Source: an uncultured Eubacteriales bacterium
GTDB lineage: Bacteria; Bacillota; Clostridia; Christensenellales; Aristaeellaceae
DNA: 64,000 nucleotides
Reading direction: 5' to 3'
NCBI GenBank assembly: GCA_902799045.1
Contig: CADBZH010000009.1
Location: 1-64,000 of the forward strand
A model generated the notes under the pieces. It saw only the letters and a list, made by a program, of their open reading frames with translations. It did no database searches and was not told the DNA's origin. How positions within the stretch are numbered: position 1 is the stretch's first letter; every line of letters starts with the position of its first letter. Below, in pieces: positions 1-64,000 of this stretch. Made by a program: the position numbers and the translations under genes.

Positions 1-42
1 TTTCCGGGCGCTCGAACCCAGTAAACCTTCGAAATCTGCAAG
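1..42. repeat. Right end of palindromic dispersed element (family E)
   Basis: The first ~42 bases are the same as the right end of a longer element at 42367-42408. The left part of this copy lies outside the window. The shared block ends in TTCGAAATCTGCAAGG, the inverted-repeat terminus of the element. Confidence 0.75.
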
Positions 43-215
43 GCCACCTGCCGAAAAATGCACTCGCAGCCTCGATGCTCGAATTAATCATCGTCTACTT
101 AAGAAATGCTGGACGAGTTAATTGTACCAAATCTACATGGTAAAAGCAAGATAAAAATAGCAATGCGGTCGGGGGCATCTGTGCAAGTCACAATCAGAAT
201 CACATTTGAAAGCAT

Positions 216-383
216 ATGATAACAACCGGCAACACTGTATCAAAAAAAACGCTGATTTCCATCCGTTCCGACGGGATTCGAACTTCTGGAGTTGTCACAT
301 GTTTTTCTTCCTTCAACAGGGAATACATCAACTTCACTATCGATACACAGGGCAGCGTCAAGAGCAAGTACCGGATTTGGTAA
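216..383 (+). CDS. Possible 55-aa small ORF or gene remnant
   Basis: ATG at 216, TAA at 381-383, 55 codons. The predicted peptide is Ser/Thr-rich with KTLISIRSDG near the start and ends KSKYRIW. It has no membrane segment and matches no family I recognise. The Shine-Dalgarno candidate (GAAAG, 4 nt from the ATG) is weak. The low GC of the region differs from neighbouring genes, so this may be the 3' remnant of a lost gene or chance. It is the most protein-like of the frames in this stretch. Confidence 0.15.
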   Translation: MITTGNTVSKKTLISIRSDGIRTSGVVTCFSSFNREYINFTIDTQGSVKSKYRIW

Positions 384-481
384 TATGCCCGTCCATGGAA
401 AGGTGACTGACTAAACCGGCTGGCAGGATGTATTCTGGCAGTCGGTTCGCATTTTTCAAAACTATTTTTCGCCGCGCGGGG

Positions 482-510
482 TGGAAATCCGCTGAGGGAC
501 GTGTTATACT
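482..510 (+). promoter_or_regulatory. Probable sigma-A promoter of the phosphatase gene
   Basis: -10 TATACT at 505-510 with a poor -35 (TGGAAA, 482-487) at 17 bp spacing. The block GGGGTGGA...TGTTATACTAA is echoed upstream of the pseudogene at 42440-42473, so the two promoters look related. Confidence 0.5.
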
Positions 511-571
511 AATCATAATTTGGACTTTGATTTGGGGATGAATACGAGTATCAAGGGGGACGAGAGGGCAT

Positions 572-2089
572 ATGAAGAAGGCACTTGACTGGATCGGAAA
601 GCACAGCGTATGGATCGGGCTGGCGTTTACCATCGCGTCAGCCGTGTTTACCGTCGCGCTCAGCTTCGCGTTTTTCTTCAAGGACGCGCGGCTTCAGCCA
701 TTCCTGTTCGACGCGGGCGTAAACGCGATGGGCACGCTGATCTGCGCGGCGCTGTATTACGGCTGCCTGAAGCAGGGAGGCGACGGGGTGAAGGCCTTCC
801 GGGCCCTGAACATCCTGGTCGGCGCCGGCTTCGCGATCAACGCGATGATGCATTTCACGACGGGCGTGCCGGCCCAGAGCCGGCTCTGCTTCGTGTTCTG
901 CCTGCTCAGCAAGCTGATCGACCTCGTGATGATCTTCTTCTTCTACCAGTACGTCAGGAGGACGCTGGATTTCAAGGGCAAACTGGCCGAGTGGGCGGAT
1001 CGGGGCATCCCGATTCTGCTGGTGCTTCAGATCCTCGTCCTGCTGACGAATATCTTCTATCCGCTCACGTTCCGGGTCGACGCCAACGGCCTGTATCAGA
1101 CGGCCGCGACCTCCTGGGCGGAGGACATTTACCTTGGCGTGGTGTCGCTGATCACGGCGATCCTGATCGTCCGCAGCGACAGCCCGCGCAACCAGAAGGT
1201 GGCGGCTTTGACGTTCATCTTCCTGCCGGTGATTCAGTATGCCGCCTTCCTGGGCGAGTTTGGCCACGCTTCCCAGTATGGCATGGTGCTGATGTCGCTG
1301 ATCATCATGTATTGCGTCATCTTCAACGACAAGAGCAGCAAGCTGGCCTCCACGCAGACGGAGCTGAACATGGCCACGGAGATCCAGGCGAGCATGCTGC
1401 CCTCGATCTTTCCCGCGTTTCCGAACCGGAAGGAGTTTGACCTCTTCGCCAGCATGGACCCCGCGAAGGAGGTCGGCGGCGACTTCTATGACTTCTTCAT
1501 GATCGACGACGACCACCTGGGCGTCGTCATCGCGGACGTCAGCGGCAAGGGCGTGCCGGCGGCGCTGTTCATGATGATTTCCAAGACGGTCGTCCAGAAC
1601 TACGCCAAGCTGGGCATCAGCGCGGCCGAGGTTCTGACCAAGGCGAACGAAGCGCTTTGCGCCCAGAACAAGATGGAGATGTTCGTGACGACCTGGGTGG
1701 GCATCCTGGAGCTGTCCACCGGCAAGATGACCTGCTCGAGCGCGGGTCACGAGTATCCGGCGATCTGCCATGACGGGAAATTCGAGCTGTATCTGGACAA
1801 GCACGGCCTCGTCCTCGGCGGCATGGACGGCGCGAGATACAGGAATTACGAGCTGCAGCTGGAAAAGGGCGACAAGATCTTTGTCTATACCGACGGCGTG
1901 CCGGAGGCGACGAACGCCGCCAAGGAGATGTTCGGCACTGACCGGATGATCGAAGCGCTCAACACCAACGCGGAGGCCGAGCCGAAGGAAGTGCTCCGGA
2001 TCGTCCGCGAATCGGTGGACGCCTTCGTCGGCAGCGCGGAGCAGTTTGACGACCTGACGATGGTGTGCCTCAAATACAGGGGCGCATGA
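572..2089 (+). CDS. Membrane-anchored SpoIIE-type PP2C serine phosphatase
   Basis: 505 aa. The first ~250 residues form about seven or eight hydrophobic segments. A short helical linker (residues ~262-280, TQTELNMATEIQASMLP) leads into a SpoIIE/RsbU-type PP2C domain to the C-terminus. The metal-binding motifs are present: GGDFYDFF (~305), VIADVSGKGVPAALFM (~325), SAGHEYP (~390), TDGVPEA (~430) and DDLTMV near the end. Family knowledge: such enzymes dephosphorylate phosphoserine on anti-anti-sigma factors (SpoIIAA/RsbV type) in response to a membrane signal. No anti-sigma or STAS partner lies nearby, so the substrate is unknown. The start has only a modest ribosome site (GAGAGG). The next gene follows after 63 bp and may be co-transcribed. 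Confidence 0.88.
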   Translation: MKKALDWIGKHSVWIGLAFTIASAVFTVALSFAFFFKDARLQPFLFDAGVNAMGTLICAALYYGCLKQGGDGVKAFRALNILVGAGFAINAMMHFTTGVPAQSRLCFVFCLLSKLIDLVMIFFFYQYVRRTLDFKGKLAEWADRGIPILLVLQILVLLTNIFYPLTFRVDANGLYQTAATSWAEDIYLGVVSLITAILIVRSDSPRNQKVAALTFIFLPVIQYAAFLGEFGHASQYGMVLMSLIIMYCVIFNDKSSKLASTQTELNMATEIQASMLPSIFPAFPNRKEFDLFASMDPAKEVGGDFYDFFMIDDDHLGVVIADVSGKGVPAALFMMISKTVVQNYAKLGISAAEVLTKANEALCAQNKMEMFVTTWVGILELSTGKMTCSSAGHEYPAICHDGKFELYLDKHGLVLGGMDGARYRNYELQLEKGDKIFVYTDGVPEATNAAKEMFGTDRMIEALNTNAEAEPKEVLRIVRESVDAFVGSAEQFDDLTMVCLKYRGA

Positions 2090-2152
2090 TCGCGAAAAGT
2101 CCGCTCCCCATTCCCAAAGGCGTTTGATTACGAGGAAACGAGAGGCGTCCGC

Positions 2153-3004
2153 ATGGCTGATATCACCGCGATCATACTGACGAAAAACGAGGAAAAGAAT
2201 ATCGCCCGCTGCCTGGATTCCATCCGGGGGCTGTGCCGGCGCATGGTGGTGGTGGACTGCGGCAGCACCGACGACACCGTCGCCCTGGCCAAGTCGCGCG
2301 GCGCCGAGGTGCTCTTTCACGAGTTTGAATACTATGCCAAACAGTGGAACTGGGGCCTGGACAACGCGAACATCGACACCCGGTGGGTGATCCGCATCGA
2401 CGCCGACGAGCAGTTTCCCCAGGCGCTGTGTGACGAGATCGAGGCGAACATGCGCCTGCACGACGCGGACGACGTGAACGGCTTCACCCTGGAGGCGACC
2501 TATTTCTTCCTGGGCCGCGCGCTGACCCACGGCAGCAAGAAGCGCAAGCTGATGGTGTTCAAGACCGGCCTCGGCCGCATCGAGGACCGCCGCCGCGACG
2601 CCCACACCATCCTCTCCGAGGGCACGAGCGTCGCCCTGCGCAACCGCTTTTTGCACTATGACTTCAAGGACCTGGACAACTTCATCGGCCGCTACAACTG
2701 GTATGCCACCCGCGAGGCCATGGACTACATGGACTGGAAGCGCGGCCGCGTGGACGCCAGCGTGAACGACGCGCAGATCGAGGGCAAGCGCAAAAAGAAG
2801 TACGGCGTGTACTACCGGTTTCCCAAGTTCCTGCGCGCGTTCCTCTGGTTCAATTTCAACTATTTTCTCCGCGGCGGCTTCCTGGACGGCAAGGAGGGCT
2901 TCATCTACCACGTGCTGTCCTCGTTCTGGTATCGCTTTGTGGTGGACGCGAAGATCTATGAATACGAGCACGGCAAGGAATTCGAGCAGCTGAAGGCGTA
3001 TTGA
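2153..3004 (+). CDS. Family 2 glycosyltransferase (WaaE/KdtX-like)
   Basis: 283 aa. The GT-A fold begins at the N-terminus with ITAIILTKNEEKNIARCLDS, followed by VVVDCGSTDDT and the metal-binding DADEQFP (~residues 83-89). The C-terminal third is aromatic and basic (YYRFPKFLRAFLWFNFNYF), which suggests membrane association. This architecture is typical of GT2 enzymes that add a sugar to cell-surface glycans; donor and acceptor cannot be read from sequence. It lies 63 bp after the phosphatase gene and 33 bp before addA, all on the same strand, so a loose operon is possible. Confidence 0.85.
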   Translation: MADITAIILTKNEEKNIARCLDSIRGLCRRMVVVDCGSTDDTVALAKSRGAEVLFHEFEYYAKQWNWGLDNANIDTRWVIRIDADEQFPQALCDEIEANMRLHDADDVNGFTLEATYFFLGRALTHGSKKRKLMVFKTGLGRIEDRRRDAHTILSEGTSVALRNRFLHYDFKDLDNFIGRYNWYATREAMDYMDWKRGRVDASVNDAQIEGKRKKKYGVYYRFPKFLRAFLWFNFNYFLRGGFLDGKEGFIYHVLSSFWYRFVVDAKIYEYEHGKEFEQLKAY

Positions 3005-3037
3005 CCCTGTCGAGGGGCCTGGAGGAGGGGTGTCCGC

Positions 3038-6000
3038 ATGCCCAACTGGACCGACGAACAGCTGCGCGCCATCGAGGCGCGGGGCGCGAATATCCTGCTC
3101 AGCGCGGCGGCGGGCTCCGGCAAGACCACCGTGCTGGTGGAACGCGTGCTGCGGCTGATCGCCGAGGACGGCGCGGACGTGGACCGCATGCTGGTGGTGA
3201 CGTTCACCCGGGCGGCGGCCTCCGACATGCGCATGAAGCTGTCGCAGCAGCTGAACCTCCGCGCGGCGGCGGGGGACGCGCGCTGCCGGGAGCAGCTGTT
3301 GAAGCTGGATCGCGCCGCCATCTCCACGCTCCACGCCTTCTGCTCGGATTTCCTGCGCACGAACTTTGAAACGGCCGGAGTGGATCCGGCCTTTCGCGTG
3401 TTGGACGACGCCGTGAACGCCCGCCTGCTGGACGAGGCCATGACCCAGGCGCTGGAGGAGGCCTACCAGAAGGGCGGCGAGGGGCTGCTGGCGCTGGATT
3501 ACGGGCGCGGCCCGAAGGGCGTTCGCGCGGCGGTGGAGCTGCTGCTCCAGCGCATGCAGGACCGGCCGGACCCCGAGGCCTGGCTTGCGGAGGCCTGCCG
3601 GGTGGACGAGGCGCGGCTTGCGCTCTGGCAGGACGAATTGAAGGACGCCGCAAGGCGCGCCGTCGGCACGGCGCTGGTGCACCTGAGGCAGGCGCTCGCC
3701 CTGCCGGGCTGCCCGCCGCACTATGAGGCCGCCATCCGCGCGGATGTCGTGGCGCTGACGGAGCTCCTGACCCTGGAGGACTACGACGGGCTCTACCGGG
3801 CGCTGGCCGAATACAAACCGGCCCGAGCCTCCGGCGGACGCGGCGCCGCCGTGGACGAGGAGGCGCTGGAGGCGGTGAAGCAGCTGCGCGCCTCGGCGAA
3901 GGACGTGCTGGAGAAGATCACGCTGAGGCAGCTGAACCTCACCCTGGCCCGGGCGGACGCGGCGCGGCTGGGCGATGAGTTCGCCACCCTCGCGGGCATC
4001 GCCCTGCGGGCCTCGGCGCTCTACGAGCAGGGCAAGGCGGAGCAGTCCGGCCTGACCTATTCCGACCTGGAGCGCCGCGCGCTTCGGGCGCTTCAGAATC
4101 CCGACGTGGCCCGGAGCGTCCGCGCGCGCTATGACTACGTCTTTGTGGACGAGTATCAGGACACCTCCGACGTGCAGGAGGCACTGGTGCAATCCGTCTG
4201 CCGGGCGGACAACCGGTTCATGGTGGGCGATGTGAAGCAGAGCATCTACCGCTTTCGCCTGGCCGAGCCGCGCCTGTTTTTGGAGAAATACGAGGCCTAT
4301 GGCCGGGGCGAGGGCGGCCTGCTCCTGCCGCTGACGCGCAACTTCCGCTCCCGCAGGGGCATTCTGGACTTTGTCAACCTGGTGTTTGAGCGGGCCATGA
4401 CCGGCGGGGCCTCCGAGATCGTCTACGATGCGATGGCCCGCCTGAACCCCGGCCGCGAGGATGCGCCGGGGGAGGGGCCGGACGTGGCCATCCGGCTGAT
4501 CGATTCCCAGGCGGAGGTTCCGGACGGCGAGGACGACCCCGCCGCGATGCTGGCCATGGAGCGCGAGGGCGCGCTGATCGCGCGGGAGATCCGGCGGCTC
4601 ATGGCTGAAGACGCGACGCTGAAGTACCGCGATTTCGCCATCCTCACCCGCAGCAAGGCCACGGCCTTTTCCGCCATGATGCCGGTGCTGCTGGCCGAGG
4701 GGATCCCCGCCTATGCCGACGGGCAGTCGGGCTACTTCGACTCGGTGGAGATCCGCTGGCTCACGTCGATGCTGCGGCTGATCGACAACGGCCGAAGCGA
4801 CCTGGAGCTGATCGCCGTGCTGCGCTCCGCGGCGGTGGGCCTGACGGCGGACGAACTGGCGCGGATTCGCATCGCCCACCGGGACGGCGCCTATGTGGAC
4901 GCGGCGAAGGCCTATGCCGACGGGATGGACGACGCGCTGTCGGAAAAGCTGCGGGCCTTCTTTGACCAGCTCTCCGGCTGGCGGCTGAAGTCCGGCAGCC
5001 TCGGCCTGGGCGATCTCACCCGCCTGGTGCTGGACGAGAGCGGGTTTTACACATATGCCGGCGCGCTGCCGGGCGGGGCCCAGCGGCAGGCGAACCTGGA
5101 TCAGTTCGTCGCCAGCGCCGCGGCCTTCGACGACGAATTCTCCGGGTCGCTGACCCGCTTTTTGAAGTATACCGAGCACCTGAAGCTTAAGGGCGACGGC
5201 GACGCGGCGCACCTGCTGGGCGAGAACGACAATGTGGTGCGGCTGATGAGCGTGCACAAGAGCAAGGGCCTGGAGTTTCGCGTGGTGTTCGGCGCGCAGC
5301 TGGCCAAGCGCTATCGGGTGGAGAAGAGCAACGCGCCGCTGGTGAGCCACCGGGACCTGGGCGTGGGCATGAGCTACTTCGACCCCGGGCTGCGCACCCG
5401 GCGGCTTTCGCTGCCCCAGGCGGCCATCATGGCCCGCCAGCGCCGGGAGGACGCCGCCGAGGAGATGCGGATCCTCTACGTGCTGCTGACCCGCGCCCAG
5501 GACAGGCTGATCCTGGTCGGCACGGTGAAGGGCGCGGAGAAGGCGATGAAGCGCTGGCAGGCGCTGTCCGCCGCGAGCTTTGCCGCCACGAGCCACCTGG
5601 ACCTCGTCATGTCGGCCCGGTGCGCCGCCGAGGCGGAAGGCCTGCCCACCCATTCGGAGCTGGAGATCATTCCCGCCGCGGCCATCCGCGCCGGGGAGAC
5701 GGGCGGCGAGGGCGCAGCCCGAGAGCTGTTCGAGGCGATCATGGCCCGCCCGGAGGACTATGCCGAGGCCGACCTGGACGCCCAGCTGGCCTGGCGCTAT
5801 CCGAACCCCGAGGACGCGAAAAAGCCCCTGAAGCTCACGGCTTCGGGGCTGCTGAGGGAGCTGGAGGGGCCGGAGGAGGTGCCCGCGCTGCTGGAGCGCC
5901 CGGCGTTCCTCTCCGAGGACGCGAAGAAGATGACCGGCGCGGAGCGGGGCACGGCCTACCACCGCTGCATGCAGCTGTTGAACCTGGACGCGCTGGACGG

Positions 6001-6466
6001 CCTGGGCGGAAGGGCGCTGACGGAGGCCATTGCCCGGCAGCTGGACGATTGCGCCAACCGGCGGCTGCTCTCGGACAGCCAGCGGGACGCTGTGCGGCCC
6101 GAACGGCTGGCGCGGTTCCTGGAGGGCGAGGTGGGGCTTCGCCTCCGCGCGGCCCGTACGGTGCGGCGCGAGTGGCCCTTCAACGTGCGACTCCAGGCCC
6201 GGGACGCCCTCACGCCGGAGGAGGCCGGGCGCTTCGGCGGCGGCGAACTGCTGGTGCAGGGCACCATCGACTGCTGCTTCGTCGAGGACGGGCAGTGGGT
6301 GCTGCTGGACTACAAGACCGACCGCACCGACGACATGGACGCCCTTCGCGCGCACTATGAAAGGCAGCTGGCCGTCTACGCCCTGGCCCTTGAGACCATC
6401 ACCGGCATGCCCGTCAGGCAGCGCCTGCTCTGCCTGCTCTCCAGCGGGGGAACGTTGGAGGTGTAG
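3038..6466 (+). CDS. addA: ATP-dependent helicase/nuclease subunit A (AddA)
   Basis: 1142 aa, close to the usual ~1200 for AddA. UvrD-type superfamily 1 helicase: Walker A AAAGSGKT (residues 23-30), Walker B VDEYQDTSD (~368-376), YRFRLAEP, and motif SVHKSKGLEF (~737). The C-terminal RecB-type nuclease domain has GTAYHR (~969) and LLDYKTD (~1088). AddAB is the Firmicute counterpart of RecBCD; it resects double-strand breaks and loads RecA at Chi sites. The start is supported by GGAGGAGGGG just upstream. AddB normally precedes AddA in Clostridia and Bacilli; here a glycosyltransferase does, so addB is elsewhere or absent. Confidence 0.93.
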   Translation: MPNWTDEQLRAIEARGANILLSAAAGSGKTTVLVERVLRLIAEDGADVDRMLVVTFTRAAASDMRMKLSQQLNLRAAAGDARCREQLLKLDRAAISTLHAFCSDFLRTNFETAGVDPAFRVLDDAVNARLLDEAMTQALEEAYQKGGEGLLALDYGRGPKGVRAAVELLLQRMQDRPDPEAWLAEACRVDEARLALWQDELKDAARRAVGTALVHLRQALALPGCPPHYEAAIRADVVALTELLTLEDYDGLYRALAEYKPARASGGRGAAVDEEALEAVKQLRASAKDVLEKITLRQLNLTLARADAARLGDEFATLAGIALRASALYEQGKAEQSGLTYSDLERRALRALQNPDVARSVRARYDYVFVDEYQDTSDVQEALVQSVCRADNRFMVGDVKQSIYRFRLAEPRLFLEKYEAYGRGEGGLLLPLTRNFRSRRGILDFVNLVFERAMTGGASEIVYDAMARLNPGREDAPGEGPDVAIRLIDSQAEVPDGEDDPAAMLAMEREGALIAREIRRLMAEDATLKYRDFAILTRSKATAFSAMMPVLLAEGIPAYADGQSGYFDSVEIRWLTSMLRLIDNGRSDLELIAVLRSAAVGLTADELARIRIAHRDGAYVDAAKAYADGMDDALSEKLRAFFDQLSGWRLKSGSLGLGDLTRLVLDESGFYTYAGALPGGAQRQANLDQFVASAAAFDDEFSGSLTRFLKYTEHLKLKGDGDAAHLLGENDNVVRLMSVHKSKGLEFRVVFGAQLAKRYRVEKSNAPLVSHRDLGVGMSYFDPGLRTRRLSLPQAAIMARQRREDAAEEMRILYVLLTRAQDRLILVGTVKGAEKAMKRWQALSAASFAATSHLDLVMSARCAAEAEGLPTHSELEIIPAAAIRAGETGGEGAARELFEAIMARPEDYAEADLDAQLAWRYPNPEDAKKPLKLTASGLLRELEGPEEVPALLERPAFLSEDAKKMTGAERGTAYHRCMQLLNLDALDGLGGRALTEAIARQLDDCANRRLLSDSQRDAVRPERLARFLEGEVGLRLRAARTVRREWPFNVRLQARDALTPEEAGRFGGGELLVQGTIDCCFVEDGQWVLLDYKTDRTDDMDALRAHYERQLAVYALALETITGMPVRQRLLCLLSSGGTLEV

Positions 6467-6494
6467 GGAGAGGGGAGTGTCCCTTTGACTCATG

Positions 6495-6531
6495 ACGCAC
6501 AGATCCCTCGCTGCGCTCAGGATCTGTGCGT
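6495..6531. terminator. 12-bp perfect hairpin between convergent addA and aroQ
   Basis: ACGCACAGATCC (6495-6506) and GGATCTGTGCGT (6520-6531) are exact reverse complements around a 13-nt loop. It sits 28 bp past the addA stop. There is no long T-run, so it is a terminator-like or repeat-derived hairpin; the arm sequence matches repeat family B. Confidence 0.55.
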
Positions 6532-6625
6532 TTCGCCGACTGTCAGCGCGGAAAGTGATGATCTTTGGATTGCTTGGCTTCATCCCACAGCTTTCCGGGA
6601 TGGGTCAGATTCGATGTCGAACGAC

Positions 6626-6668
6626 GTCATTGCGAGGAGCCCCTTGGGGCGACGCGGCAATCCGGTCT
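6626..6668. repeat. Dispersed repeat family A, short copy
   Basis: GTCATTGCGAGGAG...GCGACGCGGCAATCCGG. The same core recurs at 13505-13548, 18361-18478, 23943-24077 and 63643-63760, always between genes. Confidence 0.8.
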
Positions 6669-6707
6669 CTTCCTCCGGGAGGCAGCGGCATACCGCCCCT
6701 TCCGCGC

Positions 6708-7139
6708 CTATGCCTTTTCGCAGAGGTATTCCATCGCCCTTTTGTAGCCCTCGAACCCCAGGCCGATGAAGTGGGCCTCGCAGGCCATGCCGGCGTAGGA
6801 GAGGCGGCGGAAGGCCTCGCGGGCGTTCACGTCGCTAAGGTGCACTTCCACGGCGGGCAGCTGCACGGCCTTCAGCGCGTCGAGTATGGCCACCGACGTG
6901 TGGGTGTAGGCCGCGGGGTTGATGACGATGCCCTCGGTGCCGTCAAAGTAGGCCTGCTGGATGCGGTCGACGATCGCGCCCTCGTGGTTGGACTGGTACA
7001 GCTCCACCTCCGCGCCCAGCCTTTCCGCCTCCGCGCGGATATAGCGGCACAGCGCGTCGTAGTCGCGGTCGCCGTAGATCTGCCTTTCCCGGATCCCCAG
7101 CATGTTGAGGTTCGGCCCGTTAATGACCAGCAGCTTCAT
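6708..7139 (-). CDS. aroQ: Type II 3-dehydroquinate dehydratase
   Basis: 143 aa, full length for the small type II enzyme. It converts 3-dehydroquinate to 3-dehydroshikimate. Diagnostic features: LVINGPNLNMLGIRE at residues 3-17 including the active-site loop, a Tyr in QIYGDRDYD, GIVINPAAYTHTS (~76-88) and VEVHLSDVNARE (~97-108). It is the last gene of the aromatic operon. Its ATG lies inside the 3' end of the aroE-aroK fusion (20-bp overlap), which suggests translational coupling. Confidence 0.95.
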   Translation of the reverse strand: MKLLVINGPNLNMLGIRERQIYGDRDYDALCRYIRAEAERLGAEVELYQSNHEGAIVDRIQQAYFDGTEGIVINPAAYTHTSVAILDALKAVQLPAVEVHLSDVNAREAFRRLSYAGMACEAHFIGLGFEGYKRAMEYLCEKA

Positions 7140-8364
7140 AAAACGCCTCCCTTGCCGCCTGAACGGTTCGTTCGAAGGCGGCGTTGTTGTCGATGACCGC
7201 GTCCGCGACGCGAAGGTAGCGGGGCCCGCGCGCCTCCCACATGGCTTGAAGCGCCTCGCGGGACTTTGAAAGCGGCCTTCCGTCCATGGGCAGCGCGTCC
7301 AGATCGCGCCTCAGCAGCAGCACCGCGCCGTTCTGGCGCAGCGCGCGCACGTTTGCCTCCCGGAGGATCGCGCCGCCGCCGGTGGCGATCACCGCGCCCT
7401 TTTCCCGGCCCAAATCCGCGATCACTTCCGACTCCAGCGCCCGGAACGCGGCCTCGCCCTCGTCGGCAAAGATCGCGGGGATGGCCTTGCCCGCGCGGCG
7501 CTCGATTTCGCCGTCGCAGTCCACAAAGGGCCGATCCATCGCTGCCGCCAGCGCCTTGCCGACGCTGCTTTTGCCGCTGCCGGGCATGCCGATCAGCACC
7601 AGGTTCAGCGATTCGCCGCGCAGCTGGCGGTAGATGCGCGCCGTTTCCGTCTCGGGGATGGGCTTTCCGGTGAACAGCTCCGCCGCCTCCCGCGCCTGGC
7701 CGACGAGCATGTACAGCCCGCCCGCGCAGGGCAGCCCCCGGGCTTCGGCGTCGAGGATCAGCGCGGTCCTGTCCGGGTTGTAGATCACGTCCAGCGCTCC
7801 GGTGAGCTTCCCGAGCCTTTCGATTTCCACGGCCCTGCCGCCGTTTTTCGGGTACATGCCCACCGGCGTGGTGTTGATCAGCACCTCGGCGCCGGCATGA
7901 TCGCGGTAGAGGGCGTCGTAATCCACCGGCCCCCTGCGGGAGACGACCACGATCTCCCGCGCCCCCAGCCGTCGGCAGGCCGCCTGCGCCGTCAGCGAGG
8001 TGCCGCCGCTGCCGAGGATCACGGCCTTTTTCCCGGTGATCTCCACCCCCGCGCGCCTTGCCAGGGCGATGAAGCCGCCGATGTCGGTGTTGTGGCCGTA
8101 GAGGCTGCCGTCCTCCCGGCGGACGACGGTGTTCACGCTGCCCACCTCGCGGGCCGTGTCGGACAGCGCGTCGCACAGCCGCAGCGCCAGCTGCTTGTAG
8201 GGGATGGTGACGTTCAGCCCCTTGAACGCGCGGCGGCGCATCAGTTCTTCAAACGCCGCCTCCGTGCGCTCGTAGAGCCGGTAGTCGTAGTCGCCCAGCT
8301 GGGCGTGGATGGGCACCGAGTAGCTGTGCCCCAGCTTTTCGCCGATCAGACCGTATTCCATCAT
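7120..8364 (-). CDS. aroE-aroK: Shikimate dehydrogenase - shikimate kinase fusion
   Basis: 414 aa. Residues 1 to ~255 are shikimate dehydrogenase: KLGHSYS substrate site, NVTIPYK with the catalytic Lys, GHNTD with the catalytic Asp, GSGGTS NADP loop and NTTPVGMYP. From ~265 the chain continues as shikimate kinase: Walker A GMPGSGKSS, FVDCDGEIERRAGK, an EAAFRALESEV lid region and ATGGGA. The two are usually separate proteins. Start chosen at the first of two adjacent ATGs (8364) because GAGGAA lies 7 nt upstream and it clears pheA by 4 bp; any longer frame would overlap pheA and encodes no family sequence. The fused steps, NADPH reduction then phosphorylation, are consecutive, so channelling is conceivable. 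Confidence 0.93.
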   Translation of the reverse strand: MMEYGLIGEKLGHSYSVPIHAQLGDYDYRLYERTEAAFEELMRRRAFKGLNVTIPYKQLALRLCDALSDTAREVGSVNTVVRREDGSLYGHNTDIGGFIALARRAGVEITGKKAVILGSGGTSLTAQAACRRLGAREIVVVSRRGPVDYDALYRDHAGAEVLINTTPVGMYPKNGGRAVEIERLGKLTGALDVIYNPDRTALILDAEARGLPCAGGLYMLVGQAREAAELFTGKPIPETETARIYRQLRGESLNLVLIGMPGSGKSSVGKALAAAMDRPFVDCDGEIERRAGKAIPAIFADEGEAAFRALESEVIADLGREKGAVIATGGGAILREANVRALRQNGAVLLLRRDLDALPMDGRPLSKSREALQAMWEARGPRYLRVADAVIDNNAAFERTVQAAREAFYEAAGH

Positions 8365-8368
8365 CGCG

Positions 8369-9511
8369 CTATTCCTCGTCGTAGCAGCCCAGGAACGTGA
8401 AGTGTTCGCAGTGGCCCTCCAGTTCGCCCAGCAGCCGCACCACGTCCGGGTCGCCGGCGGAAGCCGCCATGTCGAAGAAGAAGCGGAATTCAAACTCCCG
8501 ACCCGGCAGCGGACGGCTCTCCAGCTTCAACAGGTTGACCCCCGCGATGGCCAGCCGCGACACCACGGCGTTCAGCGCGCCGGGCTCGTGCGCCAGGTTC
8601 AGCATCAGCGAGATCTTTCGCGCCTGGGGATAGATCTCCAGCCGCCGGGAGATGCAGATGAAGCGGGTGAAGTTGCTGGCCTGGTTGCTCACGTCGTCCT
8701 CGACGATCTCCAGCCCGTACAGCTCCGCGCAGGCGCGGGAGGCGATCACGGCCAGGTCGTCGCGGTCGCTCTTGGCCACGTATTCGGCGGCGACGGCGGT
8801 GTTTTCCATCGCGGTGGACCGGATTTCGGGGTGGGCCTCCAGGAAGTGGGAGCACTGGCGCAGCGCCTGCTCGTGGGAGACGATCTCGGCGATCGGCGCG
8901 TCGGCCGTGCCGCGCTTTTTCATCAGCCGGTGGTCGATGCGCAGCTTGTGAGCGCCGACGATGTAGAAGTGATGCTTCTCCATCAGGTCGTAGACCTGGG
9001 TGACGGACCCGGCGGTGGAATTCTCGATGGGCAGGATGCCATATTGGCACATGCCCTTTTCCACCGCGCTGAACACGCCGTCGAAGCTGTCGAAGTACAG
9101 GATGTCCGGATAGGGGAACAGGCGCTCGCAGGCCTGCTGGGCATAGGCACCCTCGGTGCCCTGGCAGGCCACCAGCGCGTGCTCCGGCAGGCGCTTGCCG
9201 GTGGTCCCGGCCAGGGCCCGTTCGATCTTCACCGTCAGCGGGCTTTGATAGCGCCATACGGCGGACTGGTAGCTGCGGCTCAGGTCGAAGAGGTGGCTGT
9301 ACAGCGCCTTCACGTAGGGCGCATAGGCGTCGCCCGCCTGGGCGGTGACGCGGTTCAGGATCTCCCGCTCCCGGGCGTGGTCGCGGATGGGCTTGCCGGC
9401 CTGCTGCTTGGCCTCGGCCACCTCCCGGGCACAGTCCATGCGCCGGGTGAACAGCTCGACCAGCTGGTCGTCGAGGGCGTCGATGCTGCCGCGAATGTCT
9501 TTCAGTTCCAT
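8369..9511 (-). CDS. pheA: Bifunctional chorismate mutase/prephenate dehydratase
   Basis: 380 aa in three parts: AroQ-class chorismate mutase helices (residues ~1-85, starting MELKDIRGSIDALDDQLVEL), prephenate dehydratase (~105-285, with CQGTEGAYAQQA and the NSTAGSV loop) and a C-terminal ACT domain (~295-372) carrying the Phe-binding ESRP motif (~330). It makes phenylpyruvate from chorismate; the ACT domain predicts feedback inhibition by Phe. The start at 9511 has AAGGAGG ~7 nt upstream and overlaps the aroC end by 10 bp. Confidence 0.95.
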   Translation of the reverse strand: MELKDIRGSIDALDDQLVELFTRRMDCAREVAEAKQQAGKPIRDHAREREILNRVTAQAGDAYAPYVKALYSHLFDLSRSYQSAVWRYQSPLTVKIERALAGTTGKRLPEHALVACQGTEGAYAQQACERLFPYPDILYFDSFDGVFSAVEKGMCQYGILPIENSTAGSVTQVYDLMEKHHFYIVGAHKLRIDHRLMKKRGTADAPIAEIVSHEQALRQCSHFLEAHPEIRSTAMENTAVAAEYVAKSDRDDLAVIASRACAELYGLEIVEDDVSNQASNFTRFICISRRLEIYPQARKISLMLNLAHEPGALNAVVSRLAIAGVNLLKLESRPLPGREFEFRFFFDMAASAGDPDVVRLLGELEGHCEHFTFLGCYDEE

Positions 9512-10599
9512 GATTCTGCCTCCTTGCCGGATTCGATCAGCATGTCGAGCACGGTGCACGCCACCGCCGCCTCCACGACGGGCACGGCGCGGGGCACGAC
9601 GCAGGGGTCGTGGCGACCGCGCACGGCCAGCTCCGCGTCCTCCCCGCCGGAGAGGGACACCGAGCGCTGGGCCTGGCCGATGGAGGGCGTGGGCTTGAAC
9701 GCGGCGCGAACCACCAGGGGCATGCCGCTGGTGATGCCGCCGAGGGAGCCGCCGTGGCGGTTGGCTTCGGTGACCACGCGCGCCCCATCCATGCGGAATG
9801 GATCGTTCTGGGCGCTTCCGCGCATATGGGCGGCGGCGAAGCCTGCGCCGAACTCCACGCCCTTCACGGCGGGGATGCCGAACAGCGCCCAGGCGACCCG
9901 GTTCTCCACGCCGTCGAACATCGGCGCGCCGAGGCCCACGGGAAGGCCCGTGGCGAAGCACTCCACGATGCCGCCCACGGAATCGCCCTCGGCCCTGGCC
10001 GCGAGGATGGCTTCCTCCATCTTCTTTGCCGCTTCGGCGTCCAGACAGGGCAGGCCCTCGGCGGCGATGGCGTCCAGCGGCGGGCGCGCGAAGTCGGCGG
10101 GGGCGTCCCCGATGCCCGCGATGGCGGCGATCCGGGCCTTCACGCGAATGCCCCTGCGCTCAAGCAGCTGTAGCGCCAGCGCGCCGGCGAAGCACAGCGG
10201 CGCGGTGAGCCGCCCGGAAAACTGCCCGCCGCCGCGGATGTCGTTGTGGCCGGAGAACTTCGCCCAGGCGGTGAAATCCGCGTGGCCGGGGCGGGGGACG
10301 TCCCGCAGGGCGTCGTAGTCCTGGCTGCGGGGGTTGCTGTTTTCGATCACGGCGCACAGCGGCGCGCCGCAGGTCTCCCCGCGCTCGTTCAGGCCGGAGA
10401 GGATCGTCGGGGCATCCGCCTCCCGGCGGGGGGTGGAAAGGGCGCTCGCGCCGGGCGCCCGCCGCGCCATGAACGCCGCGACGGCTTCCATGTCCGGCAC
10501 AAAGCCCGCCGGAAGCCCTTCGATCACCGCGCCGATCATCGGCGAGTGGCTCTGGCCGAAGATCGTCACGCGAAAGCTATTGCCCAGGGTGTTCGACAT
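9502..10599 (-). CDS. aroC: Chorismate synthase
   Basis: 365 aa. Signature segments of the FMN-dependent chorismate synthase family are at the N-terminus (TLGNSFRVTIFGQSHSPMIG), followed by RPGHADFTAWAKF, IRGGGQFSGRLTA and later GGSLGGITSGMPLVVRAAF. It converts EPSP to chorismate, the branch point for Phe, Tyr and Trp. It overlaps aroA by 23 bp upstream and pheA by 10 bp downstream, consistent with a tightly coupled operon. Confidence 0.96.
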   Translation of the reverse strand: MSNTLGNSFRVTIFGQSHSPMIGAVIEGLPAGFVPDMEAVAAFMARRAPGASALSTPRREADAPTILSGLNERGETCGAPLCAVIENSNPRSQDYDALRDVPRPGHADFTAWAKFSGHNDIRGGGQFSGRLTAPLCFAGALALQLLERRGIRVKARIAAIAGIGDAPADFARPPLDAIAAEGLPCLDAEAAKKMEEAILAARAEGDSVGGIVECFATGLPVGLGAPMFDGVENRVAWALFGIPAVKGVEFGAGFAAAHMRGSAQNDPFRMDGARVVTEANRHGGSLGGITSGMPLVVRAAFKPTPSIGQAQRSVSLSGGEDAELAVRGRHDPCVVPRAVPVVEAAVACTVLDMLIESGKEAESWN

Positions 10600-11794
10600 G
10601 CAGCGTCCCTCCCAATTCGGTGAAATCCCGGAAGAAATCCGGGTAGGATTTTGCGACGGCCCCGATGCCCTTCACGCGCACGGGCCGGTCGGCGAACGCG
10701 GCGGCGACGGCGGCGGCCATCACGATGCGGTGGTCGTTCGCGCCGTCCACCTCGCGCACGGGCGCTTCGCAGGGCGCGGGCGGGCCGCCCTCGATGACGA
10801 GCCCGTCGTCGGTGATTTCGCAGCGGTGGCCCAGCGCGCGGAGCATCGCAGCGGTGGTCGCCAGGCGGTCGCTCTCCTTCAGCCGAAGCCGCGCCGCGCC
10901 GGTGATGACCGTGCGCTGATCCCGGTTCGCCGCGGCGACGGCCAGCGCGGGCACCAGGTCCGGCACGTGCCGGGCGTCGATCTCCGCCCGCCCCAGCAGG
11001 TCGCGAATCGCGCGGTCGCCCTGGGCGGTGTCCTCCCGGAGGCCGTCCACGCGAACATCGCCGCCGAGGGCGTTCGCCGCCAGCCAGAATGCCGCCGCGG
11101 ACCAGTCGCCCTCCACCGCGATTGCGCCGGGGGAGCGATAGCGCTGCCCGCCGGGAACGCGCCAGCCTGCACAGGTGGGAAGGGCCTCGACGCCGAATTG
11201 CCGAAGCGCCGCGAGCGTCATGTCCACGTAGGCGGCGGAGGCCAGCTTCGTGGTGAGGACGATCTCGCTGTCCTCCTTCAAGAGCGGCAGCGCGAACAGC
11301 AGGCCGGTGACGTACTGGCTGGACACGTCCCCGGGCAATTCCCAGCGCCCGCCGGCAATTGGGCCGGAGAGGGCCATCGGCAGGCAGTCGGAATCGACGG
11401 ACGCGCCGTGCGCCCGCAGCGCCTGCGTCAGCGCCCCGTTGGGCCTCTCGGGCAGCCTGCCGTGACCGGCGACGCGGGCGCTTATTCCCAGCGCGCAGAC
11501 GATCGGCAGCAGGAACCGCAGCGTGGAGCCGCTCTCGCCGCAGTCCAATTCGGCGCGCTCGTTGGCGCGGGCGATGGGAGAAACCGCAAGGCCGCTGTCC
11601 GTGGCGCGAATCCCGGCCCCCAGCGCGTTCAGGCAGGCCAGGGTGGCCTCGATGTCCCGGTTCAGCGCGCCGATGCGGATGACCGTCGGGCCGTCCGACA
11701 GCGCCGCGGCGATCAGGGCCCGGTGGGCGGCGGACTTCGACGCGGGCGCCCGCACGCTTCCGGAGAGCCTGCCCGGGGTGATGACGGCGTTCAT
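10577..11794 (-). CDS. aroA: EPSP synthase (3-phosphoshikimate 1-carboxyvinyltransferase)
   Basis: 405 aa, slightly short of the usual ~425. The two-domain inverse alpha/beta barrel family is recognised by APASKSAAHRALIAAAL (substrate-binding Lys/Ser near residue 18), LDCGESGSTLRFLLPI, QYVTGLLFALPL and RLRLKESDR near 305. It transfers enolpyruvate from PEP to shikimate-3-phosphate. The start overlaps the aroB stop by 4 bp (ATGA), the classic stop-start coupling. Confidence 0.95.
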   Translation of the reverse strand: MNAVITPGRLSGSVRAPASKSAAHRALIAAALSDGPTVIRIGALNRDIEATLACLNALGAGIRATDSGLAVSPIARANERAELDCGESGSTLRFLLPIVCALGISARVAGHGRLPERPNGALTQALRAHGASVDSDCLPMALSGPIAGGRWELPGDVSSQYVTGLLFALPLLKEDSEIVLTTKLASAAYVDMTLAALRQFGVEALPTCAGWRVPGGQRYRSPGAIAVEGDWSAAAFWLAANALGGDVRVDGLREDTAQGDRAIRDLLGRAEIDARHVPDLVPALAVAAANRDQRTVITGAARLRLKESDRLATTAAMLRALGHRCEITDDGLVIEGGPPAPCEAPVREVDGANDHRIVMAAAVAAAFADRPVRVKGIGAVAKSYPDFFRDFTELGGTLHVEHPGQ

Positions 11795-12855
11795 AGGTCC
11801 AGCGCCTCCAGCGCGTTCAGGGCCTTTTCAAAGCAGGCGGGCAGGCGCGAGACGGGGATCCTTTCCAGACGGCACTTTCCGATGGCCTCCGGCAGCACCA
11901 GCGTGATCTCGCCCCCGGCGCGCTTCTTGTCGTTCAGGGCCGCCCGGGCCAGCTCCTCCGCGCCGAAGCGGCAGCGGGTGGGCAGGCCGTTGGTCTTCAG
12001 GCAATCGGCCAGGCGGCGCAGCATGGCCTCGGGGCAGTCCGCCGCCGCGGCGGCCATCAGTGTGCCGATGCCCACGGCCTGGCCGTGCAGGATCTGAAGG
12101 CTCGAGCAGACCTCGATGGCGTGGCCGAAGGTGTGGCCCAGGTTCAAGAACGCGCGGCTGCCGGTGTCGAATTCGTCGCCGGCCACCACGTCGCGCTTGT
12201 AGGCCACGCACCGCGCCACCACCTCGTCGATCCGCTCCTGCCAGTCGCCGCGCTCCAGCAGCGCGAACAGCGCCGGGTCCTCCAGCACGCCGCACTTGAT
12301 CGCCTCCGCCGCGCCGTTGGAAAGCTGCTCCTTTGGCAGCTCGCGCAGCACGTCGGTGTCCGTGATGACGAGGCTCGGCTGGTGGAACGCGCCGACCATG
12401 TTCTTGCCGAAGGGCATGTCCACGGCGGTCTTGCCGCCCACGGAGGAATCCACCGCCGCCAGCAGCGTGGTGGGCACCTGCACGAAGCGCACGCCCCGGG
12501 CGTAGATCGCCGCGGCGAAGCCCGCCATGTCGCCGGTCACGCCGCCGCCCAGGGCCACCACCAGGTCGCTCCTGGACAGCCTGGCCTCGCCCATGGCGTT
12601 CAAAAGGTCCCGGAGCGTATCCAGGTTCTTGCTGGCCTCTCCGGCCGGGAAGGCGAAGCGATCGACCTCGAAGCCGGAATAGGTGAAGCTGATCTGCGCC
12701 CGGTCGCCGTAGAGCTCGTCCACGGTGTCGTCGGAGACCAGCATGCACCGGCAGGGCTTGACCGCCTTGCGCGTCAGCTCGCCGGACTTGTCCAGCAGGC
12801 CCTCGCCGATCAGAACGTCGTATTCATGGGAAGTGGGGATGTGGATGGTGCGCAT
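11791..12855 (-). CDS. aroB: 3-Dehydroquinate synthase
   Basis: 354 aa, normal length. Contains FPAGEASKNLDTLRDLLNAM, the NAD-binding ALGGGVTGDMAGFAAAIYARG, VPTTLLAAVDSSVGGKTAVD and the zinc-ligand region LNLGHTFGHAIE. It cyclises DAHP to 3-dehydroquinate, the second step of the shikimate pathway. It sits just after the GNAT gene (6-bp gap) and overlaps aroA, so the order from here to aroQ is uninterrupted. Confidence 0.96.
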   Translation of the reverse strand: MRTIHIPTSHEYDVLIGEGLLDKSGELTRKAVKPCRCMLVSDDTVDELYGDRAQISFTYSGFEVDRFAFPAGEASKNLDTLRDLLNAMGEARLSRSDLVVALGGGVTGDMAGFAAAIYARGVRFVQVPTTLLAAVDSSVGGKTAVDMPFGKNMVGAFHQPSLVITDTDVLRELPKEQLSNGAAEAIKCGVLEDPALFALLERGDWQERIDEVVARCVAYKRDVVAGDEFDTGSRAFLNLGHTFGHAIEVCSSLQILHGQAVGIGTLMAAAAADCPEAMLRRLADCLKTNGLPTRCRFGAEELARAALNDKKRAGGEITLVLPEAIGKCRLERIPVSRLPACFEKALNALEALDL

Positions 12856-12861
12856 GATGAC

Positions 12862-13338
12862 TCAGACCTCCAGTTCCATGTACCTGCGATAGGTGGTGAA
12901 GCCCGCGGCCTCGTAGAAGGCCAGGGCGGAATCGTTGAAGGCCCAGACGTCCAGGTCCAGGCGGGTGAAGCCGCGCGTCTTCGCGTCGGCCTTCATGTAT
13001 TCCACCAGCGCGGTGGCGACGCCCCGGCGGCGGAAGGCGGCGTCCACGCCGAACTCCTCCAGGTGATAGAAGTCCAGCGGCAGGGTGTAGGGGCTCTCGG
13101 GCCGGTGGACGTACTGCACCGTGGCAAAGCCCGCGACTTCGCCGTCGACCGCGGCCACCAGCACGTCGGACTCGTCCGCTTCAAATCGTTCGTACAGATG
13201 GCCCTGCAGTTCCGCGTTGAACCCCGGCCGGAAGTGGGCGGGGCGGCCCGCCACGTGCAGGTCGTTCACCATGCGGCGCAATTCGTTCACGCGCTCCAAT
13301 TCTTCCCGCTTTGCGGGACGGACTTCGATCATTGACAT
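12862..13338 (-). CDS. GNAT-family N-acetyltransferase inside the aromatic operon
   Basis: 158 aa single GNAT domain. The acetyl-CoA loop is GVDAAFRRRGVATALVEYMK (R/QxxGxG/A type, ~residues 98-117), followed by DLDVWAFNDSALAFYEAAGF typical of the fold's last helix. Start set at 13338 because AAGGAGG lies 8 nt upstream; upstream codons are repeat sequence. It is the first gene after a 228-bp repeat-filled gap and the last before aroB. The acceptor is unknown: a small amine, an aminoacyl compound or a protein. Confidence 0.85.
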   Translation of the reverse strand: MSMIEVRPAKREELERVNELRRMVNDLHVAGRPAHFRPGFNAELQGHLYERFEADESDVLVAAVDGEVAGFATVQYVHRPESPYTLPLDFYHLEEFGVDAAFRRRGVATALVEYMKADAKTRGFTRLDLDVWAFNDSALAFYEAAGFTTYRRYMELEV

Positions 13339-13566
13339 GGGGGAGGCCTCCTTTTTGGGAAGTTGGGAGTGAGGAGTCAGGAGTAGGGAGTGAGGATTTG
13401 CTTGATTGAGGGGAAGCGGGTTGCCACGGCCAGCGGCCTCGCAGCGACGCGGCACAGTGCGGAGCTTGCCTTGCTGAAGGAATGGAAGACAGGACCAGAA
13501 CGAATGTCATTGCGAGGAGGGCGCAAGCCCGACATGACAATCCGGAACTCCTCACTTCCCTCGCCT
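13339..13566. repeat. Repeat-filled gap between tyrA and the GNAT gene
   Basis: Holds a purine-rich block of repeated GGGAGTGAGGAGT-type units (about 13357-13399), a family A copy (13505-13548), and a complementary AACTCCTCACTTCCC at about 13546-13560 that could pair with the first block. The GGAGTTGGGAGTGAGGAGT pattern reappears, reversed, at 21365-21397. Confidence 0.65.
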
Positions 13567-14397
13567 TCAGTCCAGCGCTTCCTTGGCGATCCGGCCTTCG
13601 CGCAGCACGGGCAGCAGGCCCTCCGGGTCGGCGGCGGCCAGGGCGTCGCGATACTCGTTCAGCCGGAGGATCAGATCGTCCAGCGCCGGCAGCAGCAAAT
13701 CGTTGTTCTCCAGGAACAGCTCCGTCCACATCACCTCGTTCATGCGGGCGACGCGGGTCATGTCCAGGAAGCTGCCGGCGGAGAAGCCCTTGTGGTCCCT
13801 GGCCAGCGGGTTTTTGATGTACGCGCCGGAGACGATGTGGGCCAGCTGGCTGGTGTAGGCGATCATCTGGTCGTGGGCCTCGGGCGTGCAGAAGCGTACC
13901 AGCTTGAAGCCCATCTCCAGGAAGAAGGCCTTGGCCGACTCGCGGGCCTCGATGGAGGCCTCGGGCGGGGGACAGAGGATCATCGACGCGTTGTCAAACA
14001 GGTCCGCGCGGGCGGCGGCGAAGCCGGAGAACTCGCGCCCGGCCATTGGGTGCCCGCCGATATAGGTCCAGCAGCGCTCGGCGGCGAGCGGCGCCACGCG
14101 GTCGTACACCACGCGCTTGACGCCCGCACAGTCCACCACCAGGGCGTTTTTGCCGAACCGGTCGGCGTGGGCCTCGATCCACTCGGCGCACAGCGCGGGG
14201 AACAGGCTCACCAGCACGATGTCGCAGCCGGGCAGCTGGTCCTCCGTCAGGTCGTCGTGGATGGCCTCCACCGCCTTGGCGCGCAGCATCACCTGCGGGT
14301 CGATGTCATAGCCGAACACGGTATGCTCCGTGTGGCGGCGGATGCTCATGGCCAGGGACCCGCCGATGAGGCCGAGGCCGATGATGGCGATTTTCAT
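13567..14397 (-). CDS. tyrA: Prephenate dehydrogenase
   Basis: 276 aa. N-terminal Rossmann fold with KIAIIGLGLIGGSLA (residues 2-16). The prephenate-binding helix region contains GGHPMAGREFSGF (His ~120) and, further on, MIAYTSQLAHIVSGAYI. It oxidatively decarboxylates prephenate to 4-hydroxyphenylpyruvate, the Tyr precursor. No ACT domain follows the catalytic part, unlike longer TyrA proteins, so Tyr feedback may act elsewhere, for example through the operon's attenuator. It lies 70 bp after the DAHP synthase gene. Confidence 0.93.
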   Translation of the reverse strand: MKIAIIGLGLIGGSLAMSIRRHTEHTVFGYDIDPQVMLRAKAVEAIHDDLTEDQLPGCDIVLVSLFPALCAEWIEAHADRFGKNALVVDCAGVKRVVYDRVAPLAAERCWTYIGGHPMAGREFSGFAAARADLFDNASMILCPPPEASIEARESAKAFFLEMGFKLVRFCTPEAHDQMIAYTSQLAHIVSGAYIKNPLARDHKGFSAGSFLDMTRVARMNEVMWTELFLENNDLLLPALDDLILRLNEYRDALAAADPEGLLPVLREGRIAKEALD

Positions 14398-14467
14398 GGT
14401 AGATGCCTCCTTGTGGAATCAATGGGGAACACTCTAATCCCTCCCCGAACGCAGCCTGTACAACGAA

Positions 14468-15472
14468 TTACCGCACCCGATACGGCAGCACGTTGCGAAT
14501 CGAAGTCGCCAGCTCGTCGAACTGCTCCGGCGTCAGGCTCTGCTTGCCGTCGCACAGGGCGTGGGGCGGGTCGTTGTGCACCTCGATGATCAGGCCGTCG
14601 GCCCCGGCGACGGTGGCGGCCATGGCCATCGACTTCACCAGGTAGGCGTGGCCGGTGCCGTGGCTCGGGTCCACCACCACCGGCAGGTGGGTCAGCCTGC
14701 GCAGCACCGGCACGGCGGACAGGTCCAGCGTGTTTCGGGTGTAGGTCTCGAAGGTGCGGATGCCGCGCTCGCAGAGGATGACGTTGTTGTTGCCGCCGGC
14801 CATGATGTACTCGGCGCTCATCAGCAGCTCCTCCAGCGTGTTCGCAAGGCCCCGCTTCAGCAGGATCGTCTTGCGGGTCTGGCCCAGCTCCTTCAAAAGC
14901 TCAAAGTTCTGCATGTTCCGGGCGCCCACCTGCACCACGTCTACGTTTTCAAACAGCGGCAGATGCGAGGCCTCCATGATTTCCGTCACGATGGGCAGCC
15001 CGGTGGCCTTCTTGGCCTCCAGCAGCAGCTCCAGGCCCTTCTCGTGCAGGCCCTGGAAGGCGTAGGGCGAGGTGCGGGGCTTGAACGCGCCGCCGCGGAG
15101 CATCCCCGCGCCGCTCTTCTTGACGGACTCGGCCACCGAGATGATCTGCTCCCGCGTCTCCACCGAGCAGGGCCCGGCGATGATCTGGAAGTGGTCCCCG
15201 CCGATGGGCACGCCGCCGCAGTCCACCACGCTGTCGTCCTCGTGGAATTTGCGGTTGGCGCTCTTGAAGGGCTCCTGGATGCGCTTGACGCTCTCGACGA
15301 TGTCCAGCGAGGCGATCAGGTCCATGTCCACGCGGCTGGTGTCGCCGATCAGGCCGATGATGGTCTGGTGCTGGCCCTTGGAGATGTGCAGGTCAAAGCC
15401 GATGCCCTCCAGCCAGTTCGTCAGGTTCTTCACCTGCTTCTCGTTCACCTTGTCCTTCAGCAGAATAATCAT
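14468..15472 (-). CDS. aroF: DAHP synthase, class I-beta with N-terminal regulatory domain
   Basis: 334 aa. Residues 1 to ~70 form the ferredoxin-like/ACT-like extension typical of the Thermotoga/Bacillus-type enzyme ([20 protein letters not shown]). The TIM barrel follows with [30 protein letters not shown], a [16 protein letters not shown] segment and [12 protein letters not shown]. It condenses PEP and erythrose-4-phosphate, the committed step of aromatic synthesis. The extension usually confers feedback inhibition by Tyr and/or Phe. It is the first structural gene after the leader peptide and attenuator, with GGAAAGGAG just upstream of its ATG. Confidence 0.95.
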
Positions 15473-15503
15473 TTCAGAAGCTCCTTTCCGTCGCCCCGTT
15501 GGA

Positions 15504-15544
15504 TAAAAACTGCGGCCCCGCAGTGAGTTTTACTGCAGGGCCGC
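15504..15544 (-). terminator. Attenuator terminator of the aromatic operon
   Basis: On the transcript GCGGCCCTGCAGU pairs with ACUGCGGGGCCGC (13 bp, one G-U) around a 7-nt loop, followed by AGUUUUU. It lies between the leader peptide and the DAHP synthase gene, so it must be read through for operon expression. The segment at 15529-15537, in the loop and the stem's first arm, can instead pair with 15571-15579 (9 bp with two G-U), forming an antiterminator. Confidence 0.9.
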
Positions 15545-15584
15545 ACCAAGTTTCGCGCTTGAATCGGGTGTACAGCAAAGCTCT

Positions 15585-15641
15585 TTATCTGCGAAAGCCG
15601 ATAAAGTAAAAGTAGTAATAGCTGTACTGGTTGCGCTTCAC
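15585..15641 (-). CDS. Tyr/Phe-rich leader peptide controlling the aromatic operon
   Basis: 18 codons, GTG start at 15641, reading VKRNQYSYYYFYFIGFRR then TAA. Five Tyr and three Phe make 8 of 18 residues, with seven of them within codons 6-13. TTGGAGG lies upstream at good spacing. Behind it are a 9-bp potential antiterminator and a strong terminator, and in front a consensus promoter. The transcript segment 15621-15627, spanning codons 6-7, is the exact complement of 15570-15576 just past the stop codon, giving the expected 1:2 pairing. Ribosome stalling at Tyr or Phe codons would block 1:2, allow 2:3 and open the operon. The arrangement follows the known pheA/trp attenuation logic; the peptide itself I do not recognise as a named family. 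Confidence 0.9.
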   Translation of the reverse strand: MKRNQYSYYYFYFIGFRR

Positions 15642-15681
15642 GTAGGTATCCTCCAAAGGGTTTAATGCTTTAACTGGGTAA

Positions 15682-15710
15682 ATTATAGAACGACGCTCGG
15701 GCTTTGTCAA
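15682..15710 (-). promoter_or_regulatory. Consensus sigma-A promoter of the aromatic operon
   Basis: -35 TTGACA (15705-15710) and -10 TATAAT (15682-15687), both perfect, 17-bp spacer. Predicted start near 15675, about 35 nt before the leader peptide. Confidence 0.9.
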
Positions 15711-15768
15711 TGACCTTTGCCAATTCTTAACGCGAGGCAGGGGTGAGGGCCGCAGCCGCCGACACTTC

Positions 15769-18246
15769 TTAACGCCTCGCTCCCAACTCCTTCGCGATCC
15801 TTTCCGCCACGATCTCCGCGGCCCGGCCCGTCTCTTTGCAGCCGAAGAAATCCAGCACGGCCTTGCAGTTGGCGGGGCCGTCGATGGGCTTTTCCAGCAT
15901 CGCCAGCAGCTTGGCCTCGCTGTGGGCCACCAGCAGCGGCGATTCGTCCGGGTTGAAGTAGAGCCCGCGCTCGGCGATGTAGTCCTCAAGGTCCGGCTCA
16001 TAGAAGATCGTCGGCCGGTTCAGCAGCATGAAGTCGCCGCCGATGGAGGAGTAGTCGGTGATCAGCATGTCGGAGATCAGCAGAAGCCGCGACGGCTCCG
16101 GCCAGGCGCTCACGTCCATCTGCGCGTCGGAGCGGATGCCCCGGGAGTCGATGTGGCCGCGGGTGATGCACACCCACTTCGCGCCAGTGACGCGCTCCAG
16201 CGTCTGTCGCACCTTCTCCAGGCTCAGCCCGGCGTCCTGCACGGAGCCGCTGGTGCCGGTGCGGAAGGTCGGCGCGTACATCAGCACCTTCGTGCCCGGG
16301 CTGATGCCCAGCGCCTCGCGGGTGGCCCGCGCCACCTCCGGCGGGTTTTGCAGCAGTACGTCGTTGCGCGGATAGCCGCATTCCAGGATCTCGCCCTTCA
16401 CCGCGAAGCCGCTGCGATAGACGCCGCTGCCGAACGTGGAGCCGGACACGGCCACATCGATGCGCCTGGCCTCGGCGAGGAAGTAGCGGTTCTTCGGCTC
16501 CAGGTCCAGGCGGACCTTCTTGAAGCCCCGGTCGCCGTGCCAGGTCTGGATGTACAGCTGGTCGGGGAACTTCCGCATCCAGATCTTCATGCCGGCGTTG
16601 GTGACGATGACCTTCGAGGTCGCCATCTCCCGCAGGGTCTTCAGCCCGCCGCGGGGCGCCTTTCGCACGTAGTCCGGGATCTCCGGCGAGGCCATGCCCT
16701 TGCCGCTGAGGCGGAACACCTGCCGGGCCTGGGGCGCGAGGGCGTGCAGCGCCTCGGACACGGCCCGGGGATTGTCGTTGTAGAGCTTGCCGTCGTAGCT
16801 GGTGAAGAACACCTTGTCGCCCTCCACGCCGTACAGCGCGTGGCAGAGCGTCATCCAGGCGCTGAACAGGGGATAGGGCAGCTTCTTCAGCGCGTTCAGC
16901 ACCGTAAACAGCGCCTTGTTGCGCTTGAGCCGCGCCTTCAGCGACAGCTTCGCCGGGGCCTGGACCCGGCGGGCGGGATCGGGCACGCCCTCCGGCACGG
17001 GGATGACGTAGAGTCCCCGCCGGCCCTCGTGCACGGAGTCGATGGCGATATGGTCTCCCGCGCGGTTCCAGCGGGGGTGCAGGTCGCAGCGGCAGTCGCC
17101 CACGTACCTCAGCGGCGAAAACACCCGGGCGACGCGCTGGGCGAGGTTCGCCTCATCGGAGCAGATGAACACCGAGGCCAGTCGCTTGCGGTTGGGATAG
17201 GTGTCGGTGACGACACGCGCGCCGTCCGGCGAGTAGCTGCAATGCCCGTCCGTGCGCAGCTCGGGCCAGAGCAGCCGGTATTCCCGGCTCTGGTCCTTCA
17301 TCAGGTAGTAGTGGTCGTCGGTGGCGGCCTTGCGCAGGAACGACAGGATCTCACCGTCGTTTTTCCAGTAGCTGTGGGAGGCGAAGCCGTCGTCGCTGAG
17401 GTTGTAGAGCCCCGTGCCGTCGGTGTTCGCGGTCACCAGCCGCGTGTGCTTCCGCCCGCCCTTGAACCAGCGGTGCAGCACCATGAAGCGGGTGCCGGAG
17501 GGGTTGATCATCAGGTGGTTCACCTTGTGCTCGGCCCCGTCCATGCTGGGATCGGGCTCGAAGGCGGCGAAGTCGGTGTATTTGAGCAGCGGCGTCACCC
17601 GCCCGTCCGCCAGCTCCATCCGCCAGATGCAGGGCGCGTCGGGGCAGAGCCGGCCCTTCGAGGCGTCCGGCAGGTTGGAATAGCCGTAGCCGGGGCGCAT
17701 GCGGTGCAGGCGGCTGAAATCCAGCGACAGGGCAAAGCGCCCGTCCTTCGACACGTCGTACACCGGCATCGGCAGCGTGCGTACCTCCCGGAAGGTGTCG
17801 GCGTCGAAGATCACCGAGCAATACCGGCCGTCCCGGAAGTCGTTGAACAGGATGTAACGGCTGAAATCCGGCCCGAGCCACTGGGCCATGCAGCCCTGCT
17901 GCACGTTCCAGGCGCGTACGGCGGCGATGGTGCACGTCTGGCCGCTTTCGGCGTCGATCAGCACCAGCTCCGCGGCTTCCGCCGGGGCGACGGACTTCCA
18001 GGTGCGCCGGGCCTTCAGGGCGATGATCCGCCGGTCCGCCGCGTCCCAGGGGGACTTGTCATAGTAGCCGAAGTAGTATTCAAAGCCGTCGTCGGGCGTC
18101 ACCCGGCACACGTCGCCTTCATATTGGATCTTCTCGTCCGACAGCGCGTAGCCGATGTACTGATACGCCCGCTTGCCCACCTTCTTCACGAAGGGGAACG
18201 GCTCCAGCACGCGCTTGGCCAGCGATTCGATTTCATGTAAGCCCAT
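15769..18246 (-). CDS. Beta-propeller / CDP-glycerol glycerophosphotransferase-like fusion
   Basis: 825 aa. The C-terminal ~330 residues are a TagB/TagF-type polymerase domain: TWHGDRGFKK (~565), GYPRND (~623), YAPTFRTG, DMLITDYSSIGGDF (~728) and EPDLEDY. Family members transfer glycerol- or ribitol-phosphate from CDP-activated donors to teichoic acid or capsule chains at the cytoplasmic face of the membrane. The first ~440 residues look like a beta-propeller related to oligogalacturonate-lyase/WD40-like proteins (FGYYDKSPWD, SPDGARVVTDTYPN, LHPRWNRAGDHIAIDS). Start at 18246 is preferred because the predicted promoter leaves a ~30-nt leader there; its ribosome site is weak (GGGG, 8 nt away). 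No teichoic-acid genes flank it. Confidence 0.82.
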   Translation of the reverse strand: MGLHEIESLAKRVLEPFPFVKKVGKRAYQYIGYALSDEKIQYEGDVCRVTPDDGFEYYFGYYDKSPWDAADRRIIALKARRTWKSVAPAEAAELVLIDAESGQTCTIAAVRAWNVQQGCMAQWLGPDFSRYILFNDFRDGRYCSVIFDADTFREVRTLPMPVYDVSKDGRFALSLDFSRLHRMRPGYGYSNLPDASKGRLCPDAPCIWRMELADGRVTPLLKYTDFAAFEPDPSMDGAEHKVNHLMINPSGTRFMVLHRWFKGGRKHTRLVTANTDGTGLYNLSDDGFASHSYWKNDGEILSFLRKAATDDHYYLMKDQSREYRLLWPELRTDGHCSYSPDGARVVTDTYPNRKRLASVFICSDEANLAQRVARVFSPLRYVGDCRCDLHPRWNRAGDHIAIDSVHEGRRGLYVIPVPEGVPDPARRVQAPAKLSLKARLKRNKALFTVLNALKKLPYPLFSAWMTLCHALYGVEGDKVFFTSYDGKLYNDNPRAVSEALHALAPQARQVFRLSGKGMASPEIPDYVRKAPRGGLKTLREMATSKVIVTNAGMKIWMRKFPDQLYIQTWHGDRGFKKVRLDLEPKNRYFLAEARRIDVAVSGSTFGSGVYRSGFAVKGEILECGYPRNDVLLQNPPEVARATREALGISPGTKVLMYAPTFRTGTSGSVQDAGLSLEKVRQTLERVTGAKWVCITRGHIDSRGIRSDAQMDVSAWPEPSRLLLISDMLITDYSSIGGDFMLLNRPTIFYEPDLEDYIAERGLYFNPDESPLLVAHSEAKLLAMLEKPIDGPANCKAVLDFFGCKETGRAAEIVAERIAKELGARR

Positions 18247-18286
18247 AACAATAACCCCGTTTGTATTCTCTGCGTGATCCACCATA

Positions 18287-18315
18287 ATGATATATGCTGA
18301 CAGGGAAAAAGTCAA
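18287..18315 (-). promoter_or_regulatory. Promoter of the propeller/TagF-like gene
   Basis: -35 TTGACT (18310-18315), 17-bp spacer, -10 TATCAT (18287-18292). Confidence 0.65.
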
Positions 18316-18360
18316 CCGCCGCGGCTGACCGGTTACCCTCTGTTCCATACGGAACCAGGG

Positions 18361-18478
18361 GACCGGATTCCCACGTCGTCGCTGCGCTCCTCCTCGGAAT
18401 GACGTACAACAGGTCCGAATCTGTACAACGTCATTGCGAGGAGGTCAGGGCGAAGTCGTGACCGACGTGGCAATCCGG
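18361..18478. repeat. Family A composite inverted repeat (long copy 1)
   Basis: Left part GACCGGATTCCCACGTCG..., right part a reversed counterpart ending GACGTGGCAATCCGG; the two halves can fold on each other. It is almost base-for-base the same as 63643-63760, differing mainly in the central linker. Confidence 0.85.
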
Positions 18479-18566
18479 TTCTCCCAAAAAATGAATCAGG
18501 GAGGCGTGAAACCCTTACGCCGCAGGCGGATTGCGCCTGTTTTCCGATTCTTCCCATACAATTTAC

Positions 18567-18607
18567 TTGACTTTTGTGCCCATTGGGTTACAATTAGATT
18601 GTCTAAC
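18567..18607 (+). promoter_or_regulatory. Promoter and MarR/FabT-type operator of the fatty-acid operon
   Basis: -35 TTGACT (18567-18572), 16-bp spacer, -10 TACAAT (18589-18594). A palindrome overlaps the -10: TTAGA-TTG-TCTAA (18594-18606), nested in GTTACAAT...ATTGTCTAAC (18587-18607). Such a site would let the MarR protein encoded next door repress its own operon. Confidence 0.7.
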
Positions 18608-18650
18608 TAAGTATCGACGACATTGTGACATCCGCTTCGGAGGTGGAAGG

Positions 18651-19109
18651 ATGGACGCGCTGGGCAATGAGCTGAACCGCCTGCTGGTGGACACCTACCG
18701 CGCCGCGGGGAAGATCGAGCAGGTGATGCTGGCCGAGCTGTCCGACGGCAAGCTGAGCCTGTCGGAGATGCGGGCCATCGAGTGCGTGGGCGCCAGCCGC
18801 CGCCGGGGCCGCACCGTCACCGAGATTTCCCAGGAGCTGGACATCACGCTGCCCTCCGTCACGGCCATGATGAAGCGCCTGGAGCAGAAGGGCTACCTCA
18901 CCAAGCAGCGCAGCCTGGAGGACGGCCGCCAGGTGGTCATCCGGCTCACGGACGCGGGCATGCACGCCTATATCGGCTATCTGTACGCCCAGCGGAAGAT
19001 GATCAACGCCGTGCGCCGCTGCATCGAGGACGAGGACGTGGCGGTGCTGCTCAGGTCGCTGAAGGGCCTGAACGGATTCTTCACCCAGAAGATGGAAGAG
19101 CTGAAGTAG
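18651..19109 (+). CDS. MarR-family repressor, probable FabT-like fatty-acid regulator
   Basis: 152 aa winged-helix MarR protein. The recognition helix region is TVTEISQELDITLPSVTAMM (~residues 55-74), the wing is KQRSLEDGRQVVIRLTDAG (~84-102), and dimerisation helices lie at both ends. Start at 18651 has AGGTGGAAGG just before it; an upstream extension would run through the promoter. It is followed after 6 bp by fabH. In Streptococcus and Clostridia a MarR protein (FabT) heads the fab operon and represses it with acyl-ACP as co-repressor; position and operator make that role likely here. Confidence 0.85.
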   Translation: MDALGNELNRLLVDTYRAAGKIEQVMLAELSDGKLSLSEMRAIECVGASRRRGRTVTEISQELDITLPSVTAMMKRLEQKGYLTKQRSLEDGRQVVIRLTDAGMHAYIGYLYAQRKMINAVRRCIEDEDVAVLLRSLKGLNGFFTQKMEELK

Positions 19110-19115
19110 GGGGTA

Positions 19116-20069
19116 ATGCGCTTGAAGATATATGGCACCGGCAGTGCGCTGCCGAAGAGGGTCGTGACGAACGACGACCTGGCGGCCTTCCTGGATACCA
19201 GCGACGAATGGATCTCCACCCGCACCGGCATCCGCGAGCGGCGCGTCCTGTCTGAGGAGACGCTGCAATCCCTGGCGGAGCGGGCCGGGGCGATGGCGCT
19301 GAGCAGCGCGAACGTCGCGCCGGAGGCGATCGATTATGTGCTGGTTTCCACCGTACAGGCGGAGACGCTGACCCCGGCGCTGGCCTGCGATATCCAGCCG
19401 GCCCTGGGGCTGAAGTGCATGGGCATGGACCTGAACGCCGGCTGCACCGGCTTCATCGCGGCGCTTGCCGTGGCCGAGGGCCTGATCGCCTCGGGCCGCG
19501 CCAGGAAGATACTGATCGTGAGCGCCGAGGCGGTGACCCGCTTTGCCGACTGGCGGGATCGCTCCACCTGCGTGCTCTTCGGCGACGCCGCCGGGGCCTG
19601 CGTGGTGGGCGAGGGCGAGGGCGTGAAGGATATCCGCTTTGTCAGCGAGCCGCGGCGCGACGTGCTCTGCGCCACCACCCCGCCGGGCAACAGCCCCTTC
19701 GCCGGCGAGCTCAGGCCCGCGGAGTATCTGAAGATGCAGGGCCAGGAGGTCTACAAGTTCGCGGTGTCCCACGCGTTCCGGGACGTTCGCGAGATGCTGG
19801 CCGACCACGATTTGCAGCCGGAGGACATCGATTTCTACGTGCTGCACCAGGCAAATATGCGCATCCTGGAGGCCGTCCGGACCCGCCTGAAGGTGGAGCC
19901 GGAGCGCTTCCCCCACAACATTGAACGCACGGGCAACACGTCCTCGGCCACCGTTCCGGTGCTGCTGGACGAGCTGAACCGCGCGGGCAGGCTGAAACCG
20001 GGCTGCCGCGTGATCCTGAACGCCTTCGGCGCGGGATTGTGCACGGGTACGGCGCTGGTGGAGTTTTGA
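19116..20069 (+). CDS. fabH: Beta-ketoacyl-ACP synthase III
   Basis: 317 aa. Thiolase fold with the FabH catalytic triad: Cys in LNAGCTGFIAAL (~109), His in VLHQANMRILEAV (~244) and Asn in ERTGNTSSATVP (~274). It starts fatty-acid synthesis by condensing acyl-CoA with malonyl-ACP. N-terminal KIYGTGSALPKRVVTNDDL and SDEWISTRTGIRER are family hallmarks. It lies 6 bp after the regulator gene, with AGGGGG as ribosome site. Confidence 0.95.
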   Translation: MRLKIYGTGSALPKRVVTNDDLAAFLDTSDEWISTRTGIRERRVLSEETLQSLAERAGAMALSSANVAPEAIDYVLVSTVQAETLTPALACDIQPALGLKCMGMDLNAGCTGFIAALAVAEGLIASGRARKILIVSAEAVTRFADWRDRSTCVLFGDAAGACVVGEGEGVKDIRFVSEPRRDVLCATTPPGNSPFAGELRPAEYLKMQGQEVYKFAVSHAFRDVREMLADHDLQPEDIDFYVLHQANMRILEAVRTRLKVEPERFPHNIERTGNTSSATVPVLLDELNRAGRLKPGCRVILNAFGAGLCTGTALVEF

Positions 20070-20134
20070 CCTCCTCCGCGCCGGCGGCATGAACATAGAT
20101 CACCCCAATACATTTTATCAGGAGGAAATGAAAA

Positions 20135-20365
20135 ATGGACAACGTGTTTGAGAAGATCGTGGAGACCATCGTGGACGCCAAGGGCATCGACGCCGCTTCC
20201 GTCAAGCCGGAGAGCACCTTCAAGGACCTGAACGTGGATTCCCTGGACATCGCCGAGATGGTCATGACCCTGGAGGACGAGTTCGGCATCACCATCGAGC
20301 TGGAAGAGGGCATCGCCACCGTGCAGGACCTGGTGAACCTGATCAACGAAAGGATCGCGGGTTAA
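20135..20365 (+). CDS. acpP: Acyl carrier protein
   Basis: 76 aa acidic protein. The phosphopantetheine attachment Ser (~36) is in NVDSLDIAEMVM, followed by EDEFGITIELEEG. It carries the growing acyl chain for the enzymes encoded on either side. A good ribosome site (AGGAGG) precedes the ATG. Only one base separates its stop from fabK. Confidence 0.95.
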   Translation: MDNVFEKIVETIVDAKGIDAASVKPESTFKDLNVDSLDIAEMVMTLEDEFGITIELEEGIATVQDLVNLINERIAG

Positions 20366-20366
20366 G

Positions 20367-21314
20367 ATGCTGAAGAGCAGAATTTGCGACGCCATCGGTA
20401 TCCGCTGCCCGATCTTTCAGGGAGGCATGGCCTGGGTCTCCGACGCGAAGCTGGCGGCGGCCGTCTCCAACGCGGGGGGCCTGGGCATCATCTCCGCCAT
20501 GAACGCGGATGAGAATTATGTGCGCGACCAGATTCGCCTGTGCCGCGAGCAGACGGACAAGCCCTTCGGCGTGAACATCATGCTGATGAGCCCCCACGTG
20601 GAGGCCGTGGCGCGGCTGGTGATCGAGGAGAAGGTTCCCGTGGTCACCACCGGCGCGGGCCTGCCCGGCAAGTACATGCCCGCCTGGATCGAGGCCGGCA
20701 TCAAGGTGGTGCCCGTGGTGCCCAGCGTGGCGATTGCCCGCCGGGTGGAGCGCGGCGGCGCCACCGCCGTGATCGCCGAGGGCACCGAATCCGGCGGCCA
20801 CATCGGCGAGCTGACCACGATGGCGCTGGTGCCCCAGGTGGTGGACGCGGTGCAGATCCCCGTCCTCGCCGCCGGCGGCATTGCCGACGGGCGCGGCATG
20901 GCCGCGGCGTTCATGCTGGGCGCCGAGGGCGTGCAGTGCGGCACGCGGTTCCTCTCCGCCCATGAGTGCGGCATCCATGAGAATTACAAGAAGAAGGTCC
21001 TGGACGCGCGGGACATCGACACCCAGGTGACCGGCCGCAGGCTGGGCCACCCGGTGCGCGCGCTGCGCAATCCGTTCGTCAACCGGTTCGCCGAGATGGA
21101 GCGCGATCCCGCGGTCTCCGACGAGGCCCTTTCCGCCTTCGGCACCGGCGCGGTCCGCAAGGCCGCGGTGGACGGCGATCTGCAGGGCGGCTCCTTCCTG
21201 GCGGGGCAGATCGCCGCGCTGGTGAAGAAGGAGCAGAGCGCGAAGGAGATCGTCGACGAGCTTATGAGCGAGACGGAGACCATCCTGGCCAAAGCCGCGG
21301 AGCGCGTGATATGA
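20367..21314 (+). CDS. fabK: FMN-dependent enoyl-ACP reductase II
   Basis: 315 aa TIM barrel of the FabK/nitronate monooxygenase family. Visible motifs: CPIFQGGMAWVSDAKLAAAV, FGVNIMLMSPH, VVTTGAGLPGKYM, AEGTESGGHIGELTT with the catalytic His, and AAGGIADGRGMAAAFMLGAE. FabK reduces enoyl-ACP with NAD(P)H and replaces FabI in many Firmicutes, giving natural insensitivity to triclosan. In related operons fabD follows; here a 133-bp gap and fabG follow instead. Confidence 0.93.
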   Translation: MLKSRICDAIGIRCPIFQGGMAWVSDAKLAAAVSNAGGLGIISAMNADENYVRDQIRLCREQTDKPFGVNIMLMSPHVEAVARLVIEEKVPVVTTGAGLPGKYMPAWIEAGIKVVPVVPSVAIARRVERGGATAVIAEGTESGGHIGELTTMALVPQVVDAVQIPVLAAGGIADGRGMAAAFMLGAEGVQCGTRFLSAHECGIHENYKKKVLDARDIDTQVTGRRLGHPVRALRNPFVNRFAEMERDPAVSDEALSAFGTGAVRKAAVDGDLQGGSFLAGQIAALVKKEQSAKEIVDELMSETETILAKAAERVI

Positions 21315-21447
21315 GAGCGAGGAGTTCGGAGGTAATTGCGAGGAGCTGGGAGATCACAGTGAACCGGCCATTGACTCCTCACTCCCAACTCCTCACTTCT
21401 AATCCAATATCCCGCACACATTCCATTAGAAATCAGGTGAGTATACT
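21315..21447. repeat. Gap between fabK and fabG with purine/pyrimidine mini-repeats
   Basis: Contains GAGGAGTTCGGAGG early and CTCCTCACTCCCAACTCCTCAC at about 21367-21388, which can pair in part. The latter is the reverse of the block at 13357-13399. No gene is seen; fabD would be expected at this position. Confidence 0.55.
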
Positions 21448-22191
21448 ATGCTGAACGGAAAAGTGGCCCTCGTCACCGGCGGGGCGCGCGGTATCGGCAA
21501 GGCCATCGCCATGAAGCTGGCGAGCCAGGGCGCGGACATCGCGATCCTGGACGCCGGGAGCCTGGAGCTGTCCGAGCAGACGGCGGAGGAGCTGCGGGCG
21601 CTGGGCGTGAAGGCCTTCGCGGTCCGCTGTGACATTACCGACTATGACCAGGTGACCGAGGCCGTCGCCCGGGTGAAGGAAGCCCTCGGCGGCGTGGACA
21701 TCCTGGTGAACAACGCGGGCATCACCCGCGACAAGCTGGCCCTGCGCATGACGCCGGAGGATTTTGACGCGGTGCTGAGCGTGAACCTGAAGGGCACGTT
21801 TTTGATGATCAAGGCGCTGTACGCCGATTTCATGAAGAAGCGCGCGGGCCGCATCGTCAACATCGCTTCCATCTCCGGCCTGATGGGCAACGCGGGCCAG
21901 GCGAACTATTCCGCCTCCAAGGCCGGCGTGGTGGGCCTGACCAAGACCATCGCCAAGGAGCTGGCCAGCCGCAACGTGACCTGCAACGCCATCGCGCCGG
22001 GCTTCATCGAGACGCCCATGACCGCGAACATGAACCAGGAGGCGCTTCAGGAGGGCTTGAAGAGCATCCCCCTGCGCCGCATGGGCAAGCCCGAGGACGT
22101 GGCGGCGGCCGCGGCCTTCCTGGCCAGCGACGAGGCCGGCTACATCACCGGCGCCGTTCTGAATGTCGATGGTGGATTCTTTATGAGGTAA
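21448..22191 (+). CDS. fabG: 3-Oxoacyl-ACP reductase
   Basis: 247 aa short-chain dehydrogenase. NADP loop TGGARGIGKAIA (~residues 10-21), NNAGITRD, catalytic Ser in NIASISGLMG, and YSASKAG with Tyr ~153 and Lys ~157. NAIAPGFIETPMT follows as in FabG. It reduces beta-ketoacyl-ACP. ATG at 21448 is preceded by AATCAGGTGAG, a modest ribosome site. It ends 7 bp before the fabF start. Confidence 0.94.
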   Translation: MLNGKVALVTGGARGIGKAIAMKLASQGADIAILDAGSLELSEQTAEELRALGVKAFAVRCDITDYDQVTEAVARVKEALGGVDILVNNAGITRDKLALRMTPEDFDAVLSVNLKGTFLMIKALYADFMKKRAGRIVNIASISGLMGNAGQANYSASKAGVVGLTKTIAKELASRNVTCNAIAPGFIETPMTANMNQEALQEGLKSIPLRRMGKPEDVAAAAAFLASDEAGYITGAVLNVDGGFFMR

Positions 22192-22198
22192 ATTGGAT

Positions 22199-23428
22199 AT
22201 GAATCGTGTAGTGATTACCGGCGCGGGCGTCATTTCCCCGGTGGGAAGCGGCGTCGAGACCTTTTTCGACAACCTGACCCAAGGCGTGTGCGGCATCGGC
22301 CCGATCACCCGCTTTGACACCGAGGGCTACAAGGTGAAGCTGGCGGGTGAGGTGAAGGGCTTTGACCCCGAGGCCGCCGGCATCGACCGCGCCCAGGCCA
22401 AGCGCACGGACCTGTTCGCCCAGTATGCCATGGCGGCGGCCATCCAGGCCGTTGAAGACAGCGGCATCGAGGGTGCGGTCGCCCCGGAGCGCTTCGGCGT
22501 CTACGTCGGCAGCGGCATCGGCGGCATGCAGACCTTCGTACAGGAGACCGAGAAGCTGCTCAACCGCGGCCCCGGTCGCGTCTCACCCTTCTTCGTGCCG
22601 ATGATGATCGGCAACATGGCAGCGGGCAACATCGCCATCCGCTTTGGCGCCCAGGGCCCCTGCCTGCCCGTGGTGACGGCCTGCGCCACCAGCAGCCACG
22701 CCGTCGGCGAGGCCTTCCACGCCATCAAGTACGGCCTGGCGGACGCCATCATCGCCGGCGGCGCGGAGGCCACGATCATCCCGCTGGCGGTGGCGGGCTT
22801 CTCCAACATGAAGGCCCTCAGCGAGAGCGAGGACCCCAACGCGGCCTCCCTGCCCTTTGACGCCCGTCGCGGCGGCTTTGTGATGAGCGAGGGCAGCGGC
22901 ATCCTCGTGCTGGAGGAGCTGGAGCACGCCCGGGCCCGCGGCGCGAAGATCTACGCCGAGATCTGCGGCTACGGCAACACCTGCGACGCCTACCACATCA
23001 CCGCGCCCCAGCCGGAGGGCATCGGCGCGGCGAACGCCATCCGCCTGGCCCTGGAAGAGGCGGGCTACGATGGCGAGAAGCTGTACATCAACGCCCACGG
23101 CACCGGCACCGCCATGAACGACAAGGGCGAGACCCTGGCCATCAAGAAGGCGCTGGGGGAGGAACGGGCCCGCGCGGCGCTGATCAGCTCCACCAAGTCC
23201 ATGACCGGGCACATGCTGGGCGCGGCCGGCGGCGTGGAGGCCATCGCCTGCGCCATGGCGCTGAAGACCGGCATTGTGCCGCCCACGCTCCACCTGGATC
23301 AGCCCGACCCGGAGTGCGACCTGAACTACGTGCCGAACCGGGCCGTGAAGGGCGATCCCGAGGTGGCGATCTCCTCGTCGCTGGGCTTCGGCGGGCATAA
23401 CGCGGTGATCGCGATGAGAAAACTCTGA
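22199..23428 (+). CDS. fabF: Beta-ketoacyl-ACP synthase II
   Basis: About 409 aa. Starts RVVITGAGVISPVGSG. Catalytic triad of condensing enzymes: Cys in VVTACATSSHAVGEA (~162), His in NAHGTGTAMND (~300) and His in STKSMTGHMLGAAGG (~337). It elongates acyl-ACP. I chose the ATG at 22199, 10 nt after GAGG; an in-frame TTG at 22193 would add two residues but sits too close to that site. Confidence 0.94.
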   Translation: MNRVVITGAGVISPVGSGVETFFDNLTQGVCGIGPITRFDTEGYKVKLAGEVKGFDPEAAGIDRAQAKRTDLFAQYAMAAAIQAVEDSGIEGAVAPERFGVYVGSGIGGMQTFVQETEKLLNRGPGRVSPFFVPMMIGNMAAGNIAIRFGAQGPCLPVVTACATSSHAVGEAFHAIKYGLADAIIAGGAEATIIPLAVAGFSNMKALSESEDPNAASLPFDARRGGFVMSEGSGILVLEELEHARARGAKIYAEICGYGNTCDAYHITAPQPEGIGAANAIRLALEEAGYDGEKLYINAHGTGTAMNDKGETLAIKKALGEERARAALISSTKSMTGHMLGAAGGVEAIACAMALKTGIVPPTLHLDQPDPECDLNYVPNRAVKGDPEVAISSSLGFGGHNAVIAMRKL

Positions 23429-23457
23429 TACGAATCAACACGACAGGAGGACAATCC

Positions 23458-23886
23458 ATGTCTACTGAAAGACTTGACCGCGAACAGATCGCGCAAATCC
23501 TGCCTCACCGCGACGACATGGCGCTGCTGGACGAGGCGGCGCTGCTGGAGGATGGCACCGCCGAGGGCGTCTACCATGTGCGCGGCGATGAATTCTTCCT
23601 GCGGGGCCACTTCCCGGGCAACCCGGTCGTGCCGGGGGTCATCCAGTGCGAGATCATCGCACAGGCCTCCTGCATGCTGATGAAAGATGCCATTCCCGGC
23701 GGCACGCCCTACTACGCGGGCATCAACAGCGTCCGCTTCCGCAGGCCCGTGCGCCCCGGCGACACGATCACCGTCCATTCCCAGCTGGTGCGCAGCAAGG
23801 GCACGCTGTTCGTCGTCAAGGGCGAGGCCACCGTGGACGGCGCCGTCTGCGCGTCGGGAGAATTCATGTTCATGATCGCGAAATAG
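23458..23886 (+). CDS. fabZ: 3-Hydroxyacyl-ACP dehydratase
   Basis: 142 aa hot-dog fold. Begins with the substrate-loop region IAQILPHRDDMALLDEA; active-site His (~51) in GHFPGNPVVPGV and Glu (~65) in QCEIIAQAS. It dehydrates hydroxyacyl-ACP, completing the elongation cycle encoded by this operon. AGGAGG precedes the ATG. It is the last gene: the acc genes that often follow in Clostridia are not here. Confidence 0.94.
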   Translation: MSTERLDREQIAQILPHRDDMALLDEAALLEDGTAEGVYHVRGDEFFLRGHFPGNPVVPGVIQCEIIAQASCMLMKDAIPGGTPYYAGINSVRFRRPVRPGDTITVHSQLVRSKGTLFVVKGEATVDGAVCASGEFMFMIAK

Positions 23887-23901
23887 CACATTCGCACAGA
23901 C

Positions 23902-23933
23902 ACAGCAGGGGCGGCATTGGCCGCCCCTGCTGT
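23902..23933 (+). terminator. Hairpin ending the fatty-acid operon
   Basis: ACAGCAGGGGCGG (23902-23914) pairs with CCGCCCCTGCTGT (23921-23933), with the inner C-G closing a 4-nt loop: 14 bp, very GC-rich, 15 bp after the fabZ stop. No U-run follows. The arm sequence belongs to repeat family C, so the terminator may be derived from a repeat. Confidence 0.6.
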
Positions 23934-23942
23934 CAATAGTAT

Positions 23943-24077
23943 AGAGACCGGATTACCGCGTCGGGCTTGCACCCTTCTCGCAATGACGCAGTGCGCTGCG
24001 ACAGAGCAGCATGATCGTACGTACGAACAATGTCATTGCGAGGAGCCCCAAAGGGTCGACGCGGCAATCCGGTCTCT
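23943..24077. repeat. Family A composite inverted repeat
   Basis: Ends AGAGACCGGATT and AATCCGGTCTCT are inverted copies. The inner halves carry TTCTCGCAATGACG and GTCATTGCGAGGAG. It lies in the 323-bp gap between fabZ and the glutamine-type ATPase gene, which otherwise holds only the hairpin above and about 130 bp with nothing recognisable. Confidence 0.8.
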
Positions 24078-24209
24078 TTCCAGGCTCTTTGCGGAATGCT
24101 GTGGGATTGGTATAACGTAGTCTGCAGACGTTCCGTCATCAAACAGCATCGAAGGAGAAAACCTGCAAGCCTTCTCGTCTCATTCCTCAGGTTTCCGTGA
24201 TGAACCTCT

Positions 24210-24957
<748 letters not shown>

Positions 24958-24965
<8 letters not shown>

Positions 24966-25749
24966 TCTGCGCGCCTCCCTTCCCGATCAGCTCCACGTCC
25001 GGCACGGTCTGGCTGCCGTGCATGGCGTAGTTCTCCGGCCCGTCCATCTTCTTCTCCAGCCAGCGCAGGAAGCGGGTGACGGTGAAGGTCATCACGAAGT
25101 AGACGCAGGCGGTGATGAAGAACACCTCGTAGTACTTGAAGTAGGTGCCCGCCGCGCTCTTGGAGACGAAGAACAGCTCCGTCACGCTGATGACGTTCAG
25201 CACGGAGGTATCCTTGATGTTGACCACGAACTCGTTGCCCAGGGCGGGCAGGATGTTGCGGATGGCCTGGGGCAGCACCACGTTCAGCATGCTCTGGCCG
25301 TAGGTCATGCCGATGGCCAGGGCGGCCTCCTGCTGGCCGGGGTCGACGGACTGGATGCCGCCGCGCACGATCTCCGACAGGTAGGCGCCGGTGTTGATGG
25401 ACACGATGATGTAGCCCGCCAGCAGGTGCGGCAGGTTGACGTGGAACACCGCGGACATGCCGTAGAAGATGACCATCGCCTGCACGATCATCGGCGTGGA
25501 GCGGAACACCTCGATGTACACGCCCAGCAGCCCACGAACGATCTTCCGCAGCCAGTAGCGCAGGGTGCCGTCCTCCCGCTCGTTGGGCCTGGCGCGCACA
25601 TAGCCCACGCCCAGGCCGATGACGAAGCCCGTCAGCGTGCCCGTCAGCGCGATCAGCAGCGTGACGCCCGCGCCCTGCAGGAACAGCCCGCCGTAGGTGC
25701 GCAGGAAGAACCATACCCATTCAAAGAATCCGGATTGGGCGGTCGGCAT
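24958..25749 (-). CDS. Polar amino acid ABC transporter permease
   Basis: 263 aa with about five membrane spans. [20 protein letters not shown] near the N-terminus and the EAA loop ([20 protein letters not shown], ~residues 138-157) identify the His/Glu/Gln/Arg/opine permease family. Only one permease gene is present, so it probably acts as a homodimer. Its partners are the ATPase (overlapping downstream) and the binding protein (upstream, across a repeat). Confidence 0.92.
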
Positions 25750-25784
25750 GAAATCACATCCTCAAATGTAATAGTAGAAACGAT

Positions 25785-25904
25785 GCAGGGGCGGCGTATC
25801 GCCGCCCGCCCTTTTTCCTCCTTGCGATGCGCGATACCGCGCGGCAGCAAACGGGGGCTCGGGGCGATGCCCCGGGGGCGGGCGCCGCAACGGCGCCCCT
25901 ACAG
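25785..25904. repeat. Family C repeat between binding-protein and permease genes
   Basis: GCAGGGGCGGCG...CGCCGCCCGCC at the left and GGGCGCCGCAACGGCGCCCCTAC at the right, each with internal dyad symmetry. Related to 38105-38184 and to the hairpin at 23902-23933. Located inside the transporter operon, it may act as a transcript-processing or stabilising structure. Confidence 0.7.
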
Positions 25905-25917
25905 GGTGGTCGATCGG

Positions 25918-26715
25918 TTATTCAGCGGAGACCGGCTGGTTCAGCACGGCGGCGTCCATCAGGGCGTTGCGCTCGTCGGTGTCGATGCCGGCGAGGATGC
26001 CGTTGATCTGCTCGATCAGCTCCGGCTGGCCCTGCTTCAGTGCAACGGCGATGGAGGTGTCCTCCTCGGAGGCCACAAAGCCGGGGGTGACGAAGGCCAG
26101 GTTCGCGTTGGCCGCAACGGCGGAAACCGCGCCGGGACGCTCGGAGATATAGCCGTCGATGGCGCCGCTGTTCAGCGCGGTGATCATGGCCGGGAAGGTC
26201 TCCATGGCGGGCATCTTCTCAATGCCTTCCAGCTGATCCAGCACGGTGTAGTGGAAGGTGTTCAGCTGGGCGGTGATCTTCGCGCCGGCGAAATCCGCCA
26301 GGGTCTCGGCGCTTTCGAAGCCGCCGTCCGCGCGGACCACGACCACCAGGTCGCTGTTGTAGTAGGCGTCGGTGAAGTCCACGGTGATCTTGCGCTCGGC
26401 GGTGGGGCTCATGCCCGCGATCACGGCGTCGATCTGGTCGCTGTTCAGCGCGGGGATCAGGCCGTCCCACTCGATCTTGCAGATCACCAGCTCCTTGTCC
26501 AGGCCCTCGGCGATCTTCTTCGCGATCTCCACGTCGTAGCCGCCGGCAAAGCCCATGCCGCCGTCGATCGGCACGCTGTTCTCATCGGCCTCCACCTGGG
26601 TCCAGTTGAAGGGGGGATAGTCGCACTCCATGCCCACGCGGAAGGTGCCCTCGGCGAAGGCGCAGGCGGACAGCAGCATCAGGGCAGCCAGAACGATGGT
26701 AACGATCTTCTTCAT
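25918..26715 (-). CDS. Polar amino acid ABC transporter substrate-binding protein
   Basis: 265 aa. N-terminal signal (MKKIVTIVLAALMLLSACAFA); LSAC could be a lipobox, with AFA/E an alternative signal-peptidase I site. The mature part is a class F binding protein: MECDYPPFNW, GYDVEIAKKIAEGL, IAGMSPTAERKITVDFTDAYY and a second-lobe segment GAIDGYISERPG. This family binds amino acids outside the membrane. The gene is the first of the transporter set. Confidence 0.92.
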   Translation of the reverse strand: MKKIVTIVLAALMLLSACAFAEGTFRVGMECDYPPFNWTQVEADENSVPIDGGMGFAGGYDVEIAKKIAEGLDKELVICKIEWDGLIPALNSDQIDAVIAGMSPTAERKITVDFTDAYYNSDLVVVVRADGGFESAETLADFAGAKITAQLNTFHYTVLDQLEGIEKMPAMETFPAMITALNSGAIDGYISERPGAVSAVAANANLAFVTPGFVASEEDTSIAVALKQGQPELIEQINGILAGIDTDERNALMDAAVLNQPVSAE

Positions 26716-26763
26716 GGTGATTACTCCTTCTTCCTCCGCGTCGGTGAACGTGGAGGTAAATTT

Positions 26764-26790
26764 ACTATATTATAGTGTTAAAGCGGTCAA
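26764..26790 (-). promoter_or_regulatory. AT-rich promoter region of the amino acid transporter
   Basis: TTGACC (26785-26790) with -10 candidates TATAGT (26764-26769, 15-bp spacer) and TATAAT (26769-26774, too close). The exact pair is uncertain. Confidence 0.4.
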
Positions 26791-26960
26791 AAAGCAAGGG
26801 ATGAGGGGATTTTTAATGGAAAGTTCGCAAAGAGGGGAGAGGGATTAGGGAAGAGGGATTAGGGAAGAGGGATTAGGGATAGTGGATCTTCAGGGAAGCG
26901 CGAGGGTTGCATGTATATCTGGCAGAGCACAGCCCTCGTTGCCGCAGGACGACGCAACGA

Positions 26961-27032
26961 ACAGATCCTTCGCTCCGCTCAGGATGACAGGAATTGCGGT
27001 GTTTGTCATCCTGAGCGAAGCGAAGGATCTGT
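26961..27032. repeat. Family B inverted repeat
   Basis: 29-bp arms ACAGATCCTTCGCTCC... (26961-26989) and ...GAAGCGAAGGATCTGT (27004-27032) with one mismatch and a 14-nt loop. Similar elements: 31600-31690, 37918-38010, 45781-45857. Confidence 0.85.
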
Positions 27033-27053
27033 ACGAAGCGCCAAGAGGCTGCC

Positions 27054-28121
27054 TTATTTCGCCGCTTCGGCCTCGGCCAGCGCGGCCAGGGCCTTCATGC
27101 GGCGCTCGGCCACCTTCGGGTCCTCCACGAAGGGCACCACGTTCGCCACGGCGTCGGCGGGGCGGATGCGCGCGTCCTCATGGTCGGTGTCCAGCAGCAG
27201 GTATTTGCGGTTGCCCATGCCCAGCTCGTCCATGTAAGAGAGCTGGCGATGGCCGTGGCGGCTCTCGATGCGCTCGCGCATGGCGGCGCCGTCCTCCTCC
27301 TTCAGGGCGTAGATCAGGTCCACGCAGGCCTGGTCCACGGCCAGGATGTCGGTGGAGGCCAGGATGCCGATGTCCGGTGTCACCACCGGCTCGGCCAGGC
27401 AGCCCTCGCAGTCGCAGGACACGGAGATGTTGCGCATCACGTTGATAAAGCAGGTCTTCTTGCCGAAGAAGTCCACCGTGGCCTTGGTGGATTCGGTCAT
27501 GCGCTCCATCAGCTCCTCCATGTCCACGCTCCAGGCCAGCTCGGGGTCATCGCTGTTGCGGGCATGGATCATGCGCTTGCCGATCTTGCCGTCGGCGCAG
27601 CCGATGCCGATGTTCTTGTTGCTGCCGCCGAAGCCGCCCATGGTGTGGCCCTTGAAGTGGGTCAGGGCCACGAGGGAGTCATACTTGGGCAGCTCGCGGC
27701 CCACGCTCATGTGGTCGAACCACTTGCCGCCCAGCACCAGCAGGTCCGCCGTGCCGAATGCGTCGGTGATGTCCACGGGGCAGAAGTCCCAGCCGTTCAC
27801 CTTCAGCGTCTCGCGGTGCTTCTCGGTGGTGTCGCGGTCGCCCTCGTAGAAGGTGTTGGTTTCGACGATGGTGGCGTCCGGCAGCTCGCTGGCCATGAAA
27901 TCCTTCACCCAGGCGCTGGGGATGATGTTCGGGCCGTACTGCTCGCCGGTGTGCAGTTTCACGGCCACCTTGCCCGCGATACGCCCGTTCACGCGCCGAT
28001 AGAGCTTCTTCAGGCCCTCGGGGGACAGGTCGCGGGTGAAATAGACGATGGATTCGTTGCCGGTGCGCTCGGCATAGGGCACGTAGCGCTCGCCGCCCGT
28101 TCCGGGGATCTTATCAGTCAT
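27054..28121 (-). CDS. DUF362-domain protein
   Basis: 355 aa. The DUF362 core is seen as VAVKLHTGEQYGPNIIPSAW, ATIVETNTFYEG, and THFKGHTMGGFGGSNKNIGI with KIGKRMIH. Many relatives carry a 4Fe-4S ferredoxin segment; here only CDCEGC (~residue 237-242) is seen, so the usual two CxxCxxCxxxC clusters are absent. Function of the family is not settled; redox or metal-centre roles are proposed. It lies 12 bp downstream of the PNPOx-like gene and is probably co-transcribed with it. Confidence 0.8.
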   Translation of the reverse strand: MTDKIPGTGGERYVPYAERTGNESIVYFTRDLSPEGLKKLYRRVNGRIAGKVAVKLHTGEQYGPNIIPSAWVKDFMASELPDATIVETNTFYEGDRDTTEKHRETLKVNGWDFCPVDITDAFGTADLLVLGGKWFDHMSVGRELPKYDSLVALTHFKGHTMGGFGGSNKNIGIGCADGKIGKRMIHARNSDDPELAWSVDMEELMERMTESTKATVDFFGKKTCFINVMRNISVSCDCEGCLAEPVVTPDIGILASTDILAVDQACVDLIYALKEEDGAAMRERIESRHGHRQLSYMDELGMGNRKYLLLDTDHEDARIRPADAVANVVPFVEDPKVAERRMKALAALAEAEAAK

Positions 28122-28133
28122 GTTCGATCCTCC

Positions 28134-28526
28134 TTAAAACTTGATCGTCTTCGGCGCTTCGGTGAAGCTGGAGAAGGTGGCGGTGGCGTCCTGGAAGTAC
28201 AGCACCTCGGTGTTGTCGTCCTCGGCGTCATACATGTTCTTCAGCGAGGGATAGCTGTCCAGCATGTGCCGCTTGGCCTCCACGCGGTCGTCCCGCACCA
28301 GCCTGCCGGCCACGCGCAGCCACTTGCCGCCCGCGAAGGCGCAGATCTCGGCCTTCGGGTTGGCCTGGAGCTGTTTGGAGACGTCCTTCACCTTACCGGT
28401 CTGGATGTAGAGCCGGCCCTCGAAGATATCCACCGTGCCAAACGGGCGCACCCGGGGCTGGTCGCCCTCCACGGTGGCCAGGTAATAGGTGCCGCAGTTC
28501 TTCAAAAACTCATAGACCTCCTGCAT
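28134..28526 (-). CDS. Pyridoxamine 5'-phosphate oxidase-like flavin protein
   Basis: 130 aa split-barrel. MQEVYEFLKNCGTYYLATVE, QPRVRPFGTVDIFEGRLYI and NPKAEICAFAGGKWLRVAGR match the small PNPOx-like (NimA/YhbP-type) FMN-binding family. It probably reduces a small molecule or binds flavin; the substrate is unknown. GGAGGT precedes the ATG. A promoter with TTTACT (28582-28587) and TATAAT (28559-28564) at 17 bp lies just upstream. Confidence 0.82.
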   Translation of the reverse strand: MQEVYEFLKNCGTYYLATVEGDQPRVRPFGTVDIFEGRLYIQTGKVKDVSKQLQANPKAEICAFAGGKWLRVAGRLVRDDRVEAKRHMLDSYPSLKNMYDAEDDNTEVLYFQDATATFSSFTEAPKTIKF

Positions 28527-28621
28527 TGCAAAGACCTCCTATCGTTTTAATTGGTTTTATTATATCAGGCGGGGGCCGGAAAGTAAAGCGCCGGGCGCGG
28601 CACTTGACCTCATTTTGGCTA

Positions 28622-28650
28622 TTGTCATCGCCTGCGATTTATGATATAAT
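28622..28650 (+). promoter_or_regulatory. Promoter of the small membrane protein gene
   Basis: -35 TTGTCA (28622-28627), 17-bp spacer, -10 TATAAT (28645-28650), about 40 bp before the GTG start. Confidence 0.75.
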
Positions 28651-28690
28651 CAGATGTAATGATAAAATAGGTGTATTGACGGGAGGTAGC

Positions 28691-29236
28691 GTGTCCAGAA
28701 ACCGGTATGTGGGCGATTATCGCCTGGTGGAGCGCATCAACCAGCGGGGTCGCGTCCAGACGGATTACGAATACATCGGCGCCGCCTACGTCTACGCCGA
28801 AGGCACGTCGGCGGCCACGGCGGCGCTGAAGCGGGCGCTGGCCGCCTGCGCGGTCGGCTGGCTGGCCTTCGTGGGCGCGCTGATCGGGCCGTCCGCGGCG
28901 TCGAAGACGCTGTGGGTGATCCTGCCGTTCGCGTTTGCGGCGCTGCCGCTGGGGCTGATGACGGCCCCGGTGGCGCGGGCGCTGCGCGCCAAGGAGCCGC
29001 TGGAGCACCGCCACGCCGACCAGCTGGAAAACCGCTGCCCGGCGAGCTCGTTCTTCACGGTGGCGCTGCCGGGAATCGCCCTCGTCGGCGAGGGCGTGAA
29101 CCTGTTCCGCGGCGTTCCCATGGCGGCGGGAGACCTCGCTTTTGCCGTCTGCGCGGCGCTTTTGATCGGCGTCGGGCTGCACAACCACCGGCTGTGGAAG
29201 CACGTGAAGTGCGTGGCCTCGCAGACGCCGCTGTGA
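28691..29236 (+). CDS. Membrane protein of unknown function
   Basis: 181 aa. GTG start at 28691 with GGGAGG 4 nt upstream and a near-consensus promoter ahead; any earlier start would lie upstream of the promoter. The N-terminal ~50 residues are polar (NRYVGDYRLVERINQRGRV), then four hydrophobic segments (about residues 52-70, 75-95, 122-142, 148-165). No family recognised. It sits between divergent genes, upstream of the peptide transporter, but has its own promoter. Confidence 0.7.
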   Translation: MSRNRYVGDYRLVERINQRGRVQTDYEYIGAAYVYAEGTSAATAALKRALAACAVGWLAFVGALIGPSAASKTLWVILPFAFAALPLGLMTAPVARALRAKEPLEHRHADQLENRCPASSFFTVALPGIALVGEGVNLFRGVPMAAGDLAFAVCAALLIGVGLHNHRLWKHVKCVASQTPL

Positions 29237-29305
29237 CGGCGAACCTTCGTATTATATCGCATTCCGAATGCGTATAATAATAATCTTTAAGGAGGAAACA
29301 GTAAC

Positions 29306-31573
29306 ATGAGCAACCTGAACAAGCTTCTTGCGCTCGTTCTCGCGCTGATCCTGGCCTGCGCGCTGACCCTTGGCGGCGTGGCCGAGGAAGCGGCCGAGGA
29401 GAGGACTGAGGGCACGCTGGTGTACTCCACCGCCACCCTCGGCCAGAAGTTCAGCCCCTTCTTCTACACCACCGCTTACGATGGCGAAGTGGTCGACCTG
29501 ATCTGCGGTACGTCCGCCGACCTGCTGGCGGAGGATCGCGGTGGCGCCGTTATCAACAACGGCATCGACGGCACCAAGGTCGCCTACAACGGCACCGAGT
29601 ATGAATACAAGGGCTTGGGCAACGTCGAAGTCGTGCAGAACGACGACGGCTCCGTCGACTATAACCTGACCATGCGCGATGACATCGTCTTCTCCGACGG
29701 CGAGCCCGCCACGATCGACGACGTCATCTTCGGCATCTACGTCGAGTGCGACCCCACCTACGACGGCTCCGAAACGCTGTACGCGCTGCCGATCGAGGGC
29801 ATGGAGGAATACCGCAGTGGCATGGACAGCCGCGGCAACAAGATCTTCGCCGATGGCGAGGGCGACGGCTATGTGGCCAACGACCTCTACACCGAGGAGC
29901 AGTACAACGAATTCTGGAAGTTCTACAATGAGGAAGCCGGCGCGGCCTTCGCGCAGGAGATCGTGGACTACTGCATCTCCAACGGCTACAATGCCCCCGA
30001 AGATCCCGTGGCCGCCTGCGCCGCGAACTGGGGCTTCGAGCTGGCCGAGGACGCCACCACCTACGATTTCTGGGATGCCATCGTGGCCGCCTATGACAGC
30101 GTAGAGGAGGCCGAGGCCACCGAGACTGCCGGCTCCAACCGCCTGCAGCTGACCATCGCCGCACTGGGCGCCGACTACGAGGTGGGCGTGCAGACCGGCG
30201 AGGGCGCGCCGAACATCGCGGGTATCATCCGCACCGGCGACTACAGCATGACCGTACACATGACCGAGTACGACGCGACCGCCATCTACAACGTGGACTT
30301 CAAGGTCGCTCCCATGCACTACTACGGCGACAAGGCCCTGTACGACTACGACAACAACCAGTTCGGCTTCGTCAAGGGCGACCTGTCCGGCGTGAAGGCC
30401 AAGAACTCCGCCCCCATGGGCGCCGGCGCCTACATCTTTGAGGGCTACGCCAACGGCGTCGTGACCCTGAAGGCCAACCCCACCTACTACAAGGGCGAGC
30501 CGAAAGTCAAGACCCTGCTGATCCAGGAGTCCGTGGACTCTGACTACGTGCCCGGCATCGTGACCGGCCAGTTCGACGTGAACCAGCCCTCCATCAGCGA
30601 GGACACCGTCAAGGCCATCCAGAGCGCCAACAGCAACGGCGAGCTGGTGGGCGACACCATCACCACCGTGCTGGTGGACTATCGCGGCTACGGCTACATC
30701 GGCATCAACGCCGACCTCGTGAACATCGGCGGCGAGCCCGGCTCCGACGCCTCCAAGGCGCTGCGCAAGGGCTTCATGACCTTGTTCGCCATCTATCGCG
30801 ACACCGTCATCAAGTCCTACTACGGCGATCGCGCCTCCGTCATCCAGTATCCCATTTCCAACACCTCCTGGGCCGCGCCCAAGCCGGCGGACGAGGGCTA
30901 TCGCAACGCCTACTCCGTGGACGTGGACGGCAACCCGATCTATGACGACTCCATGAGCGAGGAGCAGCGCTACGAGGCCGCCAAGCAGGCCGCCATCGGC
31001 TACTTCAAGGCCGCGGGCTTCACCTTCGACGAGGCGGCCGGCAAGTTCACCGACGTGGCCGACACCTACGAGATCATGATCCCCGGCGCGGGCCAGCAGG
31101 ACCATCCCGCCTACGGCGTGGCCGTGGCCGCCAGCAACGTGCTGGCCGAGCTGGGCATCACCCTGCAGGTGAATGACGTCGGCACCAGCGTGTGGAACAA
31201 CGCCCTCGAGGGCAACACCGCCATGATGTGGGCCGCCGCGTGGCAGGCGTCCGTCGACCCGGATATGACCCAGGTCTACTCCAGCGAGAACGCGCACGGC
31301 AACGGCACCAACTCCAACCACTACTCCGTGGACGATCCCGACCTCGACGCCCTGATCAAGGCCGGCCGCAGCAGCGCCGATACCGAGGAGCGCAAGAGCA
31401 TCTACAAGGACGCCATGGAGATCATCATGGACTGGGGCTGCGAGTTGCCCACCTACCAGCGCAAGGATTGCACCACCTTCTCCACCGAGCGCGTGGACAT
31501 CGACACCATTCCGCAGGACATGACCCCCTACTGGAAGTGGTATGACGAAATCGCGACCCTGGCCGTGAAGTAA
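29306..31573 (+). CDS. Oligopeptide-type ABC transporter substrate-binding protein
   Basis: 755 aa, long for the family 5 (OppA/DppA) fold, which is typically 500-600. An N-terminal signal (LLALVLALILACALTLGGVA) is followed by GTLVYSTATLGQKFSPFFY. The C-terminal lobe contains WQASVDPDMTQVYSS, NHYSVDDPDLDALIKAGR and LPTYQRKDCTTFS. An acidic segment around residues 165-265 looks like an insertion. The protein would capture a peptide or similar ligand and hand it to the permeases encoded next. AAGGAGG precedes the start; TATAAT at 29273-29278 is the likely -10. Confidence 0.88.
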   Translation: MSNLNKLLALVLALILACALTLGGVAEEAAEERTEGTLVYSTATLGQKFSPFFYTTAYDGEVVDLICGTSADLLAEDRGGAVINNGIDGTKVAYNGTEYEYKGLGNVEVVQNDDGSVDYNLTMRDDIVFSDGEPATIDDVIFGIYVECDPTYDGSETLYALPIEGMEEYRSGMDSRGNKIFADGEGDGYVANDLYTEEQYNEFWKFYNEEAGAAFAQEIVDYCISNGYNAPEDPVAACAANWGFELAEDATTYDFWDAIVAAYDSVEEAEATETAGSNRLQLTIAALGADYEVGVQTGEGAPNIAGIIRTGDYSMTVHMTEYDATAIYNVDFKVAPMHYYGDKALYDYDNNQFGFVKGDLSGVKAKNSAPMGAGAYIFEGYANGVVTLKANPTYYKGEPKVKTLLIQESVDSDYVPGIVTGQFDVNQPSISEDTVKAIQSANSNGELVGDTITTVLVDYRGYGYIGINADLVNIGGEPGSDASKALRKGFMTLFAIYRDTVIKSYYGDRASVIQYPISNTSWAAPKPADEGYRNAYSVDVDGNPIYDDSMSEEQRYEAAKQAAIGYFKAAGFTFDEAAGKFTDVADTYEIMIPGAGQQDHPAYGVAVAASNVLAELGITLQVNDVGTSVWNNALEGNTAMMWAAAWQASVDPDMTQVYSSENAHGNGTNSNHYSVDDPDLDALIKAGRSSADTEERKSIYKDAMEIIMDWGCELPTYQRKDCTTFSTERVDIDTIPQDMTPYWKWYDEIATLAVK

Positions 31574-31599
31574 AGCCGGGTCAGCGATCAAGGAAAATA

Positions 31600-31690
31600 A
31601 AAAAGATCCTTCGACTTCGCTGGCGCTCCGCTCAGGATGACTGGATTCGTGTCATTCTGAGCGGAGGCGCAGCCGAAGTTGAAGAATCTT
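31600..31690. repeat. Family B inverted repeat inside the transporter operon
   Basis: AAAGATCCTTCGACTTCG...CAGGATGAC and GTCATTCTGAGCGGAGG...GAAGAATCTT form an imperfect ~40-bp hairpin, 26 bp after the binding-protein stop. It is placed where a stem-loop commonly separates abundant binding-protein message from the permease message. Confidence 0.75.
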
Positions 31691-31805
31691 CCCATCCTGC
31701 ATGAATGGAGGGGCAACCCTCCGTTCATGCAGTTGGTTGTATTTTTGAATCACGGGGGGCGCGGTCGGACGGGCCGGGCGACCTCAACAGAAAGTGGGAA
31801 GCACG

Positions 31806-32795
31806 ATGCTGAAGTATACGGTCAAGCGCCTGCTCTACAGCGTTTTGATACTGTTCTTCGTCATGTTCATCATCTATATCCTGATGTACAACATGCCCTC
31901 CGGCTATGTGGAGACCAAGGCGCGCGAGCTGGCGTCCCGCCCCGGCGCCACCAAGAGCTACGCCGAGTGGCTGGAGGATCTGAACGCGCAGTACGGCATG
32001 GACAAGGGCGTTGTCGGCGGCTACTTTGTGTGGCTGGGAAACGCCGTCAGGGGCAACTGGGGCGACAGCTGGGCCTGGACCATCCCCGTCACGCAGGAAT
32101 TCCACAACACGGTCTGGTACAGCTTTGCGCTGGGCTTTGCGTCCTTCATATTTGAAATCCTCATCGCCATACCGCTGGGCATAACGGCGGCCCGGAAGCA
32201 GTACAGCTTCACGGATTATTTCACCACCGTGGTGGCCATGGTGTGCATTTCGATGCCCACCTTCTTCGTCGCGACGGTGCTCAAGTACGTGCTCTCGGTC
32301 AAGCTGGGCTGGTTTGACCTGTCGGGCATGCAGGGTCGCGACTACATGACCCTGACTCAATTCGGAAAAATCCTGGATGTGGCCAAGCACTTTGTGATGC
32401 CGCTGATCACGCTGGTGATCATCTCGATCGGCGGCCTGATGCGCTACACCCGTACCAATATGCTGGAGGTATTGAACGCCGACTACATCCGCACCGCCCG
32501 CGCCAAGGGCGTGCCGGAGAAGACGGTCATCAACAAGCACGCCTTCCGCAACACCTTCATCCCGCTGGTGACGATGCTGGGCGGCACGCTGCCGGGCCTG
32601 TTCTCCGGCGCGCTGATCACGGAGACGCTGTTCTCCATCCGCGGCATCGGCTATGCCTCGTATACCTCCATGACCCAGGCGGACATCCCGTTCATCATGT
32701 TCTACCTGGCGTTCATATCGATCCTCACGCTGCTGGGCAACCTGATCTCGGATTTGCTCTACGCGGCGGTGGACCCGCGCGTGCGGCTGAGCTAG
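31806..32795 (+). CDS. Oligopeptide-type ABC permease, OppB/DppB family
   Basis: 329 aa, six predicted spans. Typical start LKYTVKRLLYSVLILFFVMF, and EAA loop MLEVLNADYIRTARAKGVPE (~residues 219-238), then NTFIPLVTMLGGTLPGLFSG. The C-terminal DLLYAAVDPRVRLS is standard. ATG at 31806 is preferred over a GTG at 31794, because GGGAAG then lies at normal spacing. Forms the channel with the next gene product. Confidence 0.93.
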   Translation: MLKYTVKRLLYSVLILFFVMFIIYILMYNMPSGYVETKARELASRPGATKSYAEWLEDLNAQYGMDKGVVGGYFVWLGNAVRGNWGDSWAWTIPVTQEFHNTVWYSFALGFASFIFEILIAIPLGITAARKQYSFTDYFTTVVAMVCISMPTFFVATVLKYVLSVKLGWFDLSGMQGRDYMTLTQFGKILDVAKHFVMPLITLVIISIGGLMRYTRTNMLEVLNADYIRTARAKGVPEKTVINKHAFRNTFIPLVTMLGGTLPGLFSGALITETLFSIRGIGYASYTSMTQADIPFIMFYLAFISILTLLGNLISDLLYAAVDPRVRLS

Positions 32796-32810
32796 AAGGG
32801 GGGCGAGCGC

Positions 32811-34862
32811 GTGAATCATTCCTACAACCTGAACGAGGCCCTGAAGGCCCGCGCGGCCGCTCAGCAGGAGCATAAGCGTGAAAACGGCGAAATCAAGCTG
32901 GACGACCTGTCCCGCGTGAAGGTGCTCTCCCCGGGGCGGCAGGTGTTCAAGCGGTTCATCCGCAACCGGCTGGCGGTGTTCGGCTCCGTCATGCTGATTT
33001 TGATGTTCCTGTTCTCGTTCCTCGGCCCGGTGTTCTATCCCTACGGCCAGAAGCAGATCTTCTACAAGTATGAGCCACGCAACGTCGACTACGGCATGGT
33101 GAAGGAGAACACCGCCTACACCGGCTACGATATCGACGGCGGCGCGGGCGTGGAGCGCAGCGTCAACAACAAGATGAACTCGATCATCAAGAAGATGGTC
33201 GCGGGAGACGCCCAGGCGCAGACCGTCATCGGCGAGGAGCGCGGCTATCTGGTCGAGAAGTTGGCCGACGACGTGTACCGGGCCTCCGCCTCTGAGTTTG
33301 CCGAGGTCTGCACCGTCGGCAGCGGCGAGGCCGTCGTCGGCACCTACAGCATGGTGGGCAAGAAGCTGGAGAACGCCAAAAATCCGGCCGAGGGGCTGGA
33401 GGCGGCGATCAAGGCCGCCATCGCCAAGGACGCCAAGGGCGGCACGTTCGAGCTGGACGGCGTCACCTACACCTACACCCGCGGCAAGGCCAAGAGCTAC
33501 GAGATCACCGCGGCCTATGACGGCATCCAGTACGCCGACGAGGCGATGGACGCGGGCTTTGAGGACGCGCTCAACGCCGCGATGCAGGCGGAGAACGGCT
33601 TCGAGTACGACGGCAGCTTCTACGCCATCGTGAAGCAGGGCGACGGTGCGAAGGCCTATCGCCTGTCGAACCTCGCGCCCGCGAAGCTCTACAGCCGCCT
33701 GAGCGTCAGCACCTACGAGGTGGGCCAGAAGATCTCCGCGGAGATGAACCTGGCCGCGCTGCTGGCCACCGCCGGCGACGGGACCTTCGAGGCCGAGGGC
33801 AAGAAGTGGACCATCGCCCGCGAGGACCTCGAGTGGATCGTCCGCGACGAGGCGGGCGAGGAGTTCATGGAGCTCATGCCCTACGCCGTGCGCCGCTACA
33901 ACGGCGACGATACGATGGAGTATGGCCTGAAGAAGGCGCTGATGGAGAAGGCCCTGCAGATGGACCGCGACGGCGAGAAGGTCGGCACGATCACTTACGG
34001 CCTGCCGATGCAGACCGACACCGGCGAATACGTGACGGACGAGGAGGGCAACCTCAGCTACCAGGATACCGAACTCAAGCTGAGCCGCCGCGACACTGGC
34101 GAGTTCGTCGTGAACTGCCAGCAGGTGATCTACGTGATCAACATGTTCGACGCGCCCAGCAAGGAGCACTGGCTGGGCACCGACGGCGACGGCTTCGACG
34201 TGTTCAGCCGCATCATGTACGGCGGCCGCGTGTCGCTGATGGTCGGCTTTGTGGTCGTGTTCCTGGAGACCTTCCTGGGCGTCATCATGGGCGGCCTGTC
34301 CGGCTACTACGGCGGCTGGGTGGATATGCTGATCATGCGCCTGGTGGATATCTTCTACTGCCTGCCCTCGATGCCCATCATGATCATCCTGGGCGCGCTG
34401 ATGGACGCCATGCGCATGGATACCTACATCCGCCTGCTCATCATGATGGCGGCGCTGGGCATCATGGGCTGGGCCGGCGTGGCCCGCCTGGTGCGCGGCC
34501 AGATCCTGACGCTGCGCGAGCAGGAGTTCATGGTCGCCACCGAGGCCACCGGCATCCGGGTGAAGGACCGCATCTTCCACCACCTGGTGCCCAACATCAT
34601 GCCCCAGCTGATCGTGCAGGCCACGATGGGCATGGGCGGCGTCATCCTCACGGAGTCCACGCTGTCGTTCCTGGGCCTGGGCGTCAAGCACCCGCTGGCC
34701 ACCTGGGGCACTATCATCAATTCCGTCTCGTCGGCTTCAGCCATGCAGCACTATGCCTTCATCTGGATCCCGGTCGGCCTGCTGATCTGCGTGACGGTCA
34801 TTGCATTCAACTTTGTCGGCGACGGTCTGCGCGACGCGTATGACCCGAAGGCCAAGCGATAA
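32811..34862 (+). CDS. OppC-family ABC permease with a large extracytoplasmic insertion
   Basis: 683 aa, more than twice the usual ~300. Residues ~40-75 are the normal N-terminus and first span (KRFIRNRLAVFGSVMLILMF). Normally the HxLGTDxxGxD loop follows within ~50-60 residues; here EHWLGTDGDGFDVFSR is at ~452-467. The intervening ~370 residues are hydrophilic, have no membrane span and must lie outside the cell. The remaining spans and EAA loop (EFMVATEATGIRVKDRIFHH, ~570) are ordinary. The insertion has a motif three times: GTFELDGVTYTY (~213), GFEYDGSFYAI (~262) and GTFEAEGKKWTI (~323). It may contact the unusually long binding protein or the ligand. Confidence 0.88.
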   Translation: MNHSYNLNEALKARAAAQQEHKRENGEIKLDDLSRVKVLSPGRQVFKRFIRNRLAVFGSVMLILMFLFSFLGPVFYPYGQKQIFYKYEPRNVDYGMVKENTAYTGYDIDGGAGVERSVNNKMNSIIKKMVAGDAQAQTVIGEERGYLVEKLADDVYRASASEFAEVCTVGSGEAVVGTYSMVGKKLENAKNPAEGLEAAIKAAIAKDAKGGTFELDGVTYTYTRGKAKSYEITAAYDGIQYADEAMDAGFEDALNAAMQAENGFEYDGSFYAIVKQGDGAKAYRLSNLAPAKLYSRLSVSTYEVGQKISAEMNLAALLATAGDGTFEAEGKKWTIAREDLEWIVRDEAGEEFMELMPYAVRRYNGDDTMEYGLKKALMEKALQMDRDGEKVGTITYGLPMQTDTGEYVTDEEGNLSYQDTELKLSRRDTGEFVVNCQQVIYVINMFDAPSKEHWLGTDGDGFDVFSRIMYGGRVSLMVGFVVVFLETFLGVIMGGLSGYYGGWVDMLIMRLVDIFYCLPSMPIMIILGALMDAMRMDTYIRLLIMMAALGIMGWAGVARLVRGQILTLREQEFMVATEATGIRVKDRIFHHLVPNIMPQLIVQATMGMGGVILTESTLSFLGLGVKHPLATWGTIINSVSSASAMQHYAFIWIPVGLLICVTVIAFNFVGDGLRDAYDPKAKR

Positions 34863-34874
34863 GGAGAGGTGAAC

Positions 34875-36059
34875 ATGGCACACGACAAGAAAAACAGTTC
34901 ATACATCTCCGGCAGGGAGTCCCGGCGCATCACGCGCTTCAACCGCCGCGTGACCCGTCGGCTGGAAAAGGAGCGCGCCGACGCCAACAAGGACCAGTCC
35001 CTCTACACCACGAAGATGAAGAACCCAAACAACGTGGTGGAGTTTGACAACGTCTGCACCTATTTCTTCTCCGACGTCGGCGTGGTGAAGGCCGTGGACG
35101 GCGTCAGCTATGAGATCCCCGTGGGCAAGACCGTCGGCGTCGTGGGCGAATCCGGCTGCGGCAAGTCGGTCACGAGCCTTTCGCTGATGCAGCTGCTGCA
35201 GCGGCCCTCCGGCCAGACCGTGGGCGGAGAGATCCGCTTCAACCTGGGCGACGGCACGGCCTACAACATCGTCAACACGCCCAATGCCATCATGGAGAAG
35301 ATCCGCGGCAACCGCATCTCCATGATCTTCCAGGAGCCGATGACGGCCCTGAACCCGGTGTTCCGGATCGGCGACCAGGTGGACGAGGTGACGTTTTTGC
35401 ACCATCCGGAGCTGAGCAAGGAGGAAGTGAAGGCCCGCACCCTGGAGATGCTGGAGCTGGTCGGCATCGCCAACAAGGAGGGCGTTTACAACATGTATCC
35501 CCACGAGCTGTCCGGCGGCATGCGCCAGCGCATCTGCATCGCCATCGCCCTGGCCTGCTCGCCCAGCCTGATCATCGCGGACGAGCCCACCACGGCGCTG
35601 GACGTGACGATCCAGGCTCAGATCCTGGACCTTCTGCAGAACCTGAAGGACAAGCTCAATTCCTCCATCATGCTCATCACGCACGATTTGGGCGTGGTGG
35701 CCGGCATGGCGGACTACGTGGTCGTCATGTACGCCGGCCGCGTGGTGGAGAAGGGCACCACCGAGGATATCTTCCACCATCCCTCCCACCCGTATACCAT
35801 CGGCCTGATGAAGTCGAAGCCGGTGGTGGGCAAGAAGGTGGACGAGCTTTACAATATTCCCGGCAACGTGCCGAACCCCGTGGAGATGCCCAACTACTGC
35901 TATTTCCGCGACCGCTGCGAGATGCAGTGCGAGCGCTGCCACGGCGATTATCCGCCGGAGATTCGCATCAGCGACACGCACATCGTCACCTGCTATCGCT
36001 ATATCGACCAGGGCGAGATCGTGGGCTATCCCAAATCTGTGGACGTGGAGGCGCTTTGA
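34875..36059 (+). CDS. Oligopeptide-type ABC ATPase, OppD/DppD family
   Basis: About 394 aa. The first ~55 residues form a basic extension ([20 protein letters not shown]) not usual in OppD. ATPase motifs: Walker [29 protein letters not shown], Walker [13 protein letters not shown] and [13 protein letters not shown]. The C-terminal oligopeptide-transporter segment has a cysteine cluster ([20 protein letters not shown]), as in relatives with a 4Fe-4S site. ATG at 34875 is preferred, with AAGGAG 8 nt before; a GTG at 34869 is also in frame. Confidence 0.92.
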
Positions 36060-36060
36060 C

Positions 36061-37128
36061 ATGCAGGAAATGAACAACAATCCCGTCCGGCAGAGCGATT
36101 ATCTGCTCGAGGTGGAAAACCTGGTGAAGTGGTTTCCCATCAAGTCCAGCTTCTTCAAGCGCACCGTGGGCAACGTGAAGGCCGTGGACGGCGTCAGCTT
36201 CAAGATCCGCCGGGGCGAGACCATGGGCCTCGTGGGCGAGAGCGGCTGCGGCAAGTCCACCTGCGGGCGCACGATCCTGCGCCTCCAGGAGAAGACCGGC
36301 GGCGAGGTGCGCCTGAACGGCCAGGACATCTTCGCCCTGAACAAGGAGCAGCTGCGCAAGCTCCGCCCGAGGATGCAGATCGTCTTCCAGGACCCCTATT
36401 CCAGCCTGTCCCCGCGCCTGCCCATCGGCGAGATCATCGGCGAGGCGGTGCGCGAGCACGGCATCGTGCCCCAGGGCGAGTTTGACGACTACATCACCCG
36501 CGTGATGGAGGTCTGCGGCCTGCCGCCCTACTACAAGGATCGCTATCCGCACGAATTTTCCGGCGGCCAGCGCCAGCGCATCTGCATCGCCCGCGCCCTG
36601 GCCCTCAGCCCGGATTTCATCGTCTGCGACGAGCCGGTCTCGGCGCTGGACGTGTCCATCCAGGCGCAGATCATCAACCTGCTGAAGAAGCTGCAGGCGG
36701 ATTTCGGCCTGACCTACCTGTTCATCAGCCACGACCTGTCCGTGGTGGAGCACATCTCCGACACCGTGGGCGTGATGTACCTGGGCAGCATGGTGGAGTA
36801 CGCGGAGACGGGGAAGATCTTCGCCAACCCGCTGAATCCCTACACCCAGGCGCTGTTCTCGGCCATTCCGATCCCGGACCCGGACGCCCACATCCACCGC
36901 ATCATCCTGCAGGGCAGCATCCCCAGCCCCGCAAACCCGCCCTCGGGCTGCAAGTTCCACACGCGCTGCTCCCACTGCATGGAGGTGTGCAAGCACGCCG
37001 CCCCGAAGTGGCTGGAGGTGGAGGAGGGCCACTGGTGTGCCTGCCATCTCTATGACGACGCCCAGGCGAAGGCCGAGGCCGAGGAAGCCATGGCCCGTGC
37101 CAAGCGCTCCCAGGCGCAGGCGGGCTGA
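36061..37128 (+). CDS. Oligopeptide-type ABC ATPase, OppF/DppF family
   Basis: 355 aa. Walker [49 protein letters not shown], Walker [21 protein letters not shown]-terminal [20 protein letters not shown] is the matching cysteine segment. The start is one base after the preceding stop, so the two ATPases are translationally coupled and work as a heterodimer. Confidence 0.93.
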
Positions 37129-37130
37129 CG

Positions 37131-37382
37131 ATGGCGCGGCAAAAGCGGCCCCCGCTGCCGGAGGGCGACGATGGCCGGACCATCGTCAACATGGACGTGG
37201 ACGGCATGCCCTGGTATCTGGAAAAGCGCAACCAGGCCCAGCCGGGCAGGGAACCGCTGAGCCCGGAGCAGCTGCGTGCCTACCGATGGGCCGCCGTCAA
37301 GACGGGCCTGCTGGTGGCGCTGGTGTTCGGAGGGGCGTTTGCCCTGTTCATCGCGTTCTGCGATTTCGTATGGTTCAAATAA
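37131..37382 (+). CDS. Small single-span membrane protein
   Basis: 83 aa. A polar, basic first 55 residues (RQKRPPLPEGDDG, MPWYLEKRNQAQPGREPLS) then one hydrophobic segment (about 61-80, LLVALVFGGAFALFIAF). It starts 2 bp after the oppF-type stop, and rpiB follows 21 bp later. No known family. Its position suggests a link to the transporter operon, but no function can be read. Confidence 0.65.
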   Translation: MARQKRPPLPEGDDGRTIVNMDVDGMPWYLEKRNQAQPGREPLSPEQLRAYRWAAVKTGLLVALVFGGAFALFIAFCDFVWFK

Positions 37383-37403
37383 ACCGAAAGGAATGAGCGT
37401 GTT

Positions 37404-37859
37404 ATGAAGATTGCGATCGGCAACGATCACGGCGCGGTGGAATTGAAGAACCACGTGCTGCACTGGCTTGAGGACAACGGCTACGAGGTGTTGAACGTCG
37501 GCACCGATTCGACGGAGAGCACCGATTATCCCATCTATGCCGAGCGCGTCGCGAAGGCCGTGCTGTCCGGAGACTGCGACAAGGGCATCCTGATCTGCGG
37601 CACCGGCATCGGCATCTCCATTTCAGCCAACAAGATCCACGGCGTGCGCTGCGCACTGTGCTCCGAGCCCGTCTCCGCGTCCCTCGCCCGCCGCCACAAC
37701 GACGCCAACATCGTCGCCATGGGCGCGCGCACCATCGGCCCCGTGATGGCCGAGGAGATCGTCAGGACCTTCCTCACCACCGGCTTCGAGGGGGGCCGCC
37801 ACGCCATCCGTGTGGGCAAGATCATGCAGCTGGACAGGGGAGAGCGCCTCGAGGAATGA
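37404..37859 (+). CDS. rpiB: Ribose-5-phosphate isomerase B (RpiB/LacAB family)
   Basis: 151 aa. KIAIGNDHGAVELKNHV at the N-terminus, the Cys-containing GILICGTGIGISISANKIHG (~65-84), and RRHNDANIVAMGARTIG. The HGAVE/GTGIG pattern belongs to RpiB, which interconverts ribose-5-P and ribulose-5-P; some members act on allose-6-P or galactose-6-P. AAAGGAATGAG serves as ribosome site. It ends the + strand run. Confidence 0.88.
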   Translation: MKIAIGNDHGAVELKNHVLHWLEDNGYEVLNVGTDSTESTDYPIYAERVAKAVLSGDCDKGILICGTGIGISISANKIHGVRCALCSEPVSASLARRHNDANIVAMGARTIGPVMAEEIVRTFLTTGFEGGRHAIRVGKIMQLDRGERLEE

Positions 37860-37884
37860 GGCGATCACTGCCGGAAATGCTTTC

Positions 37885-37906
37885 AGGGGCGCCTTTCGGT
37901 GCCCCT
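37885..37906 (+). terminator. Terminator-like hairpin after rpiB
   Basis: AGGGGCGCC (37885-37893) pairs with GGTGCCCCT (37898-37906), 9 bp with one G-U, 4-nt loop TTTC. No clear U-run follows. Confidence 0.5.
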
Positions 37907-37917
37907 TGACGTTTCGT

Positions 37918-38010
37918 ACAGATCCTGCGCTTCGCGGACCTTCGGCTGCGCTGCGCTCAGGATGACAACGAATCGCGGTCCCTGTCATCCTGAGCGAAGC
38001 GAAGGATCCT
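37918..38010. repeat. Family B inverted repeat
   Basis: ACAGATCCTGCGCTTCGCGG...GCTCAGGATGACA and TGTCATCCTGAGCGAAGCGAAGGATCCT as inverted arms. The left arm is longer because of an extra GACCTTCGGCTGCG-type segment. Confidence 0.75.
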
Positions 38011-38104
38011 TGCGTTGCGTTGTCCTGCGGCATTGAAGACTATGTTCTGTCCTGTCCATCCGTGCAACCCTCAGGTTTCCGTGACGAGCCCAAGAACCAA
38101 ACAA

Positions 38105-38184
38105 CAGCAGGGGCGCCGTTGCGGCGCCCGCCCTTGTACGATTTGCATCGTTGTACCCGGCGGGCGGCGCAACGGCGCCCCTAC
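38105..38184. repeat. Family C repeat
   Basis: GCAGGGGCGCCGTTGCGGCG at the left and GGCGCAACGGCGCCCCTAC at the right are inverted copies. The centre has CGATTTGCATCGTTG, also dyad-like. Confidence 0.8.
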
Positions 38185-38236
38185 ACATGCATACCTGTTG
38201 CATAGTGATGCGTTTTTGAGACAACCCCTTGTTTGG

Positions 38237-38806
38237 CTACAGCTTTCCCCGGTAATCCTTCCTCAATATGGCGTACAGCTCCACGTCCACATAGCGGCCC
38301 TTGTTGTACAGCCTCTGGCGGAGGGTGCCCTCGTGCGCCATGCCGCACTTGCGCATCACCGCGCCGCTGGCGGGGTTGGTGGTCTCGTGCTGGGCCTCGA
38401 TGCGGTTCAGGTGCATGCCGCGAAAGCCGTGAGCGATCACCGCCTTCAGCGCCTCGGTCATGATGCCGTTGCCCCAGAAATCGCGGTTCAGGGAGTAGCC
38501 GACCTCGGCGGAGGCGTTGTCCCGCTGGATCCACATGAAGCCGATCGTGCCGATGATTTCGCCCGTGTCCTTCCATTCGATGCCCCAGCTGGCGGGCTCC
38601 TGGTTGCGATAGCGCCGCAGCATGTAGCGCAGGTAGGCGCGGCTGTCGCCGATGGAGCGGTGGGCCTCCCACAGCACGTGGCGGGCCACCTCCGCGTCAC
38701 GGCTGTAGTGGTAGATGTCCTGCGCGTCCCGCATCTGCAGCTTCCGCAGGCGCAGGCGCGGCGTCTCCAGCACGGGCATGTAGGTGTAGCTGTCTGTATA
38801 GATCAT
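38237..38806 (-). CDS. RimJ/RimL-type GNAT acetyltransferase
   Basis: 189 aa. LETPRLRLRKLQMRDAQDIY at residues ~13-32, then GEIIGTIGFMWIQRDNASAE, EVGYSLNRDFWGNGIMTEAL with the acetyl-CoA loop and NRIEAQHETTNPASGAVMRK. This is the Acetyltransf_3 group that acetylates ribosomal proteins' N-termini, antibiotics or amino sugars; acceptor unknown. It ends the minus-strand pair with the Nudix gene (13-bp gap). Confidence 0.85.
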   Translation of the reverse strand: MIYTDSYTYMPVLETPRLRLRKLQMRDAQDIYHYSRDAEVARHVLWEAHRSIGDSRAYLRYMLRRYRNQEPASWGIEWKDTGEIIGTIGFMWIQRDNASAEVGYSLNRDFWGNGIMTEALKAVIAHGFRGMHLNRIEAQHETTNPASGAVMRKCGMAHEGTLRQRLYNKGRYVDVELYAILRKDYRGKL

Positions 38807-38819
38807 CGCTTGCTCCCGA

Positions 38820-39377
38820 TCAGCCGCGCATGGCCTTTTCTGCCAGCAGCACGGCGCAGATGGTCTTGGCGTCGGTGACCTCGCCCCGGGCGATCATGGC
38901 CGTCAGCTCGACGAGCGGCACCTTCACCACGTTCAAAAACTCGTCGTCGTCGGGGTGGCTCTCGCCCGCCTCCAGATCCCGCGCCAGGTACAGCGAGATC
39001 AGCTCGTCGCTGAAGCCGGGGGTGGTGACGATGTCGGTCAGGTGCGTCCAGGATTTCGCCGTCAGGCCCGTCTCCTCCTGCAGCTCCCGCTGGGCGGCCA
39101 GCAGCCGGTCCTCGCCTTTGAAATCCAGCTTTCCGGCGGGCACCTCCAGCAGGATCCGGTCGATGGGCGCGCGGAACTGCTTCACCAGCCAGACGTTGCC
39201 CGCGTCGTCCACGGGCACCACGGCGGACGCGCCCACGTGGCGGGCGACCTCCCGCGCCGCCAGCTTGCCGTTGGGCAGGCGGTTGGTGATGTGGTCGATG
39301 TGCAATATCAGCCCGTCAAACACGTGCTCGCTGGATACGGTGGTCTCAAGGATGCTTGCGTCGTCAAAATGTGCCAT
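38820..39377 (-). CDS. Nudix hydrolase, ADP-ribose pyrophosphatase type
   Basis: 185 aa. The Nudix box is GKLDFKGEDRLLAAQRELQE followed by ETGL, with the REXXEE glutamates near residues 102-106. The preceding RILLEVPAGK and the following TPGFSDELISLYLA match ADP-ribose pyrophosphatases (NudF/YqkG type). It probably cleaves ADP-ribose to AMP and ribose-5-phosphate. Co-transcribed with the acetyltransferase gene. Confidence 0.9.
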   Translation of the reverse strand: MAHFDDASILETTVSSEHVFDGLILHIDHITNRLPNGKLAAREVARHVGASAVVPVDDAGNVWLVKQFRAPIDRILLEVPAGKLDFKGEDRLLAAQRELQEETGLTAKSWTHLTDIVTTPGFSDELISLYLARDLEAGESHPDDDEFLNVVKVPLVELTAMIARGEVTDAKTICAVLLAEKAMRG

Positions 39378-39450
39378 GGATATGTGCCTCCAATTGTCGC
39401 GATACCATGCTTATTCGACGGGCGCCGGAAAATTCCTGCCGCCGCGCGTC

Positions 39451-39479
39451 TTGTTTTTTCGAGCGTTCTATAGTATAAT
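39451..39479 (+). promoter_or_regulatory. Promoter of the small P-loop protein gene
   Basis: -35 TTGTTT (39451-39456), 17-bp spacer, -10 TATAAT (39474-39479). AAGGAG lies ahead of the ATG at 39516. Confidence 0.75.
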
Positions 39480-39515
39480 CAAGATACCACCTGATATGAG
39501 AAGGAGTGGAGAACC

Positions 39516-39941
39516 ATGATCAAAGTCATTCTGGGCGACAAGGGCAGCGGCAAGACCAAGCGTCTGATCGACCTGACGAACGACGCCCTCAAGACGCAGC
39601 ACGGCAATATCATCTTCATCGACGACGACAAGCGCTATATGTACGACCTGCGCCACGAGATCCGCTTCGTGGACGCCAGCGAGTATCCCGCCGCCTACAA
39701 ATGCACGGCCCACGAGTTCCTGGCCTTCGTCTGCGGCATGCTGTCCGCCGATTTCGACCTCTCCCTGATCGCTGTGGACGCCTTCAAAAAGCTGGTCAAG
39801 ACGCCCTTGGACGACATCGAGATGGAGCAGTTCTTTGAAAAGCTGGAGAAGATCTCCAACGCCCACAATTGCAGCTTCGTGCTGTCCATCAGCTCCGCCG
39901 AGGACGAGGTGCCGGAGTACATCCGGAAGTTTACCGCTTGA
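39516..39941 (+). CDS. Small P-loop protein of unknown function
   Basis: 141 aa. Walker A-like GDKGSGKTKRLIDL at residues 8-21, a Walker B-like FDLSLIAVDAFKKL around 82-95, and VLSISSAEDEVP near the C-terminus. This resembles a minimal ATPase related to the uncharacterised proteins sometimes named after twitching motility, but it lacks a helicase or secretion-ATPase body. It overlaps the next small membrane protein gene by 4 bp, so the two are coupled. Confidence 0.72.
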   Translation: MIKVILGDKGSGKTKRLIDLTNDALKTQHGNIIFIDDDKRYMYDLRHEIRFVDASEYPAAYKCTAHEFLAFVCGMLSADFDLSLIAVDAFKKLVKTPLDDIEMEQFFEKLEKISNAHNCSFVLSISSAEDEVPEYIRKFTA

Positions 39942-40261
39942 ACCGGCGCAGAGCCGCGCCGCGCTGGACGCGCTATGCCGTCTGTGGCGTGGCGCTGGTC
40001 GCGGCGATCCTGGCGGTGGTCCTGGCGGCACAGCTGTTTTCCGGCACGCTTCGCCTGCTGAACACCGACGGCGGGCCCACCACCCGCGACCCGCAGTTCG
40101 CCGAGCCCGCCGAAAACGCCACCCGGCCGCCGGAGCTGGATGAAAACGGACGGCCCGTCGCGATGGACGAGGATCCCTCCACGAACTGGGTCTACGAGGC
40201 CGAGACGCCCGTGGACAAGACCGCCGAGGAGCTGTCCCGGGAGGCTGAAGCCGGATCGTGA
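39938..40261 (+). CDS. Single-span membrane protein coupled to the P-loop gene
   Basis: 107 aa from a TTG start at 39938 that overlaps the previous stop (TTGA). Residues ~12-33 are a membrane segment (YAVCGVALVAAILAVVLAAQ), followed by an acidic, Pro-rich tail (RDPQFAEPAENATRPPELDE). Type II topology with the tail outside is likely. No family recognised. The TTG is my choice because upstream codons lie inside the previous gene. Confidence 0.6.
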   Translation: MNRRRAAPRWTRYAVCGVALVAAILAVVLAAQLFSGTLRLLNTDGGPTTRDPQFAEPAENATRPPELDENGRPVAMDEDPSTNWVYEAETPVDKTAEELSREAEAGS

Positions 40262-40269
40262 CGCATTTT

Positions 40270-40308
40270 ATCCCCCGTTTCGCATACGATACCTGTGAAA
40301 CGGGGGAT
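40270..40308 (+). promoter_or_regulatory. 12-bp hairpin burying the ribosome site of the next gene
   Basis: ATCCCCCGTTTC (40270-40281) and GAAACGGGGGAT (40297-40308) are perfect inverted copies around a 15-nt loop. The right arm contains the GGGGGA ribosome site, 4 nt before the ATG at 40313. It starts 9 bp after the preceding stop, so it could serve as terminator, translation gate or both. Confidence 0.7.
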
Positions 40309-40312
40309 TGTT

Positions 40313-41185
40313 ATGCGCAAAAGCGGCAGTGTGCGATCGGCGCTGGCGGCCATCGGCGCGGCGTCAGGGACGGCCTTCGCCTCCGGGCGGGCGATCGTGG
40401 GCTACTTCGCCCAGCTGGGCGGGCTGTCGTGGCTCGCCATCGGCGTGGCCGCGGCGGCCTTCGGCCTGCTGACGGGCCTGTGCGTCCGGTTGGCCGTTCG
40501 GGCGAACGCCGACAGCTTCGCCGCGCTCTGCCGGCGCAGCCTCGGCCGGGGAACGGCTCGCGCCTTGGGGCTGCTGCACGGCCTTCTGATGGCGGTGGCG
40601 GCGCTGACCATGCTGCTGTGGGCCGCCCGGCTGGGCGCGCTGGCGCTGCCCCTGAGGCAGAGCGCCGCGTGGGGGATGGGCCTTTCGCTGTCGCTAGCGG
40701 CCCTTCTGAACAGGCGAAAGGGCTGCTGGACGCCCGCCATGGGCCTGGCGCTGGGGGTCGTCGGCGCGGCGTTCTACAGCGCCCTCGCCCTCGATCCGCG
40801 CCCGCCGCGGCTGAACTTTCGGGGCGAGGTGGTGCTGGCGCTGGACGGAAACCCGGCCGCGGCGCTGGCGCTTTCGCTGAGCCACGCGGCGCTGAGCGCG
40901 TGCCTGGCGGCAAACGCCGCGGCGCGGTTCTCCGCGGGCGCTTCGCCGGGGCGGGTCGGGGTGCTCTGCGGCGGGGGCATGGCGCTGGTGCTGCTGGCGG
41001 GAAACGCGGCGCTTGGGCGGGGCGGAGAGGCGCTCTTCGCCCAGGCGCTGCCCCTGGTGCTGCTGGCGGCGCGCTGGGGGATCGCCGGGTTCTGGCTGTG
41101 CGCGGGCTATGGCTTCTGCTGTGCCACGGCCACCCTCGCCGCCGCGCTGGCGGCGCTTTCGGCATGGCTTCGAAGGGGATGTTAA
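40313..41185 (+). CDS. YkvI-like multi-span membrane protein
   Basis: 290 aa with about eight to nine hydrophobic segments. The N-terminal IGAASGTAFASGRAIVGYFA resembles the conserved start of YkvI-type proteins (LeuT-fold, APC superfamily), whose substrates are unknown. Very high Ala/Leu/Gly content. The ATG at 40313 is preferred over an in-frame GTG at 40295 because the GGGGGA ribosome site lies between them. Confidence 0.65.
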   Translation: MRKSGSVRSALAAIGAASGTAFASGRAIVGYFAQLGGLSWLAIGVAAAAFGLLTGLCVRLAVRANADSFAALCRRSLGRGTARALGLLHGLLMAVAALTMLLWAARLGALALPLRQSAAWGMGLSLSLAALLNRRKGCWTPAMGLALGVVGAAFYSALALDPRPPRLNFRGEVVLALDGNPAAALALSLSHAALSACLAANAAARFSAGASPGRVGVLCGGGMALVLLAGNAALGRGGEALFAQALPLVLLAARWGIAGFWLCAGYGFCCATATLAAALAALSAWLRRGC

Positions 41186-41211
41186 ATGTTGAATATACAC
41201 CGCGAAAACCG

Positions 41212-41240
41212 TTGACGCGCAGGGGAAAATTGGGTATAAT
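41212..41240 (+). promoter_or_regulatory. Promoter of rplM-rpsI
   Basis: -35 TTGACG (41212-41217), 17-bp spacer, -10 TATAAT (41235-41240). Confidence 0.85.
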
Positions 41241-41246
41241 ACAGCT

Positions 41247-41397
41247 TGTGTCAATACGCTCACTAGCCCCGGGCAATGACATGATTGCGAAGGTACTGAC
41301 CACACCTGGCGCAAAGCATTGATCTGTGAAACCGGCGAATCCCCAGCGGTTCGCGGCCGGAGTCGCTCCGGCGATCGAAATTGGAGGGAATTTACAC
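41247..41397 (+). promoter_or_regulatory. ~150-nt untranslated leader of rplM-rpsI
   Basis: From the predicted transcription start to the GTG of rplM. It includes a perfect hairpin GCCGGAG-TCG-CTCCGGC (41356-41372) just before the ribosome site GGAGGG, and further GC-rich complementary segments (CCGGCGAA with TTCGCGGCCGG). Possible autogenous control by L13 or S9; not matched to a known leader by me. Confidence 0.45.
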
Positions 41398-41826
41398 GTG
41401 AGTACTTATATGGCAAATCCCCAGAACGTCGAGCGTAAGTGGTACGTCATCGACGCGGAGGGCATGGTGTTCGGCCGCCTGGCCTCTCAGGTCGCCTCCA
41501 TGCTGCGCGGCAAGCATAAGCCCACCTTCACGCCTCACTGTGATTGTGGCGACTATATCATCGTTGTCAACGCCGATAAGCTGGTGTTGACCGGCAAGAA
41601 GCTGGACAACAAGGTTTATCGCTATCATACCGGCTATCCGGGCGGCTTGAAGGAGATCTCCTATCGCAAGCTGATGGCGAACAAGAGCGAGTTCGCCTTC
41701 CGCGAGGCCGTGCGCCGCATGCTGCCCAAGGGCCCCCTGGGCTACGCGATGGCCAAGAAGCTGTTCGTGTACGCCGGCCCTGAGCACAATCATCAGGCCC
41801 AGAAGCCCGAAGCGCTGAAGCTGTAA
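41398..41826 (+). CDS. rplM: 50S ribosomal protein L13
   Basis: 142 aa, standard length. [38 protein letters not shown], the [13 protein letters not shown] motif and [19 protein letters not shown] are L13 hallmarks. GTG at 41398 matches the family N-terminus ([14 protein letters not shown]) and has GGAGGG 10 nt upstream. Forms the usual pair with rpsI. Confidence 0.97.
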
Positions 41827-41845
41827 TAGGGAGGAGGACGAAAGA

Positions 41846-42238
41846 ATGAGTAATGTTTGTTTCCATGCTGTCGGCAGAAGGAAAAAGGCGATCGCCCGCG
41901 TTCGTCTGATCCCCGGTGAGGGCAACATCACCATCAACAAGCGCAACCTGGAGGAGTACTTCGGCTATGAGACCCTGAAGACCGTGGTCCGTCAGCCCCT
42001 GGTGCTCACCGAGACCCTCGGCAAGTGGGACGTCGTCGTCAACTGCAAGGGCGGCGGCTTCACCGGTCAGGCCGGCGCGATCCGTCATGGCATCGCCCGC
42101 GCGCTGGTGAAGGCGGACGCCGATCTGAAGCCCGCCATCAAGAAGGCCGGCTACCTGACCCGCGACCCGCGCATGAAGGAGCGCAAGAAGTACGGCCTCA
42201 AGGCCGCCCGTCGCGCGCCCCAGTTCTCCAAGCGCTAA
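41846..42238 (+). CDS. rpsI: 30S ribosomal protein S9
   Basis: 130 aa. [20 protein letters not shown] at the N-terminus, [19 protein letters not shown] in the middle and the basic tail [17 protein letters not shown] that reaches the decoding site. 19 bp after rplM with GGGAGGAGGA as ribosome site. Confidence 0.97.
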
Positions 42239-42239
42239 G

Positions 42240-42410
42240 GTAGCTGCTGATTCATTCCTATACCGATTCTGCAGTGCCTTTTCCCGCATCTGTCTCTTGC
42301 AGATTTCGCGATTTACCTCCGGGGCTTCCCAGCCCGTTCTTGCTGAAAACAGTCCACTGGACTGTTTTCCGGGCGCTCGAACCCAGTAAACCTTCGAAAT
42401 CTGCAAGGTC
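42240..42410. repeat. Full copy of palindromic dispersed element (family E)
   Basis: Starts at the rpsI stop. Inner termini TTGCAGATTTCGCGATTTAC (42297-42316) and GTAAACCTTCGAAATCTGCAA (42386-42406) are imperfect inverted repeats. Between them is a perfect 11-bp hairpin GAAAACAGTCC-ACT-GGACTGTTTTC (42345-42369), which could terminate rpsI transcription. Partial copies: 1-42 and 63494-63591. Confidence 0.85.
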
Positions 42411-42517
42411 ATGGCTTCGGGTTTTTTTCTTGCCTGCGGGGTGGACGCCGATTCGCCCTTTGTGTTATACTAAAAGTTAGGCGCTCCGGACGGCGCGAAG
42501 CAGGAAGCGACAGAGCG

Positions 42518-42981
42518 ATGGAAACGATGAACTACAACAAATACCTTTCCAAGGCGGATGTATGGACGCTGTCCCTCGGCTGCATCATCGGGTGGGGCGT
42601 CTTTGTCATGCCCGGGACGACGTTCCTCCCCGTGGCGGGGCCGTGCCGGACAGCCTGCGCGTGCTGGTGCTGAAGCTTTTGCTGATGCAGAGCCTCTGCG
42701 CGATCCTGCTGCTGGTGGTGGCCACGTTCCGAAGCAAATCGCTGGGCATGATCCTGGCCGTGCTGTTCGGGCTGGGGCTCACCGGGGTCGTCTATATGGG
42801 CATCAGCGAGGCGCTGAAGCCGATCCTGGGCCCGGAGACGAACATCGCCAAATACATGCCGGATGCCGTGATGGGTGAAAACCCCCTTGACACGGTGAAG
42901 ACCATCGTGGTCGCGGTCGTGACGGGAAGCGTCTTCCTGCCGCTGGCCATCCGGGTATTCGACCGGAAAGACGTGAAATAA
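42518..42981 (+). pseudogene. Chimeric remnant: APC permease start joined to an ABC-2 permease end
   Basis: From ATG 42518 the frame reads an amino-acid permease N-terminus (SKADVWTLSLGCIIGWGVFV, then MPGTTFLPVAGP) for ~42 codons and stops at 42671-42673 after a short out-of-frame tail. From about 42643, one frame over, an unrelated sequence reads to 42981: two membrane spans (LKLLLMQSLCAILLLVVATF; LGMILAVLFGLGLTGVVYMG), then a third and a final FDRKDV, as in ABC-2-type transporter permeases. The join is near 42636-42645. A single deletion between two membrane-protein genes explains this. The APC promoter (TATACT at 42466-42471) remains. A GTG at 42643 could start a ~112-aa product, but no ribosome site is seen. 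Confidence 0.75.
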
Positions 42982-42990
42982 CCGTGTGTC

Positions 42991-43010
42991 AAATGACCGA
43001 ACGGTCGTTT
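42991..43010. promoter_or_regulatory. TetR-type palindromic operator candidate
   Basis: AAATGACCGA-ACGGTCGTTT: arms GACCG/CGGTC around AA with flanking AAA/TTT. This resembles TetR-family operators. It lies 28 bp before the start at 43039. No TetR gene is in the window. Confidence 0.5.
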
Positions 43011-43038
43011 GCAAATAAAGAATTGGAGGAATAATCTT

Positions 43039-43452
43039 ATGGGTATTCTGGGTGTCATTCTTAGCATTCTGGCATTGGCGTGCGCCATCTTTGCCACATT
43101 TCTCTTCGGCACTGCCGGCGCCATCGTGACGGGCGTACTGGCCGCGGGCGCGATCCTGCTGGGCGTCTTCAAGCGCATGAAGGAAAAGAAGGGCGGCATC
43201 GCGGCCATCGTGATCGGCGTGCTGGCGGTCGTCCTGCTGTTTGCCATGACCAGCCTGTGGTCTTCCATGTTCACGGAGCTGCACAACAAGGCCGTGGAAC
43301 TGAAGCCGGAAGGCCTGTGGGCCCAGGCGTCCGAGGATGCCAGCGGCGGCCTGATGGGCATCATCACCAAGCTGCCCCAGGATGAAGCCAGCATGAACGC
43401 GCTGGTGGCGGAGATGAACGAGCTGAACCAGATGACCGTGGCACAGCAGTAG
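43039..43452 (+). CDS. Small membrane protein of unknown function
   Basis: 137 aa. Three hydrophobic segments in the first 80 residues (ILGVILSILALACAIFATFL; AGAIVTGVLAAGAILLGVF; GIAAIVIGVLAVVLLFAM), then a soluble tail (SSMFTELHNKAVELKPEGL, LPQDEASMNALVAEMNEL). ATG at 43039 has TTGGAGGAA upstream. Family not recognised. The TetR-like palindrome upstream suggests inducible expression. Confidence 0.7.
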   Translation: MGILGVILSILALACAIFATFLFGTAGAIVTGVLAAGAILLGVFKRMKEKKGGIAAIVIGVLAVVLLFAMTSLWSSMFTELHNKAVELKPEGLWAQASEDASGGLMGIITKLPQDEASMNALVAEMNELNQMTVAQQ

Positions 43453-43471
43453 TGATACTGGGGGAATGTGG

Positions 43472-44236
43472 ATGACGAAGAGGAAGCTGTATCTCGCGCT
43501 GCAGGCCGCGGTCTGCATGGCGCTGGTGGTTCTGCTGTCCCTGTCGGCGATTTCGATCTATCGGGAGGGCTCGGCCCGCCAGGCGGAGCACCCCATGGAG
43601 AGCATCTATACGCCGGAGATCATCGCCGGAAGATTCGCGCCCCTCGCGCCGCTGGTGATCGCGGGCCTTGCCCTGCTGATCGCGGGACTGGCGCTGGGCG
43701 TGAAGGATGAAAACGCCGAATGGCCGGTCAAGGATGCGGAATCAAACCGCGATCTGCTGATTGCCCGCGTCGCGCGGCCATCGGAGGCCATGCTGACGGA
43801 GCAGCGCGCACAGAGGCGGCTTGCGCGGATTGGATGGGGCCTGTTCGCGCTGTGCATGGTTCCCGCCCTGGCGTACCTGCTGAATCCGGCCCATTTCCCG
43901 GAGGACGGCCTGGAGGACATGCTCCTGTCGCTGCTGCGGGTGCTCCTGCCATGGACCGCCGCAGGCCTTGGCGCGCTGGCGGCGACCTCGATCCTGCGGG
44001 AGAAGAGCGCGCTCCGGGAAGCGCAGGCGGCCCGGGAGCGGCTGAAGGAGGAGAGGGCGGCGGGCATCGCGGCGGCGCCGAGCCGCGTCGAGCCGACGAG
44101 GAACATGGCGATCCCGCGGGCGATCCTCATCGCCGCGGCCGTCGCACTCATCCTCATCGGCGTGTTCAACGGAAGCGCCCGGGATGTGCTCTACAAAGCG
44201 ATCACGATCTGTACGGAGTGTATTGGCCTTGGATAA
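43472..44236 (+). CDS. CD1871A-family CXXC membrane protein
   Basis: 254 aa, about four spans. The last residues are CTECIGLG, the C-terminal CXXC signature of the CD1871A family found in Clostridia next to 4Fe-4S/thioredoxin-type genes. Spans lie near residues 8-28, 55-77, 120-140, 150-170 and a last one just before the CXXC (AILIAAAVALILIGVF). A charged coiled-coil-like segment (LREAQAARERLKEERAAG) precedes it. Start at 43472 keeps GGGGG at 7 nt; ATG 43466 would be too close. The 3' end overlaps the next gene. Confidence 0.8.
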   Translation: MTKRKLYLALQAAVCMALVVLLSLSAISIYREGSARQAEHPMESIYTPEIIAGRFAPLAPLVIAGLALLIAGLALGVKDENAEWPVKDAESNRDLLIARVARPSEAMLTEQRAQRRLARIGWGLFALCMVPALAYLLNPAHFPEDGLEDMLLSLLRVLLPWTAAGLGALAATSILREKSALREAQAARERLKEERAAGIAAAPSRVEPTRNMAIPRAILIAAAVALILIGVFNGSARDVLYKAITICTECIGLG

Positions 44237-45704
44237 TACGAAAACCAGCTGGTGGCAGGCGCACAGGCCGACGACGCGGCGGCTGGTGCAGCTGTATTCC
44301 GCCCTGCTGCACAATGCCTATATCAAGGGCTTCATCGATGGGAGGATCTATACCGGTGGCGCGAAGGCGGCCTGCGTCCCCGGCCTCAACTGCTATTCCT
44401 GTCCCGGCGCGGTGGGCGCCTGTCCGTTGGGCGCGATCCAGAACGCGCTGGCCTCCGCTGGCCACCGGGCGGGCTGGTATGTGCTGGGCATGCTGCTGCT
44501 CTTCGGCGTGATCCTGGGCCGGACGATCTGCGGCTGGCTGTGTCCGATGGGCCTGATCCAGGAGCTGCTGCATAAAATCCCCACGCCGAAGCTGAAGAAG
44601 AGCCGCGTCACCCGGGCGCTGTCCTGGCTGAAGACTGTCGTGCTGGCCGTGTTCGTGGTTGCCATCCCGCTGGGTTACGGGCTGCGCTATGATATCCCGC
44701 TGCCGGCCTTCTGCAAGTACATCTGCCCGGCCGGAACCTTTGAGGGCGCGATGAGCCATCTGGCCAACCCCGCCAATGCCTCCTTCTACAGCATGCTTGG
44801 CCTGCTCTTCACCCGCAAGTTCGTCATCATGCTGGTGATCGGACTGGCGTGCGTGTTCTGCTACCGCAGCTTCTGCCGCTTCCTCTGCCCGCTGGGGGCG
44901 ATCTACGGCCTGTTCAACCGCGTGAGTGTCGTCGGCGTGAGGGTGGACGACAGCCGCTGCAACCATTGCGGCGCGTGTGTGCGGCATTGCGGCATGGACG
45001 TGCGGCGGGTGGGCGACCACGAATGCATCCAGTGCGGCAGGTGCATGGACGTCTGCCATCCGGGCGCGATTTCCGTCCGGGCGGGCAGGATCATCCTCAA
45101 GGCCCCCGGGACGGGCTGCGCGGGTGACGCGCCCGACGCGCCGGACAAGCGCCGCAGGCTCGGCCGGGTCCTCTGGGGCGCGGCGCTGGCTGTGCTGTGC
45201 CTTGCCCTCGTGTGGTTCAACTTCCTGGACCCCGCGGCCACCGAGGCCCCCGCTGTCAGCGATGAAAGCGACGCGCCCGTCGGGCATGAGGTCGGCCAGC
45301 AGCTGGAGGATTTTGCGCTTGAATGCTACGACGGCTCCGAATTCCACCTGGCGGACGCACGGGGGAAGGTCGTGTTCATCAACCTCTGGGCGACCTACTG
45401 CACGCCCTGCATCCACGAACTGCCGTATTTCAGCGAGCTCTGCGCGTCCCATCCGGACGACATTGCCATGATCGCCGTGCACTCCAGCCTGGTGACGGAG
45501 GACCCGGTGGCGTTCATCGCCGACAAGGGCTTCGCCATGCCCTTCGCGACGGACGATGACGGCGCGGTGAACGCCATCGTCGGCGGCACGGGTGCGCTGC
45601 CGCAGACCATCGTGCTGAACCGCAGGGGCGAGGTAGTCTACAACCGGATCGGCTCCGTTACCCCGGAGGCGCTCGCGGCGCTGTACGACGAGGCGGATCA
45701 ATGA
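44223..45704 (+). CDS. Membrane 4Fe-4S protein fused to a TlpA-like thioredoxin domain
   Basis: About 493 aa. The first ~235 residues are a polyferredoxin-like membrane part (NapH/CcoG type) with spans and cysteine motifs CYSCPGAVGACPLG (~56), CGWLCPMG (~102), CKYICPAGT (~163) and CRFLCPLGA (~217). Two 4Fe-4S sites follow (CNHCGACVRHC and CIQCGRCMDVCHPG). A last span at ~305-325 leads to an extracytoplasmic TlpA-type domain with YCTPC (~391-395) and a cis-Pro near GALPQT. This would carry electrons from cytoplasmic iron-sulfur centres out to a dithiol. No ATG fits; TTG 44223 or 44229, after GGAG and overlapping the CD1871A-type gene, is the likely start. Confidence 0.85.
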   Translation: MALDNTKTSWWQAHRPTTRRLVQLYSALLHNAYIKGFIDGRIYTGGAKAACVPGLNCYSCPGAVGACPLGAIQNALASAGHRAGWYVLGMLLLFGVILGRTICGWLCPMGLIQELLHKIPTPKLKKSRVTRALSWLKTVVLAVFVVAIPLGYGLRYDIPLPAFCKYICPAGTFEGAMSHLANPANASFYSMLGLLFTRKFVIMLVIGLACVFCYRSFCRFLCPLGAIYGLFNRVSVVGVRVDDSRCNHCGACVRHCGMDVRRVGDHECIQCGRCMDVCHPGAISVRAGRIILKAPGTGCAGDAPDAPDKRRRLGRVLWGAALAVLCLALVWFNFLDPAATEAPAVSDESDAPVGHEVGQQLEDFALECYDGSEFHLADARGKVVFINLWATYCTPCIHELPYFSELCASHPDDIAMIAVHSSLVTEDPVAFIADKGFAMPFATDDDGAVNAIVGGTGALPQTIVLNRRGEVVYNRIGSVTPEALAALYDEADQ

Positions 45705-45780
45705 CAGGCGGGAAACGGCGTGGAGCGCCGGCCTGGTTTCATTCCGATACGCTCCGGGATGCTTTTCTCAGATAAGACAT

Positions 45781-45857
45781 AAAAGATCCTTCGCTGCGCC
45801 CGGGATGACAAACGACGCAATTTCTGTCATCCTGAGCGCAGCGAAGGATCTGTACGA
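45781..45857. repeat. Family B inverted repeat
   Basis: AAAGATCCTTCGCTGCGCCC...GGATGACA and TGTCATCCTGAGCGCAGCGAAGGATCT as inverted arms with a ~16-nt loop, between convergent genes; may also end transcription on both sides. Confidence 0.8.
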
Positions 45858-45933
45858 ATGAAAAGCCAATTACGTTTTGCCCATTCCGCAAGCTTCCGAG
45901 AAGAACCAAAACATCGCCCCGGCGGTGATCGCA

Positions 45934-46323
45934 TCAAGGCCGGGGCGATGCTTTGCCCTTGCGCGCCTTCCCGCACCCGGTCAGCGCATAGCTGGCGCAG
46001 ACCAGCTCCATGACCTCTTCCTCCGCCGCCTGATCCAGCACGATCGACAGCCACTGTTCCTTGTTCATGTGGTAGGCCGGCAGAAAGCCGGGGCGCTGGC
46101 GCAGGGAGCCGATCAGCAGCGGGTCGCACTTCACGTTCAGGATGTCGACGGGGGCGTCGCCGGGCAGCCGGAGCGATCGGGGGTGGACGCGCATGAGCAG
46201 CGCGAACCACTTTCGGGAACCGCCGTGCCGGAAGACGGCCGCGTCCGGGGTGGAGATCCAGGGATAATCCGGCTCGACGCCGTAGGCGTCAAGGATACTT
46301 TGAATCAGGGATTGTCTGTCCAT
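45934..46323 (-). CDS. MmcQ/YjbR family protein
   Basis: 129 aa. MDRQSLIQSILDAYGVEPDY at the start, PDAAVFRHGGSRKWFALLMR in the middle and NVKCDPLLIGSLRQRPGFLP then AYHMNKEQWLSI, all typical of the MmcQ/YjbR double-wing DNA-binding-like fold. Function unknown in general. Start at 46323 matches the family N-terminus. It lies 7 bp after the diguanylate cyclase gene. Confidence 0.87.
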   Translation of the reverse strand: MDRQSLIQSILDAYGVEPDYPWISTPDAAVFRHGGSRKWFALLMRVHPRSLRLPGDAPVDILNVKCDPLLIGSLRQRPGFLPAYHMNKEQWLSIVLDQAAEEEVMELVCASYALTGCGKARKGKASPRP

Positions 46324-46330
46324 TGCTGCG

Positions 46331-47467
46331 TCATCTTCCCGCTTTCGTGCGCTGCTTCTCCTTGTACAGTTCACCGTCCGCCTGCTCCAGCAGCGCTTCC
46401 AGCGACTGGCCGTCCGCGTACTGCGCCACGCCGATGCTCATGGCAAACTTGTAGGGCGGATTGTGCTCGCGCCGATAGTCGTCGAACCTCTTAAGAATGC
46501 CCTGCCTGAAGGCGGTGACGTCGGCGTCATTCTCAAAAAAGCCCAGGATCATGAATTCGTCGCCGCCATAGCGGACGAGGATGCCCTTGTGTCCGACCAT
46601 GGATTCGGTCAACAGGGTCGCGGCGGCGACGAGCGCCTGATCGCCGACCGGATGGCCGTAGGTGTCGTTGATCTGCTTGAAGCTGTCCAGGTCCATCATC
46701 AGCAGGTACAGGCCCTTCTGGGGCCCGGTCTGCTTCACGTATTCCCCAAAGACCCCTTCCAGAGTCTTTCGGTTGTTCAGGCCGGTGAGGCCGTCCCGTA
46801 TGATCTCGCTGTCCTGGTCGTTGATGTAGAGCAGCACCAGCGAGACGGCCGCGCACGTCCACGATCCTGGCATGCCCGTGTAGAACAGGCTGACGATCGA
46901 GCCGATGACGGGGATGAAATAGAAGCTCAGCAGGGAGCGCACGGTCTGACGGGGCGTGCGGCGGTTCCCGCTCAGGAGGCGGGCGACGAGGTGCACCAGG
47001 GGAATGGCCAGCATGCCGTAGGCGCCGATCATTTGCAGCCAGAACAGCGGCCCGTGGGCATAGACGTTCTCGGGAGAGACCGTGAAGACCCACTCCGTCC
47101 AGATGGAGAGGACGTTGAGCGCCAGGAAGAACAGCCCCGGCAGCATGACAAGGTTTTGCAGCTTTTTGGTCATCGTATAGCCCAGCGTTTCCAGCACGTA
47201 CAGATACCAGATGCAGCCCAGTATGACCCCCGCCGACAGGTACAGCGCGTTGATGCAGCGGTTGGCCATGACGGCCCCGGGAAACAGATGCCCCTCCACG
47301 AGCAGCCACAGGATGTCCAGCCCCAGCTGGACGATGACGCCATAGACCAGGGAGCGGAACAGCACCCGGTTCATCTGCTGGTTGACGTTGGCCAGGGTCT
47401 GGTGCGCGATGGCGTACAGGATCACCAGGCACAGGGCGTCAAGCTCAATATGGATTGCGGTCGTCAT
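46331..47467 (-). CDS. Membrane diguanylate cyclase (GGDEF)
   Basis: 378 aa. About six hydrophobic segments fill residues ~5-215. The GGDEF domain follows: DGLTGLNNRKTLEGVF (~222), LMMDLDSFKQINDTYGHPVG (~260) and the intact active site RYGGDEFMIL (~298). It should make cyclic di-GMP from GTP. No RxxD inhibitory site is seen five residues before GGDEF, so product inhibition may be weak. Start at 47467 has GAGGAT 8 nt upstream. No EAL or HD-GYP protein is in the window. Confidence 0.9.
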   Translation of the reverse strand: MTTAIHIELDALCLVILYAIAHQTLANVNQQMNRVLFRSLVYGVIVQLGLDILWLLVEGHLFPGAVMANRCINALYLSAGVILGCIWYLYVLETLGYTMTKKLQNLVMLPGLFFLALNVLSIWTEWVFTVSPENVYAHGPLFWLQMIGAYGMLAIPLVHLVARLLSGNRRTPRQTVRSLLSFYFIPVIGSIVSLFYTGMPGSWTCAAVSLVLLYINDQDSEIIRDGLTGLNNRKTLEGVFGEYVKQTGPQKGLYLLMMDLDSFKQINDTYGHPVGDQALVAAATLLTESMVGHKGILVRYGGDEFMILGFFENDADVTAFRQGILKRFDDYRREHNPPYKFAMSIGVAQYADGQSLEALLEQADGELYKEKQRTKAGR

Positions 47468-47669
47468 GCAATCATCCTCATCCGCTGTATATTGACCGCC
47501 TTCAGGAGTCGATCCACCCGGGAAGGCGCTGTTTCTCTCTCGATATATAGTATAGCTTGAAGCCCGGCGGGGTGTCAAGTGTCGCGCCGGCTGAATTCCA
47601 GGAAGGGTTTTCCGCGATGGATGGCGAATGTATAGGGCATTGGGAATGCATGACGGGGGAGGGACGCAC

Positions 47670-48341
47670 GTGGAAAAGCTGACGATTTTGAACAAGCGCG
47701 TCGACTTGTTTCGCGGTGAAAGCGCGGACGCGCCGCTGGTGGTGCTGAACGGCGAGGACGGCGAGGGCGCGGCGATGCGCGATGCGATTCGGTCGCAGAC
47801 GGACGCGGACTTCGCGCTGGCGGCCATCGGCGGCCTGGACTGGGATCTGGAGCTGACGCCCTGGCCCGCGAAGGGGATTCGCCGTGGCCAGGATTTCGGC
47901 GGTCAGGCGGGAGAATGGCTCTCCGCCCTGACGGGCGAGGTCCTGCCCCGGGTCCTGGCGAAGCTGGGCGCAAAGCCCCGCTGGACGGGCCTGGCCGGCT
48001 ATTCGCTGGCGGGACTGTTCGCACTGTGGACGCTGTATCAGTCGGACGTGTTCGACCGCGTTGCCAGCGGCTCCGGCTCGCTGTGGTATCCGGAGTTTGA
48101 GGCCTACGCCGCCGCCAACGCCTTCCGCAGGCCGCCGGAGCGCCTCTACCTGTCGCTCGGGGACCGGGAAGCCCTGACGAAAAACCCCGTCATGCAGCCC
48201 GTGGAAGCCGTCACGCGCCGGCTGGCGGAGCGCTGGTCGGGCGAGAGCCTCGCCATGCGCTTCGAAATCAACCCCGGCGGGCACTTCAACGACCCGGTGG
48301 GGCGCATGGCGCGGGGAATCGCGTGGCTGCTGCAGGGATGA
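47670..48341 (+). CDS. Alpha/beta hydrolase (esterase-like)
   Basis: 223 aa. Nucleophile elbow AGYSLAGLFALW (Ser ~112), a predicted Asp in LSLGDREAL and His in NPGGHFNDP give a plausible triad. It resembles Fes/BES1-like esterases (SGSGSLWYPEF). GTG at 47670 is preferred since GGGGGAGGG lies just upstream; ATGs further left lie before that site. Substrate unknown. Confidence 0.75.
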   Translation: MEKLTILNKRVDLFRGESADAPLVVLNGEDGEGAAMRDAIRSQTDADFALAAIGGLDWDLELTPWPAKGIRRGQDFGGQAGEWLSALTGEVLPRVLAKLGAKPRWTGLAGYSLAGLFALWTLYQSDVFDRVASGSGSLWYPEFEAYAAANAFRRPPERLYLSLGDREALTKNPVMQPVEAVTRRLAERWSGESLAMRFEINPGGHFNDPVGRMARGIAWLLQG

Positions 48342-48406
48342 GGGCGCCCCGGACGGCGCAAAAAGCGGCGTCAAGGAGCCGCATTCTGATAATCTCCGCG
48401 ATCGAC

Positions 48407-48438
48407 AAAAAACCGAAGGCACAGACCTTCGGTTTTTT
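48407..48438. terminator. Bidirectional terminator
   Basis: AAAAAACCGAAGG (48407-48419) and CCTTCGGTTTTTT (48426-48438) are perfect inverted copies with a 6-nt loop. A-run and U-run on both strands; it serves the hydrolase gene (+) and the AraC gene (-). Confidence 0.9.
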
Positions 48439-48449
48439 GCGCCATCTTG

Positions 48450-49358
48450 CTATTTCATGATATCTCCGTAGATCTCCCGGAAGCGGGAGGGCGTGCAATT
48501 CTTGGCGTCGCGGAACACGCGGTTGAACGTGGCCACGCTGCCGAAGCCGGCGCTCAGGGCGATCTCCTGGATGGGCTGGCGGGAGTGGATCAGCAGCTCC
48601 TCGGCCATGCTGATGCGCTTGCCCCGCAGGTATTCCGAGAAGGACATACCCAGCTGCTGCTTGAACACGCGGCTGAAATAGCACTTGGAGAAGCCGGTGA
48701 AGTTGCTCACGTCGGTGAGGGTGATGTCCCGCATGTAGTTCTGATCGATGTAGAGGCGGGCGCTGTCCACGATCTCCGGGTCGATGCGCTGGCTCTTGTC
48801 GTCGAAGCGGGTCATCTCACGGGTCATGTTGAACTGGCCCAGCCGCGCGTACATCTGGATCAGCGCGGCGTAGCACAGCGAGTTCCACAGGAATTCCCGG
48901 CGCTCATAGCAGCTCACCACCTGCGTCAGCAGCGAACGGATGGATTCCACCGATTCAGACTGGCCCGTCAGGTAGATGGGCGTCTTCAGCAGGCCCTCGA
49001 TCAGCTGCATATCGCGCATGCCGAAGATGTGATCCGGCTCAAACAGCAGCAGATACCGGGAACTTCCCTCGTGCATGAACAGGCTGTGCACCCAGTTGGG
49101 CGGTATGATCAGCACCTCGTTGCTCTGCACGCGATAGGTGCAGTCGGACACCGAGTAGATCACCTCGCCGGTGATGGGCATGATGATCTCCACCGCCGAG
49201 TGAAAGTGGCTCTCGTAGTGGGAGGGCGTCTCGGAATACCAGACGCGCAGGGAGGAATGCTCGATGTACGTCACGTATTCCTGGTTGCCCTTGAGGATGC
49301 GGAAACCGTCGGGGAAGCGGCTTCGCGACATGACTTCGGCGGGCGCTTTGTTTTCCAT
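48450..49358 (-). CDS. AraC-family regulator with cupin sensor (regulator 1)
   Basis: 302 aa. N-terminal cupin-like half (SHYESHFHSAVEIIMPITGE, EVLIIPPNWVHSLF) probably senses a sugar. C-terminal double helix-turn-helix from ~200 (DITLTDVSNFTGFSKCYFSR and IQEIALSAGFGSVATFNRVF). Last gene of the transporter set on this strand, so it likely controls sugar uptake genes. Ends 12 bp before the bidirectional terminator. Confidence 0.9.
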   Translation of the reverse strand: MENKAPAEVMSRSRFPDGFRILKGNQEYVTYIEHSSLRVWYSETPSHYESHFHSAVEIIMPITGEVIYSVSDCTYRVQSNEVLIIPPNWVHSLFMHEGSSRYLLLFEPDHIFGMRDMQLIEGLLKTPIYLTGQSESVESIRSLLTQVVSCYERREFLWNSLCYAALIQMYARLGQFNMTREMTRFDDKSQRIDPEIVDSARLYIDQNYMRDITLTDVSNFTGFSKCYFSRVFKQQLGMSFSEYLRGKRISMAEELLIHSRQPIQEIALSAGFGSVATFNRVFRDAKNCTPSRFREIYGDIMK

Positions 49359-49400
49359 GAACTCACCTCCAGGCGGGTGGGTAGGGGAGAGGCTTCGGGA

Positions 49401-50324
49401 TTATCCCTTCACGCTGCCCAGCACCATGCCGGTGACGAAGTACTTCTGCAGGAAGGGATAGACCACCAGGATCGGCACCGTGGAGACCACCGTGATGGCG
49501 CAGCGGATGGTGACCGGCGTGGTCTTGGACGCCGCGGAGCTGGTCAGCGCTTCCACGGAGGCGTTGGCGGCGTTGGCGCTCTGGTTGGTGGTTGCCAGCT
49601 TCATCTTCAGCAGATACTGAAGGCTGTGCAGCTCCGTCTTGCTGGCGTTGTACAGGTGGGTGTCGAACCAGCTGTTCCAGCTGCCCACGGCCACGAACAG
49701 GGCGACCGTCGCCAGAACCGGCTTGCACAGCGGGAAGATGATCTGCCAGAAGATGCGGATGTCGCCCGCGCCGTCGATGCGCGCGGATTCCACCAGCGCC
49801 TCCGGCAGGCCCGCGATGTAGGTGCGCAGCACCACCATGTTGAAGCAGGAGAACATCGTGGGGATGATGTAGACCCAGTAGGTGTTGCGCAGGTGCAGCG
49901 TCCTGGAAATCAGCAGGTAGTTCGGGATCAGGCCGGCGTTCACGTACATGGTGAGCACCATCATCGTGGTGATGACCTTGCGCAGCACGTATTCCTTGCG
50001 GGTCAGCGTGTAGGCCAGCATGCTGGTCCAGAACAGGTTCAGGACGGTGATGATCACCGTCTTGGAGGCGGAGATCCAGGCGGCCTGGTACACGGCGGGA
50101 TCGGACAGGATGGACTCATAGCTCTTGGTGCTGAACACCCGGGGCCACAGGCCGATGCCGGCCTTCAGGGCGTCGGTGCCGTCGTTGAAGGAGTAGGCCA
50201 CGGTGTTGATGACCGGATACAGCGTCACGAACATCAGCAGGATCAGGATGACGGTATTGACGATGGGGAACGCGACATCATAGTGCTTGCGAACCTTCTG
50301 GTTCTGGTAGGATGCGTTGGTCAT
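49401..50324 (-). CDS. Carbohydrate ABC transporter permease (YtcP/LplC type)
   Basis: 307 aa, six spans. FPIVNTVILILLMFVTLYPV near the start, and EAA loop EALVESARIDGAGDIRIFWQ (~175-194). C-terminal ...VLGSVKG is typical. Pairs with the LplB-type permease encoded 18 bp upstream. No ATPase gene is in the locus, so a shared MsmK-type ATPase elsewhere must energise it. Confidence 0.92.
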   Translation of the reverse strand: MTNASYQNQKVRKHYDVAFPIVNTVILILLMFVTLYPVINTVAYSFNDGTDALKAGIGLWPRVFSTKSYESILSDPAVYQAAWISASKTVIITVLNLFWTSMLAYTLTRKEYVLRKVITTMMVLTMYVNAGLIPNYLLISRTLHLRNTYWVYIIPTMFSCFNMVVLRTYIAGLPEALVESARIDGAGDIRIFWQIIFPLCKPVLATVALFVAVGSWNSWFDTHLYNASKTELHSLQYLLKMKLATTNQSANAANASVEALTSSAASKTTPVTIRCAITVVSTVPILVVYPFLQKYFVTGMVLGSVKG

Positions 50325-50342
50325 TTCTGTCGTCCTCCTTCC

Positions 50343-51296
50343 TTAAACCAGCGTGTCTTCGCCGAGGCGCCTCGAGATGAAGTTGGCGCCGAGCAGCAGT
50401 ATGATGGCGACCACGCTCTTGAAGATACCAGCGGCGGTGGCCACGCCGAAGTCCATCTGGGAGGTGCCGTATTCCAGCACGAATACGTCGATGGTGCGGG
50501 AGAACTCGGCGGTCAGGCCGTTGCCCAGCAGGTACTGGATCTCGAACCCGGCCTCCATCAGGTGGCCGATGTTCATGATCAGCAGGATCACGAAGGTGCT
50601 CTTGATGCCCGGCAGGGTGACGTGCAGAATCTTCTGGAAGCGGCCCGCGCCGTCGATGGAGGCGGCCTCATAGAGGGCCGGGTCGATGGCGGTCATGGCG
50701 GAGATGTAGATGATGGTGCCCCAGCCGACTTCCTTCCAGACGTTGATGATGCCCACCAGCCACCAGAAGTGCTTGCCCTCGCCCAGCCAGAACACCGGCT
50801 GGATGCCCAGGAGGCCAAGCAGGTCATTGACGGGGCCGTTGCTGGCGAAGATGTTCTGGGCCATGGCCACGATGATGACCATGGACAGGAAGTGGGGCAG
50901 GTAGGTGATGGTCTGCACCGTGCGCTTGAACATCTTCTGGCGGACCTCATTCAGCAGTACCGCCAGCACGATGGCGCTCACCGTGCCGAACACCAGGTTG
51001 ATGAGGCTCATGGCCAGGGTGTTTCGGATCGACAGCAGGAAATCCTGTCGGCTGAACAGCCACTTGAAGTTGTCGAAGCCGATGTAGGGCGTGATGCCGC
51101 GCGCGACGAGCTTCTTGCTGGAATAATCCAGGAAGGCGTTGCGCCAGCCCCACATGGGGAAGTAGTTGAACAACAGCACGTACAGGAAAATCGGCACGGA
51201 CATCAGCGCCAGCTGCCACTGGCTGGCCAGCTTTTGGAAGAACCCCTTCTTCTTCGGGCTGACGTATCTCGCGGTGCCCTGGGTGTAATTGGTCAT
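50343..51296 (-). CDS. Carbohydrate ABC transporter permease (LplB type)
   Basis: 317 aa, six spans. WQLALMSVPIFLYVLLFNYF at the first span; the EAA loop is DPALYEAASIDGAGRFQKIL (~195-214). The sequence NYFPMWGWRNAFLDYS is typical of the LplB group that takes up complex oligosaccharides. Start at 51296 has GGGGGGA 6 nt upstream; further upstream codons run into repeat sequence. Confidence 0.92.
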   Translation of the reverse strand: MTNYTQGTARYVSPKKKGFFQKLASQWQLALMSVPIFLYVLLFNYFPMWGWRNAFLDYSSKKLVARGITPYIGFDNFKWLFSRQDFLLSIRNTLAMSLINLVFGTVSAIVLAVLLNEVRQKMFKRTVQTITYLPHFLSMVIIVAMAQNIFASNGPVNDLLGLLGIQPVFWLGEGKHFWWLVGIINVWKEVGWGTIIYISAMTAIDPALYEAASIDGAGRFQKILHVTLPGIKSTFVILLIMNIGHLMEAGFEIQYLLGNGLTAEFSRTIDVFVLEYGTSQMDFGVATAAGIFKSVVAIILLLGANFISRRLGEDTLV

Positions 51297-51360
51297 GGCA
51301 ATCCCCCCGGTTTGTTTATTTTGGTCGGTTTTCCAAATTCCGGGTTGGAGGAGGATTCCC

Positions 51361-51490
51361 ACAATCTCTCCGGCCTGCTTCGCATGCCGCCTCCCTTTAA
51401 ACAAGGGTGGCTGATATGCCGCGCGTCAGCCTTGCCTCCCCTGTGTAAGGGGAGGCGGCACGCGGTGCCGGAGGGGTTGTCGGAGAGGTG
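51361..51490. repeat. Family D repeat (GCCTCCCCTGTGTAAGGGGAGG type)
   Basis: CCTCCCCTGTGTAAGGGGAGG is a palindrome, followed by CGGCACGCGGTGCCGGAGGGG. The left side has the degenerate counterpart GCCGCCTCCCTTTAAACAAG. It lies between the binding-protein and permease genes. Confidence 0.7.
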
Positions 51491-51519
51491 TTATGTCTCC
51501 CAGCCCACAATTTGAAAAA

Positions 51520-51551
51520 CCGGGGGGAGAGAGGAAACTCTCTCCCCCTGG
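51520..51551 (-). terminator. Intercistronic hairpin after the solute-binding-protein gene
   Basis: GGGGGAGAGA (51523-51532) pairs with TCTCTCCCCC (51539-51548), extended by three further pairs including a G-U; 6-nt loop. It begins 27 bp past the binding-protein stop, without a U-run. Likely a partial terminator or message stabiliser giving more binding protein than permease. Confidence 0.65.
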
Positions 51552-51577
51552 CGTGTCAGTCGAGATGGCCCTGCTGA

Positions 51578-53266
51578 TTATTCGCCGTAGTAGGCGGCAA
51601 CCAGCTTCAGGATCTCTTCATGCATGAAGTTGCTGTACACTTCGCAGGAAGGATTGATGGCTTCCACGAAGGCGTCCCACTTGGCGTCGAACTCGCCTTC
51701 GGGGGCCATGATGACCTGCGGCAGCTGGGTGTCCTGGATGTTCAGGAAGTCCTGATAGTCCTTGTTGATGGGATCCTTGTTGATCTGCCAGGCTTCGCCG
51801 TAGGGAGCCAGCTCGATCGGGGGATTCACGAAGTCGCCGAACTTGCTGAAGCCGTAGTGGCTCAGGAAGTCCTTGTCATAGTCGTTCATCAGGCCGAACA
51901 CGTTCTCGGGCTGGTTGCCGGGCTCCCAGCAGTTGCCGGCCAGGTCGCCTTCCATGATGTAGCCCTGACGCTTGGGGCTGCTGTCCCAGATGGCATAGGC
52001 ACGGTTGCTCTTGCGCCACTCCATATCGGTGGTGTTGGCAAACTGCTCGGGGGTCATGGTCAGGCGGCCGTCTTCGATGGAGTAGTCCTCACCCTCGATG
52101 CCCCAGTTCATGATCATGGCCCATTCGGGGCTGAGCAGCTTCTCCCACATGGCGATGATGCGCTCGGGATACTTGCAGGTCACGGAGATGCCGGCGCCGC
52201 GGTCCAGGTTCGGCAGGCTGCCGTTCACGTAGTGCTCTTCGATGGTCCAGCCTTCGGGCATATCCTCGGCCGGCACGTCGTCCTCGTCATAGACCAGGCC
52301 CAGAGCCACGTAGGTGTTCTCATACTTCTTGTCGGTCAGCAGGGCGTTGGTGGCGTCGCCGAAGTCCCAGGCCTGATCGAACATGCCCAGAACGATGCCG
52401 CTGGACAGCTGAGCGATGTACTGGTCATAGCTCATGACGAAGGTGTCGGGGCTGATGATGCCCTTGTGGAACTCCTCGTTCAGCTTCTTGTAGTAGGGCT
52501 TGGCATAGGGCTGGTTGATGAAGGTCTCGGTGGGATAGTCGTCCTTGTTCACGTCGACCAGAACTTCGCCGTCGTTCGGGCGGCCCATCAGGTGCTGCAC
52601 GGGGTTGATCATGCAGAAGCGGCGCCAGTCCTCGGTGAGGATGTCGAAGCCGACATAGGGAACGCCGTCAGGATTGGTGGGATTGGCGGCGATGAAGCGC
52701 TCGATCAGGTCAAAGTACTCGTCCAGGGTCTTGATGGTGGGATAGTTGTCCCAAGCCAGGACCTGCTTCTGGATGAAGAAGGCGGGGCCGCCGACGCTGT
52801 TGACGATCTGCTCGCCTTCGCCCAGGCCGTAGTTGGGGATGATGTACATGACATCCTCGTCCAGCTCGTCATCGTGGGTGATGATGCGGTTCTTCTCAGG
52901 CTCAATGTGGGCCCACAGGTTGGGGGTATCCTCGGGATTGACGTAGTCCAGCAGGTTGATCAGCGCGCCGGCGTCGATCAGGGTCTCGGCGCTGTTGCCG
53001 CCGTCGAACAGGTCCGGATACACCTCGTCCTGCAGCTTCAGGCCCAGGGTCTCGTCCAGGTCGCCCGCCAGGAACTCGAACTCGAACTTGATGCCGAATT
53101 CATCCTCGATCATCTTGTAGATCTTGTTGTCGGGATTGGGCTGGTCGCCGGGGGCACCGTAGAAGTAGGTCAGGGTGATGGGCTCCTGGTCCTCCGCAAC
53201 CGCGAAGGGAACCAGCAGGGAACCCAGCAGGCACAGGGCCAGCAGTACGGACAGCAGTTTCCTCAT
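51578..53266 (-). CDS. Carbohydrate ABC transporter solute-binding protein (LplA type)
   Basis: 562 aa. A signal peptide (RKLLSVLLALCLLGSLLVPF, cut after AVA) without a clear lipobox, then ITLTYFYGAPGDQPNPDNKI. Length and Asp/Trp-rich body (GISVTCKYPERIIAMWEKLL) match the LplA/YtcQ extracellular solute-binding group linked to LplB/YtcP permeases. In this locus the ligand is probably a mannan-derived oligosaccharide. Start at 53266 has AAGGAGG 8 nt before it. It is the first and probably most expressed gene of the transporter set. Confidence 0.9.
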   Translation of the reverse strand: MRKLLSVLLALCLLGSLLVPFAVAEDQEPITLTYFYGAPGDQPNPDNKIYKMIEDEFGIKFEFEFLAGDLDETLGLKLQDEVYPDLFDGGNSAETLIDAGALINLLDYVNPEDTPNLWAHIEPEKNRIITHDDELDEDVMYIIPNYGLGEGEQIVNSVGGPAFFIQKQVLAWDNYPTIKTLDEYFDLIERFIAANPTNPDGVPYVGFDILTEDWRRFCMINPVQHLMGRPNDGEVLVDVNKDDYPTETFINQPYAKPYYKKLNEEFHKGIISPDTFVMSYDQYIAQLSSGIVLGMFDQAWDFGDATNALLTDKKYENTYVALGLVYDEDDVPAEDMPEGWTIEEHYVNGSLPNLDRGAGISVTCKYPERIIAMWEKLLSPEWAMIMNWGIEGEDYSIEDGRLTMTPEQFANTTDMEWRKSNRAYAIWDSSPKRQGYIMEGDLAGNCWEPGNQPENVFGLMNDYDKDFLSHYGFSKFGDFVNPPIELAPYGEAWQINKDPINKDYQDFLNIQDTQLPQVIMAPEGEFDAKWDAFVEAINPSCEVYSNFMHEEILKLVAAYYGE

Positions 53267-53317
53267 AGTGATTGCCTCCTTGGATAAATTCTGAGCAGGT
53301 TGTGCTCCGTGGTTATT

Positions 53318-53346
53318 ATTATAACAGCACAATAACAGCAAATCAA
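53318..53346 (-). promoter_or_regulatory. Promoter of the solute-binding-protein operon
   Basis: -35 TTGATT (53341-53346), 17-bp spacer, -10 TATAAT (53318-53323). The -35 lies inside the left arm of the 16-bp inverted repeat. Confidence 0.75.
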
Positions 53347-53387
53347 CAATCACGAGCCTTGTTTTTACTCAGTGATTGTTGATTTGC
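53338..53387. promoter_or_regulatory. Perfect 16-bp inverted repeat over the transporter promoter
   Basis: GCAAATCAACAATCAC (53338-53353) and GTGATTGTTGATTTGC (53372-53387), 18-nt loop. The left arm covers the -35 of the transporter promoter. Could be an operator for a dimeric regulator or the terminator of the AraC gene upstream; the loop contains TTTTT. Confidence 0.75.
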
Positions 53388-53500
53388 CTCTCATTATTTG
53401 CTTTCCACTCAAAAATAATTAACGGAAAGGGTTACACACAGGGCCTCATTTAACCGTAACCTAACGGGTTTCTTAACGGGTAGGGCTAAATTTGTCTCTG

Positions 53501-54319
53501 TCAGGCATCAAAATTTGCTGTCAACGTATTTTCGCCTCTCATTTTTTGCAAATAGGCGGTGGGCAAAAGCCCGGTTTCGCGCACAAACGCGCGTCGGAAG
53601 GTGCGCATGTTTTCATAACCGCAGGCATAGCAGATGGCGGTGAGCGTCATGGTGGGATCGCGCATCAGCGATTCCGCCTTGTCGATGCGGATGGCGTTGA
53701 CGAAGCGGCGGAAATTGATGTGGAACTGCTGGGAGAACAGGTGGGACAGGTGGCTTTCGCTGATGCCCAGGCCGTGGGCGGCGGTGGTCAGCGTGATGTT
53801 TTCGCAGGCGTGGTCGAAGATGTACTTCACCACGCGGTCGGCCAGGCCCTTCTCGTTCATCTGTTCGGCGGGCCGGAACTCCATCTTGTCCAGCACATGG
53901 GCCAGCAGCACGTGCAGGTAGGCCAGGCGGGTGGGGTAGTGCTCCGTGCCGGGATGCTCCATCAGCCGGTCAATGGCGTAGATCACTTCCTTCGGCACGG
54001 CCTCCGCGCGCAGTACGGGGCTGACGGGCAGCAGCGTGTGGAACGTGTTGGAGAATTCCGAAATGCTGTCCGCCAGGAAGAAGGCCGTAAAGCCGCTGAC
54101 ATCCGTACTGAGCTGTTCAAAGGCATGGGGCACGAGCGGGAAATTGATGGCGAGATCGCCTTCCTTTAATAAGTAGGTTTCCCCGTCGATCTGCATCAGG
54201 CATTCGCCGTGCATCACGTAGGCCAGCTCCAGCATTTCGTGTACGTGCAGCGGAAAGGGATACCGGGTCATCGGGCCGACAAACAGGGTGCCCTCGCGGG
54301 TTTCATAGAATGCCTTCAT
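53501..54319 (-). CDS. AraC-family regulator with cupin sensor (regulator 2)
   Basis: 272 aa. N-terminal cupin: FPLHVHEMLELAYVMHGECL and GDLAINFPLVPHAF. C-terminal HTH pair: NITLTTAAHGLGISESHLSH and TLTAICYACGYENMRTFRRA. ATG at 54319 has GGAGGAAAAGG ~9 nt before. It sits between the divergent transporter and catabolic operons, so it is the best candidate to regulate both. TATAAT at 54358-54363 on this strand is a likely -10. Confidence 0.9.
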   Translation of the reverse strand: MKAFYETREGTLFVGPMTRYPFPLHVHEMLELAYVMHGECLMQIDGETYLLKEGDLAINFPLVPHAFEQLSTDVSGFTAFFLADSISEFSNTFHTLLPVSPVLRAEAVPKEVIYAIDRLMEHPGTEHYPTRLAYLHVLLAHVLDKMEFRPAEQMNEKGLADRVVKYIFDHACENITLTTAAHGLGISESHLSHLFSQQFHINFRRFVNAIRIDKAESLMRDPTMTLTAICYACGYENMRTFRRAFVRETGLLPTAYLQKMRGENTLTANFDA

Positions 54320-54668
54320 CGCCTTTTCCTCCAAATACTGCAAATAATGTCCCTTATATTATAACTTGTGTCCCCAGGTTTGTTAAGGGATGCGATGAAA
54401 AAAGGCTAAAATTGTCTTAAGTTTGCTGATGATTTGACCCATGTGCGGGCGACTGTCCGCCGATGAGAATCGCACGCGGATATTCCGCCTTGCCAATTCC
54501 ACTCCAAGCCGTTATAATCTAATATATAAAGGAAAATTTCAGGGATCTGCTTCGCAATAAGTAAATTATTACTTGAAATTTAGCTAACAATACATTAGAA
54601 TATTAAGTGACAAGGCGCGGCGCGCCGAACGACAGAAATCGCCCATCGACCACGAAAGGAAGTTGCCC
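54320..54668. promoter_or_regulatory. Divergent control region of the carbohydrate locus
   Basis: 349 bp, AT-richer than its surroundings. Holds the minus-strand promoter of regulator 2, the plus-strand promoter at 54490-54518 and a ~140-nt leader with nested dyads: AAGTAA-ATTA-TTACTT (54559-54574) inside AAATTTCA (54534-54541)/TGAAATTT (54574-54581). Confidence 0.6.
54490..54518 (+). promoter_or_regulatory. Promoter of the catabolic operon
   Basis: -35 TTGCCA (54490-54495), 17-bp spacer, -10 TATAAT (54513-54518). Confidence 0.85.
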
Positions 54669-55844
54669 ATGGCACAGTTGGTTACAGAGGCTCGGCGCGA
54701 GCTGGTCGAGCACATCATTCCCTTCTGGAAGGGATTGCGGGACGACACGAACGGCGGCTATGTGGACCTGGTGGATTTCGACCTGGTCCGCCATCCGGAC
54801 GCGGACAAGGGCTGCATCCTGAACAGCCGCATCCTCTGGTTTTTCTCCGAGGCCTTCATGGCCCTGGGCGACGCGAGCCTTCTGGACGAGGCGCGCCACG
54901 CCTACGGGATGCTCGTGCGCATGACGGACGCGGAAAACGGCGGCGTCTTCTGGGCGCTGCACGCCGACGGCAGCGTGGCCGACGGCACCAAGCACACCTA
55001 CAACCAGGGCTTCGCGATCTACGCCCTCGCCGCCTACTACCGCGCCAGCGGCGAGATCGAGGCGCTCGAGCGAGCGAAGGCGCTGTTTGAGGTGGTGGAA
55101 TCGAAGTGCCGCGATGAAGGCGGCTACCTCGAGGCCTTCACCGCCGACTGGCGCCCGGAGAGCAACGAGAAGCTGAGCGAGAACGGCGTCATGGCCTCGC
55201 GGACGATGAACACACTGCTGCACGTGATGGAGGGCTACACGGGCCTCTACGAGGCCGAGCCCATCCCGGCGGTGCGCGAGCGCCTCTATGAGATCATGGA
55301 CATCCTGGAAAGGCACATCTGGAACCCGCAGAAGCGCCGCCAGGAGGTGTTCTTCGACCTGGACTACAACACGCTGATCGACCTGCACAGCTTCGGCCAC
55401 GACATCGAGACCAGCTGGCTGGCGGATCACACGCTGAACGTGCTGGGCGACGAAGCCCTGGCCGCACGCATCCGCCCGCTGCTTATGGCCATGGCGGACC
55501 ACACCCATGCCGCGGCGCTGACGGAGCGCGGCTTCATGAACGAGTGTGAGCGCGGCGTGGTGGACGGCAAGCGGGTCTGGTGGGTGCAGGCCGAGGCGTT
55601 GCTGGGCTTTTTGAACGCCTATGAGCGCACCGGCGAGGCCCGCTATCGGGACGCCGTCGTCTCCCAGTGGCATTTCATCGCCGACGAGATGATCGACCCG
55701 CGCGAAGGCTCGGAGTGGTACGCCTATCTCACCGCCGACGGCGAGCCGATGCCGCTGCCCATCGTCGATCCCTGGAAGTGCCCCTATCACAACGGGCGCA
55801 TGGCCTTTGAGATCATTCGGAGGAATCCGGCGATCGAGGTCTGA
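54669..55844 (+). CDS. AGE-family 2-epimerase, probable mannobiose/cellobiose 2-epimerase
   Basis: 391 aa (alpha/alpha)6 barrel. Motifs of cellobiose 2-epimerases: ILNSRILWFFSEAF (Arg near 53), THTYNQGFAIYALA-like KHTYNQGFAIY, MASRTMNTLLHVMEGYTGLY, LHSFGHDIETSWL with catalytic His, and VWWVQAEALLGFLNAY. It epimerises the reducing-end mannose of beta-1,4-mannobiose to give mannosyl-glucose. That is the substrate of the GH130 enzyme encoded downstream, which favours mannobiose as natural substrate. ATG at 54669 with AAAGGAAG upstream. Confidence 0.88.
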   Translation: MAQLVTEARRELVEHIIPFWKGLRDDTNGGYVDLVDFDLVRHPDADKGCILNSRILWFFSEAFMALGDASLLDEARHAYGMLVRMTDAENGGVFWALHADGSVADGTKHTYNQGFAIYALAAYYRASGEIEALERAKALFEVVESKCRDEGGYLEAFTADWRPESNEKLSENGVMASRTMNTLLHVMEGYTGLYEAEPIPAVRERLYEIMDILERHIWNPQKRRQEVFFDLDYNTLIDLHSFGHDIETSWLADHTLNVLGDEALAARIRPLLMAMADHTHAAALTERGFMNECERGVVDGKRVWWVQAEALLGFLNAYERTGEARYRDAVVSQWHFIADEMIDPREGSEWYAYLTADGEPMPLPIVDPWKCPYHNGRMAFEIIRRNPAIEV

Positions 55845-55845
55845 G

Positions 55846-55945
55846 CATGAATGACACCCCTCGGCCCGCCGCGCGGACAGATCCCGTTGCGCAGGGGCCG
55901 GAGGGGTCGTATACAGTCAGTATCAAACAGAACGGAGGACCTGTC
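55846..55945 (+). other. Spacer with a GC-rich dyad between epimerase and GH36 genes
   Basis: CCCCTCGGCCC (from 55857) can pair with GGGGCCGGAGGGG (ends ~55908), a possible intercistronic stem-loop. An in-frame ATG at 55847 exists, but the sequence encodes nothing family-like, so the GH36 start is placed at 55946. Confidence 0.45.
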
Positions 55946-58129
55946 ATGGCTGAGATTCTTAACGAGGGCAACATCTGGCACCTGAGAAACGAATGGATCA
56001 GCTACGCGCTGATGGAGCTGCCCGGCGGCGTGCTGGCGCACCTGTACGCGGGCCCGCGCCTTCAGCGCCTGAATCCCGTCGGCCTGATGCGCCGCCACGG
56101 CGTGGACGCGGAAGCGTTCACCGTGCAGGAATGCGCGCTGGATCGCCTGCCCCAGGAGTATCCCTCCTTCGGCCTGGGCGACATGCGCGAGGGGGCCCTG
56201 ACCGTCGAGGCTCCGGACGGCAGCTGCGCGGTGGACCTGCGCCTGGTCTGTGCGGAGATCCTGGATGCGAAGCCCGCCCTGGAGGGCCTGCCCGCCACCC
56301 GCGGCGAAGGCTGCGCGGCGGCGCGCTTCCATCTTAGGGACGCCCACACCGGCCTGGAGGTCGAGCTGAATTACGCCGTCTATGACGACTGCGCCGCCCT
56401 GGTGCGCAGCGCCCGGTTGGTCAACCGCGGCGAAGCGCCGCTGGTGGTCGAGCGGGCCTACAGCCTGTGCCTGGACCTGCCGGACGCCGACTGGGACCTG
56501 ATCACCCTCTCCGGCAGCTGGGCCCGGGAGCGCGCCGTCCACCGCCGTCCGCTGGTCGCCGGCTTCCAGGGCGTCTCCACCCAGCGGGGCGCGAGCAGCC
56601 TGCAAACCTCGCCCTTCATGGCGCTGGCGCGGCATGAGGCCACCGAGGCCTCCGGCGACGTGCTGGGCATGGCGCTGATCTACTCCGGCAACTTCATCGC
56701 CCGGGCTGAAGCCGTGTGCACCGGCGGCACCCGGCTGCTGATGGGCCTCAACGACCGGGACTTCGCCTGGCGGCTGGAGCCGGGCGAGGCCTTCACCACG
56801 CCGGAGGCGGCGCTGGTGGTGTCCACCGCGGGCGTCGGCGGCATGAGCCGCGCCTTCCACACCCTGTGGGAGAACCACCTGCTGCCGAAGCGCTGGATGG
56901 GCGCGGAGCGGCCCGTGCTGCTGAACAGCTGGGAGGCCGCCTACTTTGACTTCGACGAGGACAAGCTTCTCGCCATCGCCGAGGCCACCGCCGACGCCGG
57001 CGCGAAGCTGTTCGTCATGGACGACGGCTGGTTCGGCCACCGCGACGACGACACCACCTCCCTGGGCGACTGGCAGACCGACCTGCGCAAGCTGCCCAGC
57101 GGCCTGAAGGCGCTGGGAGAGCGCGTGCGGGCGCTGGGCATCGGCTTCGGTATCTGGATGGAGCCGGAGATGGTCTCCCCGGACAGCGACCTCTATCGCG
57201 CCCATCCCGACTGGTGCCTGCACATCCCGGGCCGCGAGGGCATCACCGCCCGCCACCAGCTGGTGCTGGACTTGGGCCGCGAGGACGTGCAGGAGTTCGT
57301 GTATACCGCCGTGGCCGACACGCTGAAGGAGAGCGGCGCGGCCTATCTCAAGTGGGACATGAACCGCAACTTCTCCAACATCGGCTCGGCGGCGCTGCCG
57401 GCGAACCGGCAGAAGGAGACGGCCCATCGCTACATCCTCGGCCTCTACGCCGTGCTCGGGCGCCTGACGGCGGATTTCCCGGACGTGCTGTTCGAGGGCT
57501 GCTCCTCGGGTGGCGGGCGCTTTGACGCGGGCATGTTCTATTACGTGCCGCAGTTCTGGTGCTCCGACGATACCGACGCCCTGATGCGCTGCGAGATCCA
57601 GTACGGCACCACGCTGGTTTTCCCGCCCTCCACGATGGGCTGCCACGTCAGCGCCGTGCCGAATCACCAGACCAGCCGGGTCATCCCCATGGCGACCCGC
57701 TTCGCCGTGGCCCTGGGCGGCAGCTTCGGCTATGAGCTGGACCCCCGCAGGCTGACGGACGAGGAGCGCGAGGCCATGCGCGGGCAGATCGTCTTCGCCA
57801 ACGCGACCCAGCAGCTGCGCCTCTACGGCGCGTTCTACCGGCTGCGTTCGCCCTTCGAGGGCAACGACACCGCCTGGATGAGCGTCTCGCCCGAGAGGGA
57901 CGAGGCCCTGTTCACCTACGTGCGCAACCGCGCCGTGCCGAACGTGCTGCCGCCGCTGGTGAAGCTGCGGGGCCTGGACGCGCTCCGGCGCTACAGGGTC
58001 GTGGAGACCGGCGAGGTCTACGGCGGCGACGAGCTGATGACCGTCGGCCTGAGCTGCCCGGTGCCCTCGCTGGGCTCGGGCGACGCCTGGTCGGTGATGT
58101 ACACGCTGAAGGGAGAGGATGAGGCATGA
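55946..58129 (+). CDS. GH36 alpha-galactosidase
   Basis: 727 aa, typical for clan GH-D bacterial enzymes. Central TIM barrel: LFVMDDGWFGHRDDDTTSLG, nucleophile Asp in YLKWDMNRNFS (~471), CSSGGGRFD and acid/base Asp in FWCSDDTDA (~540). The N-terminal beta-supersandwich and C-terminal beta domain are present (MSVSPERDEALFTY). It removes alpha-1,6-galactosyl side groups. No signal peptide, so it works in the cytoplasm on imported galactosylated oligosaccharides. GGAGG lies 7 nt before the ATG. Overlaps the next gene by 4 bp. Confidence 0.95.
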   Translation: MAEILNEGNIWHLRNEWISYALMELPGGVLAHLYAGPRLQRLNPVGLMRRHGVDAEAFTVQECALDRLPQEYPSFGLGDMREGALTVEAPDGSCAVDLRLVCAEILDAKPALEGLPATRGEGCAAARFHLRDAHTGLEVELNYAVYDDCAALVRSARLVNRGEAPLVVERAYSLCLDLPDADWDLITLSGSWARERAVHRRPLVAGFQGVSTQRGASSLQTSPFMALARHEATEASGDVLGMALIYSGNFIARAEAVCTGGTRLLMGLNDRDFAWRLEPGEAFTTPEAALVVSTAGVGGMSRAFHTLWENHLLPKRWMGAERPVLLNSWEAAYFDFDEDKLLAIAEATADAGAKLFVMDDGWFGHRDDDTTSLGDWQTDLRKLPSGLKALGERVRALGIGFGIWMEPEMVSPDSDLYRAHPDWCLHIPGREGITARHQLVLDLGREDVQEFVYTAVADTLKESGAAYLKWDMNRNFSNIGSAALPANRQKETAHRYILGLYAVLGRLTADFPDVLFEGCSSGGGRFDAGMFYYVPQFWCSDDTDALMRCEIQYGTTLVFPPSTMGCHVSAVPNHQTSRVIPMATRFAVALGGSFGYELDPRRLTDEEREAMRGQIVFANATQQLRLYGAFYRLRSPFEGNDTAWMSVSPERDEALFTYVRNRAVPNVLPPLVKLRGLDALRRYRVVETGEVYGGDELMTVGLSCPVPSLGSGDAWSVMYTLKGEDEA

Positions 58130-59151
58130 TGAATCGCTATGATCCCCGTGGCGCGGAATTCATCCGCATGGGCCGCTTCAACCCGGACGAGACCGGCTGC
58201 GCCCTCTGGTGGAGCGGCAGCGGTGTGCGCACGTGCTTCGACGGCGTCCGCCTGGAGGTGGAGGCCACGGTGGCCGCGGGCGAGCATACGCCCTGGCTGG
58301 CCGTGACGGTGGACGGCGCGCCGGTGGCGCGGTTTCCGCTGATGCCCGGCACCCATCGCTATGACCTGCTGGGCCGCGTGGAGGCGGGCGTCCGGCACGA
58401 GGTCGCCCTGCTGCGCGACACCCAGCCCACCGACAGCGACGCCGCGCCGCTGGTGTTCGAGGCGGTGTACGCCGACGGGCGGCTGTCCGCGCCGAAACCC
58501 TGCGAACGCCTCGTCGAGTTCCTCGGCGACAGCCTGACCGTCGGTGAGGGCACCGTGGGCGCGAAGGACGGCATGGAGTGGCGCATGCTCTGGATCTCCA
58601 ACCAGTTCGCCTTCCCGAATCTCGCCGCTGAGGCCCTCCGCGCCGAAAAGCGCGTGGTGGCCCTGGGCGGCTGGGGCGCCTACCTGTCCTACGACGCCAA
58701 CCCTGAGCACACCATCGGGCACATCTACGAAGCCCTCTGCGGCGTGGCGCCGGCCGGGGCCGTGCCCTATGACTTTGCCGCCCAGCGCCCGGCCGACGCG
58801 GTGGTGATCAACCTGGGCACCAACGACTCAAGCGGCATCGACAAGCTGACGGGCGAGGCGAAGGCGCAGGGCCCGGAGCAGCTGACGGCGTGCGCCGTGG
58901 AGCTGATGGAACTGGTGCGCCGCCGCAACCCGGACGCGATCGTCCTCTGGGCCTACGGGCTCTGCGGGGGCGCGATGAGCGAGCCGCTGCGCCAGGCCGT
59001 GGCGCTGCGCCGGGCCGCGGGCGATGAAAAGACGCACTATCTCGCGCTGGACGACGCGATCGACGTGGGCAGCCGGATGCACCCGAGCCGCGAATCCCAC
59101 GTCCGCGCCGCCGAACAGATCGCGGAGAAACTGAAGGAACTGGGGCTGTGA
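58126..59151 (+). CDS. CE2-like SGNH carbohydrate esterase
   Basis: 341 aa. N-terminal jelly-roll (~1-120: GCALWWSGSGVRTCFDGVRL) then an SGNH hydrolase domain: FLGDSLTVGEG (Ser ~137), NLGTNDSSG (~228) and RMHPSRESH near the end. This two-domain layout is that of CE2 acetyl esterases. No signal peptide: intracellular. In related mannan loci CE2 enzymes remove O-acetyl groups from imported mannooligosaccharides. ATGA overlap with GH36. Confidence 0.82.
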   Translation: MMNRYDPRGAEFIRMGRFNPDETGCALWWSGSGVRTCFDGVRLEVEATVAAGEHTPWLAVTVDGAPVARFPLMPGTHRYDLLGRVEAGVRHEVALLRDTQPTDSDAAPLVFEAVYADGRLSAPKPCERLVEFLGDSLTVGEGTVGAKDGMEWRMLWISNQFAFPNLAAEALRAEKRVVALGGWGAYLSYDANPEHTIGHIYEALCGVAPAGAVPYDFAAQRPADAVVINLGTNDSSGIDKLTGEAKAQGPEQLTACAVELMELVRRRNPDAIVLWAYGLCGGAMSEPLRQAVALRRAAGDEKTHYLALDDAIDVGSRMHPSRESHVRAAEQIAEKLKELGL

Positions 59152-59181
59152 TGCCCGACCCTATCGCAGAGGAGGCCGCAC

Positions 59182-60360
59182 ATGACTTATCAGGAATTGA
59201 ACGAGCGCTATGAGGCGCTGATCGCCAGGCCGAACCACATCGACGACAGCCGCTACAACGGCATCTATGACCGCTGGGCCGATCCGGTGCTGACCCGGGC
59301 CCACATCCCGCCCTTCTGGATGTTCGATCCGAACCCCGCAACCAACCCCCACATGATGCAGCGCCTGGGCGTGAACGCCGTGATGAACAGCGGCGCGATC
59401 CTGCTGGACGGAAAGTTCACGCTGGTGGCCCGCGTGGAGGGCATGGACCGCAAGAGCTTCTTCGCCGTGGCCCAGTCCGACACCGGCGTGGACGGCTTCC
59501 GCTTCTGGGACGAGCCGATCCAGCTGCCGGACACCTGCCCGGAGGAGACCAACGTCTACGACATGCGCCTGACCCGGCACGAGGACGGCTGGATCTACGG
59601 CGTGTTCTGCTCCGAGAGCAAGGACACCTCCACGGGCGACCTGTCCGCGGCGGTGGCGGCGGCGGGCATCGTGCGCACGAAGGACCTCAAAAAATGGGAG
59701 CGCCTGCCCAACCTGGTGACGCTCCAGTCCCCCCAGCAGCGCAACGTCTGCCTGCACCCGGAGTTTGTGGACGGCAAGTACGCCTTCTACACCCGCCCGA
59801 TGGACGACTTCATCGAGACCGGCAGCGGCGGCGGCATCGGCTTTGGCCTGTGCGACGACATCACCCACGCCGTGATCGACGAGGAGAGGATGACCTCCAT
59901 CCGCCGCTATCACACCATCACCGAGGCCAAGAACGGCGCGGGCGCGACCCCGATCAAGACCGACCGCGGCTGGATCCACATCGCCCACGGTGTGCGCAAC
60001 ACGGCGGCGGGCCTGCGCTATGTGATCTACGCCTTCGCCACGGCGCTGGACGATCCGGCCCGCGTGATCGCGGAGCCCGGCGGCTTCCTGATCGCCCCCT
60101 ACGGCGCGGAGCGCGTGGGCGACGTGAGCAACGTGGTGTTCACCAACGGCGCCATCGCCGTGCCGGACGGCAGGGTGTACATCTACTACGCCTCCAGCGA
60201 CACCCGCATGCACGTGGCCACCACCGACCTCGACCGGCTCACCGACTATGTGTTCAACACCCCCGCCGACCCGCTGCGCAGCCCTGACTGCGTGAAGCAG
60301 CGCGTGGCGTTCATTCGCAAAAATCTCGAATACCTGAACGGGGAGTCATCGTCATGCTGA
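59182..60360 (+). CDS. GH130 4-O-beta-D-mannosyl-D-glucose phosphorylase
   Basis: 392 aa five-bladed propeller. [20 protein letters not shown] at the start, then [40 protein letters not shown] with the proposed proton donor Asp (~128), and [20 protein letters not shown]; later [19 protein letters not shown]. These are subfamily GH130_1 features (mannosylglucose phosphorylase). It splits mannosyl-glucose with phosphate to mannose-1-phosphate and glucose. GAGGAGG-type ribosome site. Overlaps the next start by 7 bp. Confidence 0.92.
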
Positions 60361-61808
60361 AAGCTGCGGCTGTTTTTTCAAATCACATGGTGTTGCAGCG
60401 GGAGCGCCCCATCGCCGTGTTCGGCGAGGCGGACGCCCTCGTCACCGCCACGCTGGACGTGGTGCGCGCCCAGGCCCAGAGCGTGGGCGGAAGGTTCCAC
60501 CTGGAGCTGCCGCCCATGCCGGCGGGCGGGCCCTACGAGCTCGTGCTGACCTGCGACGGCGAAAAGATCGTGTTCACCGACGTGATGGTGGGCGAGGTGT
60601 GGCTCTGCGGCGGGCAGTCCAACATGGAGTTCAGGCTCCGTGAGGGCAAGGGCGGCGCGGTGGAGGCGGCCTCGGCCGGGGACGACGGGCTGCGCTTCTA
60701 CACCGTCAACCAGGAGGCCGAGGTGGACGAGGCTATGCTGGCGCGGGAGCGCGGGACGGCCTGGAAGCCCCTGACCCCCGGCGCCTGCGGCGACGTGAGC
60801 GCCGTGGCCTACTATGCCGGCAGGCGCCTTCGGGAGGCCCTGGGCGTGCCGGTGGGCATGCTCATCTGCTGCGTGGGCGGCACGGAGATCTCCAACTGGA
60901 TCAGCCGGTCGACGCTCTCGACCCTGCCCGAGGGGCGGGCGGCGCTGGCGGAGTTTGACCGGTCTGTCGAGGGCATCACCGACGAGGCCTTCGCCCGGGC
61001 GAGCGCGGCATACCAGGCCCGGGTGGACCGGTGGGTCGAGGGCGCAGAAGCCCTTCGCCAAAAGATGCCGGACGCGCGCGGCGCGGACATCGCGGCGATG
61101 GTGGGGGATTTCCCCTGGCCGCCGCCCACAGGCGCGCATATGCTGCGCCGCCCCGGCAACCTCTTCAGGACCATGACGCTTCGCGTCGCCCCCTACGGCG
61201 CGAGGGGCCTTTTCTGGTATCAGGGCGAGAGCGACTCCGGCCGGGCGAGCGCCTACGAGGCGCTGTTCACCGCGCTGATCGCGGACTGGCGCAAGGCCTT
61301 CGCCAACGACGGCCTGTGGGTGGTGACCGCCCAGCTGCCGAACTACGCCTCGGACCCGCTGGCGGAGGACTGGGCCGCGATCCGCGAGATCCAGAAGCGG
61401 GTGTGCGAGGCCGTGAACGGCTGCGCCGTCGCCTGCCTGCTGGACTGCGGCGATTCCACGGACCTGCACCCCTGGGACAAGCGCGCCCCCGGCCGGCGCA
61501 TGGCGGACCTGGCCCTGCAGCACGCCTATGGCCGGCCGCTGGACGCCGAGTCTCCGCGGCTGATCGGGGCCGAGCCGGACGGCGAGACCCTGCGCCTGCG
61601 CTTCACCAAGCCGCTGGCGCGGCTTCAGGGCGACTTGCGCAGCCTGAAGGTGAACGGCGTGCCCGCCGCGGCCCGGGTGACGGGCGGCGAACTGGTGGTC
61701 GAGGGGACCGCCCCGGCTACCGTCGCCTACGCCATCGAAAACGACCCCGCGGCGTGCCTGTTCTCAGAGGACGGGCTGCCCGCGTTTCCCTTTGAAATCA
61801 ATCTGTAA
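60354..61808 (+). CDS. Sialate O-acetylesterase-like SGNH esterase (CE17-like)
   Basis: 484 aa. [19 protein letters not shown] and the nucleophile block [11 protein letters not shown] (Ser ~89), [10 protein letters not shown] (~288) and a DLHPWDK Asp-His pair (~370) identify the SIAE-type SGNH family. In mannan loci of gut Firmicutes such a protein (CE17) deacetylates mannooligosaccharides alongside CE2; this one lies in the same gene company. No signal peptide. The CE17 assignment is from context and architecture. Confidence 0.8.
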
Positions 61809-61821
61809 GGAGCGACTACCC

Positions 61822-63495
61822 ATGAGCATTGAAGCGAGTTACAAGCGCTGGCTCGAGCGCGCCGACGCCTCCCTGCAGGCGGAGCTTCGCGGCATGGACG
61901 CCGCCGCGATGGAGGACGCCTTCTACCGCGACCTGGCCTTTGGCACCGGCGGGCTGCGCGGCGTGCTGGGCGCGGGCACAAACCGCATGAACCTGCACAC
62001 GGTGGCCAAGGCCTCCCAGGGCCTGGCCGACTATGTGAACGCCCGCTTCCCGGAGGAGAAGCGCCGCATCGCCATCAGCTACGATTCCCGCATCCTCTCC
62101 GATGAGTTTGCCCGAATGGCCGCGGGGGTGTTCGCCGCCAACGGCATCCGGGCGCTGATCTGGCCGCAGCTGATGCCCACGCCCTGCCTGTCCTACGCCG
62201 TGCGGGCGCTGGATTGCGCGGCGGGCGTGATGGTGACGGCCTCCCACAACCCGGCCAGGTACAACGGCTACAAGGTCTACGGCCCGGACGGCTGCCAGAT
62301 CACCACCGAGGCCGCCGAGGCCATCCTCGCCGCCATCGACCGGCTGGACGTGTTCGACGACCCGAAGACCATGGACTTCGAGGCCGGCCTTGCGGCGGGG
62401 CAGATCGCCTGGATCGGCGAGGACGTGTACACCGCCTTCACCGAGGAAGTGAAAAAGCAGTCGCTGCTGGGCGGCGAGGCGGTGGACAAGTCCGCCACGA
62501 TCGTCTATTCCCCGCTGAACGGCACCGGCCTGAAGCCCGTGCTGCGCGCGCTGAAGGAGAGCGGCTACAGCAATGTCACCGTGGTCAGCGAGCAGGAGCA
62601 GCCCGACGGCCATTTCCCGACCTGCCCGTTCCCGAATCCGGAGATTCGCGAGGCCATGCGGCTGGGCCTGGAGTATGCCCGCCGCCTGGACGCGAACCTG
62701 CTGCTGGCGACGGACCCGGACTGCGACCGCTGCGGCATCGCCGTGAAGGATTCGGGCGACTACACGCTGCTCTCCGGCAACGAGACCGGCATGCTGCTTC
62801 TGGACTACATCTGCCAGCGCCGCCTCGCCCTGGGCGCGATGCCGGACCGGCCGGTGGCGGTCAAGACCATCGTCACCACCGACATGGTGGACCGCATCGC
62901 GGCGAAATACGGCGTCGGGGTCGTGAACGTGCTGACCGGCTTCAAGTACATCGGCGAGACCATCGGCCGACTGGAAGCCCAGGGCTGCGCCGACCGCTAC
63001 ATCTTCGGCTTCGAGGAGAGCTACGGCTACCTCTCCGGCACCTACGTGCGCGACAAGGACGCCGTGGACGCCGCGTTCATGATCTGCGAGATGTTCGCCT
63101 GGTATCGCTCGAAGGGCGTCGGCCTGATGGAGCGCCTGAACCAGCTGTACGCCGAGTTCGGCTACTGCCTGAACACGCTGCACAGCTATCAGTTCGAGGG
63201 CTCCGCCGGCTTTGCCAGGATGCAGGCCATCATGGCGGCCTTCCGCGGGGGGATCGCCTCCCTGGGCGGCCGGGCGGTCGGGCAGCTGCTGGACTACGCT
63301 CCCGGCCTGAACGGCCTGCCGAAGAGCGACGTGCTGAAGTTCCGGATGGACGGCGCTTCCGTGGTGGTGCGCCCCTCCGGCACCGAGCCGAAGCTGAAGG
63401 TCTACGCCTCCGTCACCGCCCCCGACCGCGCCGCCGCCGAGGCCGAGGAGGCCAGGCTGGTGGCGGATGTGGAGAAGGTTATCAATAGGGAATAG
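61822..63495 (+). CDS. Phosphomannomutase/phosphoglucomutase
   Basis: 557 aa. Alpha-D-phosphohexomutase: phosphoserine in VTASHNPARYNGYKVYG (Ser ~141), metal loop ATDPDCDRCG (~297), sugar loop GFEESYGYLSGT (~396) and a phosphate-binding RPSGTEPKLKVY near the end. N-terminal FGTGGLRGVLGAGTNRMN matches PgcA/ManB-type enzymes. It would turn mannose-1-P or glucose-1-P into the 6-phosphates, closing the mannan pathway. ATG at 61822 has AAGGAG upstream. Confidence 0.9.
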   Translation: MSIEASYKRWLERADASLQAELRGMDAAAMEDAFYRDLAFGTGGLRGVLGAGTNRMNLHTVAKASQGLADYVNARFPEEKRRIAISYDSRILSDEFARMAAGVFAANGIRALIWPQLMPTPCLSYAVRALDCAAGVMVTASHNPARYNGYKVYGPDGCQITTEAAEAILAAIDRLDVFDDPKTMDFEAGLAAGQIAWIGEDVYTAFTEEVKKQSLLGGEAVDKSATIVYSPLNGTGLKPVLRALKESGYSNVTVVSEQEQPDGHFPTCPFPNPEIREAMRLGLEYARRLDANLLLATDPDCDRCGIAVKDSGDYTLLSGNETGMLLLDYICQRRLALGAMPDRPVAVKTIVTTDMVDRIAAKYGVGVVNVLTGFKYIGETIGRLEAQGCADRYIFGFEESYGYLSGTYVRDKDAVDAAFMICEMFAWYRSKGVGLMERLNQLYAEFGYCLNTLHSYQFEGSAGFARMQAIMAAFRGGIASLGGRAVGQLLDYAPGLNGLPKSDVLKFRMDGASVVVRPSGTEPKLKVYASVTAPDRAAAEAEEARLVADVEKVINRE

Positions 63496-63591
63496 GTAGC
63501 CGCTGATTTATTCCCGCACCGATTCTGCGGCGCCTTTTCCGGCATCTGTCTCTTGCAAATTTCTCGATTTACCTCCAGTAAACCTTCGAAA
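63494..63591. repeat. Internally deleted copy of family E element
   Basis: Begins at the mutase stop with TAGGTAGCCGCTGATTTATT, parallel to the copy at the rpsI stop. It runs to ATTTACCTCC and then jumps to AGTAAACCTTCGAA, lacking the ~70-bp centre present at 42321-42384. Confidence 0.85.
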
Positions 63592-63848
63592 GAACGGGAG
63601 GCGCGGCCTCGAGCAAAATCCTGCTCTTTGTGGAGCCAAGGGGACCGGATTCCCACGTCGTCACTGCGCTCCTCCTCGGAATGACGTACTGCAGGTTCGA
63701 ATATGCACAACGTCATTGCGAGGAGGTCAGGGCGAAGCCGTGACCGACGTGGCAATCCGGCCCCCCCCCGGAAACACAGAACAGAATGCGACACAGTATC
63801 AGGGCCGGCGTCGCGCCGCAGACCATCAAAACAAGGGAGGGCGAGACC
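63496..63848. other. Terminal gap filled by repeats
   Basis: Contains the family E copy, a ~50-bp spacer, a family A composite (63643-63760), a run of nine C (63761-63769) and ~80 bp ahead of the last gene with GGGAGGG as its ribosome site. No gene seen; no clear promoter. Confidence 0.65.
63643..63760. repeat. Family A composite inverted repeat (long copy 2)
   Basis: Near-identical to 18361-18478 in the same orientation; differences cluster in the central linker (CTGCAGGTTCGAATATGC here). Confidence 0.85.
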
Positions 63849-64000
63849 TTGCCTTACCTCTACGAAACTCACATGCACACCTGCCAGGGCAGCGCCTGCG
63901 GCGTGTCCACCGGCGCGGAGCAGGCCCGCTTCTACAAGGAGATGGGCTATGCCGGCATCTTCATCACCGACCACTTCACCGGCGGCAACACCGCCGTGCC
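63849..64000 (+). CDS. PHP-domain protein, 5' part only
   Basis: TTG start at 63849 with GGGAGGG upstream; runs off the window after ~50 codons. PYLYETHMHTCQGSACGVST carries the first HxH metal motif of PHP phosphoesterases, and GYAGIFITDHFTGG the second (TDH). Members include histidinol phosphatases and nucleic-acid phosphoesterases. Substrate cannot be judged from this part. Confidence 0.75.
   Translation, partial: MPYLYETHMHTCQGSACGVSTGAEQARFYKEMGYAGIFITDHFTGGNTAV

Follow-up and report, generated by a model that had tools for sequence, protein, structure and literature searches.

A predicted tyrosine/phenylalanine leader-peptide attenuator ahead of the aromatic operon of a clostridial genome, and the recurrence of similar leaders upstream of DAHP synthase genes

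The locus considered here raises the question of how an operon for aromatic amino acid synthesis is controlled in an uncultured member of the Clostridia, and whether a short reading frame rich in Tyr and Phe codons acts as its sensor. The control region is compact, is located on the minus strand and is bounded by the end of the upstream gene (15769) and the start of the first operon gene, aroF (15472), of the 64-kb stretch of DNA that was analysed (the window). Its main elements are the following, in the direction of transcription.

15682..15710, minus strand: sigma-70-type promoter, TTGACA-17-TATAAT, 12/12 matches
15654-15650, minus strand: GGAGG Shine-Dalgarno (SD) sequence of the leader ORF
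15585..15641, minus strand: leader peptide ORF, GTG start, 18 codons plus TAA, VKRNQYSYYYFYFIGFRR, found in 22/22 readable genus members
15511..15545, minus strand: intrinsic terminator, 14-bp stem, U tract to 15505, found by scan and fold

The promoter was both read and scanned, with TTGACA at 15710-15705, a spacer of 17 nt and TATAAT at 15687-15682, and it was the one promoter-like site reported within 15300-16000, where shuffles average 0.2. The original prediction of a perfect consensus promoter followed by an 18-codon peptide with five Tyr and three Phe was thus accurate, the ORF running from the GTG at 15641 to the TAA at 15587-15585. The terminator that it described is also present with its U-run, although the stem is one of 14 bp at 15545-15511 with a loop of 7 nt rather than one of 13 bp at 15512-15544; the segment 15504-15550 folds with -29.5 kcal/mol compared to a shuffle mean of -13.8. 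This stem lies between the leader and the first gene, as in a ribosome-mediated attenuator, and the predicted leader combines the short ORF, the SD and the run of end-product codons of such a system. The rarity of six consecutive Tyr/Phe codons was also considered as evidence and was rejected, with the pattern TWY x6 occurring twice in the same genome against once in the reversed control and 66 times over 28 genus genomes against 94 in the reversed control (summed rows). As the run alone is not rare, its significance rests on context and conservation.

Further elements of the leader RNA are defined by the way in which it can pair.

15621..15627, minus strand: region 1 (protector), partner 15570-15576, which a ribosome stalled in the Tyr/Phe run would mask
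15583..15606, minus strand: hairpin across the stop codon, 15606-15600 with 15589-15583, from the fold
15570..15583, minus strand: region 2 (antiterminator 5' side), GAGCTTTGCTGTAC, with region 1 or region 3 as partner
15525..15537, minus strand: region 3 (antiterminator 3' side), within the terminator 5' arm and loop

Both alternative pairings that had been claimed were found, pairing 1:2 as an exact match of 7 bp (15627-15621 with 15576-15570) and pairing 2:3 as one of 9 bp including two G-U pairs (15579-15571 with 15537-15529). By reading, the latter can be extended by GAG at 15583-15581 with CTC at 15527-15525 past one mismatch.

It is very probable (roughly 0.93) that the element is a stalling-based ribosome-mediated transcription attenuator of the aro operon. 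RNA polymerase would start near 15675, judging by the promoter, and a ribosome would translate the leader. Under a shortage of Tyr or Phe it would stall in the Tyr/Phe run and cover region 1, upon which 2:3 would pair, the terminator would not form and the operon would be transcribed. With an ample supply of both, a ribosome at the stop codon would cover region 2, the terminator would form and transcription would end before aroF. The switch would thus respond to low levels of charged tRNA-Tyr and tRNA-Phe and control the whole aro operon. Anatomy, conservation and geometric fit were computed; we infer stalling, termination and read-through in the cell. The pheL and trpL attenuators of E. coli have three mutually exclusive pairings, with the stop codon between regions 1 and 2. 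The window element shares with pheL-pheA and trpL-trp the end-product codons, the three pairings and, by prediction, the ribosome as sensor, and differs from them in that theirs is a single amino acid and the genes are others. In the parts of PMC11802643 that were available, these two E. coli systems are described as leader peptides with codons for the end product in which the ribosome is the sensor.

The effect of a stalled ribosome was modelled by folding the nascent RNA with a footprint kept unpaired that reached from 12 nt ahead of the first P-site base to 15 nt behind it, both the footprint and the transcription start site being assumed conventions. With A-site codons 6-12 of the window RNA the predicted probability of pairing 2:3 was 0.87-0.90 and that of 1:2 was 0.00, compared to a P(2:3) of 0.25 with the ribosome at the stop. 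This model is in line with the original proposal that stalling masks region 1 and favours the antiterminator, and under the assumed footprint a stall would mask region 1 and a ribosome at the stop codon region 2. The response is uneven along the leader, the codons modelled beyond codon 12 giving a P(2:3) of 0.25 at Phe13, 0.35 at Ile14, 0.81 at Phe16 and 0.18 at Arg18. It should also be noted that the window RNA without a ribosome prefers 2:3 at equilibrium (0.59 by a looser measure), which counts against the simplest picture.

The genes behind the terminator were assigned by comparison with curated protein models.

14468..15472, minus strand: aroF, 3-deoxy-7-phosphoheptulonate (DAHP) synthase, first operon gene (NF006421, 486 bits, cut-off 335)
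13567..14397, minus strand: tyrA, prephenate dehydrogenase, family assignment only (PRK08507, 160 bits, below the curated cut-off of 295)
12862-13455, minus strand: GNAT-type acetyltransferase-like frame between tyrA and aroB (below all curated cut-offs)
11791..12855, minus strand: aroB (TIGR01357, above cut-off)
10577..11794, minus strand: aroA (TIGR01356, above cut-off)
9502..10599, minus strand: aroC (TIGR00033, above cut-off)
8369..9511, minus strand: pheA, chorismate mutase-prephenate dehydratase (both models below curated cut-offs)
7120..8361, minus strand: aroE-aroK fusion, shikimate dehydrogenase plus shikimate kinase (both model sets, below curated cut-offs)
6708..7139, minus strand: aroQ, type II 3-dehydroquinate dehydratase, last pathway gene (TIGR01088, 175.5 bits, cut-off 169.85)

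A second model supports aroF (TIGR01361, 384 bits, cut-off 268), and for pheA the model matches cover residues 151-530 of the frame 8369-9961, with the ATG at 9511 as its likely start. The gene order is therefore aroF, tyrA, acetyltransferase-like, aroB, aroA, aroC, pheA, aroE-aroK, aroQ, which comprises all shikimate steps together with the Tyr and Phe branches, and the claim of a complete operon is borne out with aroQ included. No Trp enzyme was detected among the nine operon proteins examined. From these assignments, the content of the operon would fit the amino acids predicted to be sensed.

To follow the leader beyond the window, regions upstream of DAHP synthase genes were collected in three sets, namely relatives to order level (61 loci), 80 named public loci and the class (109 loci among the matches listed). 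The relatives set holds 61 of 67 listed DAHP synthase matches, five partial or contig-end matches and one second copy having been left out; regions below 200 nt (one relative, two class) were dropped before leaders were counted, and at L069, L071 and L256 the anchor lies off a start codon. A leader was defined as an ORF of 8-45 codons that has an SD, holds five or more Tyr/Phe in a stretch of ten codons and lies no further than approximately 420 nt from aroF. Such SD-preceded leaders were present in 143 of the 247 upstream regions (44/60 relatives, 50/80 named and 49/107 class), although the sets overlap (L072 and L010, for example, are apparently one contig with the same leader) and 247 regions do not equal 247 independent genomes. 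A comparable ORF was seen in 0.5-0.75% of dinucleotide shuffles of the upstream regions, and any pair of eight other amino acids tested gave at most 12/247. When the SD was not required and at least six Tyr/Phe were demanded, 150/247 regions qualified, compared to 15/1235 shuffles and 10/247 reverse complements. A terminator follows 139/143 leaders (57/286 shuffles) and a promoter-like site with at least 9/12 matches precedes 122/143 (98/715 shuffles). The 104 of 247 regions without an SD-preceded leader count against the proposal. Within the class, 27 of the 48 sampled families had at least one leader-positive member, and absence of the peptide from relatives, which had been named beforehand as a refutation, was not what this search or the one within the genus found.

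These leaders also bear on which amino acids are sensed. It is probable that the attenuator senses both Tyr and Phe, and less likely that only one of them is sensed (Phe only, as in aroR of Corynebacterium glutamicum, or mainly Tyr) with the codons of the other being passengers. In the available portions of PMC11802643, aroR, with its Phe-Tyr-Phe, is reported to answer to Phe and not to Tyr, and in the leader of the window five of the six Tyr/Phe codons in the A-site range 6-12 encode Tyr. Against the sensing of one amino acid, both residues occur in all 143 leaders, with at least two of each in 133/143, and in the window RNA a stall at Phe11 or Phe16 also gives a high P(2:3), of 0.89 and 0.81. 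Over the 143 leaders, 583 Tyr, 701 Phe and 20 Trp codons were counted among 4118.

Because the sets overlap, 54 non-redundant leaders were used for partner-swap and stalling tests. In the swap test, duplex energies were calculated for each region-2 segment with each terminator arm, and for each leader start with each region-2 segment. A leader's own antiterminator pairing was -3.76 kcal/mol beyond the additive expectation and its own region 1 pairing -9.51 kcal/mol beyond it, with 0/10,000 permutations as low in either case. With region 2 shuffled, the excess shrank to between -0.27 and -0.64 kcal/mol for the antiterminator and between -1.62 and -2.18 kcal/mol for region 1; composition is thus a minor part of the effect and complementarity has been kept despite divergence of the sequences. 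The swap effect is an average, with the own partner in the best 10% in 24/54 (antiterminator) and 37/54 (region 1). Single sequences were also compared with shuffles, one of the 139 terminator-bearing leaders being dropped for having too small a space between core and terminator. At p<=0.05 the antiterminator stood out in 56/138 and region 1 in 90/138; the corresponding counts were 4/23 and 10/23 in the GC-rich genus set, and 52/115 for the antiterminator in leaders outside the genus. In the stalling model, a stall in the Tyr/Phe core gave more antiterminator than the stop position in 50/54 leaders (p 4.7e-10) and more than ribosome-free RNA in 39/54. Across families, the mutually exclusive pairings have been kept in evolution, while the genus is not informative in this respect.

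Within the genus the leader itself is almost uniform. DAHP synthase matches were obtained in 59 of the 80 genomes searched, the own genome included, and all 22 genus members with a readable aroF start, again with the own genome, have a leader with a Tyr/Phe run. In the alignment of 21 distinct genus rows, pairs 2-6 of pairing 1:2 do not vary, pair 7 holds in all 17 rows that have letters there and pair 1 forms in 14. The stop-codon hairpin is paired in 100% of the alignment cells, with variation between U-A and U-G only, and the 9-bp 2:3 helix in 98.4%. No covariation of the stems was detected within the genus, where shuffled columns score equal or better, and this comparison is uninformative because regions 1, 2 and 3 are almost invariant. 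The covariation that had been suggested as a check was found between lineages, as co-variation of the alternative pairings, and not within the genus. A small hairpin between regions 2 and 3, in which compensation was seen by eye in several rows, was rejected as a further candidate, 65.5% of its cells pairing in fixed columns.

The same alignment bears on another reading, namely a nascent-peptide arrest of the TnaC type, in which the peptide together with free Tyr or Phe as ligand would stall the ribosome and codon decoding would not be the sensor. Its core is a nearly pure Tyr/Phe peptide, and Ile-Gly follows the core in 22/22 genus leaders. However, in the six-codon core, where 124/132 codons are Tyr or Phe, the codons switch among TAT, TAC, TTT and TTC so that Tyr and Phe interchange, which appears to suit a sensor of two tRNAs better than a fixed peptide signal. 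The residues flanking the core vary between families while the codon class and the RNA pairing are kept, and the Ile codon falls inside the conserved stop-codon hairpin. As the peptide is unconserved outside its codon class, an arrest peptide is considered very improbable.

A T-box or another riboswitch binding tRNA or a metabolite, with the ORF being incidental, is less credible still and can practically be set aside. The genome does carry T-boxes elsewhere (16 matches, five above the cut-off), and a T-box precedes DAHP synthase in three of 40 class loci negative under the SD rule, in other Clostridia. However, no Rfam element matched at gathering score in the 64-kb window, the T-box covariance model RF00230 gave no match there, and 15440-15720 yielded two chance-level matches to unrelated families at a relaxed threshold. 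The preference of the original prediction for a leader attenuator over a T-box is upheld by this. The scan for T-boxes covered 40 of the 58 class negatives, of which two (L228 and L265) contain a Tyr/Phe ORF that lacks an SD, and 20 of the 49 class positives, none of which carries a T-box. Equally negligible is the reading in which the terminator ends the transcript of the upstream gene (15769-18348), which is on the same strand and ends nearby, and in which the short ORF arose by chance, since that gene is separated from the terminator by a 12/12 promoter and since promoter, leader and terminator are found together repeatedly, as one unit.

Second copies of the attenuator in the genus were sought with a covariance model, which yielded 24 strong matches (E of 2.5e-17 or lower) in 23/28 genus genomes, 22 of the 24 being the training sequences of the model and the other two lying in G021 and G026. 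The 27 other genus genomes include four that have no aroF match (G001, G015, G021 and G023). Of these, G001, G015 and G023 have no good attenuator match either (E 0.145 or none), while in G021 the attenuator sits at the edge of a contig and is followed by the beginning of aroF. G012 and G013, with aroF fragments only, likewise have no good attenuator match. A second copy of the attenuator in G026 (L300, G026:C5:1-4600) is followed by an aroF fragment and the rest of the operon, and is perhaps an assembly or strain-variant piece. Ten regions behind model matches were inspected, six with a full aroF, two with an aroF start at a contig end, one with an aroF fragment and one, in G348, with an aroB-like gene. 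G348 belongs to another genus of the same family, and there a closely similar attenuator (E 1.2e-19) precedes a run of aroB-, aroA- and aroC-like genes (L305, G348:C5:5700-9500), called by eye from their likeness to the window proteins. No aroF was found in this 3.8-kb stretch, and the switch of G348 goes with the pathway operon and not with aroF.

Leaders of this type are not confined to Clostridia. Of 11 named loci outside the Firmicutes by title, five have a Tyr/Phe leader without an SD (Treponemataceae L126, Kiritimatiellae L124, Planctomycetia L116, Thermoguttaceae L100 and Lentisphaerae L125). Two further sets were built from relatives of the genomes of two of these loci, a spirochaete set (16 of 20 loci, without the starting locus and three partial ones) and a Kiritimatiellae set (17 of 20 loci, with the starting locus but without three partial ones), the phylum in each case resting on the MAG title of the starting locus. 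With at least six Tyr/Phe and an SD not required, a leader was present in 10/16 readable upstream regions of the spirochaete set (6/480 shuffles) and in 10/17 of the Kiritimatiellae set (0/510 shuffles); a terminator was found in 19 of these 20 leaders, a count that has no shuffle control. That such leaders recur over many genomes speaks against an origin in single mis-binned contigs. Of the eight spirochaete-set leaders scanned, which are relatives of L126, six have no SD and a -10 box whose end is 6-7 nt from an in-frame ATG downstream (L319, L320, L321, L323, L324 and L325). Leaderless leader-peptide mRNAs are predicted from this arrangement; by comparison, of the 122 SD-preceded leaders that have a promoter-like site, one has it at most 8 nt from the start. 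In themselves, leaderless leader peptides are probably no novelty.

Several known systems resemble the window leader. According to the available parts of PMC11802643 and PMC4046766, aroR precedes the aroF operon of C. glutamicum as a leader with Phe and Tyr codons acting by stalling-dependent attenuation, and is similar in its position ahead of a DAHP synthase gene; it differs in having Phe-Tyr-Phe only, in its reported response to Phe and not Tyr, and in belonging to the Actinobacteria. The uORFC-13-1 motif of Acholeplasma aroF is a candidate uORF with a terminator and a U run coding for at least one Phe, known from 24 sequences of Acholeplasma and environmental DNA, and the accessible text of its source describes no Tyr/Phe run (PMC8632094). 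By these partial descriptions, the likeness of aroR and uORFC-13-1 to the window leader is one of function only. Attenuators with His leaders have been proposed in Firmicutes in place of T-boxes (PMC9413887; for hisS*/hisZ in bacilli, PMC2965389), and as described in the portions available they differ in their histidine codons, their his genes and the few lineages concerned.

These precedents qualify the view that the leader is noteworthy: classical attenuation in Firmicutes had already been proposed for histidine genes, and a Phe-Tyr-Phe leader ahead of a DAHP synthase gene was known in C. glutamicum, as the same partly available sources indicate. The amino-acid leader families of Rfam 15 gave no match at or near gathering score in the window, and seven leaders of relatives (21-44 aa) matched no NCBIfam or Pfam model, so that annotation based on such libraries would miss the leader. 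No description of a Tyr/Phe aro-operon attenuator in Clostridia, or of its spread to spirochaete- and Kiritimatiellae-related genomes and its leaderless forms, was found in open-licence full text, a body of literature that subscription papers are mostly outside of. The predicted mechanism is classical ribosome-mediated attenuation and not a new kind. The earlier observation is confirmed and its interpretation as attenuation is supported, and the locus is, as a well-supported prediction, a switch of an ordinary kind whose combination of sensed amino acids is unusual and whose distribution is wider than expected.

The evidence is evenly poised on a broader proposal, that Tyr/Phe attenuation of DAHP synthase operons forms a single widespread and unnamed family. 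Such a family would be the usual aro control in much of Clostridia (27/48 families) and shared with spirochaete- and Kiritimatiellae-related genomes, including leaderless versions with their own AUG in which the leaderless-initiating ribosome is the sensor. If true, classical attenuation, and not the T-box alone, would be a main form of end-product control in a group known for T-boxes. Whether or not that proposal holds, the predicted attenuator is a mixed Tyr/Phe sensor placed at the committed step of the aromatic pathway common to these amino acids, in Clostridia that, by their record titles, come largely from gut and rumen metagenomes. It provides a direct rule for how such anaerobes may turn on Tyr and Phe synthesis, and the apparent leaderless forms would make it possible to examine attenuation where translation begins at a 5'-terminal AUG.

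Two minor observations were made among the class loci and the clostridial leaders. At L272, L279 and L249 a T-box above the Rfam gathering score lies before DAHP synthase without a Tyr/Phe leader, which hints that the two RNA sensors replace each other at this gene; T-box and leader at one gene would form a natural comparison of two RNA sensors with one job. In five leaders (L238, L239, L254, L260 and L145) the core is followed by a second Tyr/Phe-rich patch of the type GFYFSAGYFCC-K, which possibly reflects conservation of region 2 at the RNA level in these clostridial leaders.
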